A stretch of DNA of 64,000 nucleotides from an uncultured Clostridia bacterium (GTDB taxonomy: Bacteria > Bacillota > Clostridia > Oscillospirales > Oscillospiraceae): positions 1-64,000 of the forward strand of contig CAMVTO010000009.1 of the NCBI GenBank assembly GCA_947170435.1. Direction: 5' to 3'. Positions 1 through 64,000 of this stretch are shown here, piece by piece. Within the stretch, counting starts at the first letter, position 1; each line of letters starts with the position of its first letter. A program made the translations under genes and the position numbers. The notes below the pieces were generated by a model. That model was not told the origin of the DNA. It saw only the letters and a list, made by a program, of their open reading frames with translations, and searched no databases.

Positions 1-383
1 TGGATCTTCTGCTTGGTCTTTGCGCTCATGATCCGGTTGAGCAGGAACGCCAGCAGGATCGGTGCCGGAAAGCCCCACAATAACCCGAACACGCTCAGCT
101 TGAGCGTATTCATCAGATAGCTCAGGAAGTCCGGGGATGAGAGGAAGCGCTTGAAATGCTCAAAGCCTACCCACTCACTGCCGAGGATTCCTCGGATGGG
201 GTTGTACTCTGTGAACGCAATCAGAATACCGCCCATCGGGATGTACCTGAAGATGATCGTCAGCAGGAACGCAGGCATCAGAAACAGCAGATACAGCTGC
301 CAATGCTGCTTGACGTAGACTACCGTGTTGTGTAGCTTTCCGCCAACGACTTTCTCCGAGGTGCCGGGTGAAGATTTACTCAT
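1..383 (-). CDS. Sugar ABC transporter permease (LplB/YtcP type), 3' part cut by window edge
   Basis: Membrane-spanning permease of an ABC importer of the family that takes up oligosaccharides (LplB/YtcP-like, binding-protein-dependent permease superfamily). Reading the minus strand from the ATG at 383 gives a cytoplasmic N-terminus, a first membrane segment (LYLLFLMPAFLLTIIF), the family-typical YIPMGGILIAFTEYNP stretch, and a second membrane segment near the edge. About 127 residues are visible; the rest lies left of position 1. A strong AGGAGG ribosome site precedes the ATG. A promoter (496-501/473-478) and a palindromic operator (432-445) lie upstream, matching sites at the neighbouring LacI gene. 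The exact sugar cannot be told. Confidence 0.85.
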   Translation of the reverse strand, partial: MSKSSPGTSEKVVGGKLHNTVVYVKQHWQLYLLFLMPAFLLTIIFRYIPMGGILIAFTEYNPIRGILGSEWVGFEHFKRFLSSPDFLSYLMNTLKLSVFGLLWGFPAPILLAFLLNRIMSAKTKQKI

Positions 384-431
384 CGAACTCCTCCTTTTCT
401 TTCCCCCCTGCCCAATCAGACACACCAAAAT

Positions 432-445
432 AGTGCATTTGCACA
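432..445. promoter_or_regulatory. Putative LacI-family operator, copy A (ABC permease leader)
   Basis: Core GTGCATTTGCAC is an inverted repeat (GTGCA-TT-TGCAC). It recurs at 582-595 and 3245-3258 with the same flanks (AAAT before it). It sits just downstream of the minus-strand promoter of the ABC permease operon, a position where a bound repressor would block transcription. Assignment to the LacI protein at 2127-3167 is inference from proximity and repetition. Confidence 0.7.
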
Positions 446-472
446 CAACAGGGCAGGGAGATTGCTTCTTAA

Positions 473-501
473 ATTTTAGCTTTTATGTGCTTTTCCGTCA
501 A
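473..501 (-). promoter_or_regulatory. Sigma-A-type promoter of the ABC permease operon
   Basis: On the minus strand TTGACG (496-501) and TAAAAT (473-478) are separated by 17 bp. Transcription would start near 466 and run into operator copy A. Confidence 0.65.
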
Positions 502-544
502 TACAATTCTAGACAAACGCGCATTTTTGTGAAACTGACACAAC

Positions 545-558
545 CGAAAACGTTTCCA
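545..558. promoter_or_regulatory. Candidate cre (CcpA) site
   Basis: CGAAAACGTTTCCA matches the consensus TGWAARCGYTWNCW at 13 of 14 positions. It lies between the two divergent sugar-related promoters, where carbon catabolite repression by CcpA would be expected. CcpA binding itself is inference. Confidence 0.45.
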
Positions 559-581
559 AAAAAATCTTTCCGCCTTTAAAT

Positions 582-595
582 TGTGCATTTGCACA
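582..595. promoter_or_regulatory. Putative LacI-family operator, copy B (upstream of YesL-like operon)
   Basis: TGTGCATTTGCACA, a perfect inverted repeat with a 2-bp centre and the best of the three copies. It ends 17 bp before the -35 of the plus-strand promoter at 613-641. Confidence 0.7.
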
Positions 596-612
596 CATCT
601 AATTGTTTGCGT

Positions 613-641
613 TTGACTTTTATACAAGCTGCTGTTATAAT
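613..641 (+). promoter_or_regulatory. Sigma-A-type promoter of the YesL-like operon
   Basis: TTGACT (613-618) and TATAAT (636-641) with 17-bp spacing, 31 bp ahead of the ATG at 673. Confidence 0.7.
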
Positions 642-672
642 GTATCGCAACTTATATAGAGGAGTGGAGCGG

Positions 673-1317
673 ATGAGGCTTTTTTCCTACGACAGCGCCT
701 TCAGCCAGGTTGTTCTGCGTGTGGCGAGCAGCTGCTATCTGAATCTGCTCTGGTTGATTTGCTCGATCCCTGTATTCACTGCCGGTGCTGCGACCGCCGC
801 GCTCTATTCCGTCACGCTGAAGCTGGCAGAGGACGACACGGGGCATCTTACCGAGCGCTTCTTCCGCGCGTTTCGCGATAACTTCCGTCAAGCCACTGCG
901 CTGTGGCTGATTCTGCTGACCGTCGGCGTGGTTCTTGCCTTTGACGGCTACACCGTCTATCATCTGCGGGCAGCTTCCACCGGAGGCGTCGCCGTGTTCT
1001 GGACGCTGCTGCTGGCGCTGATCATCGCAGCTGCCGTGGCTTATGCGATCGTTCTCTCCTATGTGTTTCCGTTGGTGGCAAGCGTGGAGAATACGAACAG
1101 AGCAATGCTGATCAACGCGCTGATGATTGGGACGCACTATCTGTTTTGCACGCTGGTGATCTTTGCGATCCACTTTGCGATGTTTTTCGTGGTCGTGCGG
1201 CTGTTTACACCGATGATCATTTTTGGGGAGGGACTGTGTGCGCTGCTCAGTTCCCACCTTCTCCGACCGGTGATCGCTGCCTGCGCCTACGTTCCAGACA
1301 AGAGCGAAGCCCCATGA
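673..1317 (+). CDS. YesL-like DUF624 membrane protein
   Basis: A 214-residue integral membrane protein of the DUF624/YesL family, whose members are usually encoded in carbohydrate uptake and breakdown loci of Firmicutes. The ORF track extends it upstream, but the ATG at 673 follows a GAGGAGTGGAG ribosome site and lies after the promoter. Several hydrophobic stretches are visible: about residues 25-50 (LLWLICSIPVFTAGA), 75-95, 105-135 and 155-185. The stop overlaps the next gene's start as ATGA, so the two are translationally coupled. It is divergent from the sugar permease operon and shares the palindromic operator. Molecular function is not established for the family. Confidence 0.8.
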   Translation: MRLFSYDSAFSQVVLRVASSCYLNLLWLICSIPVFTAGAATAALYSVTLKLAEDDTGHLTERFFRAFRDNFRQATALWLILLTVGVVLAFDGYTVYHLRAASTGGVAVFWTLLLALIIAAAVAYAIVLSYVFPLVASVENTNRAMLINALMIGTHYLFCTLVIFAIHFAMFFVVVRLFTPMIIFGEGLCALLSSHLLRPVIAACAYVPDKSEAP

Positions 1318-2051
1318 GTGCTTCACCGCAGGAGCGCGCCCTCCGCCGCGACGCCTTTCACAAGATGAATGTTCCGCAGAAGCTGGACTACATCTTTACC
1401 TACTACAAGCTCCCCATTCTTCTGGGCGTCATCGCCCTTGTGATCCTCTGCTCCGCGGTGCACCGCCAGATCACAAAAAAAGAGGCAGTGCTGTACACCG
1501 CCTTCATCAACGTCTCTGTCGGGGAATCGCTCGAGGATGCGCTCACCACGCAGTTTCTTACCCGGAGTGGTGAAAATGCACGAAAAAACGAGGTCTATCT
1601 CTATCATGACCTGTATCTGTCGGACGACGCCTCCTTCGTCAACCACGAGTATGCCTATGCCTCGCGATTGAAATTGCTCGGCGCCATCAACGCCAGAAAG
1701 CTGGATCTGGCACTGATGAACCGGGAAGGCTACGACATTCTCTCCCAGAACGGCTATCTGATGGATTTGTCCGAGCTGACTGCCGAAAACGAAGCTCTGC
1801 GACAGCGGCTGGCACCTTATCTGACCGCAAACACGGTCATACTGGAGGACAACGCCATCGAGTACAACCTGAACGAAGCGTCATCCTATAAGGCTGTCAC
1901 AGAAAATGTCGTCAACGCCATCGAAGTCTCTGATCTGACCGTCTTTCGCTCCGCGGGATTTCCAGACGCCGTCTACCTCGGCGTGATCGCCAACAGCGCG
2001 CGGTCAGAATGGGTACTCCGCTATCTGGACTATTTGCTTGACCCCCTCTAA
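1314..2051 (+). CDS. Single-pass membrane protein of unknown function, partner of YesL-like gene
   Basis: A 245-residue protein I do not recognise. After a charged N-terminus of about 30 residues comes one hydrophobic segment (YKLPILLGVIALVILCSAV), then a large domain rich in charged and aromatic residues, probably outside the cell. It starts at the ATG overlapping the stop of the DUF624 gene, not at the longer ORF start at 1146, which lies in another frame of that gene. Coupling to YesL and the shared operator suggest a role in sensing or uptake of the same sugar. A solute-binding-like fold for the outer domain is possible but unproven. Confidence 0.75.
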   Translation: MSASPQERALRRDAFHKMNVPQKLDYIFTYYKLPILLGVIALVILCSAVHRQITKKEAVLYTAFINVSVGESLEDALTTQFLTRSGENARKNEVYLYHDLYLSDDASFVNHEYAYASRLKLLGAINARKLDLALMNREGYDILSQNGYLMDLSELTAENEALRQRLAPYLTANTVILEDNAIEYNLNEASSYKAVTENVVNAIEVSDLTVFRSAGFPDAVYLGVIANSARSEWVLRYLDYLLDPL

Positions 2052-2093
2052 CGTTCTGCCAGGTTTGTGCTTTTCCTTGCAGAACGATAAAAA

Positions 2094-2128
2094 CCCCTCT
2101 CCCGCATTGGCGGAAGAGGGGCTTTTTT
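2094..2128. terminator. Bidirectional intrinsic terminator
   Basis: Stem CCCCTCT-CCGC / GCGG-AGAGGGG with T-runs on both sides (GCTTTTTT on plus, GGTTTTT on minus). It sits between the converging YesL-like operon and the LacI gene, serving both. Confidence 0.85.
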
Positions 2129-3167
2129 ATGATTGGAGTTCGGTGGACGCTCGCCAGATCAGTTCGGTTTCCGTGTAGATCGTGCGGTAATCCAAAGATG
2201 GCTGGTTGATGCGAGACATCAGCAGATGTACAGCGGAAAACGCCATGATCTGCGTGTGGATGTGTACCGTCGTCAGCTGTGGCGTGATCATGCGGGACTC
2301 GGGCGCATCGTCGAATCCGCTGAACAGCACCTCCCCCGGGATGGCTCTGTTCTGGGCACGCAGCGCGCGAATTGCGTCACTGGCAACAAAGTCGTTGGCG
2401 CAAATGAACATCTGCGGCAAGTCCTCCAGCGCCGCAAGCCGCGCCGCGATCGCCTCCTGCCCCAGGCAGCTGATACACCAGCGCTCCTCAACCGGCTTGC
2501 CCGCCAGAAGCATGGTCCCGCGGAACGCCATATATCGCTCAAAGAAGGACTGGCAGTGATCCCAGTCGCCGATAAACCCGATTTTGCGGATACCTCTGGC
2601 AAGCGCGGCGTTCACCAGCTGCATGATGCCGGAGGTGTTATCCATATAGAGATGATCGGCGGGAAGCGTATTTCCGGAGGGATATGGGGGAGCGTCTACA
2701 AAAAGCACGGGCAATCCCAGCGAGCAGACCATTTCATCATAGGAACGGTCAAACATCTCGATGCAGATGATCGCACTGGTGCGCTCCCTGCTGAATGTAA
2801 ACGGCAGGGTGTGATCGGCCAGATTCTCCGGTGTGACACGATGCGTGTTGAGTGTGTAGCCAAGCTGGGAAATATCCCTCTGAAACGCATCCAGCATGAG
2901 AGACGCAAAATGTGAGTTGGTTAAAAACGTGGTCGTCAGCAGCGCAATTTCACCGTGAAAAGCCGGCTCGCTTTTTGCGTCCTTCTCCGCGTTGACCAGT
3001 CCGTTCACGTAGGAAAACTGCTTGTAACCCATCTCAACCGCTTTTTGCAGAATCTTCTCCCGCGTGGCGTCCGCCAGACCGTCTGAGTTGTTGATCGCCT
3101 TGGAAACCGTGTTTCGGGATATGCCGAGCGCATCGGCAATGTCTTGAATGGTAACTCTTTTACCCAT
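2127..3167 (-). CDS. LacI-family transcriptional regulator
   Basis: A 346-residue regulator with the classic LacI/GalR layout: an N-terminal helix-turn-helix (VTIQDIADALGISRNTVSKAI, residues about 5-25), a hinge near residues 45-60, then a periplasmic-binding-protein-like effector domain. The effector is unknown but likely a sugar or sugar phosphate. The start ATG has an AAGGAGAGG ribosome site. Its own promoter (3198-3226) and an operator-like copy (3245-3258) lie upstream, so it probably regulates itself as well as the ABC permease and YesL-like operons. Confidence 0.92.
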   Translation of the reverse strand: MGKRVTIQDIADALGISRNTVSKAINNSDGLADATREKILQKAVEMGYKQFSYVNGLVNAEKDAKSEPAFHGEIALLTTTFLTNSHFASLMLDAFQRDISQLGYTLNTHRVTPENLADHTLPFTFSRERTSAIICIEMFDRSYDEMVCSLGLPVLFVDAPPYPSGNTLPADHLYMDNTSGIMQLVNAALARGIRKIGFIGDWDHCQSFFERYMAFRGTMLLAGKPVEERWCISCLGQEAIAARLAALEDLPQMFICANDFVASDAIRALRAQNRAIPGEVLFSGFDDAPESRMITPQLTTVHIHTQIMAFSAVHLLMSRINQPSLDYRTIYTETELIWRASTELQS

Positions 3168-3197
3168 ATCGCCTCTCCTTACAATACCTACACAGAC

Positions 3198-3226
3198 ACT
3201 TTATCAGCAATAAATGTAAAAGTCAA
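3198..3226 (-). promoter_or_regulatory. Promoter of the LacI-family gene
   Basis: Minus strand TTGACT (3221-3226), 17 bp, TAAAGT (3198-3203), about 30 bp before the start codon. Confidence 0.6.
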
Positions 3227-3244
3227 TTTGAAAACGCCGCAAAT

Positions 3245-3258
3245 TGTGCATTTGCATG
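3245..3258. promoter_or_regulatory. Putative LacI-family operator, copy C (upstream of the regulator gene)
   Basis: TGTGCATTTGCATG matches copy B at 12 consecutive positions (TGTGCATTTGCA) and shares the preceding AAAT. It lies 18 bp upstream of the regulator's -35, consistent with autoregulation. Confidence 0.6.
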
Positions 3259-3339
3259 AAGCCGTGCAGGTAAGCAGGAAGTCAAGGCTATCCCAAAACG
3301 CGTATGCGCGGGGAAAACAATCGTCCGGCCAAAAAGCAA

Positions 3340-5886
3340 TCAGTCGAACAACTCCGTAAACTTCGCGCCATCCTCGATGGCCTTCGTCATGGTGGTCATC
3401 TTCGACGTATCACCGATGAGGATCACACCCGCGAGGCGGCTCTTGCGGAAGTAGTACTTCTCATAGTTGCCGCGTTGCTCGTCGCGAATCTCCACCGTGC
3501 GGAGGTTCGGCTCCATGGTGTCGGGACCGGCCTTGCCGTTGGTGCCGAGCGCAAAGATGGAGGTATCCATGGCGTTGATGGACATGGCACTGCCATAGGG
3601 TCGGAAAGCGATCGCCTCACCCGCGGCGTTGGCACCCGCCGCACGACCGGTCTCCGCCGCCTGCGACCAGAAGCCGTGGGGCGCGCCGTTAAACTCCGTG
3701 CAGTCGCCGCAGGCCCAGACATCAGGAGCGCTGGTGGCACAGTGGGCGTCGATCTTGACGAGGATGTTGGTCTCCAGCCCTGCCGCCTGAGCGACGGCGA
3801 TGTTGCCGCGCATACCGGTGGACATGATGACCAGCCCTGCCTCATAGCGTGTGCCGTCCGCGAGCACCACGGCGTCGTCCGTGATCTCCGCGATCTTCGC
3901 GCCGGTGACCACATGGACGCCCGCCTTCTCGCAGGCGGATTGCAGCATCGCCGACGCAGCGTCGTCCAGCTGGCGCGGCAGAAGGCCCGGCGCGGTTTCC
4001 AGCACCGTCACGTCAAGGCCGCCTTTTTTCAGTTCCCAGCCGCTCTCAAGGCCCATGACGCCGCCGCCGATGACCACGGCCTTCTTCGCGGTCCTGGCGA
4101 TCTTCTGCGCCTTCTGGCAATCCGCGATCGAGCGGATGGACACCACATGCGGCTTGTCCGCGCCGGGAATCGGCGCCACAAAGCAGCGCGCGCCAAGCGC
4201 GTAAATCAGCTTGTCGTAGGCAATCTCGCCCTTGTCGGTTCTGACCTTCTTTGCACCCGTGTCGATGGACTCCACAGTCGTATCGAAGAGCAGCTCGATC
4301 TCCCGCTCATCGTACCACGCGCGATCTTCGATGGCGAGGCGGTCGTTTTCCAGATCTTGCAGCAACACCTTGGTCAGCATCGGGCGGTTGTAGGGCAAGT
4401 GGCTCTCCGCCGTAACCAGTCTGATCTTCGCCGTGGCGTTGCGCTCGCGGATTGCCTCCGCTGCGTAGTGCGCACCGGGGCCGCCGCCGAGGATGACAAA
4501 GGTCTCCTCCGTGTCCTTGCGGAAGTCGGTACCGGTGTCCTCGACCGGCACAAACTTATCGCTGCCCACGCCGCACACCGGGCAGGTGTCCATGGAGGAA
4601 TCGAACACCGCGCCGCAGACGAGGCACTTCATCAGGCTGCGTCCGCCTTTGCCGCCAAGTTTCACCGCCTCCGGCTTTCCCTTCATCAAGCGGCAGCCGA
4701 AGCTGTAGCCATATTCATAGGCGTCCAGCAGCTGCGTTTCGCTGGGCTGAAGCCGCACGCGGAAGCCCTCGTCGGGCACGTCCATGCGCAGCTGGCGAAG
4801 CCGTTCAATGATATGCGGCACGCCCTCGCCGCTCCAGCCGTAACTGCCGAACGCACTGGCGAGCTTTCCGCCGTGGATGGGCGGGAACAGTCCCAGCGTC
4901 AGGTTCCAGATGGGGGAAAGCGCCTCGCCGAGGATGGTCGGCGTTCCCAGCAGAAACGCGTCGCACGCCGCCAGCTCCGCGGCAACCGCCGCGGGGTCGG
5001 AGGTGACCATGTCGTGATACTTGATCTCCGCCTTGTCGCCGCAGGCATCCGCAATGCCCGCGCCAATGCGCTCCGCCAGCGTGCCGGTGTAGCCGTAGGC
5101 GTTGACATAAGGGATGATTACCTGTTTCTTCTCCGGCTTCGGCGGCACAGCGCACCACTCGCGGTACAGCGCGAGGATCTCGTCGATGTGGCTGTCGTGT
5201 ACGGGGCCGTGGCCGGTGCAGATCATGTTGAGCTTCAGGTCCTTGATGCGATCCAGCGCGTCGTTCATAAACGGATGCCGGAACGGCCCGATGATATTGT
5301 CAAAGTAGTACTTGGTCGCGCGCAGGTATCCTTCTGTATCCGTCACCGTGCTGCGGAGGATGCCCTCGTGGCTGTAATGGCTGCCAAAGGAGTCGCAGGT
5401 GAACAGGACGCCATCCTCCTCGACATAGGTGTACATGGTATCCGGCCAGTGCAGCTGCGGCAGGATCATAAAGCGCAGCGTCTTGCCGCCAAGCGACAGC
5501 GTATCGCCATCCTGCACCGCGCGGCTGTTGAAGTCGTGGTTGATGATCTCCTTGAGGAAGCCAAGCGCGGTGGAGGTTCCCACCACCACGGCGCGGGGAT
5601 TGAGCTCCAGCACCTTCTCGATGGCGCCGGCGTGATCCGGCTCTGTGTGGTTCATCACAATATAGTCGATGGAGTCAATGGGTGTAACCGCTTTGATGTT
5701 TTCTATGTAAGTGTCCCAGAATTTCAGCTTATTGGTCTCAAAAAGCGCGGTCTTCTCGCTCCCCTTGAGAACGTAGGAGTTGTAGGTCGTGCCGAACTCC
5801 GTGTGCATGATGATATCGAACACGCGAAGATCAGGGTCCAGGATACCGTTCCACCAAAGGCCGTCGGCCAGCTTCAGCATGCGCAT
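3340..5886 (-). CDS. Flavodiiron protein fused to rubredoxin and NADH:rubredoxin oxidoreductase
   Basis: A three-part O2/NO-scavenging enzyme in one chain of 848 residues. Residues 1-245 are the metallo-beta-lactamase-like diiron domain with ligands H80, E82, D84, H85 (HTEPDHAG), H146, D165 and H226. Residues about 250-395 are a flavodoxin-like FMN domain. Residues about 418-450 are a rubredoxin with CLVC and CPVC knuckles. Residues 460-848 are a pyridine-nucleotide reductase with an FAD site (ILGGGPG), an NAD site (VIGGGVMGLESG) and a late FAD motif (CGDCTEF). Electrons would pass NADH-FAD-rubredoxin-FMN-diiron. The start is the ATG at 5886, which has a GGGGAGG ribosome site; the longer ORF start has none. 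Class F flavodiiron proteins have this order. Confidence 0.93.
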   Translation of the reverse strand: MRMLKLADGLWWNGILDPDLRVFDIIMHTEFGTTYNSYVLKGSEKTALFETNKLKFWDTYIENIKAVTPIDSIDYIVMNHTEPDHAGAIEKVLELNPRAVVVGTSTALGFLKEIINHDFNSRAVQDGDTLSLGGKTLRFMILPQLHWPDTMYTYVEEDGVLFTCDSFGSHYSHEGILRSTVTDTEGYLRATKYYFDNIIGPFRHPFMNDALDRIKDLKLNMICTGHGPVHDSHIDEILALYREWCAVPPKPEKKQVIIPYVNAYGYTGTLAERIGAGIADACGDKAEIKYHDMVTSDPAAVAAELAACDAFLLGTPTILGEALSPIWNLTLGLFPPIHGGKLASAFGSYGWSGEGVPHIIERLRQLRMDVPDEGFRVRLQPSETQLLDAYEYGYSFGCRLMKGKPEAVKLGGKGGRSLMKCLVCGAVFDSSMDTCPVCGVGSDKFVPVEDTGTDFRKDTEETFVILGGGPGAHYAAEAIRERNATAKIRLVTAESHLPYNRPMLTKVLLQDLENDRLAIEDRAWYDEREIELLFDTTVESIDTGAKKVRTDKGEIAYDKLIYALGARCFVAPIPGADKPHVVSIRSIADCQKAQKIARTAKKAVVIGGGVMGLESGWELKKGGLDVTVLETAPGLLPRQLDDAASAMLQSACEKAGVHVVTGAKIAEITDDAVVLADGTRYEAGLVIMSTGMRGNIAVAQAAGLETNILVKIDAHCATSAPDVWACGDCTEFNGAPHGFWSQAAETGRAAGANAAGEAIAFRPYGSAMSINAMDTSIFALGTNGKAGPDTMEPNLRTVEIRDEQRGNYEKYYFRKSRLAGVILIGDTSKMTTMTKAIEDGAKFTELFD

Positions 5887-5940
5887 TTTGAAGTACCTCC
5901 CCATGATAAAATTTTTTCTTGCGCGACTCCTCGCAAAGCA

Positions 5941-5970
5941 ATTATATACCATGCTCTCATGCTTACACAA
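5941..5970 (-). promoter_or_regulatory. Candidate promoter of the flavodiiron fusion gene
   Basis: Minus strand TTGTGT (5965-5970), 18 bp, TATAAT (5941-5946), about 55 bp before the ATG. Confidence 0.5.
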
Positions 5971-6072
5971 GCTCTTTTGTTTCCGTTCTTCATACCCGTG
6001 TCACGCACCCGGACGCAGCAGTCCGGCCAAGCGACTTGAGCAGAACGGCAATCGCCGCAGATCACGCCGGGA

Positions 6073-6101
6073 TTGACTAATATCGGCTAATATGTCATAA
6101 T
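6073..6101 (+). promoter_or_regulatory. Candidate promoter of the zinc-ribbon membrane protein
   Basis: TTGACT (6073-6078), 17 bp, CATAAT (6096-6101), about 60 bp before the GTG start. The 5887-6162 intergenic region otherwise shows only the two divergent promoters. Confidence 0.45.
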
Positions 6102-6162
6102 AACTTAAATTTTGGAATTTGCTGATGTTTCTCTCTCAATTTAAAATAAGGAGGTCAGCCCC

Positions 6163-7281
6163 GTGACTTGGTGCGTATACTGCAAAACAGAGATCGACGA
6201 CGAGGCGACAAAGTGTCCCGGTTGTGATAACCCAATGACGGACGGCACAAAGGTTGTCCGCTGCCGCTCCTGCCAGCGATTTGTTCTCAAGAGTGCGGAA
6301 TTGTGTAAATACTGCGGCGCTGACCCCAACAGCGATCCCCCTCCCCCTCCCGAACCCGAGCCCGCAGCACAGGACGAGTCCGACGCAAAGCGGGCTGCGC
6401 AGGCGCATGCGGCAAGCGAGAAGAAAAAGCGCAAGTGGCCGCTCCTGCTGGTGATCCTGCTGCTTATCGCCGCGGCGATTTTCGCCGTGCTCAAGCTGCG
6501 CGGCCGTGGCGATGGCACAGTCGACCCCAAGGAGTATATGAGCTCCTGCAAATCGGTGGCCTACACCATGCTGATGCGCGATCCAAAGCGCTATGAAGGC
6601 CAGCATCTCACCTTCTCTGGAAAGGTGCTGCGCGTGCTGGAGGGCGGCACAGTGCGCATGTACATGACGCAGTTCAACCCCGTCGGCTTCAGCGACAACG
6701 ACGTGTGGTACGCCTCCTACACTCTCGCAGAGGGCGAGGTGCCCTTTGCCGAGGACGATGAGTTGATCGTCTATGGCGAGTGTGTGGGATTGGAGAGCTA
6801 TCTCGACTCCTACGGTGCTTACGTCGCCATGCCCTCCATCCGCGTCGACTTTTGGGAGAAAGCGGATCTCTCCCGCCTCGCCTCCCATGACCCCGTCTTC
6901 GGCGCGGGCGAGACCTGGACGATCGACGGACTGTGCGAACTGACGGTCAACAGCGTCAAGCAGATCAAAAATGACGATCCCGACCGGGTCGCCGCCAAAT
7001 ATCTGGTGGACTATACCTACACCAACCTCGGTTATCAAACCGAGACGGCGGATGGCATCAACGTCATCATCGACGAGATCATCCTCGACAGCGCCGGTAC
7101 GATGGGTTATCGCTATCCTGACGAGGTCAAGAACCCGCCGGTCTCCACCGCAGTCAGCGAGACGTGCAAGGCTCAGTGCTGCATCGGTCTGGAGCACGCC
7201 GGCGCGTTCCAGCTGACCGTGACGGTCTACGACGCAGACTTCAATACCCACACCGCCCGCTTCAATCTCTCCGCAGAATAG
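6163..7281 (+). CDS. Double zinc-ribbon, single-pass membrane protein with outer OB-like domain
   Basis: A 372-residue protein starting at GTG after an AAGGAGG ribosome site. Residues 1-50 hold two Cys4 zinc ribbons (CVYCK...CPGC and CRSC...CKYCG), then a Pro/Glu linker (PPPPPEPEP), a Lys-rich stretch and one membrane helix (WPLLLVILLLIAAAIFAVLKL, about residues 87-107). The outer part has a region of about 100 residues resembling an OB-fold (LTFSGKVLRVLEGG...LIVYGEC) and a C-terminal beta-rich domain. The zinc ribbons would face the cytoplasm. Similar architectures are common in Firmicutes but without a defined role. It is monocistronic, bounded by a terminator. Confidence 0.75.
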   Translation: MTWCVYCKTEIDDEATKCPGCDNPMTDGTKVVRCRSCQRFVLKSAELCKYCGADPNSDPPPPPEPEPAAQDESDAKRAAQAHAASEKKKRKWPLLLVILLLIAAAIFAVLKLRGRGDGTVDPKEYMSSCKSVAYTMLMRDPKRYEGQHLTFSGKVLRVLEGGTVRMYMTQFNPVGFSDNDVWYASYTLAEGEVPFAEDDELIVYGECVGLESYLDSYGAYVAMPSIRVDFWEKADLSRLASHDPVFGAGETWTIDGLCELTVNSVKQIKNDDPDRVAAKYLVDYTYTNLGYQTETADGINVIIDEIILDSAGTMGYRYPDEVKNPPVSTAVSETCKAQCCIGLEHAGAFQLTVTVYDADFNTHTARFNLSAE

Positions 7282-7285
7282 CAAA

Positions 7286-7317
7286 AGAAAGCCTGCCGAA
7301 TGAACGGCAGGCTTTCT
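7286..7317. terminator. Bidirectional hairpin between zinc-ribbon gene and cls
   Basis: Perfect 13-bp stem AGAAAGCCTGCCG / CGGCAGGCTTTCT with a 6-base loop. It separates two convergent genes. Confidence 0.75.
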
Positions 7318-7329
7318 GATTTGTTCAGC

Positions 7330-8877
7330 TTACATCCAAATGGCAAACAACCGCAGGAACAGCTCCACCGCACGGCGGTACCAGCTGCGCTTGCCCCACT
7401 CCTCCAATGTGACCGGGTGACTCTTGTCGATGATGTCATCCATGTCCTCCAGCAGTTCCTCCACGGCAGGACAGCCATAGAGCAGCACACCGTCCTCGTT
7501 GTGCAACTCAAAACTGCGATAATCCATGTTCACCGAGCCGACAAAGGCTACCTCGCGGTCGACCATCACGGTCTTCTGGTGCAGGAAGCCCGGCGTGTAG
7601 CGATAGACCTTGACGCCGTGCTCCAACAGTGTGCCGATGTGGGAATCCGCCACCAGATCCGTGAAGTGATGGTCGGGAATTTCCGGCAGCATCAGCCGCA
7701 CGTCCACCCCGCCGTCACCCGCGATATACAGCGCGCGCAGCACCGTGTCATCCGGGATAAAGTAGGGCGTCGTAATATACAGAAAGCGCTTCGCGCCCGC
7801 GATGAGCTGCAAGAACGTATCCTCGGCGGGATTGTCCGGATTGTTCTGCGGCCCGTCAGTGAACGGCTGGCACAGGCCCTCGGCGCGGATGTCGCCGTGG
7901 GGCCGATAGTAGTCCCGCTCGTGGTGGGGCTGTGCGCCGAGGAAGCGCAGCATGCCAAGAAACGCCGATGTCAGTCCCCACGCGCCATCGCCCTCGAGGC
8001 GGATACCGCTGTCCTTCCAGTAGCCGAAGCGGACGATCAGGTTCGCGTACTCATCGCCCACGTTCACACCGCCGGTGTAGGCGATATCGCCGTCGATGCA
8101 GGCGATCTTGCGATGGTCGCGGTAGTTGAAGTAGAGCCGGTTTACATAGCGTTGCACGGGGTTGAAGACGTATACCTCGATGCCGGCTCTGCGCAGCGCG
8201 TCGATGGTCTCGCCGCGAAAGCGCTTGATGTTGCCAAAATCGTCAAAGATGATCTTGACCTCCACCCCGGCGCTTGCCTTGTCACGGAGAATCGCGTTGA
8301 GGCGGTTCCAGACCTCACCCTCAGCGAGAATAAAATACTCGAGGAAGATGAAGCGCTCCGCTCTCTGGCAAGCGTCGATCACGCTGTCGAGAAACGCCTT
8401 GCCCTCCGGCAAATACTCTATATGGGTGTTCTGATACACCGGAAAACCGCGGCGGTGCAGGCTCTTCGCAAGCCGCGCCCACTCGGGCGAGGAGCGCGCG
8501 AGACGGTCGAGGTTCAGTTCACCGCGCACACGGACGCTCTCCGGCTCGTCCTCCGCACGGGAGATGTGCCGCCGCAGGCGCTTGCGCTGCGCGTCGCCGC
8601 TCCAGAGCAGGTAGAGGATAAAGCCCGTCACCGGCACAGTCAGGATCAGCATGATCCAGGTAAGCTTGTACATCGCGTCGCCGTGGCTGCTGTAGATGCT
8701 CACTGCCGCCACAAGGCCCGCCGCCTGCAGAATAGCAAAGACGATAGCGGCACGCTGCTCCAGCAGATAGGCAAGCAGCACCACCACGGCGACTTGCAGC
8801 GCGAGCAGCACCGCGACCAGCGTGATGCGCAGCGCCGCGGCGATGCGGCGCTCTCCCCGTTGCTGCAATCCTCTCAT
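7330..8877 (-). CDS. cls: Cardiolipin synthase (phospholipase D family)
   Basis: Makes cardiolipin from two phosphatidylglycerols at the membrane. The 515-residue chain has two N-terminal membrane helices (about residues 17-40 and 70-92), then two phospholipase-D catalytic motifs: first with HRK (YRDHRKIACIDGDIAYTGG), second HQK (FLHQKTVMVDREVAFVGS), both followed by the expected G-S/G-G and N. Length is usual for the family. A ribosome site AAGGAG overlaps the end of pncB 15 bp upstream, so the two genes form an operon. No metabolic link between the two is obvious. Confidence 0.95.
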   Translation of the reverse strand: MRGLQQRGERRIAAALRITLVAVLLALQVAVVVLLAYLLEQRAAIVFAILQAAGLVAAVSIYSSHGDAMYKLTWIMLILTVPVTGFILYLLWSGDAQRKRLRRHISRAEDEPESVRVRGELNLDRLARSSPEWARLAKSLHRRGFPVYQNTHIEYLPEGKAFLDSVIDACQRAERFIFLEYFILAEGEVWNRLNAILRDKASAGVEVKIIFDDFGNIKRFRGETIDALRRAGIEVYVFNPVQRYVNRLYFNYRDHRKIACIDGDIAYTGGVNVGDEYANLIVRFGYWKDSGIRLEGDGAWGLTSAFLGMLRFLGAQPHHERDYYRPHGDIRAEGLCQPFTDGPQNNPDNPAEDTFLQLIAGAKRFLYITTPYFIPDDTVLRALYIAGDGGVDVRLMLPEIPDHHFTDLVADSHIGTLLEHGVKVYRYTPGFLHQKTVMVDREVAFVGSVNMDYRSFELHNEDGVLLYGCPAVEELLEDMDDIIDKSHPVTLEEWGKRSWYRRAVELFLRLFAIWM

Positions 8878-8892
8878 GCCCCGTTCGTCTCC

Positions 8893-10350
8893 TTACTCAG
8901 TTTTGCCGCTCTCGTGCAGCAGCTTCTGGCGGATGTCATAGAGCTTCTGCGAAAGATCGACGTAATAGGTCTGCGGATTTTCAAAGCGCTTATACTCATC
9001 CCAGAGAGTATCCACCTGCTCGGCACAATACTGCTTCAGCTCGTCGAGGCTGGGGCGCTCGTAGACCAGCTTGCCGCCCTGATAAATCGGCACCATCAGT
9101 TCCTTGGCCCGGAAGTTGTACACGGGCTTGCGCTTCCATGTGGCCTCCGGGTCGAAGATCTCCAGCACGCCGGAGTCGTCCACAGTCTCATCGTGGACGG
9201 CGAGGTAGTCCGCAATCGCCTTGCCGCTCTCGCGATCATAGAAACGGAACAGCTTCTTGAAATGCGGTACGGTGATCTTGCCCACGTTCTCGCTGATCTT
9301 GATCTTCGGCGTCACGGTTCCGTTCTCATCCTCCACAGCCACGAGCTTGTAGACGCCGCCGAACACCGGCTCGCTCTTGGCGGTGATGAGCCGCTCACCC
9401 ACGCCGAAAGCGTCAATCTTCGCGTCCTGGTTCCACAGATCTCGGATCAGATACTCGTCGAGCGAGTTGGACACGGTGATCTTGCAGCTCTCCCAGCCGG
9501 CCTCGTCCAGCATCTTGCGCGCCTCGCGCGTGAGGTAGGCGATGTCACCGGAGTCGAGGCGGATGCCGCACTTGGTGATACCCTTGGGCTTCAAGACCTC
9601 ATTAAACACACGAATGGCGTTGGGGATGCCGGATTTGAGCGTGTTGTAAGTGTCCACCAGCAGCGTCGCGTTGGTGGGATACAGCTCGCAGTAAGTCTTG
9701 AACGCCTCGTACTCGCTGTCGAACATCTGCACCCACGCGTGCGCCATCGTGCCGAGTGCCGGCGTGCCGTAGAGCTGGTCGGAGATCGTGCAGGCGGTGC
9801 CGACGCAGCCCGCCATATAGGCGGCGCGCGCACCGTCGATGGCGGCGGCGCTGCCCTGCGCACGGCGGGAACCGAACTCCATCACCGCCTTACCGCGGGC
9901 TGCGCGGACGATACGGTTCGCTTTGGTGGCGACGAGGCACTGGTGGTTGAGCGTCAGCAGCGTGAAGGTCTCGATGAGCTGCGCCTCGATGGCGCGGGCG
10001 CGAACGGTGACCAGCGGCTCGCGCGGGAACACGGGCGTCCCCTCCGGGATTGCCCAGATGTCGCCGGTGAATTTGAAGTCCCGCAGGTACTCCAGAAACT
10101 CCTCGCTGAAGAGCTTGCGCGAGCGCAGGTAGTCGATGTCCTCGGCGGTGAAGTGCAGATCCTCAATATAGTCGATCAGCTGCTCCAGTCCCGCCGCGAT
10201 GGCGAAGCCACCCTTGTCGGGCACGGAGCGGAAAAACGCATCGAAGTAGGTGATCTTGTCCGCAAACCCGCACTGGAAGTAACCGTTGCCCATGGTCAGC
10301 TCGTAAAAGTCGCAGAGCATGGTCATGTTCAGCTTTCTGTCCGTTCTCAT
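8893..10350 (-). CDS. pncB: Nicotinate phosphoribosyltransferase
   Basis: First step of the Preiss-Handler NAD salvage route: nicotinate + PRPP (+ATP) to nicotinate mononucleotide. About 485 residues, with family features such as MTMLCDFYELTMGNGYF at the N-terminus, FGSRRAQG and the phosphate-binding GIRLDSGDIAYLT. The ORF track starts at 10377, but the ATG at 10350 is preceded by AGAAAGG and fits the family N-terminus better. It has its own promoter (10400-10428) and leads the pncB-cls operon. Confidence 0.95.
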   Translation of the reverse strand: MRTDRKLNMTMLCDFYELTMGNGYFQCGFADKITYFDAFFRSVPDKGGFAIAAGLEQLIDYIEDLHFTAEDIDYLRSRKLFSEEFLEYLRDFKFTGDIWAIPEGTPVFPREPLVTVRARAIEAQLIETFTLLTLNHQCLVATKANRIVRAARGKAVMEFGSRRAQGSAAAIDGARAAYMAGCVGTACTISDQLYGTPALGTMAHAWVQMFDSEYEAFKTYCELYPTNATLLVDTYNTLKSGIPNAIRVFNEVLKPKGITKCGIRLDSGDIAYLTREARKMLDEAGWESCKITVSNSLDEYLIRDLWNQDAKIDAFGVGERLITAKSEPVFGGVYKLVAVEDENGTVTPKIKISENVGKITVPHFKKLFRFYDRESGKAIADYLAVHDETVDDSGVLEIFDPEATWKRKPVYNFRAKELMVPIYQGGKLVYERPSLDELKQYCAEQVDTLWDEYKRFENPQTYYVDLSQKLYDIRQKLLHESGKTE

Positions 10351-10399
10351 GGCAAAGCCTTTCTTGTTTTCCGGCATGATCCATGCCTGTACTGCCTCG

Positions 10400-10428
10400 A
10401 TTATAGCCGTTTATCATCCATAAAGCAA
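10400..10428 (-). promoter_or_regulatory. Promoter of pncB-cls
   Basis: Minus strand TTGCTT (10423-10428), 17 bp, TATAAT (10400-10405). Confidence 0.6.
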
Positions 10429-10450
10429 GTGCTTTCGCCGCTTTTCCCGC

Positions 10451-10479
10451 TTGACTTCCCGAGCGCCGTAACCTATCAT
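10451..10479 (+). promoter_or_regulatory. Promoter of degV-dinB
   Basis: TTGACT (10451-10456), 17 bp, TATCAT (10474-10479), 38 bp before the DegV start and divergent from the pncB promoter. Confidence 0.55.
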
Positions 10480-10517
10480 AAAGGCAATGCGGATTCACTG
10501 TGAAAGGAGACTGCTTT

Positions 10518-11396
10518 ATGTCATTTTCCGTCATTACCGATACCTCCGCCAATCTGCCGAACCATCTGCTGCGCGAGAAGGATATCTCCGTGCTCCCCTT
10601 CTCCTACTTCATGAACGGCAAGGAGTATATCGACCTCGAGGGTCAGGAGTTCGACGCGGTAAGCTTTTTCTCCGCCATGCGTGTCGGCGTCAGCGTGACC
10701 ACCTCCCAGATCCCGCCCCAGCGGTACACCGACTGCTTTGAGCCGCTGCTCAAGGCGGGGCAGGACATTCTGTTCGTCAGCATGTCGTCGGGCATCAGCG
10801 GCTCGTTCCAATCCTCGCTGATTGCGGCAAAAGAGCTGATGGAAGCCTATCCCGAACGCAAGATCCGCTGCATGGACTCCGGCACCGCGTCGCTTGGCGA
10901 GGGCATACAGGCGCTGCGCGCCGCGGAGCTGCGCGATGAGGGCAAAACGCTGGACGAGGCAGCGGACATCCTCGAAAAAGAGCGCTACAACGTCTGCTCC
11001 ATCTTCACAGTGGGCGATTTGCAATATCTGCGCGCCACCGGGCGACTGTCCGGCATGGGCGCACTGCTTGGCACGATGCTCAACATCAAGCCCGTGCTCA
11101 AGGGTGACGAGACCTTCCACATCGTGCTTGCGGGCAAGGTGCGCGGCCGCCGTCAGGTCATTGAAAACCTCGCCGCGCGCTATGACAAGTACGCCGTGGC
11201 ACCGGAGCAGCAGCTTGTCGGCGTCGCTCACTGCGACTGCCGCGCCGACGCGGACTACCTCATCAAGCTGCTGCGCCGCAACCGCCCGCCCAAGGACGTG
11301 CTGCTGGTAGACTATGAGCCGGTGACCGGCTCCCACCTTGGCCCCAACTCGCTGGCGCTGTTCTTCCGCGGCGACGATCAGGTGCGCACGCGGTGA
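10518..11396 (+). CDS. DegV family fatty-acid-binding protein
   Basis: DegV/FakB family proteins bind a fatty acid and present it to a kinase for entry into phospholipid synthesis. The 292-residue protein begins with SVITDTSANLP, the family N-terminal signature, and carries the ligand-binding SSGISGSFQSS and GRLSGMGALLGTMLNIKPVL stretches. The start is the ATG at 10518 after AAAGGAG; the track's GTG at 10500 lies before this ribosome site. The stop overlaps the GTG of dinB. No FakA kinase is in the window. Confidence 0.92.
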   Translation: MSFSVITDTSANLPNHLLREKDISVLPFSYFMNGKEYIDLEGQEFDAVSFFSAMRVGVSVTTSQIPPQRYTDCFEPLLKAGQDILFVSMSSGISGSFQSSLIAAKELMEAYPERKIRCMDSGTASLGEGIQALRAAELRDEGKTLDEAADILEKERYNVCSIFTVGDLQYLRATGRLSGMGALLGTMLNIKPVLKGDETFHIVLAGKVRGRRQVIENLAARYDKYAVAPEQQLVGVAHCDCRADADYLIKLLRRNRPPKDVLLVDYEPVTGSHLGPNSLALFFRGDDQVRTR

Positions 11397-12607
11397 GCCG
11401 CGTTATCTTCCACTGCGACCTGAACAGCTTCTACGCCAGCGTCGAGCTGCTCTCCCGGCCTGAATTGAAAAGCCTGCCCGTGGCGGTCTGCGGCGATCCC
11501 GAATCCCGCCATGGCGTCATCCTCGCCAAGAACGACCCGGCGAAGAAATACGGCGTCAAAACCGCAGAAACCATCTGGCAGGCGAAGCGCAAATGCCCGG
11601 ATCTTATATTATTGCCGCCGCACCACGGGCTTTACTCCGAATTCTCCAAAAAGGTCAATGCCATCTATTACGATTATACCGATCTCATCGAGCCGTTCGG
11701 CATTGACGAGAGCTGGCTGGACGTGACCGGTTCGCTGCACCTCTTTGGCGGCGACGAAAAGGCGCTGGCGAACACGATCCGGGAGCGGGTCAAACGCGAG
11801 TTGGGTCTGACCATCTCCGTAGGCGTATCGTTCAACAAGGTGTTTGCAAAGCTCGGCAGCGACTATAAAAAGCCCGACGCCACCACTGTCATTCCGCCGG
11901 AGGGCTGGCAGGAGATCGTCTGGCCGCTGAGCGTGGGCGATCTGCTGTTCGTCGGCCGCGCGGCAAGCGAGGTATTGGGAAAATACGGTGTGCGCACCAT
12001 CGGCGACCTCGCGGCATGCAAGGCCGAGATGCTCGAAACCCTCATGGGCAAGCTGGGCGTGCAGCTCCACCGCTATGCCAACGGGCTGGACGATTCTCCC
12101 GTGCGCGCGGCGGGCGACCGCGAGCCGGTAAAGTCCGTCGGCAACTCGACCACCTTCCCGCGCGACCTGACGAAGTGGGATGAGCTGAAAACCGGCATTT
12201 CCCTGCTCAGCGACTCCGTTGCCATGCGCCTTCGCAAGCACGGACTCTACTGCGGCGGCGTGGCAGTGGGCGTCAAGGACGCGAACTTCAAAACCGTCTC
12301 GCGCCAGCGGATGCTGCCCCACTCCACGCACCTGATGCGTGAGATCAACGACGCGGCACTGGAACTGCTGAAAGAGGCCTGGAAGGCGCCCACGCCGGTG
12401 CGGCTGCTGTCGGTGACGGCGCTGCACATCACCGACCGGCAGGAGACTTACGAGCAGCTGGATCTGCTGAGCGCGGACAGCGGCACACAGGAAAAACAGG
12501 AGGCCGTGGAGGGCGCGATGGCAAAAATCCGCGCCAAATACGGCAAGAGCGCCATCAACTACGCTACCCCGGAACAGGGTATCGGCAAAATCACCCACGG
12601 TGATTAA
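11393..12607 (+). CDS. dinB: DNA polymerase IV (Y-family)
   Basis: Error-prone translesion DNA polymerase of 404 residues. Catalytic carboxylates are visible: HCDLNSFYASVE near the N-terminus (first Asp) and FGIDESWLDV (Asp-Glu pair). A thumb/helix-hairpin-helix region and the little-finger domain follow. Near the C-terminus EQLDLLS resembles the beta-clamp binding motif QLxLF. It starts with GTG overlapping the degV stop (GTGA), so translation is coupled. No LexA box was recognised upstream of the pair. Confidence 0.95.
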   Translation: MSRVIFHCDLNSFYASVELLSRPELKSLPVAVCGDPESRHGVILAKNDPAKKYGVKTAETIWQAKRKCPDLILLPPHHGLYSEFSKKVNAIYYDYTDLIEPFGIDESWLDVTGSLHLFGGDEKALANTIRERVKRELGLTISVGVSFNKVFAKLGSDYKKPDATTVIPPEGWQEIVWPLSVGDLLFVGRAASEVLGKYGVRTIGDLAACKAEMLETLMGKLGVQLHRYANGLDDSPVRAAGDREPVKSVGNSTTFPRDLTKWDELKTGISLLSDSVAMRLRKHGLYCGGVAVGVKDANFKTVSRQRMLPHSTHLMREINDAALELLKEAWKAPTPVRLLSVTALHITDRQETYEQLDLLSADSGTQEKQEAVEGAMAKIRAKYGKSAINYATPEQGIGKITHGD

Positions 12608-12636
12608 ATTTTTTCGTGAAAATCGTAGAATTTTGC

Positions 12637-12665
12637 TTGACAATCCCAAATCGCACCAGTATAAT
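12637..12665 (+). promoter_or_regulatory. Strong consensus promoter of the rplU operon
   Basis: Exact TTGACA (12637-12642), 17 bp, exact TATAAT (12660-12665), as expected for a ribosomal protein operon. Confidence 0.85.
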
Positions 12666-12671
12666 GGCAAG

Positions 12672-12745
12672 GCCGCTTTGAATGGGTTGAAAGCGTCAGT
12701 TCATCTGACCACCCCCGACAGCGAGTCCGTAATTAAGGAAAGAGG
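12672..12745 (+). ncRNA. Candidate L21 (rplU) leader RNA
   Basis: The transcript leader between the promoter and the rplU ribosome site is about 75 nt and can form two adjacent hairpins: CGCTTT/AAAGCG (12674-12695) and GTCAG/CTGAC (12695-12709). Firmicutes often carry an L21 leader motif at this place, thought to allow feedback control. The match to the known leader family is inference from position and fold only. Confidence 0.45.
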
Positions 12746-12756
12746 TGCAACACCAA

Positions 12757-13068
12757 ATGCAGGCTATCATCGTTACCGGCGGTAAGCAGTATAACGTCTC
12801 TGAGGGCGATACGCTGTTTATCGAGAAGCTGCCCGTCGAGGCGGGCGACGACGTCACGTTCGATCAGGTCCTCGCCATTGTTGACGGCGAGAACAGCAAG
12901 ATCGGCGCTCCCACCGTTGCGGGCGCGAGCGTTTCCGCCAAGGTCGTCAAGAACGGTAAGGGCAAGAAGATCCGCGTCTTCAAGTATCTCCCCAAGAAGG
13001 GTTACCGCAAACGCCAGGGTCATCGCCAGCCCTACACCAAGGTTGAGATCGGCAAGATCAGCGTCTGA
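12757..13068 (+). CDS. rplU: 50S ribosomal protein L21
   Basis: Large-subunit ribosomal protein, 103 residues. It has the L21 start [13 protein letters not shown] and the basic tail with [15 protein letters not shown]. The start is the ATG at 12757 after an AGAGGTG ribosome site; the upstream GTG at 12745 lies inside that site. It leads the conserved rplU-prp-rpmA operon and its stop overlaps the prp start as TGATG. Confidence 0.98.
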
Positions 13069-13397
13069 TGACAACGGTCACGTTCTTCACCGAAGGATCG
13101 CGCATCACGGGTTTTGACGTCAAGGGTCACAGCGGCTATGCGGAGGCGGGAGCGGACATTGTCTGTGCCGCCATCACCAGCGCCGTGCGTTTGACGGAAG
13201 CCACCATCAACGACATTTTCGGTCTCGCCGCAAACGTCAAGGTGCGCGAAAAGTCCGGCTCCATCTCACTCCGTCTCCCCGGCGGACTCTCCGATCGGGA
13301 CGAGCATGCGGTACAGGGTCTCCTGTCCGGTTTGATGCTCTATTTCTCGGAAGTGCATGACGAGTATCCGGACAACATCGAAGTTCTGGAAGCGTAA
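13068..13397 (+). CDS. prp: Ribosomal-processing cysteine protease Prp
   Basis: Cysteine protease (YsxB/Prp family, 109 residues) that trims the N-terminal extension of ribosomal protein L27 in Firmicutes. The catalytic His and Cys are in GHSGYAEAGADIVCAAIT (about H21 and C33). Its position between rplU and rpmA is the family's conserved location, and the L27 encoded next has the matching cleavage site. It overlaps the rplU stop by one base. Confidence 0.96.
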   Translation: MTTVTFFTEGSRITGFDVKGHSGYAEAGADIVCAAITSAVRLTEATINDIFGLAANVKVREKSGSISLRLPGGLSDRDEHAVQGLLSGLMLYFSEVHDEYPDNIEVLEA

Positions 13398-13433
13398 GGC
13401 TTCTGCATTCTACAGAAAGGATGGCACCTAACT

Positions 13434-13718
13434 ATGCTGAACATCGGTCTTCAGTTCTTCGCTCATAAAAAAGGTATGGGCTCGACCAAGAACGGCCGCG
13501 ATTCCAAGTCCAAGCGCCTTGGCCTCAAGCGCGCCGACGGTCAGTACGTCCTCGCGGGCAACATTCTCGTTCGCCAGCGCGGCACCCGCATCCATCCCGG
13601 CGTCAACGTCGGCATCGGTTCCGACGATACTCTGTACGCCAAGGAGAGCGGCGTGCTCCGTTTCGAGCGTCTCGGCAAGGATCGCAAGCAGGCTTGCGTG
13701 TATCCCACCGAGGAGTAA
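13434..13718 (+). CDS. rpmA: 50S ribosomal protein L27 with cleavable N-terminal extension
   Basis: L27 lies near the peptidyl-transferase centre; its mature N-terminus reaches the tRNA ends. The 94-residue precursor begins [14 protein letters not shown], which holds the Firmicute cleavage motif: Prp is expected to cut after LQFF to leave AHKKG. The core [15 protein letters not shown] and [11 protein letters not shown] are typical. It is the last gene of the operon, followed by a terminator. Confidence 0.98.
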
Positions 13719-13735
13719 TTCATCACCGGAAAAAG

Positions 13736-13761
13736 GAGACAGCGAAAGCTGTCTCTTTTTT
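13736..13761 (+). terminator. Intrinsic terminator of rplU-prp-rpmA
   Basis: 8-bp stem GAGACAGC / GCTGTCTC with GAAA loop followed by TTTTTT. Confidence 0.9.
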
Positions 13762-13768
13762 GTTTTCC

Positions 13769-13797
13769 TTGACGCAGATCACAAAAACGGGTAAACT
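13769..13797 (+). promoter_or_regulatory. Promoter of obg
   Basis: TTGACG (13769-13774), 17 bp, TAAACT (13792-13797), directly after the rpmA terminator. Confidence 0.55.
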
Positions 13798-13831
13798 AAT
13801 ATGGAAAAAATATCCCCACGGAGGTATCCCC

Positions 13832-15112
13832 ATGGCAGCAGGATTTGTAGACACCGCGCGCATCAGCGTCCACGCGGGCAAGGGCGGCAACGGCGCCGTT
13901 GCGTTTCACCGCGAAAAGTACGTCGCAGCAGGCGGCCCGGACGGCGGTGACGGCGGCGCGGGCGGCAATATTGTGTTACAGGTAGACGACAATATGTCCA
14001 CGCTGATGGACTTCCGCTACAAGCGCAAATACGTCGCAGAAAACGGCGTGGACGGTCAGGGTGCGCGGCGCAACGGCCGCGCGGGCAAGCCGCTCATCAT
14101 CCGTGTACCACGCGGCACGCTGGTGCGCGACGCGGAGACAAAGGAGATCATCAAGGACATGTCCGACGGCGAGCCATATGTACTCTGCAAAGGCGGACGC
14201 GGCGGATGGGGCAACGCCCACTTCGCGACGCCGACGCGGCAGGTGCCGCGCTTCGCGAAAGCCGGTCTTGAGGGCGAAAGCCACGACGTGATCCTCGAAC
14301 TGAAGCTGCTCGCGGACGTGGGGCTGATCGGCTTCCCGAACGTCGGCAAGTCCACGCTGCTCTCCGTTGTTTCCAAGGCGCAGCCCAAGATCGCGAATTA
14401 CCACTTCACCACGCTCTTTCCCAATCTTGGCGTGGTCTACGTCGATGAGGAAACCAGCTTCGTGATGGCGGATATCCCCGGCATCATCGAGGGCGCCAGC
14501 GAGGGCGCAGGACTCGGTCACGACTTCCTGCGCCATATCGACCGCTGCCGTTTGCTCGTCCATGTGGTGGATGTGTCGGGCAGCGAGGGCCGCGACCCCG
14601 TCGCGGACTTCGACGCCATCAACGCGGAGCTGCAAAACTGGTCTCCTGAGCTTGCCAAGCGCCCGCAGATCGTGGTGGCGAACAAGACGGACATCATGGC
14701 GGACGACAGCCTGCTCATCGCGTTGCGGGAGCATGTGGAGCCGCTGGGTTTCCCTATCTTTCCCCTCTCCGCCGCGAGCCACACGGGCACGCGGGAGCTG
14801 GTGTTCAAGGTTGCGGAGAAGCTCGCGGAGCTGCCGCCGGTGACCGTTTATGAACCGGAGTACGTCCCGCGCCCGCCGGTTGTTGACGCGGACGAGCCGC
14901 TGGAGATCGAGGTTGAGGACGGCGTGTGGTACGTCGCGGGCAAGTGGCTGGAGCGTCTGATGGCGAACGTCAACTTCTCCGACTACGAAAGCCGCATGTT
15001 CTTCGACAAGGCGCTGCGCGAAAACGGCGTGTTTGCCCAGCTGGAAGCGCGCGGGATTCAGGATGGCGACACCGTCGATCTCTACGGCTTGCAATTTGAG
15101 TATCAGCGGTAG
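13832..15112 (+). CDS. obg: Obg/CgtA ribosome-associated GTPase
   Basis: Essential GTPase in 50S ribosome maturation; in sporulating Firmicutes also linked to stress response and sporulation onset. The 426-residue protein has the glycine-rich Obg domain (residues 1-158, GKGGNGAVAFHREK), the G domain with GFPNVGKSTLLS (G1), DIPGIIEGASEG (G3) and VANKTD (G4), and a C-terminal OCT domain. The track's ORF begins far upstream; the ATG at 13832 follows GGAGG and gives the standard N-terminus. Confidence 0.97.
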   Translation: MAAGFVDTARISVHAGKGGNGAVAFHREKYVAAGGPDGGDGGAGGNIVLQVDDNMSTLMDFRYKRKYVAENGVDGQGARRNGRAGKPLIIRVPRGTLVRDAETKEIIKDMSDGEPYVLCKGGRGGWGNAHFATPTRQVPRFAKAGLEGESHDVILELKLLADVGLIGFPNVGKSTLLSVVSKAQPKIANYHFTTLFPNLGVVYVDEETSFVMADIPGIIEGASEGAGLGHDFLRHIDRCRLLVHVVDVSGSEGRDPVADFDAINAELQNWSPELAKRPQIVVANKTDIMADDSLLIALREHVEPLGFPIFPLSAASHTGTRELVFKVAEKLAELPPVTVYEPEYVPRPPVVDADEPLEIEVEDGVWYVAGKWLERLMANVNFSDYESRMFFDKALRENGVFAQLEARGIQDGDTVDLYGLQFEYQR

Positions 15113-15155
15113 TATAATCATTACGAAAAATTAATTTGCAAAGGAGGTTTTGACC

Positions 15156-15329
15156 ATGACTGACAACGAACTGCGCGCCCACGACCTCGCGGTGGTCTTT
15201 ACCCGCAATCTGCATCTGGACTTAAGCAATCAGGTGGACTCCAGCACGCTGGAATTTCTCTGCGAGCGTTTCCTCACGGACTATGAGTCCTCCTACGAGT
15301 ATTTCAAGTCCCATATCAACAACGGCTGA
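15156..15329 (+). CDS. Small hypothetical protein (57 aa)
   Basis: Not in the ORF track because of its length. An ATG at 15156 follows a near-perfect AAAGGAGGT ribosome site 9 bp upstream and opens 57 codons ending TGA at 15327-15329. The product begins MTDNELRAHDLAVVFTRN, is acidic (many Asp/Glu), has no membrane segment and looks helical. It lies 43 bp after obg and may be co-transcribed with it. I do not recognise a family; a few short Clostridia proteins have a similar LRAHDLA start, but I cannot confirm homology. Confidence 0.7.
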   Translation: MTDNELRAHDLAVVFTRNLHLDLSNQVDSSTLEFLCERFLTDYESSYEYFKSHINNG

Positions 15330-15454
15330 AACCGCGAAAGGCGGATTGGCGATCTTCGTACCGGCGAGCATCTTTGAGATGGCGCTCTTCGCGCTGTACA
15401 TCGCGAAAACCGATGGGATGGCGATCTCGTCCTCAAAGTCAATAGATTGCAAAA
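15330..15454. other. Unassigned 125-bp segment with small ORFs on both strands
   Basis: Between the 57-aa gene and the spoIVA terminator. Both strands stay open (plus 15283-15465, minus 15222-15452), but neither ORF has a ribosome site and the minus one would need a TTG start. It could be a decayed gene or part of a transcript tail. Nothing else is visible. Confidence 0.3.
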
Positions 15455-15485
15455 CGTCCCGATGACGGTTACCGTCACCGGGACG
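15451..15485 (-). terminator. Terminator of the sipL-spoIVA operon
   Basis: Long stem CGTCCCG-(G)TGACGG / CCGTCA-CGGGACG (15455-15485) followed on the minus strand by TTTTG, directly after the spoIVA stop. Confidence 0.75.
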
Positions 15486-15492
15486 ATTCTTG

Positions 15493-16971
15493 TTACAGAA
15501 TGATGCAGATGAGGCCGCCGCTGCCCTCGTTGATGATGCGCTCCAGCGTCTCCTGCAATTTCTTGCGGGCGTCGTCCGGCATGCGCTTGAGCTTGGCTTG
15601 CAGGTCCTCGTTGACGATCTCGTGGAAGCTGCGCCCGAAGATGTTGGACTGCCAGATCTTTCCGGTGTCGCCTTCGAACTCCTGCAAAAGATAGTTTACC
15701 ATCTCTTCGCTCTGCTTCTCGTTGCCCACGATGGGCGAAACCGTGGTTTCGATGTCCGCGCGGATCATATGGATGCTGGGGGCGCTCGCCTTGAGCCGCA
15801 CGCCGTAGCGCCCGCCCTGCTTCATGATTTCCGGCTCCTCCAGTTCCAGCTCATCGACGCCGGGCACCACGATGCCGTAACCAGTCTCTCGCGCGTCGTT
15901 CACCGCCTGCGCCACCTTGTCGTACTCTGCCTTGACGGAGGACAACTCCGTGAGCAGGTTCATCAGATCGCCGTCGTCGCGTACCGGGAAGCCGGAGCGC
16001 TCGCTCAGCGTCTGATAGAACAGTGTCCGCGGCAGCTGCACATCTGCCGCAGCAACGCCCTCGCCCAGACGGATCGCGGTGACGGTGGCTTCGCCGTCCT
16101 CCCCGCCCATAGCGCGCACTGCCGCCGGTACCTGCCGGATGCAGCGCAAGTCTTTCGCGCTCTCGCGAATGGTCTGGTACAGTCCGCACTTGATGGGGTG
16201 ATCGGCGGGCAGCGCCGCCACCCATGATGGGATCGTGATCTTCATCTCCGCGAGCGGGAACTCGTAGAGGATCGCCTTTAAAATCTCTTCCACCGCCGCG
16301 TCATCGAGCAGCAGGCAGTTCACCGGCAAGCAGGTCACGCCGTAGGTTTTGGCGATGTCCTCCGCCATAGCGCGCACGCGCTCAGAGCCTGGATCAGCCG
16401 CGTTGAGCAGAACGAGGAACGGCTTGCCGATCTCCTGCAATTCCCGGATCACGCGCCCCTCCGCCTCCACATAGGACTCCCGCGGAATGTCGGTGATGCT
16501 GCCATCGGTGGTAACGACGATGCCGATGGTGGAATGCTCGCGGATGACGCGCTGGGTGCCCATCTCCGCCGCCTGCGCCATGGACAGCTCCTCCTGCGAC
16601 CACGGCGTGGAGACCATGCGCGGGTTCTCGCCGTCACTGTCGCCGGTTGCGCCGGGCACCATATAGCCCACACAGTCGATGAGCCGCACAGAGCACGCCG
16701 CGCCGTCGCCCAGCGAAATGTCGACCGCCTCCTCCGGCACGAACTTCGGCTCGGAGGTCATCACCATGCGGCCGGAGCCGCTTTGCGGCAGTTCATCCTT
16801 TGCCCGCTCGCGGCGATATACGTTGTCGATGTTGGGGATGACCTGCGTCTCCATGAACCGCTTGATGAATGTGGATTTGCCCGCGCGGACGGGGCCGACG
16901 ACCCCGATGTAGATATCCCCTGCGGTGCGCTCCGCGATGTCCTGATAGATCTGTGTATTGTTGTCCGTCAT
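15493..16971 (-). CDS. spoIVA: Stage IV sporulation protein A (spore coat basement ATPase)
   Basis: SpoIVA is a TRAFAC-class ATPase that polymerises on the forespore outer membrane and forms the platform for the coat. The 492-residue length fits. The Walker A is GPVRAGKSTFIKRFM; most relatives I know have T where this has A, still within GxxxxGKS. The DELPQSGSG and MVMTSEPKFVP stretches and the conserved C-terminal end GGLICIIL, which contacts SpoVM in Bacillus, are present. It follows sipL by 15 bp, with a SpoVM-like gene just upstream of that. Expected to be made in the mother cell under sigma-E. Confidence 0.97.
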   Translation of the reverse strand: MTDNNTQIYQDIAERTAGDIYIGVVGPVRAGKSTFIKRFMETQVIPNIDNVYRRERAKDELPQSGSGRMVMTSEPKFVPEEAVDISLGDGAACSVRLIDCVGYMVPGATGDSDGENPRMVSTPWSQEELSMAQAAEMGTQRVIREHSTIGIVVTTDGSITDIPRESYVEAEGRVIRELQEIGKPFLVLLNAADPGSERVRAMAEDIAKTYGVTCLPVNCLLLDDAAVEEILKAILYEFPLAEMKITIPSWVAALPADHPIKCGLYQTIRESAKDLRCIRQVPAAVRAMGGEDGEATVTAIRLGEGVAAADVQLPRTLFYQTLSERSGFPVRDDGDLMNLLTELSSVKAEYDKVAQAVNDARETGYGIVVPGVDELELEEPEIMKQGGRYGVRLKASAPSIHMIRADIETTVSPIVGNEKQSEEMVNYLLQEFEGDTGKIWQSNIFGRSFHEIVNEDLQAKLKRMPDDARKKLQETLERIINEGSGGLICIIL

Positions 16972-16986
16972 TTCTCTTCCCTCCCC

Positions 16987-18495
16987 TCAGCGTGCGCGCG
17001 GAATGAGCAGCATTCGACCCGCCTCCGGCAACAATCCGTCCGGCAGTTCGTTGGCGGCGATGATCTCCTCCGCGGTGGTGCGGTACTGCTTGGCGAGATC
17101 CCACAGGGATTCGCCCTCCCGCAGCGCGCGCAGCACCAGCGAAGCAGCGTCGTTCTGCTCCGCTTGTTCCGCACTCAGCGCCGTGAGGCAGCGGCAGGTA
17201 GTGTCCTCCGCCGAGAGCAGGGTAAACTCTGCCGGGAAGCGCAGCTCTATGCCGCCGGCGTTGACGTTGGCCGTCACATCCCCCGCACAGACCTCCTCGA
17301 CCCGGGCCGACGCGCCTGTCGGAGCGTCGGCGGTCGCCGTGACTTCCACGCGGCGCTCCGCGCCGAGCGGCACGCCGCTCTCATCGAGATACAGCACCGA
17401 CACCGTTGCCGCAGCATGGATTTCCGCGCCGTCCGCAGTACGGCGCAGCGCCGCGCCGCAAAAGCACACGTCTGCGGAGAGCACGCTCTGCACCTCTGTG
17501 CCGGTGTCGATCTGCTCGCGCACTGACTGATTCACGGTGGTGAGCGTCGGCTCGCCGGGCAGCTCCAACGTCTCAAACTGAGCGTCAAGGTCGTAGGCCG
17601 TGGAGTAGAGGTCGGTGACGCACAGCACATTCGCCTGATGCCGCAGGGCGAGAAATGCGCTCATAAACAGTTTGACGCTGACGGTACGGCCCTCGTCTCC
17701 CACATGGATTTCGCAGTCGGAGAGGCTCAATGCCGCGTTCACGGCATCGTCACTCTCCTCCGCGCCGTCGAGGATCTGGGAGAAGGGCAGCTCCTCGGCG
17801 TAGGCGGCGAGCTTGCCCTCCGCACTGCTGTAGAGCAGCGACAGGCACGCGACGCCCTTGAGCACCACCTTGGTGCCGAGGCTCTTGGCCTCCGTCAGGC
17901 GCAGGCGCACGCGGGTTCGCAGCAGCTCGCCTACGGCATCCCGCCCGCCGGGGAGCGTCAGCTCGTCAGAAAACACGAAGTCGCGCGCGCCGACGGCGCG
18001 GATCAGCGACACATCGTGCTTCTCACAGAGCGTCTGGATCGCGTAGTCCCCCTGTCCTTCGATCTCACCGCATGCGTTGATCGTCACAGGGCAATAAGGG
18101 GTGACGCGCCATTCGAGGTTAACGCGGGTAAAGAGCTTGCGTGGGTTGAGCAGCTTCGCCTCCGCGGCGCAGACGCTGCCCTCGATGCAGGCATCGGTGC
18201 ACAGTGCCGGCAGTGCCGCGGTCTGCTCAAAAGGTATGGTATAGTCCAGTGCGCGGAGGCCCGGCGCGTCCTCCGCCATGTACAGCAGCGTCACCGCAAT
18301 GACCCCCGACGCCGTCAGCTTGCCGTCCGCCACCGTCCGCGCGCGCAGGCGAAGGCATGCGCTGACGCTCACGATTCGGGCAACGTCCGGGCAATAATCC
18401 GGCACGACGGTCTCCGCCGTCTCCTCCTGCGTAAGCAGCAGCGGCGCGGCGGCGCGGTATCCCTCCAGTCGTTCTTTTTGCAGTTCCAGTTCCAT
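16987..18495 (-). CDS. sipL: SipL-like SpoIVA-interacting protein (DUF3794 + LysM)
   Basis: A 502-residue protein with repeated DUF3794 (SPOCS) domains across residues about 20-440 and a C-terminal LysM domain (LREGESLWDLAKQYRTTAEEI...LIPRA, about residues 455-502). This is the layout of Clostridioides difficile SipL, whose LysM domain binds SpoIVA to attach the coat. Direct adjacency to spoIVA (15 bp) strongly supports the call. It has AAAGGAG before the ATG and a sigma-E-like promoter (18528-18556) about 35 bp upstream. Confidence 0.88.
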   Translation of the reverse strand: MELELQKERLEGYRAAAPLLLTQEETAETVVPDYCPDVARIVSVSACLRLRARTVADGKLTASGVIAVTLLYMAEDAPGLRALDYTIPFEQTAALPALCTDACIEGSVCAAEAKLLNPRKLFTRVNLEWRVTPYCPVTINACGEIEGQGDYAIQTLCEKHDVSLIRAVGARDFVFSDELTLPGGRDAVGELLRTRVRLRLTEAKSLGTKVVLKGVACLSLLYSSAEGKLAAYAEELPFSQILDGAEESDDAVNAALSLSDCEIHVGDEGRTVSVKLFMSAFLALRHQANVLCVTDLYSTAYDLDAQFETLELPGEPTLTTVNQSVREQIDTGTEVQSVLSADVCFCGAALRRTADGAEIHAAATVSVLYLDESGVPLGAERRVEVTATADAPTGASARVEEVCAGDVTANVNAGGIELRFPAEFTLLSAEDTTCRCLTALSAEQAEQNDAASLVLRALREGESLWDLAKQYRTTAEEIIAANELPDGLLPEAGRMLLIPRAR

Positions 18496-18527
18496 GGTAC
18501 TCGTCTCCTTTGACGTAGCGTTGCTCC

Positions 18528-18556
18528 ACTCTATGCCAAAGGGGACAAAGATATTC
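18528..18556 (-). promoter_or_regulatory. Putative sigma-E promoter of sipL-spoIVA
   Basis: Minus strand GAATATC (18550-18556), 14 bp, CATAGAGT (18528-18535). Against the sigma-E consensus KMATATT-N14/15-CATACAMT this matches 6 of 7 and 6 of 8. The start would be near 18521, 26 bp before the sipL ATG. The -35 lies inside the terminator stem of the upstream transcript. Confidence 0.6.
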
Positions 18557-18592
18557 TTTCAAAAAAGCGGCAAGCCACTTTTTTGAAAGAAT
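18553..18592. terminator. 19-bp inverted repeat, terminator of the spoVM-like gene
   Basis: Arms 18553-18571 and 18574-18592 (ATTCTTTCAAAAAAGYGGC) pair with one mismatch around a 2-base centre; the T-rich 3' arm would act as terminator on either strand. Confidence 0.7.
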
Positions 18593-18601
18593 AGGATGTA
18601 C

Positions 18602-18679
18602 TCACTCTTCTTTGATTCCAAACAGGCGGCGCAGCACACCGCGCAGCGCTCTGGGAGATTTCCACACCACGATCTTCAT
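18602..18679 (-). CDS. spoVM: SpoVM-like 25-aa amphipathic spore morphogenesis peptide
   Basis: Too short for the ORF track. An ATG at 18679 preceded by AGGAGGTGAGGAC opens 25 codons to TGA (18602-18604). The peptide starts MKIVVWKSPRALRG and ends in an acidic pair, giving a basic amphipathic helix. Bacillus SpoVM is 26 residues with the same pattern: MK start, a proline at position 9 (also P9 here), basic residues on one face, an acidic tail. SpoVM marks the curved forespore membrane and anchors SpoIVA. Location next to sipL and spoIVA makes the call strong despite short length. Confidence 0.85.
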   Translation of the reverse strand: MKIVVWKSPRALRGVLRRLFGIKEE

Positions 18680-18683
18680 GTCC

Positions 18684-18836
18684 TCACCTCCTCCGAATCA
18701 GCCAAAAGCCGCATACGATCAGCAGAAGCGCGGCGAGAAACAGCAAGAATCCCGTCGGGAAGAAGGCGGCAATGATGATCGCCACTCCCAGCGCCAGCGC
18801 CCACAGCCCGATCAGCTTCCATGTTTCCCTGCACAT
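18684..18836 (-). CDS. Small two-helix membrane protein (50 aa) upstream of the spoVM-like gene
   Basis: Not in the ORF track. ATG at 18836 after GGGGGAG, 50 codons, stop at 18684-18686 inside the ribosome site of the SpoVM-like gene, so the two are coupled. Sequence: short N-terminus (MCRETWKLIG), hydrophobic helix (LWALALGVAIIIAAFF), a PTG turn, a second helix (LLFLAALLLIVCGFWLI) and a basic end RRR. It is probably a membrane hairpin. I know no assigned function; the position suggests a role in or timing with spore envelope formation. Confidence 0.75.
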   Translation of the reverse strand: MCRETWKLIGLWALALGVAIIIAAFFPTGFLLFLAALLLIVCGFWLIRRR

Positions 18837-18866
18837 ATTCGCTCCCCCTTCGTATCGTGACACACC

Positions 18867-18874
18867 ATTCTATG
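18867..18874 (-). promoter_or_regulatory. Candidate mother-cell sigma (E or K) -10 element
   Basis: Minus strand CATAGAAT matches 7 of 8 bases of the sigma-E -10 CATACAMT and also the sigma-K pattern CATANNNT. No clear ATATT -35 is seen; an AC dinucleotide 17 bp upstream would suit sigma-K. It lies 31 bp before the 50-aa gene. Confidence 0.4.
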
Positions 18875-18899
18875 GGTGCGGACAGGGGTCGGTCACAGC

Positions 18900-18923
18900 A
18901 AAAAAGAGACGGCTAAGCCGTCC
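18900..18923 (-). terminator. Terminator of the rsgA-containing operon
   Basis: Minus strand stem GGGACGGC / GCCGTCTC with TTA loop followed by TTTTTT, right after the rsgA stop. It marks the 3' end of the 17-gene block. Confidence 0.9.
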
Positions 18924-18927
18924 CTTT

Positions 18928-19806
18928 TCAAGTATTCCATGCTTTCAGATCTTTGAGCTCGTTGTAGAGCCGCAGGTAGCTTTCGTGGCGGCCCTTCACA
19001 ATCGTGCCGTCCTTTACCGCACGCAGCACGGCGCAGCCCTTTTCCTTGGTGTGGCTGCACCCGACGAAGCGGCACTCGCCCAAGTACGGCGTGAAGTCAG
19101 GGAATGTCTCGGGTAAACGCTCCTTGAGCTCCAGACTCAGCGTCTCCGCGTCAAACGAGGAGAAGCCCGGCGTGTCGATGATCTCCGCGCCGCCATCCAG
19201 ACGGTACAACTCCACATGCCGCGTGGTGTGTCTGCCGCGCCCCAGCGCCTGGCTCACCTCGCCCACCTTCAAGTCAAAGCGCGGATCGAGGGCGTTCAAA
19301 ATGCTGGACTTTCCCACGCCGGAGTTGCCGGTAAACGCGTTCAGCCTCCCGGCGATCGCGGCATGCAGCTCGTCCAGCCCCTCACCGGTGACGGCGCTGA
19401 CGCGCAGCGCGGCATAGCCCGCGCGCTTGTAGTAGTCGCACAGCGCTTTCCCGTCCGCGAGATCGCACTTGTTGACGCACACCAGCACCGCGCAGTCCTT
19501 GAGGGCGGCAATGGCGGTCATGCGGTCGATCAAATACGGTTCCGTGCAGGGGATCGCCTCAGAGGCGACGATCACGAGCTGGTCGATGTTCGCCACGGCG
19601 GGGCGGTCAAAGGCGTTGCGCCGCGGGAGAATCGCCTCGATCACGCCCTCATTGCCGCCGAGCGCGGTACACTTCACCCGATCGCCCACCAGCGGCGAAA
19701 CACCCGTCTTGCGGAACTTGCCACGGGCGCGACAGGTAAGCAGAGCACCATCACCGACGTCGACATAGTAGAAGCCGCTGAGCGCCTTTTGAATCCGTCC
19801 GGTCAC
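18928..19806 (-). CDS. rsgA: Ribosome small subunit-dependent GTPase A
   Basis: Circularly permuted GTPase acting in late 30S maturation. The 292-residue chain has an N-terminal OB domain, then G motifs in permuted order: NKCD (G4) before GNSGVGKSSI (G1) and DTPGF (G3), then a zinc-binding domain (ECRFVGCSHTKEKGCAV). Its start overlaps the stop of the upstream kinase gene (ATGA). The order phosphatase-PASTA kinase-rsgA is conserved in Firmicutes, and RsgA is a known substrate of such kinases in some species. Confidence 0.97.
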   Translation of the reverse strand: MTGRIQKALSGFYYVDVGDGALLTCRARGKFRKTGVSPLVGDRVKCTALGGNEGVIEAILPRRNAFDRPAVANIDQLVIVASEAIPCTEPYLIDRMTAIAALKDCAVLVCVNKCDLADGKALCDYYKRAGYAALRVSAVTGEGLDELHAAIAGRLNAFTGNSGVGKSSILNALDPRFDLKVGEVSQALGRGRHTTRHVELYRLDGGAEIIDTPGFSSFDAETLSLELKERLPETFPDFTPYLGECRFVGCSHTKEKGCAVLRAVKDGTIVKGRHESYLRLYNELKDLKAWNT

Positions 19807-21596
19807 GCGTCCGCCTCCGTCTCCGCGCCGGTGGCCTCTGACGATGGTTCCTCCGGCTCGTCCGGCTGCGTTGTGACATTTGCCGGACCGAGACTGACGG
19901 TCAGCTTGATCGTGCTGCCCTGCGCCACTTGTGTCCGGGCGGCGATGCTCTGGCTGATGACATAGTCCGCCGGCACAGTATCACTGTTGGCGTAATCCAC
20001 CGCCACCACAAGGCCCAGCTGGCCCGCGATCTCCTGCGCCTGCGCCAGCGGGATATTGGTCAGCGTCGTAACCGTGGCGGGCGGAACCTCCGGCCCGCGG
20101 CTGATGATCAGCATGACCACGTCGCCATCCTCCAGTGTCTCGCCCGCGGCGGGGCTGGTGCGAATGACGTAGCCTGCGGAAACCGAGTCGCTGTACTCCT
20201 CCACGGAATCGTCGATAACCAGGTCAAGATCCAACTGCCGAAGCTGAATGGACGCGGTGCGATGCTCCTGATTGACCACGTTCGGCATCTCGGCGGACTT
20301 GACGCCGGTGCTGACAAACACCGTGATCTCGCGGTTATCGCGCACGGTCTTGCCTGCCGTCGGGGACTGCTCGATGATCTGTCCTGCTTCGTACTCCGCG
20401 CTCGCGCGCTGGCCGATCTGTGTGATGGTGAAGACGCCGGCAACCTCCTCATCTGCCTCCGCCTCGGCAATGGTTTTGCCGACAAGGTTTGGCACGTCAA
20501 ACTCCGTTTTGACCGGCTCAGCGTCAAAGCTGCCCCAGATAAGATGCCAGAGTCCGAACAACGCCACAGCGCACACCGCGATGGTTGCTGCAATCAGCAG
20601 CGCCTTAGGCAGTGTCTGCGGCTGTTCAGGTTCATTCTCCAGCTCCTCGGCCTCGGGTTCTTCATGGCGCGCGAGGCGCGACGTTACATCCCGCACCGAG
20701 GGCAGGTGCATGGTCGGCTCCTCGGCGGGTTTTTCGTGCAGCTCCTCGATGGTGAAATCCAGCGTGGTGTCAGGGTTCTTGCGGAACTCCTCCAGATCGG
20801 CGATCATGGCGTCCGCCGAAGCATAGCGCTTGTTGATGTCTGACGCCATCGCCTTCATGCAGATCTTCTCCAGCGCCTGTGGCACGGTGGGATCGATCTC
20901 GCAGGGCGAAAGCGGCACGGAGCTTAAATGCTGAATGGCAATGGACACCGCGCTGTCACCCTCAAAGGGCAGACGGCTTGTGAGCATTTCATAGAGCACC
21001 ACGCCCGCGGAGTAGATGTCCGAGCGCGGGTCGGTACGGTCTCCCTTTGCCTGCTCCGGCGAGATATAGTGTACCGAGCCGAGCGCCTGCTGGGTCATGG
21101 TCTGCTGCGCCGCGCTTTCGAGGCGCGCGATGCCGAAGTCCGCGATTTTGATGCTGCCGTCGCGCAGGATCATCACGTTCTGCGGTTTAATGTCGCGGTG
21201 GACGATGCCGCGGGAGTGCGCGTGGCTTAACCCGCGCATGATCTGGGTGATGAAGTGCAAGGATTCACGCCAGTTGAGCTTGCCGCGGCGCTCCATATAC
21301 TGCTTGAGCGTGATGCCGTCGATCAGCTCCATGACGATATACTCCGTCTCCCCGCGGGACACGTCGTACACCGAGACGATGTTCGGGTGTGAGAGCATAG
21401 CGACGGCCTGGGACTCGTCGCGGAAACGGCGGCGGAACTCCTCGTCCTCTGCGAGGTCGCTCTTTAAAATCTTGACCGCCACAGAGCGGTTGAGCCGGTG
21501 ATCCTGCGCCTTATAGACCATCGCCATGCCGCCGGTGCCGATGACCTCCAGCAGCTCATAGCGGTTGTCCAGCATTTTGCCGGTCATGTTATCCAT
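19803..21596 (-). CDS. prkC: Membrane Ser/Thr protein kinase with PASTA domains
   Basis: Sensor kinase of 597 residues. Residues about 10-275 are a Hanks-type kinase with GTGGMAMVYKA, catalytic HRDIKPQN and DFG. After an acidic juxtamembrane region comes one membrane helix (ALLIAATIAVCAVALFGLWHL, about residue 340), then three extracellular PASTA domains that bind peptidoglycan fragments, and a disordered Glu-rich tail. In spore-formers PrkC signals germination and cell-wall state. The ribosome site AGGAGGTG lies in the end of the phosphatase gene and the genes overlap. Confidence 0.96.
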   Translation of the reverse strand: MDNMTGKMLDNRYELLEVIGTGGMAMVYKAQDHRLNRSVAVKILKSDLAEDEEFRRRFRDESQAVAMLSHPNIVSVYDVSRGETEYIVMELIDGITLKQYMERRGKLNWRESLHFITQIMRGLSHAHSRGIVHRDIKPQNVMILRDGSIKIADFGIARLESAAQQTMTQQALGSVHYISPEQAKGDRTDPRSDIYSAGVVLYEMLTSRLPFEGDSAVSIAIQHLSSVPLSPCEIDPTVPQALEKICMKAMASDINKRYASADAMIADLEEFRKNPDTTLDFTIEELHEKPAEEPTMHLPSVRDVTSRLARHEEPEAEELENEPEQPQTLPKALLIAATIAVCAVALFGLWHLIWGSFDAEPVKTEFDVPNLVGKTIAEAEADEEVAGVFTITQIGQRASAEYEAGQIIEQSPTAGKTVRDNREITVFVSTGVKSAEMPNVVNQEHRTASIQLRQLDLDLVIDDSVEEYSDSVSAGYVIRTSPAAGETLEDGDVVMLIISRGPEVPPATVTTLTNIPLAQAQEIAGQLGLVVAVDYANSDTVPADYVISQSIAARTQVAQGSTIKLTVSLGPANVTTQPDEPEEPSSEATGAETEADA

Positions 21597-22350
21597 TGCG
21601 GCCCACCTCCTCTGCGTCGTTGCGGACGAGGACCGCGGTCACGTTATCCGGCGCGCCACGGGACTTGGATAGCTCCAGCAGCCGCGCAAGCACGGCGTTG
21701 CCGTCGCGCTCCGCGCGAACGATAGCAAGGATCTCCTCGTCCTCGGCAGTGTTGGTGAGGCCGTCGGTACACAGCAGCAGGCAATCGCCCTCCGCCATCG
21801 ACACGGCGAAGGAGTCGCAGAGTATGTGCCGATCCGGGCCCAGCGCGCGGGTGATGAGGTTGCGGTTAGGGTGGGTGCGCGCCTGCTCACGGGTGATCTC
21901 ACCGGACTCCACCATCTCCTCCACAACCGAATGGTCGCGGGTGACGCGGCGGATGCCCGCCGCACCGATATGGTAGGCGCGGCTATCGCCCACATTGCAC
22001 ACCACCGCCATATCCGGCGAGACAACAGCGGAGACCAGCGTAGTGCCCATACCATGATACTCGGCGCTCTCCTGCGCACGATCATAGACAACGGTATTGG
22101 CGCGGTCAACGCAGCTCGCCTGCATCTCTCTCACCTGCTCCACCGTCATGTCCACATGCGCCAGCTCGTGAAGCTGCTCCATATAAGTCGTCACAGCCAG
22201 CGAGCTGGCCAGTTGCCCGCCGGTGACGCCGCCCATGCCGTCGCAGACCACGGCAACCACCGTATCCGGTGCGCCAAAGGTCTCAAAGGCATAGGTATCC
22301 TGATTTTCACGGCGCTTGAGGCCCACGTCGGTCATGCCCCATGCTCTCAT
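21589..22350 (-). CDS. prpC: PP2C-type Ser/Thr phosphatase
   Basis: Dephosphorylates targets of the neighbouring PASTA kinase. The 253-residue protein has PPM-family metal motifs: RRENQDTY near the N-terminus, VVCDGMGGVTGG, VGDSRAYHIG and CTDGLTN, then GAPDNVTAVLV. Start overlaps the rlmN stop (ATGA) and its end overlaps prkC, so kinase and phosphatase are made together. Confidence 0.96.
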   Translation of the reverse strand: MRAWGMTDVGLKRRENQDTYAFETFGAPDTVVAVVCDGMGGVTGGQLASSLAVTTYMEQLHELAHVDMTVEQVREMQASCVDRANTVVYDRAQESAEYHGMGTTLVSAVVSPDMAVVCNVGDSRAYHIGAAGIRRVTRDHSVVEEMVESGEITREQARTHPNRNLITRALGPDRHILCDSFAVSMAEGDCLLLCTDGLTNTAEDEEILAIVRAERDGNAVLARLLELSKSRGAPDNVTAVLVRNDAEEVGRNG

Positions 22351-23390
22351 GCTTTTTCTCCCCTTTCTCCGCGCTCCTGCATTGCCTTTCGGCGGAGTTG
22401 TCCGCAGGACGCGTCGATGTCGCCGCCGAGACTGCGGCGCACGGTGGCGGTGAGTCCATGGGACTCGAGCCGCTTTTGGAACGCGGCTACGCGTTTACTG
22501 GGCTTGAACGCGCTCTCCACCACATCGTTGAGCGGGATGAGGTTCACATGCCCCGGCATCCCGTGTATCTTTTTTGCCAGCAAGTCCGCCTGCACATCGG
22601 AGTCGTTCACGCCGTCGATCATGGCGTATTCAAACGAAATGCGCCGCCCGGTCTTGCGGAAATAGCGGTGGCAGGCGTCGAACAGCTCGTCCACATCGTA
22701 AGCGTTGTTCACCGGCATGATGCGCGAGCGCGTCTCGCTGTCCGGCGCGTGGAGGGAGACCGACAGCGTCAGCTGCAAGCCCAGCTCCGCAAGGCGGTCG
22801 ATGCCCGGCACCACACCGCAGGTGGAAAGTGAAATGTGCCGCATGCCGATGTTCATGCCTTCGGGGTGGTTCACCAGCTCCAGAAAGCGTAGTACATTGT
22901 CAAGATTGTCCGTCGGCTCGCCGATGCCCATGAGCACGATGTTGGAGATTTCGCGCCCGCTGTCGATCTGCGTAAAGAGCACCTGATCGAGCATCTCTGC
23001 CGGAGCAAGGTCGCGTACTTTGCCCGCGATGGTGGAGGCGCAGAACTTGCAGCCCATGCGGCAGCCCACCTGCGTGGAGATACACACGGTGTTGCCGTGG
23101 TGGTACGACATCAGCACCGTTTCAATACAGTTGCCGTCCCGCAGTTCCCAGAGGTACTTGATCGTGCCGTCCAGCTGCGAGACCTGCTTGCGCGCCACGG
23201 TGGGCGCGGTGATGTAGAACTGCTCCGCGAGCCTTGCACGCAGAGGCTTGGAAAGATTGCTCATCTCGTCAAAGCTCCGTGCGCCGCCATGCAGCCATGA
23301 AAAGACCTGCTTGGCGCGAAATGCCGGCTCGCCCATAGCGGTCAGCGCATCGGTCAGTTCCTCGCGGGTCATGCTTTTGATATCTGTCAT
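22347..23390 (-). CDS. rlmN: 23S rRNA (adenine2503-C2)-methyltransferase
   Basis: Radical SAM enzyme that methylates A2503 of 23S rRNA (and A37 of some tRNAs). 347 residues; the cluster-binding CxxxCxxC is in GCRMGCKFCAST, with the GIGEPTDNLDNV and LSVSLHAPD stretches and a C-terminal conserved Cys (DIDASCGQLR). The track ORF is 105 residues longer; the ATG at 23390 overlaps the rsmB stop as ATGA and gives the usual MTDIKSM start. Confidence 0.96.
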   Translation of the reverse strand: MTDIKSMTREELTDALTAMGEPAFRAKQVFSWLHGGARSFDEMSNLSKPLRARLAEQFYITAPTVARKQVSQLDGTIKYLWELRDGNCIETVLMSYHHGNTVCISTQVGCRMGCKFCASTIAGKVRDLAPAEMLDQVLFTQIDSGREISNIVLMGIGEPTDNLDNVLRFLELVNHPEGMNIGMRHISLSTCGVVPGIDRLAELGLQLTLSVSLHAPDSETRSRIMPVNNAYDVDELFDACHRYFRKTGRRISFEYAMIDGVNDSDVQADLLAKKIHGMPGHVNLIPLNDVVESAFKPSKRVAAFQKRLESHGLTATVRRSLGGDIDASCGQLRRKAMQERGERGEKA

Positions 23391-24673
23391 GCGTTTCGTC
23401 TCATTCTGAAAATATAAAATCCATCCGTCTGATCCCGCTGCGGCCAGAACGCCGCGCCGTGATCGTCGGGTATGGGGGTAAACTCGCTGTGCCGGCGCAA
23501 AAACGCGCCCGTCACGCCGTCGTTCTCCTCCGGCAGCACCGTGCAGGTGGAATAGATCAACGCTCCGCCGGGCTTGACATAGCGCGATGCGTTTTCCAAT
23601 ATCGCGCTCTGGATCTCCGGCAATGCCGCGAACGCCGCCATATCCTTGTAGCGGATATCCGGCTTCTTGCGGATGATTCCCAGCCCCGAACAGGGCACGT
23701 CGCACAGCACCGCGTCAAACGCCTCCGCCCAGTCCGCGCGGAACTCGCGGCCGTCGGCGGTCTGTGTCTCGATACAGTCGATGCCTAAGCGCGCCGCGCC
23801 GTCGCGAATGCGCTTGAGTTTATTCTCATGCAGATCGCAGGCGACGATGCTGCCCTCGCCCCGCATGGCAAACGCTGCGGAGAAGGACTTGCCGCCCGGC
23901 GCGGCACAGACGTCCAGCACCCGCATTCCCGGTTCGATGCCAAGCGACGCGAGCCGCGCCGCCGCGTCCTGCACCAGAAACTCCCCGCGGTAAAAGGCGG
24001 GCAGTGTCGTGAGGTCGCCCACGCCGGTCAGTTCCAGGCAGTCCGGCACCCACGGATGCATTTTCGCGTCAATCCCCGCGTTTTTCAGCTCCGTGAGCAG
24101 CTTGTCCGCTGTGGTTTTCAACGGATTCACCTGTACCGTCACCGGCGCGAGGGCGTTGTTTGCCCGCAGAAACGCTTCCGCCTCCTCCGTTCCGAGGACG
24201 GCGATCATGCGCTCCGTCAGCGCGCGGGGGTGCGAAGTCTCGATGGAAAGGCGATCCGTCGGATCGGTGGGCAGCGCGGGCAGCCGCGTCTTACTTTGCG
24301 AGAGCTTGCGCAGCACTGCGTTCACCAATCCCGCCGCCGCGCCGCGCTTGCCGGCTTTTGCCAGCTCCACAGACTCGCTGACCGCGGCGTGGTCGGGCAC
24401 CTTGTCGAGATATAGAATCTGGTACGCGCCGATGCGCAGAATGTCCGGCAGCGGCTGCTGCAAGTGGTCCAGCCGCTGTGTACAGTATGCACTTAAATAA
24501 TAGTCCAGCAGCATACGCGTTTGCAGCACGCCGTAGACAATGCGGCTTGTGAGCGCCGTGTCGGGGGCGGAGAGATTTTCCCGTCCCAGCTCCGCCGCCA
24601 GTGCCGCATCCGCCCACGCGCCGTTCTGGCGGCAGGCGTTCAGAACGCGAAGCGCGGATGCCCTCGCGCTCAT
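23387..24673 (-). CDS. rsmB: 16S rRNA (cytosine967-C5)-methyltransferase
   Basis: RsmB/Sun family. Of 428 residues, the N-terminal 150 form an RNA-binding NusB-like domain and the rest a SAM methyltransferase with DVCAAPGGKSF and two cysteines (DVPCSGLG and YSTCTVLPEEN), the second catalytic. The start chosen is the ATG at 24673 overlapping the fmt stop; the track ORF runs on upstream within fmt. Confidence 0.95.
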   Translation of the reverse strand: MSARASALRVLNACRQNGAWADAALAAELGRENLSAPDTALTSRIVYGVLQTRMLLDYYLSAYCTQRLDHLQQPLPDILRIGAYQILYLDKVPDHAAVSESVELAKAGKRGAAAGLVNAVLRKLSQSKTRLPALPTDPTDRLSIETSHPRALTERMIAVLGTEEAEAFLRANNALAPVTVQVNPLKTTADKLLTELKNAGIDAKMHPWVPDCLELTGVGDLTTLPAFYRGEFLVQDAAARLASLGIEPGMRVLDVCAAPGGKSFSAAFAMRGEGSIVACDLHENKLKRIRDGAARLGIDCIETQTADGREFRADWAEAFDAVLCDVPCSGLGIIRKKPDIRYKDMAAFAALPEIQSAILENASRYVKPGGALIYSTCTVLPEENDGVTGAFLRRHSEFTPIPDDHGAAFWPQRDQTDGFYIFRMRRNA

Positions 24674-25590
24674 AGCACCGTCCCCGGGGCGACGCGCTTG
24701 CCGTTGAGCCACGCGTTTGCCGCCATACGCTTGCCGCCCTCGCTTTGCAGCTCGGTGACAACGATACTGTTCCCGTCGCCGCAGGCGCACTCGACGCCGC
24801 GTTTGCTCGCGCGGAGTATGCCGGGCGCATCCGAGGTCCTGCCGCCGCGCACGGCATGCCAGACCTTGGCGGTCTTACCATCCAGCAGCATAGACGCGCA
24901 GGGCCACGGAACCAATGCCCGTACCTGATTGACGACGGCTTCCGCCGATTTGTTCCAGTCGATGGGCGACAGCTCCCGCGAGAGCATGTGCGCATAGCTG
25001 GACTGTGCGTCGTCCTGCGGCGTCCGTACCGCGGTGCCGTCTGCGATGTGTGGGATGGTTTCGCTCAAAAGCGCCGCGCCCAAATCCGCAAGCCTCGTAA
25101 ACAGCTGCTCCGCGTCCTCTTCCGGGTCGATGGGAGTTTTGCGGATGCTGATGATGTCCCCCGCGTCCAGTTTCTTTGCCATGTACATGATGGTGACGCC
25201 CGTCTCTGTCTCGCCGTCCAAAATGGCGCGGTTGATGGGCGCCGCGCCGCGATACTTCGGCAGCACCGAGGCATGGACGTTGACGCTGCCGAGCGTCGGT
25301 ACGTTCAAAATCTCCTCGGGCAGGATCTGCCCATAAGCCGCCACCACCGTCAGTTCCGGGGCAAGCGAGCGCAGCAGCGCCAGCGCCTGCGGATCGCGCA
25401 TAGACTCCGGCTGATACACCGGCAGTCCCGCGCCCTCAGCGCAGACCTTGACCGCCGGCGGCGTCAGCTTGCGGCGGTTGCCGGGCTTGTCCGGCTGGGT
25501 GAAAACGCCCACGATCTCATGCCCGTCCTCAATCAGACGACGCAGCGACGCCACAGCAAAATCGGGGGTACCCATAAAGACGATTCTCAT
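24670..25590 (-). CDS. fmt: Methionyl-tRNA formyltransferase
   Basis: Formylates initiator Met-tRNA using 10-formyl-THF. 306 residues; MRIVFMGTPDFAV at the N-terminus and the folate/catalytic region NVHASVLPKYRGAAPI (catalytic His in VHAS) are clear, followed by the tRNA-binding OB domain. It overlaps the def stop (ATGA), the usual def-fmt pair. Confidence 0.97.
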   Translation of the reverse strand: MRIVFMGTPDFAVASLRRLIEDGHEIVGVFTQPDKPGNRRKLTPPAVKVCAEGAGLPVYQPESMRDPQALALLRSLAPELTVVAAYGQILPEEILNVPTLGSVNVHASVLPKYRGAAPINRAILDGETETGVTIMYMAKKLDAGDIISIRKTPIDPEEDAEQLFTRLADLGAALLSETIPHIADGTAVRTPQDDAQSSYAHMLSRELSPIDWNKSAEAVVNQVRALVPWPCASMLLDGKTAKVWHAVRGGRTSDAPGILRASKRGVECACGDGNSIVVTELQSEGGKRMAANAWLNGKRVAPGTVL

Positions 25591-26096
25591 TCGTCCTCCT
25601 CAAATTCCTCAGGGTGATCCTTGATATACTGATCCAGTTCCTCGTCGGAGAGCAGATGATCGCAGTACTCGGTGTACAGATGGCCGTCCAGATGGCCGAT
25701 CTCGTGGCAGAAGCAGCGGGCGGTAAGCCCTTCGTCCTCGATCTCGAAGAACACGCCGTCGCGATCCTGTGCGCGCACACGCACCTTGTACGGGCGCGTC
25801 ACGACACCGTAGCGGCCGGGAATGCTCAGGCAACCCTCAAGGCCCGTCTGCTCCCCCTCCTCGCCGATGATCTCAGGGTTGATGAGTTCGATGATCTCCC
25901 CCTCGCTGTCTTCAACGATGCACGCGCGGCGCAGGATGCCCACCTGCGGCGCGGCAAGGCCGACGCCGCCGGACTCCTCCAACGTCTCCGCCATATCATC
26001 GAGCAGCGTGTGCAGCCGCTCGTTAAAGTCGGTCACGGGGCGGCAGACCTTTTCCAGCACGGGGTCGCCGCGCTCCACAATCTTACGAATTGCCAT
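25587..26096 (-). CDS. def: Peptide deformylase, with HEIGH in place of usual HEIDH
   Basis: Removes the formyl group from new proteins. 169 residues with the three motifs: GGVGLAAPQVG, EGCLSIPG (metal Cys) and CHEIGHLDG (metal His pair and catalytic Glu). Most deformylases read HExDH in the last motif; here the Asp is Gly, while the catalytic HExxH is intact, so activity is expected. The acidic C-terminal tail (EEFEEDE) is a minor extension. Paired with fmt. Confidence 0.95.
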   Translation of the reverse strand: MAIRKIVERGDPVLEKVCRPVTDFNERLHTLLDDMAETLEESGGVGLAAPQVGILRRACIVEDSEGEIIELINPEIIGEEGEQTGLEGCLSIPGRYGVVTRPYKVRVRAQDRDGVFFEIEDEGLTARCFCHEIGHLDGHLYTEYCDHLLSDEELDQYIKDHPEEFEEDE

Positions 26097-26117
26097 AGTG
26101 ATCTTCTCCTTGATTGG

Positions 26118-28559
26118 TTATTCTAACGCATTGCAGTCGGCAAAAATGTCGAGACTGCGGTTTTCCCTGTGCTTATGGAATGCGATAAGGTAATCCGACA
26201 CCATTCGCCGCAGTGCCGGAGTATTCTGCGCCACGAGCGAGAGCCGGTAGCGGTAGCGGTTGTTGACCTTGACGATCGGCGCGCCTGCGGGGCCAAGCAC
26301 CTCCGCGTCCAGCTTGTCCGCCTCCGGGCGCAGCGCGTCGCGCAGCGTCAGGCACGCGCGCAGCACCTGTCCCTCGTCCGCGCCGCTGACCGTCAATGTG
26401 ATGAGGTCGGCAAACGGCGGATAACGTCGGAGCTTACGCATGCGAATCTCGCTTTGGTAGAAGGTTTCGTAATCCTGCGCCGCGGCGGCGCGGATCACAT
26501 CGTTGTCCGGGGTGTAGGTCTGGATGACCGCGCGCCCGCGCTTGCTGCCGCGTCCCGCCCTGCCCACGACCTGCGAGAGCAGGCAGAACGTCCGCTCCGC
26601 GGCACGATAGCTGTCTACATACAGCGACAGATCCGCCGCCAGTACGCCGACTAAGGTGACGTTTTCAAAATCCAGCCCCTTGGCGACCATTTGGGTACCA
26701 AGGAGGATGGGTACGTTTTCTTCTTCAAACTGCTTGAGCAGCTTTTCATGCCCGTGGGTTGCGCCCACGGTGTCGGTGTCCATGCGCAGCACGCGTGTGC
26801 CGGGGAACGCCTGCGCAAGCTCCTCTTCCACCTTCTGCGTCCCCGCGCCCATGGGCTTCATGGGGCTGCCGCAGTCGGGGCAGCGGTCAAACGCCGGACG
26901 GGAAAAGCCGCAATAGTGGCACATGAGCCGATGGTTGGCACTGTGATACGTCAGCGGTACGCTGCACCGCGGGCATTCCGGCACAGCGCCGCACGAAGGG
27001 CACAGCAGCATCCGCGCGCTGCCGCGGCGGTTGAGAAACAGGATGCTCTGCTCGCCGCGGTCGATGTTCTCCGCCAGTTCCGCGCGCAATGGCGCGCTCA
27101 AAAGCCCGGCGTTGCCTGCGCGCAGCTCTTTTCTCATATCCGCGATGGTCACATCGGGCAGGCTCTGCTCGTTGTAACGCCGGTCAAGGTGAAACACTTC
27201 ATAGCGTCCGCTGCGGGCATAGTACGAGGTCTCCACCGTCGGCGTCGCCGAACCGAGGAGCAGCAGCGCATTCTGCTTGGCGCAGCGGAACTGCGCCACG
27301 TCGCGGGTCTGGTAGCGGGGCGGGGTTTCGGAGGTATAGGTTCCCTCCTGCTCCTCATCCATGATGAGGATGCCGAGATTTTGGAGCGGCGCGAACACCG
27401 CCGAGCGTGTGCCAAGCACCACCTTGACTTCGCCGCGGCGGATGCGCTTCCACTGATCGTAGCGCTCCGTCAGGCGCAGCGCACTGTGGAGCATTGCCAC
27501 CTGATTGCCGAAGCGGGCAGTGAATTTCGCCATCATTTGCGGCGTCAGCGCGATTTCCGGCACCAACAGCAGCGCGGTCTTGCCGCGCGCGAGCGTCTGC
27601 TCGATGAGGCGGATGTACACCTGCGTCTTGCCGCTGGCGGTGACGCCGTGGAGCAGCGCCGCCTTCGCCTCACCGGCGCGCAGCAGCGCGTCCAATCCAT
27701 CGAACGCCACACGTTGCTCGTCGCTCAAAACAATCGGCTGCGTATCCTCCGCCTGCGTGTAGGCCGGGACGCGCAGCACCTCCTGTTTCTCCAGCCGGAT
27801 GATGCCATCCCTTTCCAGGCTCTTAAGCGTCCGGGCGGTCGCGCCGGTATAGTAATAAACATCCGGTGTCGCCAGCGTCCCCTGCGAGCAAAGAAGCTCC
27901 ACGACCGCGCAGCGCACGGACGCGGAGGCTTTTTTCTTCTCCACGGCGGCAAGCGCATCCTCCGGCTCCATAGCCAGCGACACCATGCGCAGCGTCTTAT
28001 CGCTGACCGTCTGTGCGGCGGTTTGCTCCACCGTCACCAGTGCCTTGTCTTTGAGAGCCTTGAGGGCTTTTGCCATGCCGTCGCCGCCGGTTTTCTCCAG
28101 CGTTTCCACCGCCGCGCCCTTCTTCGCCGCCGCGATTGTCCGCAGCAGCATCGCCTCCACACTGTCCGCGTCCACGGCGGCAAGTGCTGTGTCGGCGTCC
28201 AGCCCCTCCGCAAGGTGCCACAGCTCCCGATACCGGAACCAGACACCGGAGGGCAGGATCGTACGGATCGCGTCGTAATAGGTGCAGAAATACCGCGCCT
28301 TCATCCAGCGGACAAGGCGCAGCAGCTCCGCGTCCATCAGCGGCGCGTCATCCAGTACCGCGGCGACAGGCTTATAGCCCGGGTCCGCCTCGCCCTCCGC
28401 CGTCTCCAACACAAAGCCCTCGCTGCGGCGGTTGCCGCGGCCGAAAGGCACCGTAACGCGCATGCCTGTGTCCACGGTCAGCGTATCGGGGACAAGATAG
28501 GTATAGAGCCGGTCAGCGGCATAAGGCACACCGGAAACGGCAATCTGTGCCAGCTTCAA
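26118..28559 (-). CDS. priA: Primosomal replication restart helicase
   Basis: Superfamily 2 helicase that reloads the replisome at stalled forks. 813 residues: N-terminal 3' DNA-binding domain, Walker A (HGVTASGKTQVY), Walker B (IMDEEQEGTY, where most PriA have DEEH), and a zinc module with eight cysteines (LCPSCGAVPECPRC ... HYCGF ... RCPDCGSP) between helicase lobes. It starts at TTG overlapping the rpoZ stop (TTGA). Length is usual. Confidence 0.95.
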   Translation of the reverse strand: MKLAQIAVSGVPYAADRLYTYLVPDTLTVDTGMRVTVPFGRGNRRSEGFVLETAEGEADPGYKPVAAVLDDAPLMDAELLRLVRWMKARYFCTYYDAIRTILPSGVWFRYRELWHLAEGLDADTALAAVDADSVEAMLLRTIAAAKKGAAVETLEKTGGDGMAKALKALKDKALVTVEQTAAQTVSDKTLRMVSLAMEPEDALAAVEKKKASASVRCAVVELLCSQGTLATPDVYYYTGATARTLKSLERDGIIRLEKQEVLRVPAYTQAEDTQPIVLSDEQRVAFDGLDALLRAGEAKAALLHGVTASGKTQVYIRLIEQTLARGKTALLLVPEIALTPQMMAKFTARFGNQVAMLHSALRLTERYDQWKRIRRGEVKVVLGTRSAVFAPLQNLGILIMDEEQEGTYTSETPPRYQTRDVAQFRCAKQNALLLLGSATPTVETSYYARSGRYEVFHLDRRYNEQSLPDVTIADMRKELRAGNAGLLSAPLRAELAENIDRGEQSILFLNRRGSARMLLCPSCGAVPECPRCSVPLTYHSANHRLMCHYCGFSRPAFDRCPDCGSPMKPMGAGTQKVEEELAQAFPGTRVLRMDTDTVGATHGHEKLLKQFEEENVPILLGTQMVAKGLDFENVTLVGVLAADLSLYVDSYRAAERTFCLLSQVVGRAGRGSKRGRAVIQTYTPDNDVIRAAAAQDYETFYQSEIRMRKLRRYPPFADLITLTVSGADEGQVLRACLTLRDALRPEADKLDAEVLGPAGAPIVKVNNRYRYRLSLVAQNTPALRRMVSDYLIAFHKHRENRSLDIFADCNALE

Positions 28560-28768
28560 CGCTTAATGGAAATATCGACGTTGCTCGTGCTGAGCTTGCC
28601 CTCGGCGACCTCGTTGATGGCGGAGGTGACCGGCTTCTCGGTCAGGTGCTCGCCGGACTCGTCGGCGGCCTCGGCAATCTGGCGCGCGCGACGCGCGACG
28701 ACGTTGACCAGCAGGTAGCGGTTGGGCACGTTCTGATTGAGCGTGGTCATAGCGGGATAAAGCATCAT
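28556..28768 (-). CDS. rpoZ: DNA-directed RNA polymerase omega subunit
   Basis: Small RNA polymerase assembly subunit, 70 residues. The core VPNRYLLVNVVARRARQIAE with EKPVTSAINEVAEGK is typical. An AGAAGGAA ribosome site lies 7 bp before the first of two ATGs. The gmk-rpoZ-priA order is conserved in Firmicutes. Confidence 0.96.
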   Translation of the reverse strand: MMLYPAMTTLNQNVPNRYLLVNVVARRARQIAEAADESGEHLTEKPVTSAINEVAEGKLSTSNVDISIKR

Positions 28769-28798
28769 AACAGGGTTCCTTCTTTCTTGAAATGTGGT

Positions 28799-29392
28799 TT
28801 ATTCGCTCAGTATTTTCATCCGGTCGGCGGGCTTGCAGTGCTCGGCGATCATTATGGCGTTGATCTCGCGCACGGCCCGTTCCACCGAGTCGTTGATGAC
28901 AAAGTAATCGTATACGTCGGCGGTTTGCAGCTCCGCCTTCGCGCGCAGCAGGCGCTTCTGGATCTTGTCGGGGCTGTCGGTACCGCGGCTGGTAAGGCGG
29001 CGCTCCAGCTCGTCCCACGACGGCGGCGCAATGAAAATGCGGACGGTCTCCGGGCGCTTCGTGCAAACCTGCAAGGCGCCTTGCACCTCGATGTCAAGGA
29101 TCACGTCCTTGCCCTCGTTCATCGCCTTATCGACGTACTTTTTCGGTGTGCCGTAGAAATTGCCGACGTACTCGGCATACTCCAGCAGCGCGTCCGCCTC
29201 GATCAGCTCCTGAAAGTGCTTGACGTCGATGAAGTGATAGTGGACGCCGTCCTCCTCTCCCTCCCGTGGCTCGCGGGTGGTGGCGGAGATGGAGAAATAC
29301 AGGTCGTCACGCCCCTTGAACAGCTCATGGAGCACCGTGCTCTTGCCCACGCCGGATGGTCCGGAGATGATAAAAGTCTTTCCCTGATGCAT
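28799..29392 (-). CDS. gmk: Guanylate kinase
   Basis: GMP to GDP. 197 residues, P-loop SGPSGVGKST at the N-terminus, GMP-binding SISATTREPREGE and the YGTP stretch. It lies 5 bp after remA in the conserved yicC-remA-gmk-rpoZ order. Confidence 0.98.
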   Translation of the reverse strand: MHQGKTFIISGPSGVGKSTVLHELFKGRDDLYFSISATTREPREGEEDGVHYHFIDVKHFQELIEADALLEYAEYVGNFYGTPKKYVDKAMNEGKDVILDIEVQGALQVCTKRPETVRIFIAPPSWDELERRLTSRGTDSPDKIQKRLLRAKAELQTADVYDYFVINDSVERAVREINAIMIAEHCKPADRMKILSE

Positions 29393-29397
29393 GGTTG

Positions 29398-29664
29398 TTA
29401 ACCCTCCATATCGTCCAGACCGCCCAGCACCTCAACGCCCATGCGCTCCGCGATCTTTGCCGCGGGGATGGCGGAGAGCACCACATGGTCACTGTCCATG
29501 ATGAATACCGCCGCGGTCTTGCGGCCGTAGGTCGCGTCGATGAGCATGCCGCGCTCCCGAGACTCGGTGATGAGCCGTTTGATGGGCGCGGAGTCCGGCG
29601 ACACGACGGCGAGCATCCGCTCGGCGGAGACCAGATTACCAAAGCCTATGTTAATGAGCTGCAT
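29398..29664 (-). CDS. remA: RemA family DNA-binding regulator (DUF370)
   Basis: 88 residues starting [20 protein letters not shown] with [18 protein letters not shown], the RemA signature. In Bacillus RemA forms rings that wrap DNA and activate biofilm matrix and osmoprotection genes. In Clostridia the gene keeps this place between yicC-like and gmk genes; its targets there are unclear. Confidence 0.93.
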
Positions 29665-29673
29665 AAATACCTC

Positions 29674-30558
29674 TTATTCGATGTTTTGTACCTGCTCGCG
29701 GATCTTCTCGACCTCCGCCTTGAGCTCGACGACAACGCGGGCGATCTCCACGTCGTTGCACTTGGAACCGCAGGTGTTGCTCTCGCGGTTGACCTCCTGA
29801 ATGAGGAAGTCCATCTTCCGGCCCATTGGCTCCTCGGAGGTGAGCATCGTGCGCAGCTGGGAAACGTGGCTGCGCAGGCGTACCGTCTCCTCGTCCACGG
29901 CGATCTTGTCGGCGTAGATGGCGGCCTCGGTCAGGATGCGGGACTCCTCGATGGTGGTGCTTTGCAGCACCTCCTGCATCCGCGCGGTGAGCTTTTCGCG
30001 ATATTCCTTTACCGTCTCCGGTGAACGCGCCTCCACCTTGCCGGTAAGCGTCTCGATGGTGGTGAGCCGGGCGCCGATGTCCGCCGCCAGCTTCTCGCCC
30101 TCCACCGCGCGCATGGCGTTATACGCCGCAAGCGCTTCGTCCGCCACAGCGCAGATGTCCTTCTGCACGCTCTCCAGATCCTCTTCCGCTTTGGTGACGG
30201 TCAGCACGTCGGGGAAGCGCGCCACGTCCACGGCGCTGTACTCGCCCCGCAGCGCGCTGGGATTCAGGGCGCTGATCTTGCGAAGCACCTCCAAATACGA
30301 CTTTGCCAGCGGCTCGTTGACAGTGACCACCGCCTCGTCCGCGCCGGTTGCGTCGATGGACACGAACACGTCCACCTTGCCGCGGGAGACCGCTTTCTGT
30401 ACGCGCTGCTTGATGGCATCCTCAGTGAAGATGTACGCGCGCGGCAGCTTGACCGTGGTGTCGAGGTAACGGTTGTTGGCGCTCTTCACCTCCACAGTGA
30501 TGTCGCGTCCGTTGAGGGTTTGTCTGGCCCGGCCGTAGCCGGTCATGCTCTTGACCAT
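29674..30558 (-). CDS. YicC/YloC family endoribonuclease-like protein
   Basis: 294 residues, starting MVKSMTGYGRA with the typical EVKSANNRYLD and C-terminal MDFLIQEVNRESNTCGSKCND. YicC of E. coli is an endoribonuclease; the Firmicute member YloC likewise. The ATG at 30558 follows AAGGAG; the track start at 30618 is inside the upstream gene. Confidence 0.94.
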   Translation of the reverse strand: MVKSMTGYGRARQTLNGRDITVEVKSANNRYLDTTVKLPRAYIFTEDAIKQRVQKAVSRGKVDVFVSIDATGADEAVVTVNEPLAKSYLEVLRKISALNPSALRGEYSAVDVARFPDVLTVTKAEEDLESVQKDICAVADEALAAYNAMRAVEGEKLAADIGARLTTIETLTGKVEARSPETVKEYREKLTARMQEVLQSTTIEESRILTEAAIYADKIAVDEETVRLRSHVSQLRTMLTSEEPMGRKMDFLIQEVNRESNTCGSKCNDVEIARVVVELKAEVEKIREQVQNIE

Positions 30559-30571
30559 TTTTGTATACTCC

Positions 30572-31195
30572 TTATATGCAACAGAAAATCGGGCAGCCGG
30601 TTGTGCTGTAGCACGCAAGGCCGGCGCACAGTCTCATGCAGGTGTCGTCGTAAGTCATGGTACCGCCGCGGTGATAGCCCGCCGGACGATAGCTCGCGGT
30701 GTTTTGCAGCATTTGCAGCGCCTGTCGGTACTCCACATTGCCCGGATCCATGCGGCACGCAGTTTCAAGACAGCGCTTCGCGTCGTCCATCCAGCCGCGG
30801 CGGGAGCAGACCACACCCATGAGGAAGTTCCACTCCGCGTCATGCTCCTGCGTCTCGTTCAGCAGTCGCTCCGCCATGGAGATGTCGCCGTTGTTGATGG
30901 CCATGCGCACCCTTTGCATCACCGGATTGGCGGATGCGTTGCTGTACGCCGCGTCGCCATAGCTGTAGCTCTGGGCGGAGGACGACGCCGTATACGCCGC
31001 GCCCGCCTTGCGCTGCTTCTGAATCTGCTCGTAGGCCTCGTTGATCTCCTTCATCTTCTCTTGCGCGAGGTCCGCCAGCGGATTGTCATGGTAGTTGTCC
31101 GGGTGGTACTTGCGCGCCAGCTCGCGGTAGGCGTGCTTGACTTCGTCGTCAGAGGCCGTGGGCGCGATATTCAAGACTTTGTAGGGATCGGTCAT
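30572..31195 (-). CDS. J-domain protein with TPR-like repeats and Cys-rich tail
   Basis: 207 residues. Residues 1-65 are a J domain (HPDN carries the HPD that stimulates DnaK), followed by a Ser/Ala/Tyr linker, then two TPR-like helical pairs (residues about 95-165) and a tail with six cysteines in about 20 residues ([20 protein letters not shown]). It lacks the DnaJ zinc finger, so it is a specialised co-chaperone. Start overlaps the DUF5685 stop (ATGA). The Cys tail may bind metal or be lipidated; that is speculation. Confidence 0.85.
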
Positions 31196-32085
31196 ATCGG
31201 TTCCTCTTTTGTCCTTCGGATTCGCCGTTTCTGTTTTCGGTAGACGCCGCTGAGCACCGCCTTGCCGATGCCATAGAGACTGTCATAAAAAATGCTGTCC
31301 AGCACCGCCGTCCACTCTCCCGCGTTCAGCAGTGCGTACGCTCCCGCCATCTGGCGGATCGAAGCATCCAGCGTCTCACCAAGGGCGGATTTCACCTCGT
31401 CCGGGAGCGTGTCCCCTTCGATTTCGTAGCGGCAGCGCAGAGGATTGTAGTTGCCGCTTTTGGCGTCGGCTTTGAAGTCGTCCGCCGCGTCAATGAGATA
31501 GATCCAGCGGCCCAAATGATAAAAAAGCTGAGCAAAGATTCGCCGCCGCGTCTCATCCGGCTCCGCTGAAGCGATCTCGGAAAGCAGTGCCGCAAACGGC
31601 TCCGCCGCGGCATCCAGCGAGGCGCAGCGCGCCCTCTCCCGCTCGTCCAGCTCCCGCAGGTGACGCTGCACCGCCGCGTCAAAATCGGGAACCAGAGCGC
31701 GCGCCTTGCGATATGCACCGCGGTAGAGCAGTGCCGCGAGACGGTAGGGAATGCTTTTCCAAACACCGTGGTCAGCGATATGGTCCTGAAGCTGCCACCA
31801 CGCCAGCACCACGCTGCGATCTGCCGCCGCGTCCAATGCCGGGGAGGCATTCATCGCGTCGCAGCCACGGCAGGGGTGCGCGACGCATCGCTGGCAGCGG
31901 CTCGTAGTCGGCGTACCCAGTGAGAGCAGAACCGCGAGCAGTGTGAAGTCAAAGTTCAGCAGCCAGCGCGCAAAGAAGCCGTAGCGCCGTCCCAGCGTGT
32001 GGCAGAGGCCGCAGTACGCGCTGCGAAAGCGCTGCCGCTCCGCCTCGTCCAGATGCTGCGCGGCGGGCCGGACATAGCCGAACAC
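31192..32085 (-). CDS. DUF5685 family protein
   Basis: 297 residues of a conserved Clostridia family without known function. Recognisable by [14 protein letters not shown] near the N-terminus, a cysteine cluster (RCQRC...HPCRGC) around residue 65-75, and the aspartate-containing [17 protein letters not shown]. The last is reminiscent of metal-dependent all-helical enzymes, which is only a resemblance. The basic C-terminus ends RKQKRRIRR. Neighbours on both sides are coupled. Confidence 0.85.
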
Positions 32086-32086
32086 G

Positions 32087-32494
32087 TCAGAACGTACGGA
32101 CGATGGTGAAGCGCATGCCGCCGCTTTGCTTCACCCGCCGGTCGTAGAGCACCGCGGGCACGATGCCGCAGAAAAACGCAAGGATCGACGCCGCGATGGA
32201 CAGCCCCTCGCTGCCCAGTGAGGAAGTGGTAAAATACGCAAGGAAAAACAACGCTACCGGCACCATATAGACCAGCAGGATGATGCCGAAGACCTGTCGC
32301 GTGGAGCTCTCCACCACGACCTTCTCCCCTGCCTTCGCACCCACGGGGTTGTCCACCACCGCGCGGATCGGCGTCGGCGTGCCGCCGCAGCCGGCGCACT
32401 CATGACAGTCGTGAGCACAGGCGGACTGCCGCGCCACCACGATCTCCGCCCGGCCGTCCGGGAGCAGCTTGTCAATCGTTGCGATCTGTGTCAT
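32087..32494 (-). CDS. RseC/MucC-type SoxR-reducing system protein
   Basis: 135 residues with the N-terminal Cys pattern CAHDCHECAGCGG and two membrane helices (FGIILLVYMVPVALFFLAYF and IAASILAFFCGIVPAVL). Matches the RseC_MucC family. RseC-like proteins often accompany Rnf complexes and SoxR-reducing systems and may handle electrons at the membrane. Start overlaps the cdaR stop (ATGA). Confidence 0.9.
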   Translation of the reverse strand: MTQIATIDKLLPDGRAEIVVARQSACAHDCHECAGCGGTPTPIRAVVDNPVGAKAGEKVVVESSTRQVFGIILLVYMVPVALFFLAYFTTSSLGSEGLSIAASILAFFCGIVPAVLYDRRVKQSGGMRFTIVRTF

Positions 32495-33768
32495 AGTTCC
32501 TCTTCCGTTTCTGGTTCTGTATCAATTTCCTCCTCCGGCAGGCCGATGCGCACCGTCAGCAGATGGGACTGCACCGTGCCCACGTCGAGGTCGTTCGCCA
32601 CGCGGATCGTGGCGGGCACCGTATAGGTGCCGCTGGCGTTGGTGACGCCGGAGAGATCCGCCACCGCGGTCACGTCCAGCGCGGTGATGCTCTCCAGCAC
32701 GGTCTTCGTGCCCCGCAGCGTCACGGTCAGCGAACCGGTGACAACCTCCACCGTACGATCCTCAACGCCAAAGTTCTCATAGTCGAAGTTAGTCACGACC
32801 ACGGACTTGGTCGCCACGTCCCGATTGCTGATCGTCAGCGTCGATTCGGTCACGCCGCTGAGGTTGGTCATGCCCTCTGGAATGGGAATCTCAAAGGTAT
32901 AGGTCGCGGTGTCCTCGATCTCGGCAAGCGTTACCTCGCCGAGCACGATCTCCTTGAGTGCCGCAATCTGGTTGGCGTCACCGGAGAGGGTCACGGCGGC
33001 CACGTCCAGCGAGTAGTCAAAGCTGTCCAGCCGGACGCCGGTATCCTCGACGAAGTTGATCGTCAGCGGAATGTCCGTCGCGGAAATGACCGGCATAGTC
33101 ACCTGGATCGTATCGCTTGCGGCATGGATGCTGCTGCTGGCAATGGGTTGATCCTCGTAGTCGTAGAGGGCGTATTCGAGCTGCTCAACGATGGTCGAGC
33201 GGGCGTTTTCGATGTTCAGCGTCACCTGCGCATAGCTGACGTTGGTCACGTCGCTCTGCTGGCCCCAGACCTCCAGGACACTCGGCAAAAGCTGGACACG
33301 ACCGGCAACGTAGCCATCCGCCACGGTGCCCACCAGGTTGACGCGAATCTCCACGTCGTTCTTGCGGTACAGCTCGCCCACGCGAACGGAAACCGTGCGC
33401 ACCGTCGGCGATTTGACCGAGACCTGATTGGGGTTGACCCCCGGCGGATAAGCAATGCTGTAAGTCAGCGACTGCGTGCCGGGGGTATTGATGGAGCTCA
33501 GGTCCGCAACCAGCCGCAGACGGTCGCTGTCAAAGCCGTAGACCATGTCGCGGGGCATCGTCAGCACCAGATCCACCGTAGCATCACTGCCGCTAATGAG
33601 CATGAGGCCCTTGTTCGCCAACGCCGTTTCGGCGTTGTAAAACTCCACCGGGATGGCGTTGATGGTGAGATCCACGTCCGCCGTGCTGTTCACAAAAAAC
33701 CAAAGGGCAAAGGCAATGGCGACGGAGATGGTGATGTAAAGCACCTTGCGTCCGTTACTCATTGGCAT
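32491..33768 (-). CDS. cdaR: CdaR-like YbbR-domain regulator of diadenylate cyclase
   Basis: Membrane-anchored partner that tunes CdaA. About 425 residues: short cytoplasmic start, one helix (VLYITISVAIAFALWFFVN), then several YbbR-like beta domains outside the cell. AAAGGAGG lies 9 bp before the ATG at 33768; an ATG two codons later (33762) is also possible. The start lies within the end of cdaA. The usual third gene, glmM, is not here. Confidence 0.92.
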   Translation of the reverse strand: MPMSNGRKVLYITISVAIAFALWFFVNSTADVDLTINAIPVEFYNAETALANKGLMLISGSDATVDLVLTMPRDMVYGFDSDRLRLVADLSSINTPGTQSLTYSIAYPPGVNPNQVSVKSPTVRTVSVRVGELYRKNDVEIRVNLVGTVADGYVAGRVQLLPSVLEVWGQQSDVTNVSYAQVTLNIENARSTIVEQLEYALYDYEDQPIASSSIHAASDTIQVTMPVISATDIPLTINFVEDTGVRLDSFDYSLDVAAVTLSGDANQIAALKEIVLGEVTLAEIEDTATYTFEIPIPEGMTNLSGVTESTLTISNRDVATKSVVVTNFDYENFGVEDRTVEVVTGSLTVTLRGTKTVLESITALDVTAVADLSGVTNASGTYTVPATIRVANDLDVGTVQSHLLTVRIGLPEEEIDTEPETEEEL

Positions 33769-34648
33769 CCTTGCTCGCCTCCTTTTCACCCTTGCGCTGC
33801 CATGGCAGGCGCAGACGGAGCTTCTCCTGCGGTTCCTCCTCCTCGGTGGCAGGGATCAGCTCGTTGGTCAGCAGTTTTTCCAGCGTCGCCGGCGTCAGGT
33901 GCCGCTTCAGCATACCACCGGTCGCAACCGAAATCGCGCCGGTCTCCTCGGAGACGATCACCACCACCGCGTCGGAGTTCTCGCTCATGCCGATGCCCGC
34001 GCGGTGACGGGTACCGAGGTCGGGGCTGATGTTCACGTTGTGCGTGAGCGGCAGGATGCAGCCCGCCGCCAGCAGGCGCCCGTCGCGAACGATCACCGCA
34101 CCGTCGTGCAGCGCCGCCTTGACGAAGAAGATGTTTTTCAATAGCTGACTGGACACCTGCGCGTCCACCACAGTTCCGCTGCGCACCTGCTCGTCCAGGC
34201 GAACCTTGCGCTCGAACACCATCAGAACGCCGGTGCGGGATTCGGACATGTCGGCACAGGCGTCGACGGTCTGCGCGATAGCGGTCTCAATGACGCTTTT
34301 TTGCTGCACGCGGGCGAATGGATTGAAGCTCGCGAGCTTGCTGGAGCCGACCTGCTCCAGCAGGCGGCGCAGCTCCGGCTGGAACAGGATGATGAGGCCC
34401 AGCACGCCCCAGGTCAGAATATTGCGGAGGACGAAGTTGATGCTGTTGAGATGCAGCACATCACTCAATACCAACGCAACCAGAAAATATACCACGACCC
34501 TGCCGAGGTTCGCGGCGCGGGTGCGTCCCACCAGCCGCAGCGCACGATAGAGCAGCAGCGCCATCAGCGCGATATCCAGCCAGTCGCTGATCGCGATCGT
34601 ACCGATATAGCGCAGCGCGCCTTCCAAGAACGTCGTCACAACTTCCAT
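33755..34648 (-). CDS. cdaA: Diadenylate cyclase CdaA
   Basis: Makes c-di-AMP from two ATP at the membrane; c-di-AMP controls potassium and cell-wall homeostasis. 297 residues: three N-terminal membrane helices (to about residue 90), then the DAC domain with DGAVIV and GTRHRAGIGMSE (RHR). The acidic-basic C-terminal tail is a small extension. It opens the long operon behind a TTGCTT/TAGAAT promoter. Confidence 0.96.
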   Translation of the reverse strand: MEVVTTFLEGALRYIGTIAISDWLDIALMALLLYRALRLVGRTRAANLGRVVVYFLVALVLSDVLHLNSINFVLRNILTWGVLGLIILFQPELRRLLEQVGSSKLASFNPFARVQQKSVIETAIAQTVDACADMSESRTGVLMVFERKVRLDEQVRSGTVVDAQVSSQLLKNIFFVKAALHDGAVIVRDGRLLAAGCILPLTHNVNISPDLGTRHRAGIGMSENSDAVVVIVSEETGAISVATGGMLKRHLTPATLEKLLTNELIPATEEEEPQEKLRLRLPWQRKGEKEASKDANE

Positions 34649-34694
34649 CCGGTCTCTCCCATTTCATAGTGCGCCTATTTTCACAAGTAGTCTT

Positions 34695-34723
34695 ATTCTA
34701 ATATAAGCGCGGAGAAAAAGCAA
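34695..34723 (-). promoter_or_regulatory. Promoter of the cdaA-to-rsgA gene block
   Basis: Minus strand TTGCTT (34718-34723), 17 bp, TAGAAT (34695-34700), about 47 bp before cdaA. Confidence 0.6.
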
Positions 34724-34776
34724 CCGAAAGAGCTGTGAATTTTCCATGAAATCTTGTCTGTTCTTTGTGCAAGCGG

Positions 34777-35898
34777 TCACGGATGCAGCGCAGCACGCAA
34801 AGCACGCAGAAAGCCGTCGATCTCCGCTTCCGTCTCGAACGCCGAAACGCTGACGCGCACCGTCCCCGTCTCTGCCGTCCCGCCGCTGCGATGCGCCAGC
34901 GGCGCACAGTGCAGGCCCGCGCGGACGGCGACGCCGCGCTTTGCCAGTGCCTCCGCCACGTCCTCGGGCGATTCTCCGTCCACGGTAAAGGACAGTACGC
35001 CAAGCTGTCGCCGTTCCTCCGCCGCTGTGTATGGTGTGACGTCGCTCATGCGGGACAGTCCCTCCGCCGCGCGGCGGATCAACCGGCGCTCGTGGCGCAA
35101 AATGCGCTCCGGTGTCTTCTCCCGCACGAAGCGCAGGCCCGCCTCCAATCCCGCGATGCCGGGAACGTTGTGCGTGCCCGCCTCCAGTCGATCGGGCAGG
35201 AAGTCCGGCATATCCTGCGCGAGCGACGCGCTGCCCGTGCCGCCCTCCATCAGCGGATTCGCCGCCGCGCCGCACAGCAGCAGGCCGGTGCCCTGCGGGC
35301 CGTAGAGACCCTTGTGCCCCGGCATGGCAGCGAACGCCGCGCCCAATGCCGTCATGTCCAGCGGCAGCACGCCCGCGCTCTGCGATGCATCCACGATCAG
35401 CGGTATCCCAGCGCGGCGGCACAGCCCCGCGATCTCCTCGATGGGCAGGGCGTAGCCGAACACGTTGGACGCGTCGGTACAGATCACGGCGTCCGCGCCG
35501 CGGCGCAGTGCTTTCTGAAACGCACGCACGCAAGCGTCGTCGTCAAAGAGCGGCGCGGCGGCCACCGCCATCTCCGCGTGCAAGGCGTGGAGCGGACGCG
35601 TCACCGCGTTGTGCTCCCAAGGCGAGACAATGGCGCGTCCGCCGGACGGCACAAGGCTCTTGATGGCAATGTTCAATCCATGCGTCGCGCTGGTGGTGAA
35701 CACCACCTGCTCCGGCGAGGAGACGCCGAAGGTCTCCGCTGCGAGGCTGCGGGTGCGGAACAGCAACTCCTCCGCCGCCCTCGCGCTCGCGTATCCGCCG
35801 CGCCCCGGCGAGCTCATGGTCTGCATCGCACGCAGCACTGCCGCGCGGACGCTTTGCGGCTTGCGGAACGTGGTCGCCGCGCTGTCGAGATAGATCAT
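34777..35898 (-). CDS. Cysteine desulfurase-family class V aminotransferase (CsdB/SufS-like)
   Basis: PLP enzyme of 373 residues. PLP lysine is in AMPGHKGLYGPQGTG and the likely sulfur/selenium-accepting Cys in AGLHCAPLAH near the C-terminus. The MIYLDSAATTFRKP start matches the cysteine desulfurase subfamily that accompanies selenium-utilisation genes in Clostridia and Enterococcus. It overlaps the DUF3343 gene (Se/S carrier-like) by 4 bp, which supports a sulfur- or selenium-transfer pair. Generic cysteine desulfurase activity is the safer claim. Confidence 0.9.
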   Translation of the reverse strand: MIYLDSAATTFRKPQSVRAAVLRAMQTMSSPGRGGYASARAAEELLFRTRSLAAETFGVSSPEQVVFTTSATHGLNIAIKSLVPSGGRAIVSPWEHNAVTRPLHALHAEMAVAAAPLFDDDACVRAFQKALRRGADAVICTDASNVFGYALPIEEIAGLCRRAGIPLIVDASQSAGVLPLDMTALGAAFAAMPGHKGLYGPQGTGLLLCGAAANPLMEGGTGSASLAQDMPDFLPDRLEAGTHNVPGIAGLEAGLRFVREKTPERILRHERRLIRRAAEGLSRMSDVTPYTAAEERRQLGVLSFTVDGESPEDVAEALAKRGVAVRAGLHCAPLAHRSGGTAETGTVRVSVSAFETEAEIDGFLRALRAALHP

Positions 35899-36146
35899 AG
35901 CGGCACCTCTTGCGTGCCGCTGCCCGTCACATGCAGCACCCGAACCGGGCGGATGCCCGCCGAACGCAGCCGCTCCGCGCAGCGGGGATACTGCCGTTCC
36001 GAAACCTGCAAAGTATAACCGCAGCCGCTCTTGGTCACACCGGTGCCGACCCTGCGGATTTTGGCGTTCACGCCGGTATGCTCCAACGCCTTCGCCATCT
36101 GCTGGACATGCGTAATGGATCGGGCGGTCAACAGATAATAGTCCAT
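35895..36146 (-). CDS. DUF3343 putative Se/S carrier-like protein
   Basis: 83 residues: MDYYLLTARSITHVQQMAKAL start and the conserved Cys in KSGCGYTLQV. The family (Se/S carrier-like) is thought to receive selenium or sulfur from a desulfurase. It overlaps that gene's start (ATGA). No selD, yqeB/yqeC or molybdenum hydroxylase gene is in the window. Confidence 0.85.
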   Translation of the reverse strand: MDYYLLTARSITHVQQMAKALEHTGVNAKIRRVGTGVTKSGCGYTLQVSERQYPRCAERLRSAGIRPVRVLHVTGSGTQEVPL

Positions 36147-36193
36147 AGGATTCCCTCCTTACCGCATCTTATGAACGCGGCGCGGCGGGCGTG

Positions 36194-36215
36194 AAAAAAG
36201 AGGGCCGAAGCCCTC
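36194..36215 (-). terminator. Terminator of carD-ispD-ispF
   Basis: Minus strand GAGGGC-TTCG-GCCCTC followed by TTTTTT, directly after ispF. Confidence 0.9.
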
Positions 36216-36220
36216 CTCAA

Positions 36221-36709
36221 TTATGATTCCGCTTTCTCGATCAGCGCCACAGCGTGTGCTGCAATGCCCTTTCCCTCGCCGGTGAAGCCGAGCCCCTCCT
36301 CGGTGGTCGCCTTGACGCTGACGCAGTCGCGGCTGATGCCGAGTCCCTCGGCAATGCGGCGGCGCATCTCCTCAATGTAGGGCGCGAGCTTCGGCTTCTG
36401 CGCCAGCACCGTCGCGTCGATGTTCACAATGGCATAGCCAGCGTGTTTCAAGATACCGCCCACAGACTTGAGCAGCACCATGCTGGACACACCCGCGTAG
36501 GCAGGGTCATTGTCCGGGAAATGCTGCCCGATATCGCCCAGCGCTGCCGCGCCCAGCAGCGCGTCCATGATCGCGTGGAGCAGCACGTCGGCGTCCGAGT
36601 GTCCGTCCAGTCCCTTTTCATAGGGTACCGCCAATCCGCCGAGGATCAGCGGCCGATTCTCAACCAGCCGATGCACGTCATAGCCATGCCCGATTCTCAG
36701 ATTCGTCAT
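36221..36709 (-). CDS. ispF: 2-C-methyl-D-erythritol 2,4-cyclodiphosphate synthase
   Basis: Fifth step of the MEP isoprenoid pathway. 162 residues with GYDVHRL (zinc-binding DxH), [21 protein letters not shown] and DIGQHFPD, and [11 protein letters not shown] at the end. A GGGAGG ribosome site precedes it. It follows ispD with a hairpin in between. Confidence 0.98.
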
Positions 36710-36731
36710 TTGTTTTTCCTCCCAACACGGA

Positions 36732-36757
36732 AAAAGAGAGGATCAGTCCTCTCTTTT
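36732..36757 (-). terminator. Hairpin spanning the ispD stop codon
   Basis: 11-bp stem AAAAGAGAGGA / TCCTCTCTTTT; the ispD TGA is in the loop region. On the minus strand it is followed by TTTTT, so it may attenuate transcription into ispF. Confidence 0.55.
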
Positions 36758-37471
36758 CGTGAGAATTGCCTCCGCCAGCACAAGGTCCAGCGGGGTAGTG
36801 ATCTTGATGTTCTCCTCCAGCCCAGGAACCAGGAAGATCTCCTTGCCCAAGCGTTCCACAGCGGAGCAATCGTCGGTCAGCGCCGCGCCCGCGTCCACCG
36901 CGGATTGGAGCGCCGCGCGCAGCAACTGCGCGTCGAACACCTGCGGCGTCTGCACCGCAAAAAGCAACGAACGGTCAGGCGTTTCGCGCACAATACCGTC
37001 CACCGCCACCTTGATCGTGTCCTTGACCGGGATCGCGGGAGCCGCGGCAAAATGCAGCCGCGCCGCTTCGATCACGCTGTCGATCAGTTCCGGCGTCACA
37101 AACGGCCTCGCGCCGTCCTGCACTGCCAGCAAATCCGCGTTTTCGTTCGCTTCGATCGCCGCGCGAAGCACGGATTCCTCCCGCGTCTTGCCGCCGGCAA
37201 CGATCTTCACGGGTTTTTGTATCCCCCAGACCTTGCACAGCTCCGCGATCTTCACCAGATCCTCCTCGCGGGTGGCGATGACGATCTCGTTCACGCCCGC
37301 CGCGGCGTCCACAGCTTGCAGCGTGTGCGCCAGAACAGGCTTACCGCCCAGCGGCAGCAGGAGCTTGTTCTCCCCCGCCATGCGCTGCGATGAGCCCGCC
37401 GCAGCGATCAGCGCCGAGCAGTATGGGTGCGCGGGGCGATGGTTGGGAAAGAGTTTTTGCCAGAGCTTCAT
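36743..37471 (-). CDS. ispD: 2-C-methyl-D-erythritol 4-phosphate cytidylyltransferase
   Basis: Third MEP step: MEP + CTP to CDP-ME. 242 residues including an N-terminal lead of about 18 that clostridial relatives share, then the nucleotide-binding ALIAAAGSSQRMAGENKLLLPLGG, the VQDGARPF motif and a C-terminal ITTPLDLVLAE. It lies 13 bp after carD. Confidence 0.96.
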   Translation of the reverse strand: MKLWQKLFPNHRPAHPYCSALIAAAGSSQRMAGENKLLLPLGGKPVLAHTLQAVDAAAGVNEIVIATREEDLVKIAELCKVWGIQKPVKIVAGGKTREESVLRAAIEANENADLLAVQDGARPFVTPELIDSVIEAARLHFAAAPAIPVKDTIKVAVDGIVRETPDRSLLFAVQTPQVFDAQLLRAALQSAVDAGAALTDDCSAVERLGKEIFLVPGLEENIKITTPLDLVLAEAILTKRED

Positions 37472-37484
37472 GGGCGCTCTCCTT

Positions 37485-37970
37485 TTATTCCTTGCTCAAC
37501 ATAACGCTGTTCACGCGCGCCTCCGCATCGGGATACGCAACGCTCTCTGCCAGCACGATCTCCGAAATCAGAATCTGCTTGGCACTGTGGAGCATCTTGC
37601 GTTCGCCGTTGGAGAGTCCACGCTCATTGTCGCGGTGCATGAGCGCCTTGATGACACCGGCAACCTCCAGCAGATCGCCGCTCTTGATGCGCTCCATGTT
37701 CTCGCGATAACGATGATTCCAGTTGGCGGTCATGTCCACGCTCAGGTGCGGGATCTTCTCGATTACAGCCTCAATGGCCTCCGCGGGGGAAATATCCCGG
37801 ATGCCGATCATTGCGCTGTTCTCCACCGGGATTTTCAAGGTCAGTCCGGAAATGGGCATCTTGAACACATAGAAGGAAATCCGTTTTCCGCTGATCTTCT
37901 CTTCCACGATGCTGTCGATCACGCCGGCACCATGCATCGGATGCACGATCTTGTCACCGATCTGGTACAT
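37485..37970 (-). CDS. CarD/CdnL-family RNA polymerase-binding regulator
   Basis: 161 residues. The N-terminal half (YQIGDKIVHPMHGAGVI) is the CarD/TRCF RNA-polymerase-interacting domain, the C-terminal half a helical DNA-contacting domain. Members stabilise open promoter complexes, mainly at rRNA and ribosomal promoters. Start chosen at the ATG at 37970, 9 bp after GGGAGGTG; the track's GTG lies inside that site. Linked to ispD-ispF as in other Clostridia. Confidence 0.93.
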   Translation of the reverse strand: MYQIGDKIVHPMHGAGVIDSIVEEKISGKRISFYVFKMPISGLTLKIPVENSAMIGIRDISPAEAIEAVIEKIPHLSVDMTANWNHRYRENMERIKSGDLLEVAGVIKALMHRDNERGLSNGERKMLHSAKQILISEIVLAESVAYPDAEARVNSVMLSKE

Positions 37971-38060
37971 GCTGCTGCCCACCTCCCTTCTGACAGAATG
38001 CGCGATGCACTACGTCTGAAATCGGGAAAATGCCATACTTAGGCATACGCTCCCCTAAAT

Positions 38061-38089
38061 AGTATAACGGATTTTCCCAGTTTTTGCAA
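38061..38089 (-). promoter_or_regulatory. Promoter of carD-ispD-ispF
   Basis: Minus strand TTGCAA (38084-38089), 17 bp, TATACT (38061-38066). Confidence 0.6.
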
Positions 38090-38113
38090 GCCGTAATTTG
38101 CGGGCATTTGCAC

Positions 38114-38145
38114 AAAAAAGGCGGATATCCTTTGTGATATCCGCC
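38114..38145 (-). terminator. Terminator of the CoA-transferase gene
   Basis: 10-bp perfect stem GGCGGATATC / GATATCCGCC, then TTTTTT on the minus strand. Confidence 0.9.
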
Positions 38146-38166
38146 CTTCCACAGCAGCAAAAATTT

Positions 38167-39507
38167 TTACTTGTTGCTCTTGCGCCAGATGCCCATCTTC
38201 TCCGCCGAAGCGATCAGCTCCTCGCGGAAGTCGGGGTGCGCAATGGAAATGAGCGCCTCCGCCCGCTCCCAGGTCGACAGGCCCTTGAGGTTGACCATGC
38301 CGTACTCGGTAACGATGTATTGCGTGCAGGAGCGCGGATCGGTGGCGATGGAGCCGGGGGTCAGCGTGGGGACGATGCGGCTCTTGACCGTGCCGTCCTT
38401 GCCTTTGACGGTGGAGGACATGCAAATGAAGCTCTTGCCGCCGTTGGAGAGGTACGCACCCATGCAGAAATCCAGCTGTCCACCGGTGCCGGAAATGTGC
38501 TTGATGCCCGCAGACTCAGCGTTGACCTGGCCGTAGAGGTCGCAGTCGATGGCGTTGTTGATGGAGATGAAGTTGTCGATCTGCGCGATGACGCGCACGT
38601 CGTTGGTGTAATCCACCGGCGCCGCCATAACGTCGGGGTTGCGATCCATGTAGTCGTACATCTTTTGCGTGCCCGCGGCGAAAGCGTAGACCTGCCGACC
38701 TTTGTCGATCGCCTTGTTCTTGCCGGTGATCTTGCCCGCCAGCGCGAGATCCACAAAGCCGTCGACGTACATCTCAGTGTGCGCGGAGAGATCCTTCAAA
38801 TCAGAGGTTGCAAGTACGGAGCCGATGGTGTTCGGCATACCGCCAATGCCCAACTGCAGGCACGCGCCGTTGGGGATCTCAGGCACAACGAGGTTGGCAA
38901 CCGCCATATCCACCGGAGTCGGGTCGGCGGCGGGAGGCAGCGCACCCACGGGCGGATTCTCGCCCTCGACGACGTAATCCACGTCCTTGATATTGATCTC
39001 GGTACCGGTGAGGCCAAAGACCCAGGGCTGGTTTTTATTGACCTCGACAATGATTTTCTTCGCATTCGCGAGCATATCCGCGAGGTGGGACGCACCGAGC
39101 GCGAAGCTGAAGTTGCCGTGGTTATCCATGGGCGTGACCTGGATCATAGCGACGTCCACCTTGGCGTTTCCGTCACGGTAGAAGCGCGGCAGCTCACTGT
39201 AGCGCATGGGCGAAAAGAAGCCCTTGCCGGCACTGATGATCTTGCGGTCGACGCCGGTGCAGTGCCAGGAGTGCCAGATGAAGTGACCCTCACCGTTCTC
39301 CGCCTCGGCGACGGCGGGCATCCACAGCGTCACACCGCCGCGAAACTTGACGTCGTGCAGCTCGTTCACGCGCTTGGCAAGCGCCTTGTCCAGCGTATAG
39401 GGATGGTTGGTACACCAGCCGTAGTCCACCCAGTCGCCGGACTGGACGACCTTGACCGCCTCGTCGGCGGTGGTCAGCTTCTGCTGATAAAGGGCAGCAT
39501 AGTCCAT
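38167..39507 (-). CDS. Butyryl-CoA:acetate CoA-transferase-like protein
   Basis: 446 residues of the acetyl-CoA hydrolase/transferase family. The chain resembles the But enzymes of gut butyrate producers: start [65 protein letters not shown] (holding the likely catalytic Glu) and [19 protein letters not shown]. But swaps CoA from butyryl-CoA to acetate as the last step of butyrate formation. Other 4-carbon acids (for example 4-hydroxybutyrate) remain possible. ATG at 39507 follows AGGAGG. It stands alone with its own promoter and terminator; no other butyrate genes are nearby. Confidence 0.85.
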
Positions 39508-39558
39508 AACAATGATCCTCCTGTATGTCAAATTCAAATCAAGTCACGATTCGTGAAA

Positions 39559-39586
39559 AGTATAACACACAGCGCGGTGCCTGCAA
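39559..39586 (-). promoter_or_regulatory. Promoter of the CoA-transferase gene
   Basis: Minus strand TTGCAG (39581-39586), 16 bp, TATACT (39559-39564). Confidence 0.55.
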
Positions 39587-39608
39587 AGAACTTTTTTCCC
39601 AAATGGGC

Positions 39609-39638
39609 AAAAAAGAGGACAGGCACATGCCTGCCCTC
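39609..39638 (-). terminator. Terminator of cmk-plsC-ispH/rpsA
   Basis: Minus strand stem GAGGGCAGGC / GCCTGTCCTC (one G-T pair) with ATGT loop, then TTTTTT. Confidence 0.9.
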
Positions 39639-39653
39639 TTTCATGATTCGGAA

Positions 39654-41609
39654 TTACTCCTCGTCCTCGGCCTCTTCTTCAGCAGCGGGGGTGAGGATCG
39701 CGCGGATGCTGAGGGAAATCTTCTGCTTTTCCTCGTCAACAGCAGTGATCTTTGCCTCGACGGTCTCGCCCTCGGAGAGCACGTCACCGGGCTTCTCAAT
39801 GCGGCGATCCGCGATCTGGGAGATGTGGATCAGGCCGTCCACGCCGGGCACGACCTCGGCGAACGCGCCGAAAGTCATCAGCTTGACGATGCGCACCTTG
39901 GCCACGTCGCCGACCTTGTAGGTCTTCATGAACACATCCCAGGGATTCTGGGTGCGATCCTTGACGCCGAGGGAGATCTTGTGCTTCTCCGCGTCGAAGG
40001 AGATGACGTACACATCCAGATGGTCGCCGACTTTGACGACCTCAGAGGGGTGCTTGATGCGGCTCCAGCTCAGCTCGCTGATATGAACCATGCCGTCCAC
40101 GCCGCCGATGTCGACGAACACGCCGTAGCTGGTCATGGACTTCACGACACCGTCATAGTGCTTGCCGACCTCGATGTTGTCCCAAACTTCCTTCTGCGCC
40201 GCCTGACGCGCCTCGCTGAGCACGCTGCGGATGGAGCCCACCACGCGGCGGCGGGCACGGTTGACCTCGGTGACGCGGAGCTGCACGCTCTGCTTGACCA
40301 TGGTGCTGAGATCCGCATCGCGGGGCTGGCCGCTCTGGGACGCAGGAACAAAGACACGCACGCCCTTGACGGAAACCACGATACCGCCCTTGTTGACTTC
40401 GGACACAGTACCGGTGAGAACGGTCTTATCCTCGACGGCCTTCTCGATGTCCTCCCAGACCTTGACGGCGTCCAGACGCTTCTTGGAGAGTGTTGCATAA
40501 CCTTCCACGTCGTTCACGCGGACAATGTAGGTCTCGATCTCATCGCCGACATGGACAATGTCCTCGACCTTGGCGTCGGGATCGGCGCTCAGCTCGGAGA
40601 TGGGGATGTAGCCTGCCTGCTTGCAGCCGAGGTCGACCTGAATTTCGGTCGCACCGATGGCAGTGACGACGCCGGTGACCTTATCGCCGGTGTTGAGAGT
40701 CTTGAAGGACTTCTCCAGCATCTCCTCGAAGGACTCGCCCTCGGCCGCTTTGGTTTCGTTCTTGATTTCTTCCGTCATGGTTGCATAAACCTCCTTAATG
40801 ATGCTCGCAGGCGTTGATGCGCCGGCGGTAAGTCCCGCAGTGATGCAACCAAAAAAGACGTCCGGCGAGAGCTCGTCCGCCGTCTCGATCTGAACGACGC
40901 GTGGACAAGCCTCTTTGCAAATCTCTGTCAAATGTCTCGTGTTAGCGCTTTTGCGGTCTCCGACTACCACCATCACGTCAACCTCGGCCGCAATTTTCGC
41001 CGCTTCAAGTTGACGCTTCTGCGTAGCTCCGCATATTGTATCACAAACTTTTACGTTTGTACACTCTTTTTTTAGAAAAAATAAACAATTCTCCCACACG
41101 GATCGGATGCAGGTGGTCTGCGCCACCGCAAGCACCGGCCGATGTGGATCAAAATCCCCGCTTTGCAGCAATTTTTCGACACTTTCAGGGGATTCGCAGA
41201 CTGCCGCGCCGCGGCATCGGCTGGCGATCGCCATCACCTCCGGGTGGTTCGGCTCGCCGACAATGACGACCTGCGTGCCGTCGCGCTCCGCCTGCTCCAC
41301 GAGCTGCTGCGTGCGGCGCACGTTGGGGCATGTGGCGTCCACGATTTCCGCGCCGCGCGATGCAAGCGCCTCCATGACCTCCCGACGCTCTCCGTGGGAG
41401 CGGATCAGCACCGCCTCCCCGGGCTTTCCCTCGTCGGGTGAATCAATCTGCCGCATACCGAGGGCGGCAAGCTCCGCGATGACGTTATCGTTGTGGATGA
41501 TGCTGCCAAGCATCGCGCCGCCGCGCGCACGAGCGGTCTCCTCCGCCAGCTCCACGGCGCGCCGGACACCGTAACAAAAACCGGCCGACTGTGCCAGAAT
41601 AACTTTCAT
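39654..41609 (-). CDS. ispH: Fusion of IspH (HMBPP reductase) and ribosomal protein S1-type domains
   Basis: 651 residues. Residues 1-285 are IspH, the last MEP-pathway enzyme, with 4Fe-4S cysteines C12 (AGFCYGV), C94 (DATCPNV) and about C190 (DTICGATQKRQ) and the SHGE motif. After an acidic linker (about 287-305) come four S1 RNA-binding domains (residues about 310-635) and an acidic tail. The same fusion is known in Clostridia and annotated as bifunctional. How the two activities relate is unknown. Start overlaps the plsC stop (ATGA). Confidence 0.96.
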   Translation of the reverse strand: MKVILAQSAGFCYGVRRAVELAEETARARGGAMLGSIIHNDNVIAELAALGMRQIDSPDEGKPGEAVLIRSHGERREVMEALASRGAEIVDATCPNVRRTQQLVEQAERDGTQVVIVGEPNHPEVMAIASRCRGAAVCESPESVEKLLQSGDFDPHRPVLAVAQTTCIRSVWENCLFFLKKECTNVKVCDTICGATQKRQLEAAKIAAEVDVMVVVGDRKSANTRHLTEICKEACPRVVQIETADELSPDVFFGCITAGLTAGASTPASIIKEVYATMTEEIKNETKAAEGESFEEMLEKSFKTLNTGDKVTGVVTAIGATEIQVDLGCKQAGYIPISELSADPDAKVEDIVHVGDEIETYIVRVNDVEGYATLSKKRLDAVKVWEDIEKAVEDKTVLTGTVSEVNKGGIVVSVKGVRVFVPASQSGQPRDADLSTMVKQSVQLRVTEVNRARRRVVGSIRSVLSEARQAAQKEVWDNIEVGKHYDGVVKSMTSYGVFVDIGGVDGMVHISELSWSRIKHPSEVVKVGDHLDVYVISFDAEKHKISLGVKDRTQNPWDVFMKTYKVGDVAKVRIVKLMTFGAFAEVVPGVDGLIHISQIADRRIEKPGDVLSEGETVEAKITAVDEEKQKISLSIRAILTPAAEEEAEDEE

Positions 41610-42217
41610 TGCTTTTCAAACTCCCGTCCCAAATCGTAAGCGCGGCGCACGATCTCATCGGCATAGGCCTGGTACTCCTCCGCCGTGCCGTGGCGTGAGG
41701 CGGTCTTCGGCTCATAGGGCTTACCGAAAACGATGTGCGTCCTGCGGAACAGCTTGTTCGGTTTGCCGACGTACACCGGCAGCAGCGGTGCGCCGGTACG
41801 CATGGCGATCATCACCACGCCGCCCTTGGGCCGCACCTCGCCCTCGCGCTTCACGCGCGTTCCCTCAGGAAACACCATCAGATGCTCACCGTCGCGAATG
41901 GTCTTGATGGCGGTCTTGACCGCGCTTAAGTCGCTGTGTCCGCGATCCACGCCGAAAGCGCCCAGTTTGCCGAGAAACCCTCCCAGCAGCGGTGTGTCCA
42001 TCAGTTCCTTTTTCGCCATGATGCGTACGCCCACGTCCCTGGGTAGCGCAACACGCATGAGGATCGGATCGACGGCGTGGGCATGATTGCCGCACAGCAC
42101 CACCGGCTGATCCGCCGGCACATTCTCCGCGCCGCGCACATCAAAGGGGTAGATCAAGTGAAGCACCGGCGTGGCAAGGGTATAGACCACGCGCAAAAAC
42201 CTTGTCGATTCCTTCAT
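41606..42217 (-). CDS. plsC: 1-acyl-sn-glycerol-3-phosphate acyltransferase
   Basis: Adds the second acyl chain to make phosphatidic acid. 203 residues with the catalytic GNHAHAVDPI (HxxxxD) and substrate motif VFPEGTRVKREG. Overlaps cmk at its start and ispH/rpsA at its end, the conserved cmk-plsC-ispH order. Confidence 0.95.
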   Translation of the reverse strand: MKESTRFLRVVYTLATPVLHLIYPFDVRGAENVPADQPVVLCGNHAHAVDPILMRVALPRDVGVRIMAKKELMDTPLLGGFLGKLGAFGVDRGHSDLSAVKTAIKTIRDGEHLMVFPEGTRVKREGEVRPKGGVVMIAMRTGAPLLPVYVGKPNKLFRRTHIVFGKPYEPKTASRHGTAEEYQAYADEIVRRAYDLGREFEKQ

Positions 42218-42897
42218 GCGTTCACGCTCTCCCGGATGGTTTTGAGGAGCAATGCCTTGCTCTGCTCAAAGTCCAGCTCAGAAGTATCCACCAGCGCCGC
42301 GTCCTCCGCCTGTCTGAGCGGAGCGATCGCACGGTGGGAATCGTTGTAGTCGCGCTGCTCGATCTCGGCGAGCACCTCATCGTAGGGCTTGGGCGTGCCG
42401 CGCTGCTCCAGCTCCAGGCAGCGACGCTTCGCGCGCACCGCCGACGACGCTGTGAGGAAAATCTTCACCTCCGCGTCCGGCAATACCACGGTGCCGATGT
42501 CGCGGCCGTCCATGATGACGCTCTGCTCGCGGGCAAATTTGCGCTGCGTCTCCAGCAGGTACGCGCGCACCGGCGGCAGCGCCGACACAGCGCTTGCGTA
42601 CATGGAGATTTCCGGCAGGCGGATAGCGTCGGTCACGTCTTCACCGTTCAATGACATGCGCTGCAAACCGTCCGCACCGTGCTTGATGCCGATGTCCAGC
42701 TCCGGCAGCATGGCCATGACCGCCGCTTCGTCCTTGGGGTCGATGCCCCGACGCTGCGCGGCGACGCCGATAACGCGGTAGATCGCGCCGGTATCAACGT
42801 ACATGATGTGCAGTTCCCGGGCAACCGCTTTCGCCAGCGTGCTTTTGCCCGCGCCGGACGGCCCGTCCACCGCCACAGCATAACGCTTTTGTTCCAT
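42214..42897 (-). CDS. cmk: Cytidylate kinase
   Basis: CMP/dCMP to the diphosphates. 227 residues, P-loop VDGPSGAGKSTLAKA, CMP-binding YVDTGAIYR and DGRDIGTVVLPDAEVKIFL. First gene of the cmk-plsC-ispH/rpsA set, behind the hairpin that ends yhiN-like. Confidence 0.97.
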   Translation of the reverse strand: MEQKRYAVAVDGPSGAGKSTLAKAVARELHIMYVDTGAIYRVIGVAAQRRGIDPKDEAAVMAMLPELDIGIKHGADGLQRMSLNGEDVTDAIRLPEISMYASAVSALPPVRAYLLETQRKFAREQSVIMDGRDIGTVVLPDAEVKIFLTASSAVRAKRRCLELEQRGTPKPYDEVLAEIEQRDYNDSHRAIAPLRQAEDAALVDTSELDFEQSKALLLKTIRESVNA

Positions 42898-42916
42898 TCT
42901 ACTTCTCTCCTATTCT

Positions 42917-42953
42917 GACTCCAAAAAAGAGGCTACGCCTCTTTTTTGGAGTC
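42917..42953 (-). terminator. Hairpin overlapping the end of the HI0933-family gene
   Basis: 17-bp perfect stem GACTCCAAAAAAGAGGC / GCCTCTTTTTTGGAGTC with a 3-base loop; the upstream gene's TAG stop lies in it. It separates that gene from cmk. Confidence 0.7.
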
Positions 42954-44177
42954 ATTTGCCGCGGCTTCGCCCGCGGCTTTTCCCGTTGCCCACGCGATTT
43001 GCAGATTGAATCCGCCGGTGTAAGCGTCCACGTCCAGCACCTCGCCCGCAAAGTACAGGTTCTCCACCAGCTTTGACGCCATGGTGTTCGGATTCACCTC
43101 ACTCACCTTGACGCCGCCGGAGGTGACGATCGCCTCCTCCACGGGACGCGTGCCGGTGACGGCGATCTCAAAGTGCTTCAGGGTCTCCAGCAGCCGTCTG
43201 CGCTGTTCTTTCGTAATGACGTTCGCCTTGGTATTGGACGGAATCCCCGTGCGGCGCACGATCACGGGGATCATGCTGCGCGGTACCAGCCCGCCGAGAA
43301 CATTGTCAAAATCCTGATTGCTGCGCTCGGAAAAATCGCGCAGCAGCCGCTCGTCCAGCTTTTTCTCGTCCAGCGCGGGCTTTAAGTCAATGCTGAGGCG
43401 ATAACTGTCCCGGTCAAAGTCCCGTATATGCGCACTCGCCGAGAGCACCAGCGGTCCGCTGACGCCGAAATGGGTAAACAGCATCTCCCCCAGCTCCTGA
43501 TAGACAACCTTGCCCTTTTGGTTCCGCGCTGTCAGCGTGACGTTCCGCAGGGACAGCCCTTGCATAGCGGCGCAGTCGGGATCGTCGCTTGTGAGCGGCA
43601 CCAGCGAACCGCGCTGCGGCACAATGGTGTGTCCCGCCTGCTTTGCGAGGCGGTAGCCGTCGCCGGTGCTGCCGGTGGCAGGGTACGATACGCCGCCGGT
43701 GGCAACGATCACCGCCTCTGCTGCGTAGCGCTCGGTGAGGCTCTTCACGCCCACGGCGCGCCCATCCTTGAGAAGAAGCGCCTCCGCGCGGTCACGCACC
43801 ATGCGCACGCCCAAGCGCTTCAGCTCCCGCTCCAGCGCGCCGCTGATGTCAAAGGAGCGGTCGCTGACCGGATAGACGCGCTTGCCGCGCTCCACCTTCA
43901 GCGGCACGCCCAGCGACTCAAAAAACGCCATGGTGTCGCGTCCCTCCCAGCGGGAAAACGCACTGTAGAGAAACCGCCCGTTGCGGGGCACATGGGCGAT
44001 CAGCTCATCGCACGCGCTGTCGTTGGTCACGTTGCAGCGGCCCTTGCCCGTGATGTTCAGTTTTTTGCCCAGCCGTTCGTTTGGCTCGAGCAGCGTGACG
44101 GCCGCGCCTGCGCGCGCGGCGCTGATCGCAGCCATCATTCCGGCGGCGCCGCCGCCGATCACCAGTATGTCAGTCAT
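42933..44177 (-). CDS. HI0933/YhiN-family NAD(P)/FAD-dependent oxidoreductase
   Basis: 414-residue flavoprotein: N-terminal FAD-binding VIGGGAAGMMAAISAARAG, the family's NITGKGRCNVTN, and a C-terminal YFAGEVLDVDAYTGGFNLQ. The reaction of this family is not established. ATG at 44177 overlaps the RpiR gene end and is preceded by GGAAGG. The track start is 5 codons upstream. Confidence 0.92.
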   Translation of the reverse strand: MTDILVIGGGAAGMMAAISAARAGAAVTLLEPNERLGKKLNITGKGRCNVTNDSACDELIAHVPRNGRFLYSAFSRWEGRDTMAFFESLGVPLKVERGKRVYPVSDRSFDISGALERELKRLGVRMVRDRAEALLLKDGRAVGVKSLTERYAAEAVIVATGGVSYPATGSTGDGYRLAKQAGHTIVPQRGSLVPLTSDDPDCAAMQGLSLRNVTLTARNQKGKVVYQELGEMLFTHFGVSGPLVLSASAHIRDFDRDSYRLSIDLKPALDEKKLDERLLRDFSERSNQDFDNVLGGLVPRSMIPVIVRRTGIPSNTKANVITKEQRRRLLETLKHFEIAVTGTRPVEEAIVTSGGVKVSEVNPNTMASKLVENLYFAGEVLDVDAYTGGFNLQIAWATGKAAGEAAANDSKKEA

Positions 44178-45033
44178 CCTCAGCCTTCCCAAAAATCGAG
44201 AACTGTTCCCACACGCGCTCCAGCTCCGTGAAGCTGGCGGAAACGTCCGTTCCCTTCTTGCGCGCCGCAGCCAGAATGAGCGCGTTGAGCATGCTCATGG
44301 GCGCGGCGAGAGAATCCACAAACGAGATCATCTCATTGTGCACCAACAGCGCACACTCCGCCACCCGCGCGAGGGGGGACAACTCGCTGTCCGTCAGCCC
44401 CACGATGGTCGCGCCGCGATCACGGGCGAACTGGATGGTCTTGAGCGCCAGCTCCGAGTAGCGTGGGAAGCAGATGGCGAATACCACGTCCCCCGGCCCT
44501 ACGCGGAAAATCTGGTCAAAGGTGCCGGCAGCGCCGCCGGATACCAACGTCACGTTGTCGTAGATCAGGCGAAAGTAGAAGTTGAGATACCCCGCGAGGA
44601 ACGACGACGAGCGGAAGCCCACGATGTACAGCCGCCGCGCCTGGGACATCACGTCCACCAGCCGTTCAAACTCCGCGGCGTCGGTCTGGTCGATGGCCAT
44701 GCGGATCTTCTCCATGTCCCGGTGCAGCACATTGGTCATCAGATCCGAGCCGGAAAGCACGCCGTCCGACGCTTGGATGCGCTGGATGGAGGTGAGCTTG
44801 CCGCGGATCATCTCCTGCAAGGCCCGCTGCATGCTGGGGTAGCCGTCGTAGCCAAGCTGCGTGGCAAAGCGCACAACTGTGGACTCGCTGACCTGCACGG
44901 TCTTGCCGAGGCGGCTCGCGGTCATAAACGCCGCCTTGTCGTAGTTTTCCAGAATGTAGTGCGCAATCAGCTTCTGCCCCTTGGAAAAGCTGATCATGTT
45001 CTTCTCGATGGTATGTAAAATGTTCTTCGCCAT
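44170..45033 (-). CDS. MurR/RpiR-family transcriptional regulator
   Basis: 287 residues: helix-turn-helix of the RpiR type (residues 1-75, MTASRLGKTVQVSESTVVRF) and a sugar-isomerase (SIS) domain that senses phosphosugars (residues about 120-250, IVGFRSSSFLAGY). ATG at 45033 after AGGAAAG. No sugar genes adjoin it; it lies between a pseudouridine synthase and a flavoprotein, so its regulon is elsewhere. Confidence 0.93.
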   Translation of the reverse strand: MAKNILHTIEKNMISFSKGQKLIAHYILENYDKAAFMTASRLGKTVQVSESTVVRFATQLGYDGYPSMQRALQEMIRGKLTSIQRIQASDGVLSGSDLMTNVLHRDMEKIRMAIDQTDAAEFERLVDVMSQARRLYIVGFRSSSFLAGYLNFYFRLIYDNVTLVSGGAAGTFDQIFRVGPGDVVFAICFPRYSELALKTIQFARDRGATIVGLTDSELSPLARVAECALLVHNEMISFVDSLAAPMSMLNALILAAARKKGTDVSASFTELERVWEQFSIFGKAEDD

Positions 45034-45043
45034 GCCGTCTTTC

Positions 45044-45751
45044 CTAGCTTTCGTTGAATTTCGCAACTTCCTGTGCCGTCAAATACCGCCATTTGCCCAC
45101 CGGCAGATCACCCAACGTCAGCGTGTGCTCCGCCACGCGCTTAAGCCGCCTGACATGCAGCCCCACCGCCGCGCACATGCGGCGGATCTGGCGATTCTTG
45201 CCCTCGTGAATGGTGATGGACAGCTCCGCCGTCTCGCGACCAGTGCGCAGTGTCTCCACCTGCGCGGGATGAATGGATTCGCCGTCAATGGCGGTGAGCG
45301 AAGTGAGCTTTTCCGCCGCGCCGCGCACGTCACCCGCGACGCTGACACGGTAGATCTTGTTCACCTCATGCTTCGGGTGCAGGATACGCTGCATCCAAGC
45401 GCCGTCGTCAGTGAACAGCAACATGCCCTCGGAGTTGAGATCGAGCCGGCCCACGGGTACGACCCGCGCGCCGCAGTCCGCCACCAGCTCCGCCACCGTG
45501 GGCCGCCCGCGCTCATCCGCGAGCGTGCAGACGTAGCCCCGGGGCTTGTTGAGCATCAGATAGTGCCGCTGCTGCGGCCGCGGCAGCGACTTGCCATCCA
45601 CGGCAATCGCGTCCCGCTCCGGATCGGCAGAGCACCCCAGTGACGCCGTGACTCCGTTCACCGTCACGCGTCCTGCCTCGATCCAGCTCTCCGCCGTACG
45701 GCGGGAGCAGAGGCCTGCGGAAGCGATCAGTTTTTGCAAACGCTGTTCCAT
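45044..45751 (-). CDS. rluB: RsuA/RluB-family pseudouridine synthase
   Basis: Converts a uridine of rRNA to pseudouridine. 235 residues: S4 RNA-binding domain at the N-terminus (EQRLQKLIASAGLCSRRTAE) and catalytic GRLDLNSEGMLLFTDDG with the active Asp. 23S target (RluB) is the usual assignment in Clostridia next to scpB, but RluE/RsuA cannot be excluded. Confidence 0.93.
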   Translation of the reverse strand: MEQRLQKLIASAGLCSRRTAESWIEAGRVTVNGVTASLGCSADPERDAIAVDGKSLPRPQQRHYLMLNKPRGYVCTLADERGRPTVAELVADCGARVVPVGRLDLNSEGMLLFTDDGAWMQRILHPKHEVNKIYRVSVAGDVRGAAEKLTSLTAIDGESIHPAQVETLRTGRETAELSITIHEGKNRQIRRMCAAVGLHVRRLKRVAEHTLTLGDLPVGKWRYLTAQEVAKFNES

Positions 45752-45760
45752 GTCGCGCTC

Positions 45761-46879
45761 CTAGTGCCGCGCGCTGAAGATCGCGCGCAGCTGCTCTGAT
45801 AAAGTGATTCTTTTGACCGGCTCCGCCGCCGGCACCGCAGACGCCGCCACCAGCGGCACGCTTCCAAGCTCCGCGCCGTCCAACAGCACGCGGAGCGTGC
45901 CCAGCGGCTGCATCGCGCTAACGGGCGCCGTCACTGTCTCCGGCGCATCCACGCACAGCGTCAGCGAATCGTCTGGCGCGATCGCGCAGGAAAACGTCTC
46001 CGCCGCGACCAGCGGTACAGCGCTCACCGCGCCGCCTTGCACCGTACACATTGAATAGGCTTTGCCGCGCTGTACGGCTCTCTCCGCCCGATACTGCGAA
46101 AAGCCGTAGTCATAGAGCGCCCTGTGGTCATCCCAGTCGCTGCTGTCATGCAGTGTGACGGCGACAAGGCGCAATCCGTCGCGCTCGGCACAGGTCACCA
46201 GCGTGCGCCCGGCGGTGCCGGTGTACCCGGTCTTCCCGCCGACGCAGCCCTCCACCGCGCCGAGCAGCTTATTGTGATTTTTCATGGTGCGCACGCCCGC
46301 CTTTACTGTCCGCGCCGAAACGATCTGCGCGAACGTCGGGTCGTCCATGGCGCACGCCATCAGCCGCGCCATATCAAGCGCGCAGGAATAGTGTCCCTTG
46401 GCGTCCAGCCCGCTGGGATTTGCAAACGCTGTGTGCGTCATCCCCAGCACCGCGGCAGTGTCGTTCATGCGCTGCACAAACGCCGCCGTACCGCCGTCGC
46501 CGCCGCAGTAGTCCGCGATGCACTCCGCCGCGTCGTTGCCAGAAGGCAGCATCAGCCCGTAGAGCAGCTCCTCCATCGTGAGCGTTTCGCCCTCCTCAAG
46601 GTACATGGACGAGCCTTCCTTGAGATGCTCGCGCTTGACCGTCACCACGTCGGTGAGTCGGCTCATGCGCAGGGCGGTCAGCGCGGTCATGATCTTCGTG
46701 GTGCTGGCGATGGGCAGCTCATCGGTCTCCTTCTGTGCGAGCAGCACGCGTCCACTGTCCGCGTCCAGCAGCACATAGGCGGACGCGGAAACCGCCGGCG
46801 CAGCGTCACAGGGGACGCAGAGCGCCAGCGTAACGCAGGCAAGGACCAGACATAACAATCTACGCGCGGTGCAGGGCAT
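45761..46879 (-). CDS. D-alanyl-D-alanine carboxypeptidase (DacF/DacB-like)
   Basis: Trims the terminal D-Ala of peptidoglycan stem peptides. 372 residues: signal peptide (residues 1-28), SxxK (IASTTKIMTAL), SGN (LPSGNDAAE) and KTG (GGKTGYTG) motifs of class S11, then a C-terminal beta domain. Starts at the ATG at 46879 behind AAGGAG; the track used a TTG one codon before. Its place beside gerW and scpAB matches the sporulation carboxypeptidase DacF/DacB context. Confidence 0.94.
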   Translation of the reverse strand: MPCTARRLLCLVLACVTLALCVPCDAAPAVSASAYVLLDADSGRVLLAQKETDELPIASTTKIMTALTALRMSRLTDVVTVKREHLKEGSSMYLEEGETLTMEELLYGLMLPSGNDAAECIADYCGGDGGTAAFVQRMNDTAAVLGMTHTAFANPSGLDAKGHYSCALDMARLMACAMDDPTFAQIVSARTVKAGVRTMKNHNKLLGAVEGCVGGKTGYTGTAGRTLVTCAERDGLRLVAVTLHDSSDWDDHRALYDYGFSQYRAERAVQRGKAYSMCTVQGGAVSAVPLVAAETFSCAIAPDDSLTLCVDAPETVTAPVSAMQPLGTLRVLLDGAELGSVPLVAASAVPAAEPVKRITLSEQLRAIFSARH

Positions 46880-46928
46880 CAAACCACTCCTTTTTCACAA
46901 GTAGTGATAGTATGCCCCGCCTGACGCA

Positions 46929-47318
46929 TCAATAGATGCCTTTTTCTTCCTTTTTCTTGGCGATATAGCCGTCCACGCGATCCATGACCTCCGGTACCAT
47001 GTCCAGGATGCGATCCACCGGACCCATGGACGGCACCGCCACCGGCACCACGCGGGTCACACCGTCCTTGATGATGAGAAAGCTGACCGGATCAATCTTG
47101 ACGCCCGCCGCGCCCGCGCCGCCGAACTTGTCCACGGTCTTGCCGTAGTCGCTGCCGCCGGTGCCGAAGCCGAAGCTGACGCGGGAAATGGGGATCACCG
47201 TCACGCCGTCCGGCGTGGTGATCGGCTCGCCGATGATGGAGTTGGTGTCCACCATCTCGCGGATCTTGGTCATGGTGGTCTCCATGAGTTCGCTCAAGGG
47301 CTTGTTTTCGTTTGCCAT
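46929..47318 (-). CDS. gerW: GerW/YtfJ-family spore germination protein
   Basis: 129 residues with VIPISRVSFGFGTGGSDYG and VKIDPVSFLIIKDG, the GerW signature. In Bacillus it is made in the forespore and is needed for germination. The start is the ATG at 47318 with GAAGGGAG; the track begins two codons earlier. Follows the DUF2953 gene as in ytfI-ytfJ. Confidence 0.95.
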   Translation of the reverse strand: MANENKPLSELMETTMTKIREMVDTNSIIGEPITTPDGVTVIPISRVSFGFGTGGSDYGKTVDKFGGAGAAGVKIDPVSFLIIKDGVTRVVPVAVPSMGPVDRILDMVPEVMDRVDGYIAKKKEEKGIY

Positions 47319-47333
47319 AGTCATTCTCCCTTC

Positions 47334-48023
47334 TTATGCGCTCTTTTGTTCGGTGTCGTTGGTATTCTTCTCCGGCGCAGCCCGATGTGCGGGCGCGTCG
47401 TGCTTGTGCGCTTTCTTGAACCGCAGGAACCATTTTCCCAGCGGAAGAATCAACGTAAAGGCAATCGCAAACAGATCGCCCAGCCGCAGTGATACGCCAA
47501 GCGTACCCACCGCCATCGGAAGCTCCCGTTCGTAGTCTATGCGCAGGTGGATACCCGGATCGGGCACGTCGAAGGTCTCCTCTACCTTCGGCATCAGCGC
47601 GAACACAGCCGCGTTCAGCGCGCCAAACAGCACCGCCGTATCCGCAGGATCGTAAGTGCCGACGGTGACGGTCACGTCGAGCGGGTCGATGCGTGTTCTG
47701 CGGCACGCCCGGCGCGCTGTCGCGCGCAGCGCGGCAAGCGCCGTCTCCAGCAGGTCAAGGATGTCGTCCAGCGTAGGTTTCGGGATAGAGAGTGCCTTCT
47801 TTGGCTTTTTCTCCTTTGGTTCTTCCTCCGTGGCCTTCTCTTCCTTGGGAGGCTTCTCCTTCTTTGGCTTTTTTTCTTTTCCCGGGAAAACCGTCAGCTT
47901 CAGCACGCCCAGGCGCAGCCGCACGCGCAGTTCTTCCCCAAAGGAGACGACCGCGCCGAGGCGCAGAAAGCCCAGCAGCAGAAAAATCAGCAGAATGATG
48001 CCGATGATCTTCAGCGCCGTCAT
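47334..48023 (-). CDS. DUF2953 membrane-anchored protein (YtfI-like)
   Basis: 229 residues. One N-terminal helix (IIGIILLIFLLLGFLRLGAVV), a Lys/Glu-rich stretch of about 35 residues (KKPKKEKPPKEEKATEEEP), then a domain typical of DUF2953 (DVTVTVGTYDPADTAVLFGALNAA) and a hydrophobic end. Function unknown; the gene pairs with gerW in spore-formers. Confidence 0.9.
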   Translation of the reverse strand: MTALKIIGIILLIFLLLGFLRLGAVVSFGEELRVRLRLGVLKLTVFPGKEKKPKKEKPPKEEKATEEEPKEKKPKKALSIPKPTLDDILDLLETALAALRATARRACRRTRIDPLDVTVTVGTYDPADTAVLFGALNAAVFALMPKVEETFDVPDPGIHLRIDYERELPMAVGTLGVSLRLGDLFAIAFTLILPLGKWFLRFKKAHKHDAPAHRAAPEKNTNDTEQKSA

Positions 48024-48051
48024 GGCAGCCGCCTCCTCTCAACGTGGTATC

Positions 48052-48726
48052 TTATCCATTCAGGTCGTCCAGCGTGGTCTGATCCGCGTCCTCCGGTTCC
48101 TCCGGCAGTTCCTCGGTCTCGGATGCGCCTGCGGGCTCGCTCTCGGCCAGCTCTCCCGAAAGGTCGGGCGCGCCTCCGACGCCGATACGCAGCTGACCGT
48201 CCGCCTCGATGCCCGGCATCTCCGGCAGCTCCTCCAGCGAGCCAAGATGGAACACGCGCAGGAACTCCTTGGTCGTGCGATACAGGTGGGGCCGTCCCGG
48301 CACCTGCAGACGCCCGCACTCCTCGATGAGCTTGCGCTCAAGCAGCAGGCTCATGGTGTAGGAGCTGTCCACGCCGCGCACCTGATCGACGTAGGCGCGA
48401 GTGGTGGGCTGGTAGTAGGCGATGATCGTCAGCACCTCCAGCGCGGGCTGAGACAGCTTCGCGCTCTTGCGAATCTCAAACGCCTTGCGGATCACATCCG
48501 CATAGTCCGGCGCGGAGCAGAGCTGCCAGCTCTGATCCATTCGCGTCAGGCGCACGCCGCGGCGGTTGTAGGCATAGTGGTCACCCAGTTTTTGCAGCAG
48601 CGTCTCTGCCGTGTCTTTATCCAAATCCAGCGCGAGGCAGATGCGGTCGATGTGCACCGGTTCGCCGGAGGCGAAGAGGATCGCCTCCATCGCCGCCTCA
48701 AGCTCTCGTAAATCCATAGAAGCCAA
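48052..48726 (-). CDS. scpB: Segregation and condensation protein B
   Basis: Winged-helix partner of ScpA in the SMC complex. 224 residues; LEAAMEAILFASGEPV start and YNRRGVRLTRMDQSWQL, ALEVLTIIAYYQPTTRAYVDQVRGVDS are typical. Starts at TTG (48726) 8 bp after TAAGGAG; an ATG three codons later has poor spacing. Ends in an acidic tail. Confidence 0.95.
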   Translation of the reverse strand: MASMDLRELEAAMEAILFASGEPVHIDRICLALDLDKDTAETLLQKLGDHYAYNRRGVRLTRMDQSWQLCSAPDYADVIRKAFEIRKSAKLSQPALEVLTIIAYYQPTTRAYVDQVRGVDSSYTMSLLLERKLIEECGRLQVPGRPHLYRTTKEFLRVFHLGSLEELPEMPGIEADGQLRIGVGGAPDLSGELAESEPAGASETEELPEEPEDADQTTLDDLNG

Positions 48727-48738
48727 CTTGATTTCTCC

Positions 48739-49527
48739 TTACAGCGCCAGCGTCTCCGGCGCGTCCTTATCATAGTCCACCGTGCAGTCAGTGTCCGAGC
48801 CCGCGAGCCGGATCACCTTCGCCTTGCACAGCTCCAGCACGGCGATGAACGTTGCCACCACCTCACTGCGCGTGCGGCTGCCACGAAACAGCAGCAAAAA
48901 CCGCGTGATGCCGAAGCCCTTGAGCCGGTCGATGATCTCGTGCGCCTTGTCCGCCACCGAGTACGGCTCTCGCTTGACAATCTCATTGAACGCGCCGCGA
49001 TCCGGCGGCGCCATGCGTTCGGAGCGATCCACCACGGCGTTCATCGCACCCAGCAGATCCTCCGGCGCGTGATCGTACTCGTACACCGCCCCAGGCTCCG
49101 CCGTGGTCTCCGGCGGACGGGTCATGGTGTTGCGCCCGAACTCGCTCAGCGCTGCCATGGTCTCCGTCAGCATCTTGACGCGCAGATAGGTGTCCTTCTG
49201 CTGGCGCTCCTGCAAGGCGCTGATGAGCTCGTCCATCTCGTTTTTCGCTTCCTCATCCTCTACGGACACCAGCATGCGGGACTTGATAAACATCAGGTGC
49301 GAGGCCATGATGATGAACTCGCTCGCCACATCCAGATCCAGTTTCTTGCGCTGCTCGATGTAGGCAAGATACTGGTCGAGGATCAGCGAGATCGAGATGT
49401 TCTGAATTTCAATTTTGTTCTTGGAGAGCAGAAACAGGATCAGATCGAGCGGACCTTCAAAGTCCTGCAGCTGTTCCTCATTGCGCTCCTGCACCACGCT
49501 CTCCAGCTTGAAAATGGGATTGTCCAT
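48739..49527 (-). CDS. scpA: Segregation and condensation protein A
   Basis: Kleisin subunit of bacterial condensin. 262 residues; the LQDFEGPLDLILFLLSKNKIEI N-terminus (20-residue core) and C-terminal winged helix (ATFIAVLELCKAKVIRL) are clear. 9 bp after the M50 gene and 12 bp before scpB. Confidence 0.96.
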   Translation of the reverse strand: MDNPIFKLESVVQERNEEQLQDFEGPLDLILFLLSKNKIEIQNISISLILDQYLAYIEQRKKLDLDVASEFIIMASHLMFIKSRMLVSVEDEEAKNEMDELISALQERQQKDTYLRVKMLTETMAALSEFGRNTMTRPPETTAEPGAVYEYDHAPEDLLGAMNAVVDRSERMAPPDRGAFNEIVKREPYSVADKAHEIIDRLKGFGITRFLLLFRGSRTRSEVVATFIAVLELCKAKVIRLAGSDTDCTVDYDKDAPETLAL

Positions 49528-49536
49528 GAATCGTCC

Positions 49537-50193
49537 TCAGGTAAAGATCAGATTGACCAACGCGTTGTAAACGCCGCTGACCGCGCGGCCCAGAAAACCA
49601 TCCAGCGCGCCGAAGAAGATCAGCGCATAGAGAAGCATCACGCCGTAACGCTCATAATACATGAGCTTTTCGTACGCCGCGTCCGGCAGCACAGCAAAAA
49701 GCACCTTGGAGCCGTCCAGCGGCGAGATGGGAAGCAGATTAAAGACGCCGAGGCCCACGTTCATCTGCGCCAGCAGCAGCAAAAAGCCGTAAAACCAGCC
49801 CCACGCCGCCGTGTCCGCCGGGCCGTAGAGCACCGCCTTCGCCCCCAGCAGCGCAAGGAACGCAAAGACCAGGTTCGATACCGGCCCTGCCAACGCGGTG
49901 AGCGCCATACCCTGCTTGGGGTGCTTGAAATAACGCATATCCACCGGCACGGGCTTTGCCCAGCCGAAGCCAAGCGTCAGCATTGCCGCAAGCCCCAGCC
50001 AGTCAATGTGGTGCAGCAGGTTGAGGCTCAAGCGGTGCATAGACTTCGCCGTGGGGTCGCCCAGCGCGTAGGCGGTCAGACCGTGACAGGTTTCGTGCAC
50101 CGTCAGGCACAGCAGCACCGCCATGAGTCGCAGCGCCGCGCGAAGCATCGCCGTGGTGTCCAGCGCGTTCCAAAAATTCACAAAAGCGTCCAA
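49537..50193 (-). CDS. Site-2 protease family (M50) membrane metalloprotease
   Basis: Intramembrane zinc protease of about 218 residues, with HETCH (zinc HExxH) in the first helix, NLLPISPLDGSKV (third ligand Asp) and five to six membrane segments. The ORF track starts at an ATG (50235), but that lies about 8 bp after the predicted transcription start and has no ribosome site. A TTG at 50193 with GGGAG 8 bp upstream fits better. Family members of this short form sit beside scpA in Firmicutes; substrate unknown. Confidence 0.9.
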   Translation of the reverse strand: MDAFVNFWNALDTTAMLRAALRLMAVLLCLTVHETCHGLTAYALGDPTAKSMHRLSLNLLHHIDWLGLAAMLTLGFGWAKPVPVDMRYFKHPKQGMALTALAGPVSNLVFAFLALLGAKAVLYGPADTAAWGWFYGFLLLLAQMNVGLGVFNLLPISPLDGSKVLFAVLPDAAYEKLMYYERYGVMLLYALIFFGALDGFLGRAVSGVYNALVNLIFT

Positions 50194-50249
50194 CGCAGTT
50201 TCTCCCGTGCCGCCGCGCAAGCTGTCGCACGGCATACTTTAACTAAGTT

Positions 50250-50278
50250 AGTATATCATCCCCGGATTTCTTTTACAA
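50250..50278 (-). promoter_or_regulatory. Promoter of the M50-scpA-scpB block
   Basis: Minus strand TTGTAA (50273-50278), 17 bp, TATACT (50250-50255). Confidence 0.6.
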
Positions 50279-50312
50279 GTCAATTCTGCAATTTTTCTTG
50301 CATATGACTTGC

Positions 50313-50340
50313 AAAAAAAAGCCGCGGCGACTGCCGCGGC
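50313..50340 (-). terminator. Terminator of rpsB-tsf
   Basis: 8-bp GC stem GCCGCGGC / GCCGCGGC with 4-base loop and a run of eight T on the minus strand. Confidence 0.92.
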
Positions 50341-50360
50341 CTTTTTTTGATGGGATTTGT

Positions 50361-51281
50361 TTACTTCTTGAGGCCGGCGAGCGTCGCGATCTCGTCCGCA
50401 ACGTTCTCCTGCTTCTTCTCGATGCCCTCGCCCTTTTCAAAGCGAACAGCGTCAACGAAAGTGACCTTGCCGCCAAGCGCCTTGGCAGCTTTCTCGGCAT
50501 ACTGCTCGACGCTGACGTCGCCGTCCTTGACAAACGCCTGCTGGAGCAGGCAGTTCTCGGAATAGAACTTATTCAGCTTGCCCTTGACGATGTTCTCCTT
50601 GACCTGCTGGGGCTTGGCAGCCATCTTCGGGTCGTTGTCCATCTGGGCGAGCATGATCTTCTTCTCTTCCTCGATGACCGCGTCCGTGACCTGGCTCTTG
50701 TCCCAGAAGCGGGGATTCAGCGCCGCGATCTGCATGGCCATGTCCTTGCCGATCTCGGTGGCGTCGATGCCACCCTCAACCTTGAGGTTGACGATGACGC
50801 CGATCTTGCCGCCGGCATGGATATAAGGCACGGAGGTGTTCTCCGCAAAGCGCGCAAAGCGGCGAACCTTGATGTTCTCGCCGATGACGAGCACCATCTC
50901 GTTCTGCTGCTCGAGCACGGTGCGCTCGCCGCCGTTGAACTGGCAGGCAAACAGTGCGTCGAGGTCGGCGGGATTCTCCTTCGCGACGGTCGCCGCGACG
51001 CCCTTGACAAAGTCCTGGAACTTCTCGTTCTTCCCAACGAAGTCGGTCTCGGCGTTGACCTCGACCGCGACGCCGATACCGTCGATAACGCCGGCGTAAG
51101 CCATGCCCTCGGCAGCGATGCGGCCGGCCTTCTTGGCGGAAGCCGCCATGCCCTTCTCACGCAGCCACTCAACGGCCTTATCCATGTCGCCATTGGATTC
51201 GGTGAGCGCCTTCTTGCAGTCCATCATGCCAACGCCGGTCATCTCGCGCAGCGTCTTGACATCCTGAGCGGTAAATGCCAT
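50361..51281 (-). CDS. tsf: Elongation factor Ts
   Basis: Nucleotide exchange factor for EF-Tu, 306 residues. FTAQDVKTLREMTGVGMMDCKKAL (UBA-like start) and AAEGMAYAGVI, NAETDFVGKNEKF are diagnostic. ATG at 51281; the track adds five codons. Follows rpsB, the universal pairing. A weak GC-rich hairpin (51320s-51340s) in the 76-bp gap may lower readthrough from rpsB. Confidence 0.98.
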   Translation of the reverse strand: MAFTAQDVKTLREMTGVGMMDCKKALTESNGDMDKAVEWLREKGMAASAKKAGRIAAEGMAYAGVIDGIGVAVEVNAETDFVGKNEKFQDFVKGVAATVAKENPADLDALFACQFNGGERTVLEQQNEMVLVIGENIKVRRFARFAENTSVPYIHAGGKIGVIVNLKVEGGIDATEIGKDMAMQIAALNPRFWDKSQVTDAVIEEEKKIMLAQMDNDPKMAAKPQQVKENIVKGKLNKFYSENCLLQQAFVKDGDVSVEQYAEKAAKALGGKVTFVDAVRFEKGEGIEKKQENVADEIATLAGLKK

Positions 51282-51357
51282 TTTCTTGTCCTCCAAATTT
51301 TATTTATCAGAATCGTGAAAACGGAGCGAGGCTTTGCCCCGCCCCGTCAAAGTGCAA

Positions 51358-52101
51358 TTAGGCTTCCGCCTCGGCTTCGCCCTCGGCCTTCTCAGCCACG
51401 GCGTCCTCCATGACCTCGCCCTGCTTGCCTTCGATCATGGCGTTGGCCATGACGCCGGCGATGAGCTTGATGGCGCGGATGGCGTCATCGTTGCCGGGGA
51501 TCGGGTAGTCGATCTCGTCGGGGTCGCAGTTGGTGTCCGCGATGGCGACGACGGGAATACCCAGCTTGTGAGCCTCAGCGATGGCGTTGCGCTCCTTGCG
51601 TGTGTCGACGATGAACAGTGCGCCGGGGAGACGATTCATCTCCTTGACGCCGCCGAGGTACTTCTCGAGCTTCTCGATCTCGCCCATATGCTTCATGACT
51701 TCCTTCTTGGGCAGCATATCGAAGGTGCCGTCCTCCTGCATGCGCTTGAGCTGGTTGAGACGGTCCACGCGGGTACGCATGGTCTTGAAGTTGGTCATCA
51801 TGCCGCCGAGCCAGCGGGCGTTGACATAGTACATGTTGCAGCGCAGCGCCTCGTCCTTGATGGCCTCCTGCGCCTGCTTCTTGGTACCGACGAACAGCAG
51901 GGTCTTGCCCTCCTCGGACAGGCCGCGCACGAAAGCATATGCCTCCTCAAGCTTCTTGACGGTCTTCTGCAGGTCGATGATATAAATGCCGTTGCGCTCC
52001 GTATAGATATAGGGAGCCATCTTGGGGTTCCAGCGACGGGTCTGATGACCGAAGTGGACGCCTGCTTCGAGCAGGGCTTTCATGGATACGACGTTTGCCA
52101 T
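51358..52101 (-). CDS. rpsB: 30S ribosomal protein S2
   Basis: 247 residues, [22 protein letters not shown] and the [32 protein letters not shown] stretches, with an acidic Ala/Glu tail. ATG at 52101 after AAAGGAG; the track start is 16 codons upstream without a ribosome site. Confidence 0.98.
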
Positions 52102-52209
52102 TGTTTGTTTCTCCTTTTGTTTTTGTTTTACCCTCCGGAAACTTCGCACTCTCCCCCGACCCTTGCGGGCAACCGGCGAAAAGTCCGTCTCCGTGCGGAA
52201 TGCCCTGAT
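52102..52209 (-). ncRNA. Structured rpsB leader candidate
   Basis: About 105 nt between the promoter and rpsB, GC-rich in its centre. CGCAC and GTGCG can pair around GGACTTTTCGCCGG / CCCGCAAGGGTCGGGGG segments, leaving room for further stems. Leaders that bind S2 are known in other phyla. Assignment as an S2-responsive element is inference. Confidence 0.35.
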
Positions 52210-52238
52210 AGATTATCACATCATTTCAGGGATTGCAA
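52210..52238 (-). promoter_or_regulatory. Promoter of rpsB-tsf
   Basis: Minus strand TTGCAA (52233-52238), 17 bp, TAATCT (52210-52215). Confidence 0.55.
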
Positions 52239-52254
52239 GCATATTTTTGACGAT

Positions 52255-52545
52255 TTACCATCTTTTTTTGCCGCGTCTTGGCGGCGGCGCCCCATCACCG
52301 CGGTGCGGAAACGTATGCTCGATGAGGATCACGTCGTCCCCGATGCGTTTGATGCATCGCCACGGTATGTAGTATTCCTCGCCCCGTCCCAGCAGGCCGA
52401 AGAGCTTGAGCGGCCCCGGCACGATGATCGCCGTAATCTCCCCCTCCGGGATACGCAAATCGAGGTCGCCGACGTATCCGAGCCGGCAGCCGTCGCTGAT
52501 ATTGATGACCTCCTTGCAGCGGAGGTCGGTGAAGCGCTGATCCAT
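52255..52545 (-). CDS. ymxH: YlmC/YmxH-family PRC-barrel sporulation protein
   Basis: 96 residues. FTDLRCKEVINISDGCRLGYVGDLDLRIPEGEI is the YlmC/YmxH core (PRC-barrel), followed by GRGEEYYIPWRCIKRIGDDVILIE and a Pro/Arg tail. The track ORF is longer, but the ATG at 52545 follows a GGGTGAT ribosome site. Members are expressed during sporulation; the function is unknown. It is divergent from sigG. Confidence 0.85.
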   Translation of the reverse strand: MDQRFTDLRCKEVINISDGCRLGYVGDLDLRIPEGEITAIIVPGPLKLFGLLGRGEEYYIPWRCIKRIGDDVILIEHTFPHRGDGAPPPRRGKKRW

Positions 52546-52714
52546 AATAATCACCCGCTCCATCCTATGCGTACAGCAGGACGTCCGATGATATTTTCCG
52601 AGTTGGGCATGAATTGTGCATATCCACGCAGAGGGGAGGAGCACATCGTCCCTGTTTTCCGAAAAAATCCATCGAAAGCCATCGAAAAGATAAAAATATA
52701 TCCGTCTCGTCGTC

Positions 52715-52743
52715 GTATGTTTCTCTGCCACAAGGAAAAAATA
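52715..52743 (+). promoter_or_regulatory. Candidate forespore (sigma-F/G) promoter of sigG
   Basis: GTATG (52715-52719), 14 bp, GGAAAAAATA (52734-52743). The -10 fits the sigma-F pattern GGNNANANTR and the -35 fits GYATR; spacing is one or two bases shorter than usual. It lies 17 bp before the ribosome site. Confidence 0.4.
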
Positions 52744-52759
52744 GAAACATCAACGACGC

Positions 52760-52765
52760 AGGAGG
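52760..52765 (+). promoter_or_regulatory. Ribosome site that places the sigG start
   Basis: AGGAGG, 7 bp before an ATT codon at 52773. No ATG, GTG or TTG lies at a workable distance in frame. Confidence 0.6.
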
Positions 52766-52772
52766 CGGTTTC

Positions 52773-53543
52773 ATTTTAGGTAAGGTTGAATTGTGCGGCG
52801 TCAACACGTCGAAGCTCCCGACGCTCTCCGCTGCGGAGATGGATGCGCTGTTCCTGCGCGCGAAGGATGGCGACGAGCAGGCGCGGGAACGTCTGGTGGA
52901 GGGCAATCTGCGGCTGGTGCTGTCCGTCATCCAGCGCTTTGCCGGGCGCGGCGAAAACGCCGACGATCTCTTTCAAGTCGGCTGCGTAGGGCTGATCAAA
53001 GCCATAGATCACTTCGACGTCAGCCAGGGGGTGCGGTTCTCCACTTACGGGGTGCCTATGATTGTGGGCGAACTGCGCAGATACCTGCGGGACAACAGCT
53101 CCATTCGCGTGTCCCGAAGCGTACGGGACACAGCGTACCGTGTCTTGCAGGCGCGGGAAAAGCTTCAGCGCGAGAGCCAGCGAGAGCCAACGGTGGAGCA
53201 GATTGCCAAGGAGCTTGACATTCCCCGCGAGGAGGTCATCATGGCAATGGATGCGGTAGTAGACCCCGTGTCCCTCTCCGAGCCTGTGTACTCCGACGGC
53301 GGCGACGCCGTCACGGTCATGGATCAGGTGCGCGACACGAAAAACACCGACGAGGACTGGCTGGAGCGCATCGCGCTCAAGGACGCCATGGCGCGGCTCA
53401 CGCCCCGCGAGCGGCGGATCCTGGCGCTGCGCTTTTCCGAGGGTAAGACCCAGATGGAGGTATCCAGCGAGATCGGCATCTCGCAGGCTCAGGTGTCACG
53501 ACTGGAAAAGAACGCCATCAAAGCCATCAAAAAACAGATCTGA
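52773..53543 (+). CDS. sigG: RNA polymerase sigma factor SigG (forespore), apparent ATT start
   Basis: Late forespore sigma factor, 256 residues from the proposed start. KVELCGVNTSKLPTLSAAEM near the N-terminus is the SigG signature; region 2 (DDLFQVGCVGLIKAIDHFD), region 3 and region 4 (MEVSSEIGISQAQVSRLEK) follow. In frame, the only codon well placed after AGGAGG is ATT at 52773, giving a protein of normal SigG length. The track's ATG at 52614 would add 53 unrelated residues and lies upstream of the likely promoter; a TTG at 52791 would cut off KVEL. The start needs experimental proof. Neighbour ymxH is divergent; sigE is not here. Confidence 0.93.
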   Translation: MLGKVELCGVNTSKLPTLSAAEMDALFLRAKDGDEQARERLVEGNLRLVLSVIQRFAGRGENADDLFQVGCVGLIKAIDHFDVSQGVRFSTYGVPMIVGELRRYLRDNSSIRVSRSVRDTAYRVLQAREKLQRESQREPTVEQIAKELDIPREEVIMAMDAVVDPVSLSEPVYSDGGDAVTVMDQVRDTKNTDEDWLERIALKDAMARLTPRERRILALRFSEGKTQMEVSSEIGISQAQVSRLEKNAIKAIKKQI

Positions 53544-53552
53544 GCAAAAAAC

Positions 53553-53576
53553 GGCGGACAGGGAATCCTGTCCGCC
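53553..53576 (+). terminator. Hairpin after sigG
   Basis: 10-bp perfect stem GGCGGACAGG / CCTGTCCGCC with GAAT loop; followed by ATGATTTT, so a weak T-tract. The region 53577-53692 after it shows no gene. Confidence 0.7.
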
Positions 53577-53692
53577 ATGATTTTGCCGTCGCTGATGGCT
53601 TCGTAAGTCTAAGCGGATGTTCTGATGCAGATATCCGCTGTCCGCAGCTTTCCGGCACAAGCGTCCCGCGTGTCAGGATAGGGTCGCCGCCA

Positions 53693-54421
53693 TCACGCGA
53701 TGGACAGCTTCCCGATCTTAGCAGATGTATCGGTCCCGAGCACTGCCTGCTTGTAATAGGCGCCGTACTTTGAAAAGGACTCGGAAACGATATGATGCTC
53801 CGACAGCAGACGCGCCAACCACAGCGGTGCCGCGCCGGGAATCTTGATCTCCATCAGGATGCGGTCGTCTCCCAGAATGGGTTCGCCATAGTCCCCTGCC
53901 CGCAAATCTACGTTGTAATCGCGCCAGCGCAGGTTTCGATCAAAGGTGATGCGCAGCTCGTCGTTGTCGATGCCCGCGTAAGCCTCGCGGTCGTAGGCAA
54001 TGTAGACGGCGGGTGTGGGATGATAAAACTGCATGAACCATTCGATCTCGTGACTGATCTGACTCCGCACAGGAGCTATACCGCCCCGAAGCCACACATC
54101 CGCCTCCTTGGCCGTCATGGTCACACGGCGCTTATAAACCACACCGTCGAACTTCTTCTTGATCTCGACGAACACAAGACCGTCGTCCCCCGGCACACCG
54201 TAGCTTCGCACACGGAGTTTTTCCTTGTAAACCGGTTTTTCCAGCGAAGTGCGAATCAGTTCATAGTCCGCAGTGTCAAAATAGACATTGCCGATGGTAT
54301 AACGCGGATGCTCGTCGGGACGCATGTGAAACGCCATCCCGAGGATCATCGCCCGGTATTGCTCCGGCGTGAGCATATATTTCTTCTCGTATCGTTTAAA
54401 ACAGCTTTGAATGCCGCTCAT
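53693..54421 (-). CDS. VTC-domain protein (polyphosphate polymerase-like)
   Basis: 242 residues of the VTC fold (CYTH-like tunnel). FKRYEKKYMLTPEQYRAM and YTIGNVYFDTADYELIRTSL at the N-terminus, then EKLRVRSYG, VFVEIKKKFDGVVYKRR and MEIKIPGAAPLWLA supply the basic and acidic tunnel residues (R, K, E). Yeast Vtc4 makes polyphosphate; bacterial members are less well known and are often next to DUF4956 and CotH genes. Neither is here. Two adjacent ATGs; the second is 7 bp from AGGAGG. Confidence 0.88.
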   Translation of the reverse strand: MSGIQSCFKRYEKKYMLTPEQYRAMILGMAFHMRPDEHPRYTIGNVYFDTADYELIRTSLEKPVYKEKLRVRSYGVPGDDGLVFVEIKKKFDGVVYKRRVTMTAKEADVWLRGGIAPVRSQISHEIEWFMQFYHPTPAVYIAYDREAYAGIDNDELRITFDRNLRWRDYNVDLRAGDYGEPILGDDRILMEIKIPGAAPLWLARLLSEHHIVSESFSKYGAYYKQAVLGTDTSAKIGKLSIA

Positions 54422-54424
54422 CAT

Positions 54425-54569
54425 ACAGCCTCCTTTGGGGCGGCGACTATCCGCGCCGCCCTCTGTTATCTTCTTCGGAGGCCGTATATGTTTTTTTGGG
54501 GTCGCAGATCAAAAAAGTAGCCGAATGGTATGAACGGAATCGTCAAAACGGACAACAGGCAAATGTCCC
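54425..54569. other. Intergenic stretch between aroE and the VTC gene
   Basis: No clear promoter pair or hairpin terminator; TTGACG at about 54538-54543 (minus strand) has no matching -10. Confidence 0.3.
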
Positions 54570-55445
54570 CTACTTATCCCGCTCCTCCATGATGGTTATC
54601 AGTTCCTGCCGCATGGCGTCCAGCGGAGCACACTCGCCGTCCGTCCACAGCTGGATTTGACGCAACCCCTGATAGAGAGACATGTCGAGGCCGTTGATGG
54701 TCTTGCAGCCGACCTCCTTCGCCTCACGCAGAAAGCGCGTCTCAGGCGGATTGTAAGTGGCATCAAAGCAGATGTGCTCGGGCTTGAGAAACCTTTTGTC
54801 CACGCAGGTGGAGTCCTCCTTGCCGCTCATACCGGCGCCGGTGAGATTCAGCACGATGTCGCTCTCCGCAAGGGCCTTGGCGACAGCCGCCTCATCAGCG
54901 GCGCGCACAGGAATGCAAACACCGGGATAATACTCCTCCAGTTCCTTGCACAGCTCCTCACAGGCGGCGGAGCGGGAACAGATATAGATGCGCTTTGCGC
55001 CTTCATCCGCCAACTCAACGCAAACGCTGCGGCCGGTGCCGCCCGCGCCGAAGGAGAACATGGTCTTGCCCTTGATGCGGCAGCCCTCCTCCTTCAGGGA
55101 GCGCAGTGCGCCGTAACCGTCGGTGTTATAGCCAACCAGGAGGCCGGCTGCCGTTTTGACGACCGTGTTGCTCGAGCCAATTTTTCTGCACAGAGGATCG
55201 AAGTCATCAAGATATTTCATGACCTCAACCTTGCAGGGTTTGGTGACCGCGCAGCCCTTGAAGCCCGGCATATACCGGATGCCGTTCATAATCTCACCCA
55301 GATGCTCGTTGTCCGCTTCCGTGTATAAATAGACCATGTTGCAATGCGAGGCCTCGTAGCCCGCATTCTGCATCCGCGCCGCGAAGGACTGGCCCAGCGG
55401 CTTGCCGATCAGCGTGACAAATCTTGTATTAACGTCAATTTTCAC
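54570..55445 (-). CDS. aroE: Shikimate dehydrogenase family protein
   Basis: NADPH-dependent reduction of 3-dehydroshikimate in aromatic amino acid synthesis. 291 residues: the substrate region has GKPLGQSF and VTKPCKVEVMKYLDD (catalytic Lys in TKPCK), the cofactor region FGAGGTGRSVCVEL and the end GLDMSLYQGLRQIQLWTDGE. The motifs depart a little from standard AroE (which reads NVTxPxK), so a quinate- or other-substrate paralogue is possible. It starts at GTG after AAGGAG, only 37 bp downstream of the giant SLH gene and on the same strand. Confidence 0.85.
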   Translation of the reverse strand: MKIDVNTRFVTLIGKPLGQSFAARMQNAGYEASHCNMVYLYTEADNEHLGEIMNGIRYMPGFKGCAVTKPCKVEVMKYLDDFDPLCRKIGSSNTVVKTAAGLLVGYNTDGYGALRSLKEEGCRIKGKTMFSFGAGGTGRSVCVELADEGAKRIYICSRSAACEELCKELEEYYPGVCIPVRAADEAAVAKALAESDIVLNLTGAGMSGKEDSTCVDKRFLKPEHICFDATYNPPETRFLREAKEVGCKTINGLDMSLYQGLRQIQLWTDGECAPLDAMRQELITIMEERDK

Positions 55446-55482
55446 AGGCTGCTCTCCTTGCTCAAGGGTTTTCTGTTTGATT

Positions 55483-58400
55483 TTACTTGACGAAATCGCG
55501 GTACAGGAAGGTCACGATCTCTGCGCGGGTGCAGGTGTCGTTCGGCACGAACGTGTTCGCGGCATTCTTGCCGTTGGTGATGCCGTTTTTCACGGCCCAG
55601 CCGACGCTGCCCGCATACCAGGCGCTGCTGCTCACGTCCACAAACATGCTGCTGTCCGCTGCCGCGGCCTTCTCAAAGCGCGCGAGGAAAGCCACGATCT
55701 CCGCGCGGGTGCAGGTATCGTTCGGCACGAACGTGTCGTTTGCGTTCTTGCCGTTGGTAATCCCGTTGGCAACCGCCCAGGCGACAGCCTTCTCATAGAA
55801 GCTGCCCGCGGCCACATCCTTGAACCGCGTCGTGACTGTCACATTGGGTTCACCGGCCGCACGATACAGGAACGTGACCGCCTCGGCACGGGTACAGGTA
55901 TCATTGGGCTTGAATGTGTTTGCAGCGCCCTTGCCATTGGTGATGCCCTTGCCGACTGCCCATTCGACCGCCTTCTCATAGAAGCTGCCCACGGCCACGT
56001 CAACAAACTGTGCGGCAGCCTTGGCAAAGGTCGCGCTCACCGTGACAGGAAGCTTGGCGTCCTTGGGAATCGTGAAGCTGTAGGTGCCGTCGGCGTTTTT
56101 GGCGACCTCAATGGTCTTACCGTTGGCGTCCTTGGCGGTCACAGCGCCCACCGCATAACCCGCATTCGGAGTCGCTGTCACGGTGACCTTGTCGCCCGCC
56201 TTGGCATTGGCGTTGGAGACGGTCAGCTTGCCGTTGGTGATGCCGCTCGCGACACTCACGCCGGCGACGGCAGCCGCGCCACCGCCGCCCACAGAGCCAC
56301 CGCCCGTAGAACCGGTGCCGGTAACCGTGACGACGCGCGTATCCGCGTAATCAACGTCATCTTTTGTGTACGTTGCCGTGATGGTCGCGGTGCCCTCGCT
56401 CACGCCGGTCACCTTGCCAGTGCTGTTCACTGTGGCCACGCCTTCGTTGCTGCTGCTCCACACAGTCTTGCCGCCAACGGCAGGATGCTCGCCCGCATCC
56501 GTCACGCTCAGCGAAAGCTGGATGCTTTCACCAACCTTAACGCTGTTTGCGCCGCTGATCGTTACGATGTAGAGGCTCGTGAACACAAACTTGCCTTGGT
56601 TCACATCGGCATCACCGGAGGTCATGCTCACGGAAACACCGGGGATCAGTCGGGCTTTGATGTCCGTCTGGTCAACCGTATAGTCCGCGTTTTCGTCAGC
56701 CGCTACCATCACGGTAATCCGCTTGTCGACCGTCGTCTGATCGCCAGACGTAGGCTTCTTGAACATCCGGATCGTCACGGTATTGCCCGCAGATGTCGCG
56801 TCAACCGCCGCGTCCACAGCATCCTTGAAGGTCGTGTAGTAACGGGTCTCGCCGCCGATCACCGTCGAGGCGACAGAGCTGGACTGAAGCGAAAGCTCAA
56901 ACTCCGAGAAGCCGTACGGGTTGTTGAACTCGACGTAGTATGCGTTGTTCTCGCCCTTGATCTCAGGACGGTACTCATACCAAGTGCCATTATGATTGTG
57001 TTTGACGTAGATCGTCTGACCGACCGGGTTTTCGGCCAGCTTCTTCGCCATGCTGTTCGGGATGCCGATGGTCAGCAGGATGTTCTTGAGGCCCTCGATC
57101 TTCTTTGCGCCGCCCATCGGTACGCTGTTTTGCTCGGTCAGCGCTGTATTTTGGTCAACGCTCCCAACCGTCGCAACTTTCTGCACCTTCGGCTCAATGG
57201 AAACCCGGAAGCTGTCGCTCGCCGCCTCGTCATACTCCGTGACAGCGACATCCATGAAGACCTTATTGACCACGCTGATCGTGGGGCTTGCGTTGTCGCC
57301 GGCCGTAACGGTCGTATTTTCGCCGTCGGTCGCTACGGTGATCAGGCCGGCCTGCGCCAGCGCGGCAACCGCCTTATCCTTTTCCTGAGCCGCGGCAGCG
57401 TTGCTGATATCATCGCTCGAGCCAATCGCCTTCGTCAGAGCCTCAGTCGGAATCTCAACCGCCTTCGCGGCATTCTCCAGTTCAGTTTTGGTCGTATCCG
57501 TAACGGTGATTTCGAGCGCAACTTCGGTCTCACCCGCGGCTTCGCCGCCTCTGGCGGTCAGGTTGGTCAGATCCTCGTTCGTGATATTCGCAACAAACGT
57601 CGCACTCAGCTCAACGTCAGCATCAGGCATGGAAAAGCTGTATACAACCGCGCCCGATTCCATCTTCGTATCAACGGACGGCTTGATCGTCTGCTCGCCA
57701 TCCTTGACGTTTACCGCGACAGAGCCGATCGTATAGCCGTCGCTCGGTGTTGCGGTAAAGTATACGGCAGCGCTCTCGACCGCCTTGGCGGAAAAACCAG
57801 TGATCGAACCGTGGTTTTGTTCCGTCGCTTCGCTCACAAGAGTCGTGGTCACATTGTGCGCGGTACCGGCTTCCGCCCGGATGGTAACAGCATTGGCAGG
57901 CATTTTAAAACTGTACTTGCCGGTGCTGTCCGGCGTCAAAGTCATCCGGGAAGCTCCCTGTTCATCGCCAGTCCGAATCAGCCAGACCGACTTCAGCACG
58001 GTGTTCTGCGCCGGAGTCGCGGTAAACTCGACCGTTTCCCCGTACTCCGCCGACTGCTTGCTGCCGTCGATGGCGATCGTCGCTATCGCGCCGCTGCCGT
58101 CGGTAATTCCATAGGAGAGTTTCGCGAATGTTGCCGAAACGCTCACGTCATTCGCGGGCATTCCGAAGGAATACACGCTGTCCTTCGGCTCAAGGACGAT
58201 CGGCTCGCCGCCCGCCGGAGTGTAACTCACCGTGCCAACGGTATAGCCCGCGTTGGGCTTGACCGTCAGCGTGACTGTGTCATGATGCTTCGCTGCGTGC
58301 CGGTCCGCCGTAACGCAGCCGTTCGTGATACCGCTTGCGACACTCACGTCATAGCCCGCCTTGACAACAAAGGTGACCGCCGGGCTTGTCGCCGCCTCAT

Positions 58401-61400
58401 AGTTATCCGTAGCCGCCAGCGCGAAGGTCACGCTGGTCTGGCCGATTGTCTCACCCGCAGTGACTGCGTAAGCAAAGCTGTACGCTCCACCGTCGAGCGT
58501 CTGGCGCGCGCCCTGCGCGCCGACCACTGCCATGGCTGTGTTCCCCGAGGTCGCCGTCAGCGCCGCGGCAGCAGAACTGTCAAGGTCCGCACTGACCGTG
58601 ACGGTCACGGTCTCCTGTTCGCCCGCGCCATAGAGCGTAATCGTCTCGGACTTATTCGCCGAAATCGAGCGTGCGGCCTTGCTGATCGCCGCAACGGTCT
58701 CTGTCTGCTGACCCTCCGCCGCGAGCGTGTAGTTGCCCGCAGCCGCCCCTGCGAGCGTGAGATTGCTGATTGTGACCTTTTTGTTCGCGCCCGCGTTCGC
58801 GTCCGCAAACGCGCCGGTGGCGCTGACAGTCACCTTGTCCTGTCCGACCACGCCCGCGATGGCTGCACTGGTATAGACCAGCGTCGCGGCGGCAGTGCCG
58901 TCGTAGGTTTTGTTCTCAGCGGTGATGCCGCTGACCGTGACGGGTTTCGGGTTGATCTTAGCCTGTGCGGTCTTCTGGCTCTCCTTCGCATCCAGCGTAT
59001 AGTTCTTCGCAGCCGTTCCAGACAGCGTCAGGCCGGTGATGGTAACCGTCTTGGCGGCCACCTTTCCATCGCTGTACGCAACATTCGCGTCCGTGAACGC
59101 GCCGGCGGCGCCGGTGATCTGCAGATTCGCCTTGTCACTCTCAATGACGCCGTCGTAACCCGGATTGGTCACGTTCAGTACCGCAGCGGTTGTACCGTCA
59201 TAGGTCTTGTCTACCGCGGTGATGCCGGAGGCAATCCGAATGCCCTTCTGCGCGATTTCAAAGTCCGCGGTCTTGGTTCCCGTATAGTTGCCAGCGCCGG
59301 TGATGGTCACGGTATAGGTGCCGGCGTCCGTCGGCTCGGCGGCAGAATAGGACACGGTATAATCGGTGTCTTTGATAAGCGTCTTGTCGGCGTTTTGCAC
59401 CTTGATCGCGCTGTCCGTCACCACCGGTGCGGGCTTGTATGCCGTCTTGTCATAGGTGTGGGCGGCAATCGTCGCAATCGTCACACCGCTGATGGCCTTT
59501 GGCACGATCCTGAACGTCTTGGTACTCGTCTCGCTGCCCACGTTGGCAAGATCGTAGTTTCCGCTCGTCGCGGTGATCGTCACGGAGCCGGTCTTCGTAC
59601 CCGTGCTGACGTTGACGTTATCGACCTGATCGCCATTTGCGGTAGAGACGATCGTGTAGTCCGTTCCCTTCGCCAGCGTGCTCACCGCACCGTTGATGGT
59701 CGCCGTCACAGTAACCTCGGGGAGAATCGTCGCACCGGTGTAGGTCTGATCGGCGATGTCCGCGATCACGGGTACGATGGTCGCCTTGCTGATTGTCGCA
59801 GTGGTCTCGGTCTGCTGGCCCTCCGCCGCGAGTGTATAGTTGCCCGCGGCAGGGCCGTTGAGCGCGATGTTGCTGATGGTAACCTTCTTGGCGGTCACCT
59901 TGCCATCGCTGTACGCAACATTCGCGTCCGCGAACGCGCCGGCGGCGCTGACGGTCACCTGATCCTGCCCGACCACGCCCGCGATCGTTGCGTTGGTATA
60001 GACCAGCGTGGCAGCAGTCGTGCCGTCCCAGGTCTTATCCTCGGCAGTAATGCCGCTGACGGTGACCTCCTTTGCGGCAATGGCTGCCGCAGCTTCGGTC
60101 TGCTGGCCGCTCTGAGCAAGCGTGTAGTTGCCTGCGTCGGCACCGTCGAGCGCGAGATTGCTGATCGTGACCTGCTTGCTTGCGCCCGCGTTCGCGTCCG
60201 CAAACGCGCCGGCGGCGCTGACGGTCACCTTGTCCTGACCGACCACGCCCGCGATGGCTGCGTTGGTATAGACCAGCGTCGCGGCGGCAGTGCCGTCGTA
60301 GGTTTTATTCTCAGCGGTGATGCCGCTGACCGTGACGGGTTTCTTGCTGATCGTCCACTCCACAGGCGCCGCCGCGGTCTCGCTCAGCGCATAGTTGCTC
60401 AGTGCCGCAGTCGCGCCCGCTTCGCCCGCAGCAAGCACCGGTGTGATGGTATAAGTGCCGGCATTCTTCGGCGCACCGTCAAGACTGTCCTTGCCCGCCT
60501 GATAGGAAAGCTGAACCGTCAGTCCGCTTTCCTTCCCGGCATAGCCACTGAGCGTCGGCGTCGGTGCGATCGCCTGCCCGTTGTAGGTCGAGCCGAGCTC
60601 GCCCCATGTCAGCGTGAGCTCCTTCGGCGCGATGCTGACACCCGTAACCGTCGCAACATCAAACGTGCCGAAGGCCGCGTCATCGCCCGACGCAACAAAC
60701 TGAACCGTGAAGCCATTGCTCTTGCCCGCGGCCGGCATCGTGTCCGCTTCCTTGATGACGAACTGACCGCTGAGCTGTCTGGGCGTGCCCGTATTGATCC
60801 ACGCGCTGAGATCACTCTGCAGCGTCGCGATATCCGACCACGCGTTGCCGTAGACCTGCTTGGCCGCGTTGAGTGTCGCGACGTTCGCCGTGCTCACTTC
60901 CTGCCCGGCGGCATAATCATTGCCAAGCTTAAACTCGACTGTCTTCGCCGTGACCGCCACCGTACCGGTGACAGGCGTTGCCGCGTAGTTTGCGGCGTCC
61001 GGCGCGAACTGCCAGTCGAAGGAAATCTCCTCATTCGCCGCCACTGCCGCCAGTGCCTTGCCAAAGTCGTTCGCCGCGGCATCCCATACCACATACTCGC
61101 TGTTCGCGCCGTGCGGCCTGTACTTGAAGGTGCCCGCGACATCGTCGTTGGTCACCGTGTCCTTGAGTGTCGCCGGTGCGGAGAAACTCGTTGCGCCCTG
61201 AACCACCGTCGCAGTCGAGAAGGCGTTTTCGGCAACCGCAAGGGCCTTCGCGGCAATCGTCACGGAACCGATCGCGGTAGCCGCCATGTCTGCATAGTGC
61301 GCGTCGTCGCTCACGCTTGCAAAGACATAGTATGTACCGGCATCAACCGCATTTGTGAGATCCTCCTTGCTGTTCTCCGCCGCGCGCACTGAGACGGTGT

Positions 61401-62817
61401 GGCTGATCGTAACCCCGTCGCTCGCGGGGGTCAGAAGCGCCTTGATCGCATTGAGCTGGTTCGTCTTATTGTAGGTCAGAGACGAATCGTTGAGCTTGAA
61501 GGTCTTGGCATCTACGCTCTTGCCCGCAACGCTCACCGCCACGTCGGCTGTCTTTGTGACATTGCCCTCGGTGTAGCTGAGCGTCACCTTGGTATCGCCT
61601 TTTTGCAGCTTGTCCGCGTAATCGCCGGCCGTGCGGGCATAAACAACCTCATATCCGTTATCCTGATCGTTTTTCTGCGCGATCTCCCGCTCCGTTCCGT
61701 CGAAATAGGCAGCCGTCACGGTCAGTCCGGCCGGGGCAAACGCTTCGCCGTCGACGTAGTCCGTTTTCGTGAGCGTTCCGCCGGTCGCAATCGAGTTCAG
61801 CACCGCAGCGGCAGTCGCGGCAAACGTCTTGGTCGCGATGTAGCTGCCCTCGTCAGCGCCGGTTCCTTTCTGGAAGGTCAAGTCCGTGCCGCCCGCCAAG
61901 CCGGTCAGCGTAAAGGTCGGCTCATCCGCAAATGCCACACCCGCCTTCGGCGTCAGTGTGATCTTCGCGGTGTACGCGGTCGATCCCTTGAAGACTTCCG
62001 TGCCGCTGCTCGTGGAAAATTCGCCCGCCGTCCACGCAAGCGTTGCGGTCACGCTGTCATTGTCGGTGCTGATCGTCTTCGCGGTTTTCGCTGCGCCTGT
62101 TTTGGGCACAATATTACCCGTCAAGGCAACTGCGCCGACGGGGAACACGACGGTAGTAGACAGCTCCTCGGGGAGCGTCAGAATCGACGCGCCTGTATCA
62201 AACTGCTCTGTCGTCACGTTGTAATTGGCTATCGTAAGGACAAATACGTCTTTGTTTCCGTCTTTTCCCGTAAACAGCCGAAACTTCGCTTCCCCGCCGC
62301 CGGCAGTCTCTGCATCGGTGGCCGGTTTAAAATAAAACGTGATCGAAGGCGTGTTATACTCCTCCGCATCATCATTGTATGTGTTCACGCCTTCAGGTGA
62401 AGCGCCATTGACATATACTACACTGCTTTGTCCTACTTGAAATGTGTTGTACATAAATGAGGCAGCAGATTCAAAATTCTCACGCTTTACAGACGTGTTT
62501 TTTCTTGCCGCTCCACTGCCGGTTGTATCGACTCCTGTCACGCCGGTATCCGGTTCATAGAAGCTTGCATCATATTGCAGGCCCAGAGAATATGCTGTCA
62601 GAATCGGATTCTTTTTCGGAAGCTGCATGGTCAGCTTGATGGAAAGCTTGCCATCCTCATCCGGTTCGCTTCGTTCCATTGTCACAGCGATGCCGCTCTC
62701 CTGATCTGTGACGGTCTTGGTAAAGCCGACGTCGTCCGCAAGCGCCGTCTGAACCGGGATCATGCCCAAAATCAGCGACAGACTCAAGAGCAGCGAAAGC
62801 GTTTTTTTGATCTTCAT
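55483..62817 (-). CDS. Giant secreted SLH-anchored multidomain surface protein with cohesin-like N-terminus
   Basis: 2444 residues. A signal peptide (KTLSLLLSLSLILGMIPVQTALA) is followed by a beta domain resembling a cohesin (about residues 28-210; AYSLGLQYDASFYEP, SITFYFKPAT). Then come Ig-like and MBG-type modules, four YDG-type repeats (GITAENKTYDGTAAATLVYT) mixed with further MBG modules in the 58.6-60.35 kb region, two bacterial repeat modules (SGITNG...VTVTATPNAGY), a Big_2 Ig domain (56.3-56.6 kb) and three SLH domains at the C-terminus (55.49-56.01 kb; each with TRAE[AI]V) that bind cell-wall polymers. The third of three ATGs (62817) has the best distance from AGGAGG. It is 11 bp (from the first ATG) after the dockerin gene. 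Confidence 0.9.
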   Translation of the reverse strand: MKIKKTLSLLLSLSLILGMIPVQTALADDVGFTKTVTDQESGIAVTMERSEPDEDGKLSIKLTMQLPKKNPILTAYSLGLQYDASFYEPDTGVTGVDTTGSGAARKNTSVKRENFESAASFMYNTFQVGQSSVVYVNGASPEGVNTYNDDAEEYNTPSITFYFKPATDAETAGGGEAKFRLFTGKDGNKDVFVLTIANYNVTTEQFDTGASILTLPEELSTTVVFPVGAVALTGNIVPKTGAAKTAKTISTDNDSVTATLAWTAGEFSTSSGTEVFKGSTAYTAKITLTPKAGVAFADEPTFTLTGLAGGTDLTFQKGTGADEGSYIATKTFAATAAAVLNSIATGGTLTKTDYVDGEAFAPAGLTVTAAYFDGTEREIAQKNDQDNGYEVVYARTAGDYADKLQKGDTKVTLSYTEGNVTKTADVAVSVAGKSVDAKTFKLNDSSLTYNKTNQLNAIKALLTPASDGVTISHTVSVRAAENSKEDLTNAVDAGTYYVFASVSDDAHYADMAATAIGSVTIAAKALAVAENAFSTATVVQGATSFSAPATLKDTVTNDDVAGTFKYRPHGANSEYVVWDAAANDFGKALAAVAANEEISFDWQFAPDAANYAATPVTGTVAVTAKTVEFKLGNDYAAGQEVSTANVATLNAAKQVYGNAWSDIATLQSDLSAWINTGTPRQLSGQFVIKEADTMPAAGKSNGFTVQFVASGDDAAFGTFDVATVTGVSIAPKELTLTWGELGSTYNGQAIAPTPTLSGYAGKESGLTVQLSYQAGKDSLDGAPKNAGTYTITPVLAAGEAGATAALSNYALSETAAAPVEWTISKKPVTVSGITAENKTYDGTAAATLVYTNAAIAGVVGQDKVTVSAAGAFADANAGASKQVTISNLALDGADAGNYTLAQSGQQTEAAAAIAAKEVTVSGITAEDKTWDGTTAATLVYTNATIAGVVGQDQVTVSAAGAFADANVAYSDGKVTAKKVTISNIALNGPAAGNYTLAAEGQQTETTATISKATIVPVIADIADQTYTGATILPEVTVTATINGAVSTLAKGTDYTIVSTANGDQVDNVNVSTGTKTGSVTITATSGNYDLANVGSETSTKTFRIVPKAISGVTIATIAAHTYDKTAYKPAPVVTDSAIKVQNADKTLIKDTDYTVSYSAAEPTDAGTYTVTITGAGNYTGTKTADFEIAQKGIRIASGITAVDKTYDGTTAAVLNVTNPGYDGVIESDKANLQITGAAGAFTDANVAYSDGKVAAKTVTITGLTLSGTAAKNYTLDAKESQKTAQAKINPKPVTVSGITAENKTYDGTAAATLVYTSAAIAGVVGQDKVTVSATGAFADANAGANKKVTISNLTLAGAAAGNYTLAAEGQQTETVAAISKAARSISANKSETITLYGAGEQETVTVTVSADLDSSAAAALTATSGNTAMAVVGAQGARQTLDGGAYSFAYAVTAGETIGQTSVTFALAATDNYEAATSPAVTFVVKAGYDVSVASGITNGCVTADRHAAKHHDTVTLTVKPNAGYTVGTVSYTPAGGEPIVLEPKDSVYSFGMPANDVSVSATFAKLSYGITDGSGAIATIAIDGSKQSAEYGETVEFTATPAQNTVLKSVWLIRTGDEQGASRMTLTPDSTGKYSFKMPANAVTIRAEAGTAHNVTTTLVSEATEQNHGSITGFSAKAVESAAVYFTATPSDGYTIGSVAVNVKDGEQTIKPSVDTKMESGAVVYSFSMPDADVELSATFVANITNEDLTNLTARGGEAAGETEVALEITVTDTTKTELENAAKAVEIPTEALTKAIGSSDDISNAAAAQEKDKAVAALAQAGLITVATDGENTTVTAGDNASPTISVVNKVFMDVAVTEYDEAASDSFRVSIEPKVQKVATVGSVDQNTALTEQNSVPMGGAKKIEGLKNILLTIGIPNSMAKKLAENPVGQTIYVKHNHNGTWYEYRPEIKGENNAYYVEFNNPYGFSEFELSLQSSSVASTVIGGETRYYTTFKDAVDAAVDATSAGNTVTIRMFKKPTSGDQTTVDKRITVMVAADENADYTVDQTDIKARLIPGVSVSMTSGDADVNQGKFVFTSLYIVTISGANSVKVGESIQLSLSVTDAGEHPAVGGKTVWSSSNEGVATVNSTGKVTGVSEGTATITATYTKDDVDYADTRVVTVTGTGSTGGGSVGGGGAAAVAGVSVASGITNGKLTVSNANAKAGDKVTVTATPNAGYAVGAVTAKDANGKTIEVAKNADGTYSFTIPKDAKLPVTVSATFAKAAAQFVDVAVGSFYEKAVEWAVGKGITNGKGAANTFKPNDTCTRAEAVTFLYRAAGEPNVTVTTRFKDVAAGSFYEKAVAWAVANGITNGKNANDTFVPNDTCTRAEIVAFLARFEKAAAADSSMFVDVSSSAWYAGSVGWAVKNGITNGKNAANTFVPNDTCTRAEIVTFLYRDFVK
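58787..58947. repeat. Near-identical 161-bp repeat, copy 1 (YDG module)
   Basis: Differs from 60182-60342 at about six positions by eye. Both encode the YDG part GITAENKTYDGTAAATLVYT and the GVVGQDKVTVSA stretch. The two further YDG modules (about 58.95-59.24 and 59.8-60.07 kb) are more diverged. Confidence 0.8.
60182..60342. repeat. Near-identical 161-bp repeat, copy 2 (YDG module)
   Basis: Second copy of the repeat at 58787-58947, in the same frame and orientation. The likeness at DNA level points to recent duplication or conversion. Confidence 0.8.
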
Positions 62818-62834
62818 CATCATAGCCTCCTAAA

Positions 62835-63554
62835 TCACAATTCTGTCACATAGTTTGCAAGATAACGCATGATTTGCAGCGCATCATTCATATTGATCGA
62901 ATCCTTTGCGTCTTCGGTATAAACATTCGCCGCTTCAAAGACAATCGTAGACTCGTAATAGGCAAGAAACCGCATAATGTGCAACGCGTCATTCATGTTC
63001 ACCGTATCATCGCCATTCGCGTCGCCGGGAATAAACGGTGCGCGCGCGTACCCGTCCGCCCCGCTTGTCGGCGCGTAGCCGAGCGTCGCAGTGCGAGCCG
63101 CGTTGCCGTCGTTGCTCGTGACCCAAAGGTTCAGCAATACACCGGTCGGCAGGTCGCTTGGATATACCGTGAAGGTCAGCGCGTCATCGCTCTTTGCCTG
63201 CTGGTCAATGTATCGGATGTTCCCCTCCCGGGGCGCGTCGCCGTCAAAGAGCACCACAAGGTACTGCCTGCCCTCCTCCGCGTTGGTCACCGTGACCTGC
63301 AGAGCGTCGGTGCCGGGATAAAATCTCTCGTACACAATTTTATCCTGCGTGTCATTTGTCAGGTCCACATTCGCGGAAGCCGTTTTTTCAACGGGCGTAT
63401 ACTGCTTGTCCTGCACCGTTCCCGCTGAAATGCTCAGGCCGCTGCCGGCTGTGATATTGTAAAAGCCCGCCGCGTCTTCCGCCGCCATTGCGCTCACGCA
63501 CAGCAGTGACGCCAGCGCCATGACAAGAAACAATGGTCTCAAAATCCTCTTCAT
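62835..63554 (-). CDS. Secreted protein with C-terminal dockerin type I domain
   Basis: 239 residues. Signal peptide (MKRILRPLFLVMALASLLC...AMA), a beta-rich middle of about 150 residues of unknown function, then a dockerin made of two calcium-binding repeats: GDANGDDTVNMNDALHIMRF and a second with EDAKDSINMNDALQIMRYL. Dockerins bind cohesins. ATG follows GAAAGGAG. It lies in one operon between a truncated SLH protein and the giant SLH protein whose N-terminus looks cohesin-like. Confidence 0.9.
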   Translation of the reverse strand: MKRILRPLFLVMALASLLCVSAMAAEDAAGFYNITAGSGLSISAGTVQDKQYTPVEKTASANVDLTNDTQDKIVYERFYPGTDALQVTVTNAEEGRQYLVVLFDGDAPREGNIRYIDQQAKSDDALTFTVYPSDLPTGVLLNLWVTSNDGNAARTATLGYAPTSGADGYARAPFIPGDANGDDTVNMNDALHIMRFLAYYESTIVFEAANVYTEDAKDSINMNDALQIMRYLANYVTEL

Positions 63555-63569
63555 TTTATTGCTCCTTTC

Positions 63570-64000
63570 CTATTGCTTTTCCATGTAGCCCACGAGAATC
63601 TTTGCCAGCTGGGCACGGGTCGCCGTCACCGTCGGTCCCAACGCTTTCACGCCGGTTCCATCTATGATCCCGTGATAATACGCCCAATACATTGCCGGTT
63701 TCGCCCACGCCGCAATGTCTCCGCTGTCGGCAAACATCTCGTCGTAAGCGCCGGTCAGCATAGCCTCCATACCCAGCGGACGACCTGCGTAAGCAAAGAG
63801 AATCTTCATTGCCTCCTGTCGGGTCAGACCGTCCCTCGGCGCAAAGCCCGCGCCCTTGCCGTTGACGTAGCCCTTGCTATAGGCCCAAGCAATCGCTTTG
63901 GCGTAATAGTCGTCCGCATGGACATCCGCAAACGGCGCCGTTTCCGTGGACTCCGGTTCGCCCGCCATGCGGTATAGAACCAGCACATAATCGCCGCGCG
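63570..64000 (-). CDS. SLH-domain protein, C-terminal part (5' end beyond window)
   Basis: The frame stays open to the window edge, so the gene continues to the right. The visible 143 codons hold the end of one SLH domain (RGDYVLVLYRMAGEP), a second (FADVHADDYYAKAIAWAY ... LTRQEAMKILFAYAG) and a third (FADSGDIAAWAKPAMYWAY ... ATRAQLAKILVGY). The track's start at 63986 is an in-frame GTG (not a real start). It is 15 bp upstream of the dockerin gene. Confidence 0.9.
   Translation of the reverse strand, partial: RGDYVLVLYRMAGEPESTETAPFADVHADDYYAKAIAWAYSKGYVNGKGAGFAPRDGLTRQEAMKILFAYAGRPLGMEAMLTGAYDEMFADSGDIAAWAKPAMYWAYYHGIIDGTGVKALGPTVTATRAQLAKILVGYMEKQ

Follow-up and report, generated by a model that had tools for sequence, protein, structure and literature searches.

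We analyzed a 64,000-nucleotide stretch of DNA (hereafter the window) corresponding to bases 1-64000 of contig 9, which continues beyond it, in a 2.81 Mb draft genome, 88% complete, from a gut relative of Oscillibacter. The window contains three adjacent minus-strand genes, encoding in order a cohesin-SLH protein (gene 1), a small dockerin protein (gene 2) and a giant SLH protein (gene 3). The original prediction had placed three adjacent genes here, 11-15 bp apart, and we confirmed both their positions and their spacing, with intergenic gaps of 15 and 11 nt. Genes 2 and 3 have good ribosome-binding sites (GGAAAGGAG and AGGAGG). The only promoter-like site returned by a promoter scan lies some 50 nt upstream of gene 1, and a terminator scan found no terminator; neither result carries weight here. 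Opposite the giant gene, the plus strand contains a 1996-aa open frame (window positions 55402-61392), which is probably an antisense effect of the giant's codon use and not a gene.

Gene 1 is truncated by the window end. Its 3' part occupies positions 63570..64000 (minus strand), while the whole gene spans contig 9 63570-64700, its start at contig position 64700 lying 700 bases past the window. The full product has 376 aa and comprises a signal peptide, a cohesin, a linker and three SLH domains (Pfam E 2.9e-28). Gene 1 had been predicted to encode an SLH protein, which proved correct but incomplete, as the N-terminal half of the protein is a cohesin encoded beyond the window. This cohesin (residues 29-148; contig 64257-64616, minus strand, outside the window) matches the Pfam Cohesin family with an E-value of 2.8e-9 and a score of 37.7 bits (cut-off 24.1). 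When we combined it with six orthologs into a profile, every PDB match with an E-value up to 0.01 was a scaffoldin or a cellulosomal protein. An SLH-anchoring scaffoldin is recognized by SLH domains combined with one or more cohesins, and gene 1 encodes both. SLH domains bind a wall ligand that is made by CsaB, which we detected in this genome (267.9 bits against a cut-off of 213.1) and in nine of ten genomes with the same gene set, this one included.

Gene 2 (62835..63554, minus strand) encodes a 239-aa protein with a signal-peptide-like start and a C-terminal dockerin. An AlphaFold model of the protein contains an N-terminal beta-sandwich domain of Ig/FN3-like type (63060..63482, minus strand), with a pLDDT of about 70-88 over most strands; a fold search with the protein gave no convincing match for this front domain. 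Two calcium-loop/helix repeats define the Dockerin_1 family, and both are found in the type I dockerin of gene 2 (62859..63029, minus strand; repeats DANGDDTVNMND and TEDAKDSINMND). The Dockerin_1 score is 17.2 when the protein is scanned alone (cut-off 22.9) versus 23.8 in the genome scan, and a profile of six gene 2 family members matches solved dockerins at E 3e-11 or better. These profile matches and the signal-peptide-like start bear out the predicted secreted dockerin protein. Calcium loop 1 has its full set of calcium-binding residues (D, N, D, N, D); in loop 2, positions 1 and 5 are T and K instead of acidic residues. Positions 10 and 11 of dockerin repeats are established cohesin-specificity residues (PMC8063739), and in gene 2 this recognition pair is M-N in both repeats, giving two-fold symmetry.

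Gene 3 (55483..62823, minus strand) encodes a giant surface protein. Three in-frame ATGs are available as starts: the first gives 2446 codons and the third 2444, the latter being the length originally predicted. The predicted SLH anchoring is likewise present, in the form of three C-terminal SLH domains (55489..56007, minus strand; Pfam E 8e-30). These are preceded by a long stalk of YDG, Big_2 and Flg_new_2 beta-repeat domains (56010..62148, minus strand; Pfam) and by an N-terminal domain (residues 31-225; 62149..62733, minus strand) that had been called cohesin-like. That call is supported indirectly, through relatives of the protein, whereas its own N-terminal sequence matches no Pfam family, Cohesin included. 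Four of six aligned family members match Pfam Cohesin in this domain (best E 1.2e-5), and in whole-genome scans the third-gene N-terminus exceeds the Cohesin cut-off in two relatives (G004 and G043). Aligning a profile of twelve giant-type N-terminal domains with the gene 1 cohesins in hhalign gave a probability of 88% and an E-value of 2.9e-6, calculated for a single comparison, against 0.1% for a control alignment with the dockerin proteins. The three best PDB matches of the domain profile are cohesins or cohesin-like modules, all of them non-significant. Structure prediction of the giant's N-terminus yielded a poor AlphaFold model (pLDDT 51) from few and divergent input sequences; 13 of the 50 best fold matches of this low-confidence model are cohesins, none with an E-value under 0.001, and beta-sandwich proteins that are unrelated rank just as high. 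Taken together, we regard the domain as a divergent cohesin-like domain, an assignment that rests on homology rather than on a demonstrated fold.

We found this gene order in 11 genomes from at least two families of the order: the window's own genome, G003, G004 (Oscillibacter sp. MSJ-31), G007, G013, G024, G068, G411, G308, L063 (a goat-reticulum Oscillospiraceae MAG) and G043. Within the genus this cassette is patchy, being present in 5 of 18 genomes. Its details vary: adjacent genes overlap by 4 nt in G411, and the third gene of G043 encodes a cohesin and FN3 without SLH domains. Large open frames flank the cassette in several relatives (L049:2456-6328, L048:13638-17999 and L051:13931-15730), some with signal-peptide-like starts and with ends that seem alike; none was seen beside the operon in the window's genome. 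An extra cassette gene in G003 (L048:10432-11799) encodes two giant-type N-terminal domains followed by a dockerin, whose recognition residues are the same as those of the neighboring dockerin.

With two cohesin-related domains in the operon, the dockerin of gene 2 has two candidate partners. It could bind the N-terminal domain of the giant, leaving the gene 1 cohesin to serve something else; that domain is cohesin-related, and in almost every cassette the third gene comes straight after the dockerin gene, with another dockerin gene intervening in G003. We nevertheless consider this arrangement unlikely. The gene 1 cohesin is 42-48% identical in most orthologs, compared to 13-22% among orthologs of the giant's N-terminal domain, and this better conservation is expected of the dockerin's constant partner; moreover, the single Pfam cohesin of gene 1 suffices to explain the dockerin.

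We counted dockerins in whole genomes using Dockerin_1 at an E-value of 0.01. The window's genome contains two, that of gene 2 and one on a prophage-type amidase, and the family profile gives the same result. No dockerin-bearing glycosidase was found in this 88% complete draft genome, nor was a multi-cohesin scaffoldin, its three cohesin matches falling in three different proteins. The original prediction had proposed that the dockerin protein could dock to a wall-anchored cohesin with no cellulase nearby. These counts support that proposal, with the amendment that the clear cohesin is in gene 1 and not in the giant. In G004 and G043, one dockerin and two cohesins make up the complement of the whole genome, all of them inside the cassette. 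In G068, whose two cohesins both belong to the cassette, one dockerin match is clear and another weak. Across the 18 genomes of the genus, 7 encode both dockerin and cohesin, 11 encode neither and none encodes one only (Fisher p = 3e-5, an indicative value given the relatedness of the genomes and the incompleteness of several). In some genomes the set does not stand alone: further dockerins or cohesins occur in G007 (up to 12 dockerin matches), G308 (6 dockerin matches), G010 and G003.

These larger complements would fit a different arrangement, in which the anchor recruits dockerin proteins from elsewhere in the genome, from other cells or from phages, gene 2 being one client among them. The dockerin numbers of G007 and G308 speak for such recruitment, as does the dockerin on the prophage amidase of the window's genome. 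Against it, G004 and G043 have no other dockerin for the anchor to recruit, and the recognition residues of the prophage dockerin (A-S / A-A) differ from the M-N / M-N of gene 2. On balance, we view such wider recruitment as quite improbable.

Several further matches lie outside the cassettes. Two of the three cohesin matches in the window's genome are on contig 2, where two neighboring genes (L006:1855-8543) form a candidate second cohesin-dockerin pair. One encodes a 1423-aa protein with a 38-bit Pfam cohesin and dockerin-like C-terminal repeats too weak for profiles; the other encodes an SLH protein of 773 aa whose cohesin match, at 23.3 bits, is below threshold. The prophage-type protein, encoded on contig 22 (L007:3999-4742), is an N-acetylmuramoyl-L-alanine amidase with a C-terminal dockerin, and its gene lies downstream of a collagen-like gene of tail-fibre type, near an integrase. 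Two phage endolysins similar to this amidase carry CW_7 or glucosaminidase domains and no dockerin. We set aside a phage-lysin link to the operon, given these dockerin-free relatives and the differing recognition residues; a phage lysin that used a dockerin for surface targeting would be unusual in its own right. Dockerin matches also fall within open frames roughly 9,000 residues long in G003 (contig 42, 41493-41657) and G411 (contig 12, 8167-8331).

We compared the recognition residues of the two repeats across ten cassette dockerins, including the extra one of G003; we positioned the repeats by eye, and the sequences are not wholly independent. Within a single protein, the two repeats agree at positions 10 and 11 in 85% of comparisons, versus 16% for repeats of different proteins, and none of 20,000 permutations reached the observed value. 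Dropping the second dockerin of G003 changes nothing, and an eleventh dockerin, read in G308 after the test, fits the pattern with G-T-L in both repeats. The dockerin of G013, whose first loop is broken, is an exception and was excluded from the test. The calcium loops of the cassette dockerins are much less symmetric than the recognition residues, at 45%. At sites where the repeats encode identical amino acids, 48% of codons are shared, compared to 38% expected from codon use; because this is near random, the symmetry is poorly explained by recent duplication or conversion. It is well explained by selection maintaining two equal dockerin faces, and is the pattern that a working dual-binding dockerin would predict. 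Whether dockerin symmetry is functional or a mere trace of gene duplication has been raised as a question (PMC8063739), and it is touched by our finding that the two faces diverge in concert while synonymous sites are close to saturation.

The matched faces also bear on the idea that the dockerin is a calcium-stabilized end piece and nothing more, with no docking involved. The weak Pfam score of the gene 2 dockerin would suit such a role. As an end piece, however, it would leave both the matching face residues and the linkage to cohesin genes without a reason, and we judge this reading to be very improbable. Descent from a cellulosome that has lost its enzymes is another conceivable origin of the operon: one dockerin loop is degenerate, and the anchor resembles the single-cohesin SLH-anchoring scaffoldins, a described class (PMC5141474; PMC11557425). 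Such a relic would not be expected to persist without enzymes across 11 genomes belonging to two or more families, nor to carry dockerin recognition faces that look selected, and we regard this origin as highly unlikely.

Given a cohesin in gene 1, a dockerin in gene 2 and a cohesin-related N-terminus in gene 3, we consider it likely that the operon builds a small, enzyme-free cohesin-dockerin assembly on the cell wall. Gene 1 would be a short wall anchor presenting one cohesin near the wall, and gene 3 a long stalk, anchored by its C-terminal SLH domains, with another cohesin-like domain, a divergent one, at the opposite tip. Gene 2 would act as a secreted adaptor in which the beta-sandwich is coupled to a dockerin predicted to bind calcium and to offer two equivalent faces. 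This dockerin would plug, in a calcium-dependent manner, into the gene 1 cohesin, and perhaps also into that of gene 3, thereby fixing the beta-sandwich domain to the surface, either near the wall or at the stalk tip. The purpose may be adhesion or ordering of the surface layer, both of which are guesses. We infer the binding itself, the choice of partner and the role of the front domain, with the cohesin of gene 1 as the most likely partner.

This enzyme-free assembly is supported by the gene order in 11 genomes, the scarcity of other dockerins, the co-occurrence of dockerins and cohesins, the matched faces and the presence of CsaB. It is weakened by the acids missing from loop 2, the loop lost in G013, the giant's lack of a Pfam match and the extra dockerins and cohesins of other genomes. 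More tentatively, one symmetric plug with two sockets at different heights, near the wall in gene 1 and at the stalk tip in gene 3, might form a minimal closed system whose role is purely structural or adhesive, with no connection to polysaccharide digestion.

Non-cellulosomal cohesins and dockerins have long been on record, and no agreed role has emerged for them. In Oscillibacter sp. MSJ-31, a named genome that is not labeled as a metagenome assembly, a complement of one dockerin and two cohesins makes their role directly testable. We found no prior description of the three-gene operon in the literature searched, an absence that is weak evidence; the component parts are known, and their enzyme-free arrangement in an operon looks new.

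Among known systems, ScaD of Clostridium thermocellum carries SLH domains. Gene 1 is like ScaD in its signal peptide, one cohesin and SLH domains, which present a single cohesin at the wall. The single cohesin of ScaD holds enzymes directly (PMC5141474), and the proteins it takes are dockerin-bearing cellulosomal enzymes, whereas the putative client of gene 1, encoded in the same operon, is small and non-enzymatic. The sole non-phage dockerin found in the window's genome is that of the gene 2 protein, unlike the enzyme-borne dockerins of C. thermocellum. The cohesin-like module of Clostridium perfringens NagJ (PDB 2jh2, 2ozn), to which the giant's N-terminus has a weak, non-significant profile match, is likewise non-cellulosomal, but it sits on a glycosidase while the giant's domain sits on an SLH stalk. 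Cohesins and dockerins occur outside cellulosomes according to Peer et al. 2009, as cited in PMC2930009, where it is suggested that non-cellulosomal cohesin-dockerin interactions may structure the cell surface. Our operon likewise combines a cohesin and a dockerin outside a cellulosome. Unlike those cases, it is a conserved gene set whose wall-anchor design is clear and which, in some genomes, has nothing else of its kind beside it.
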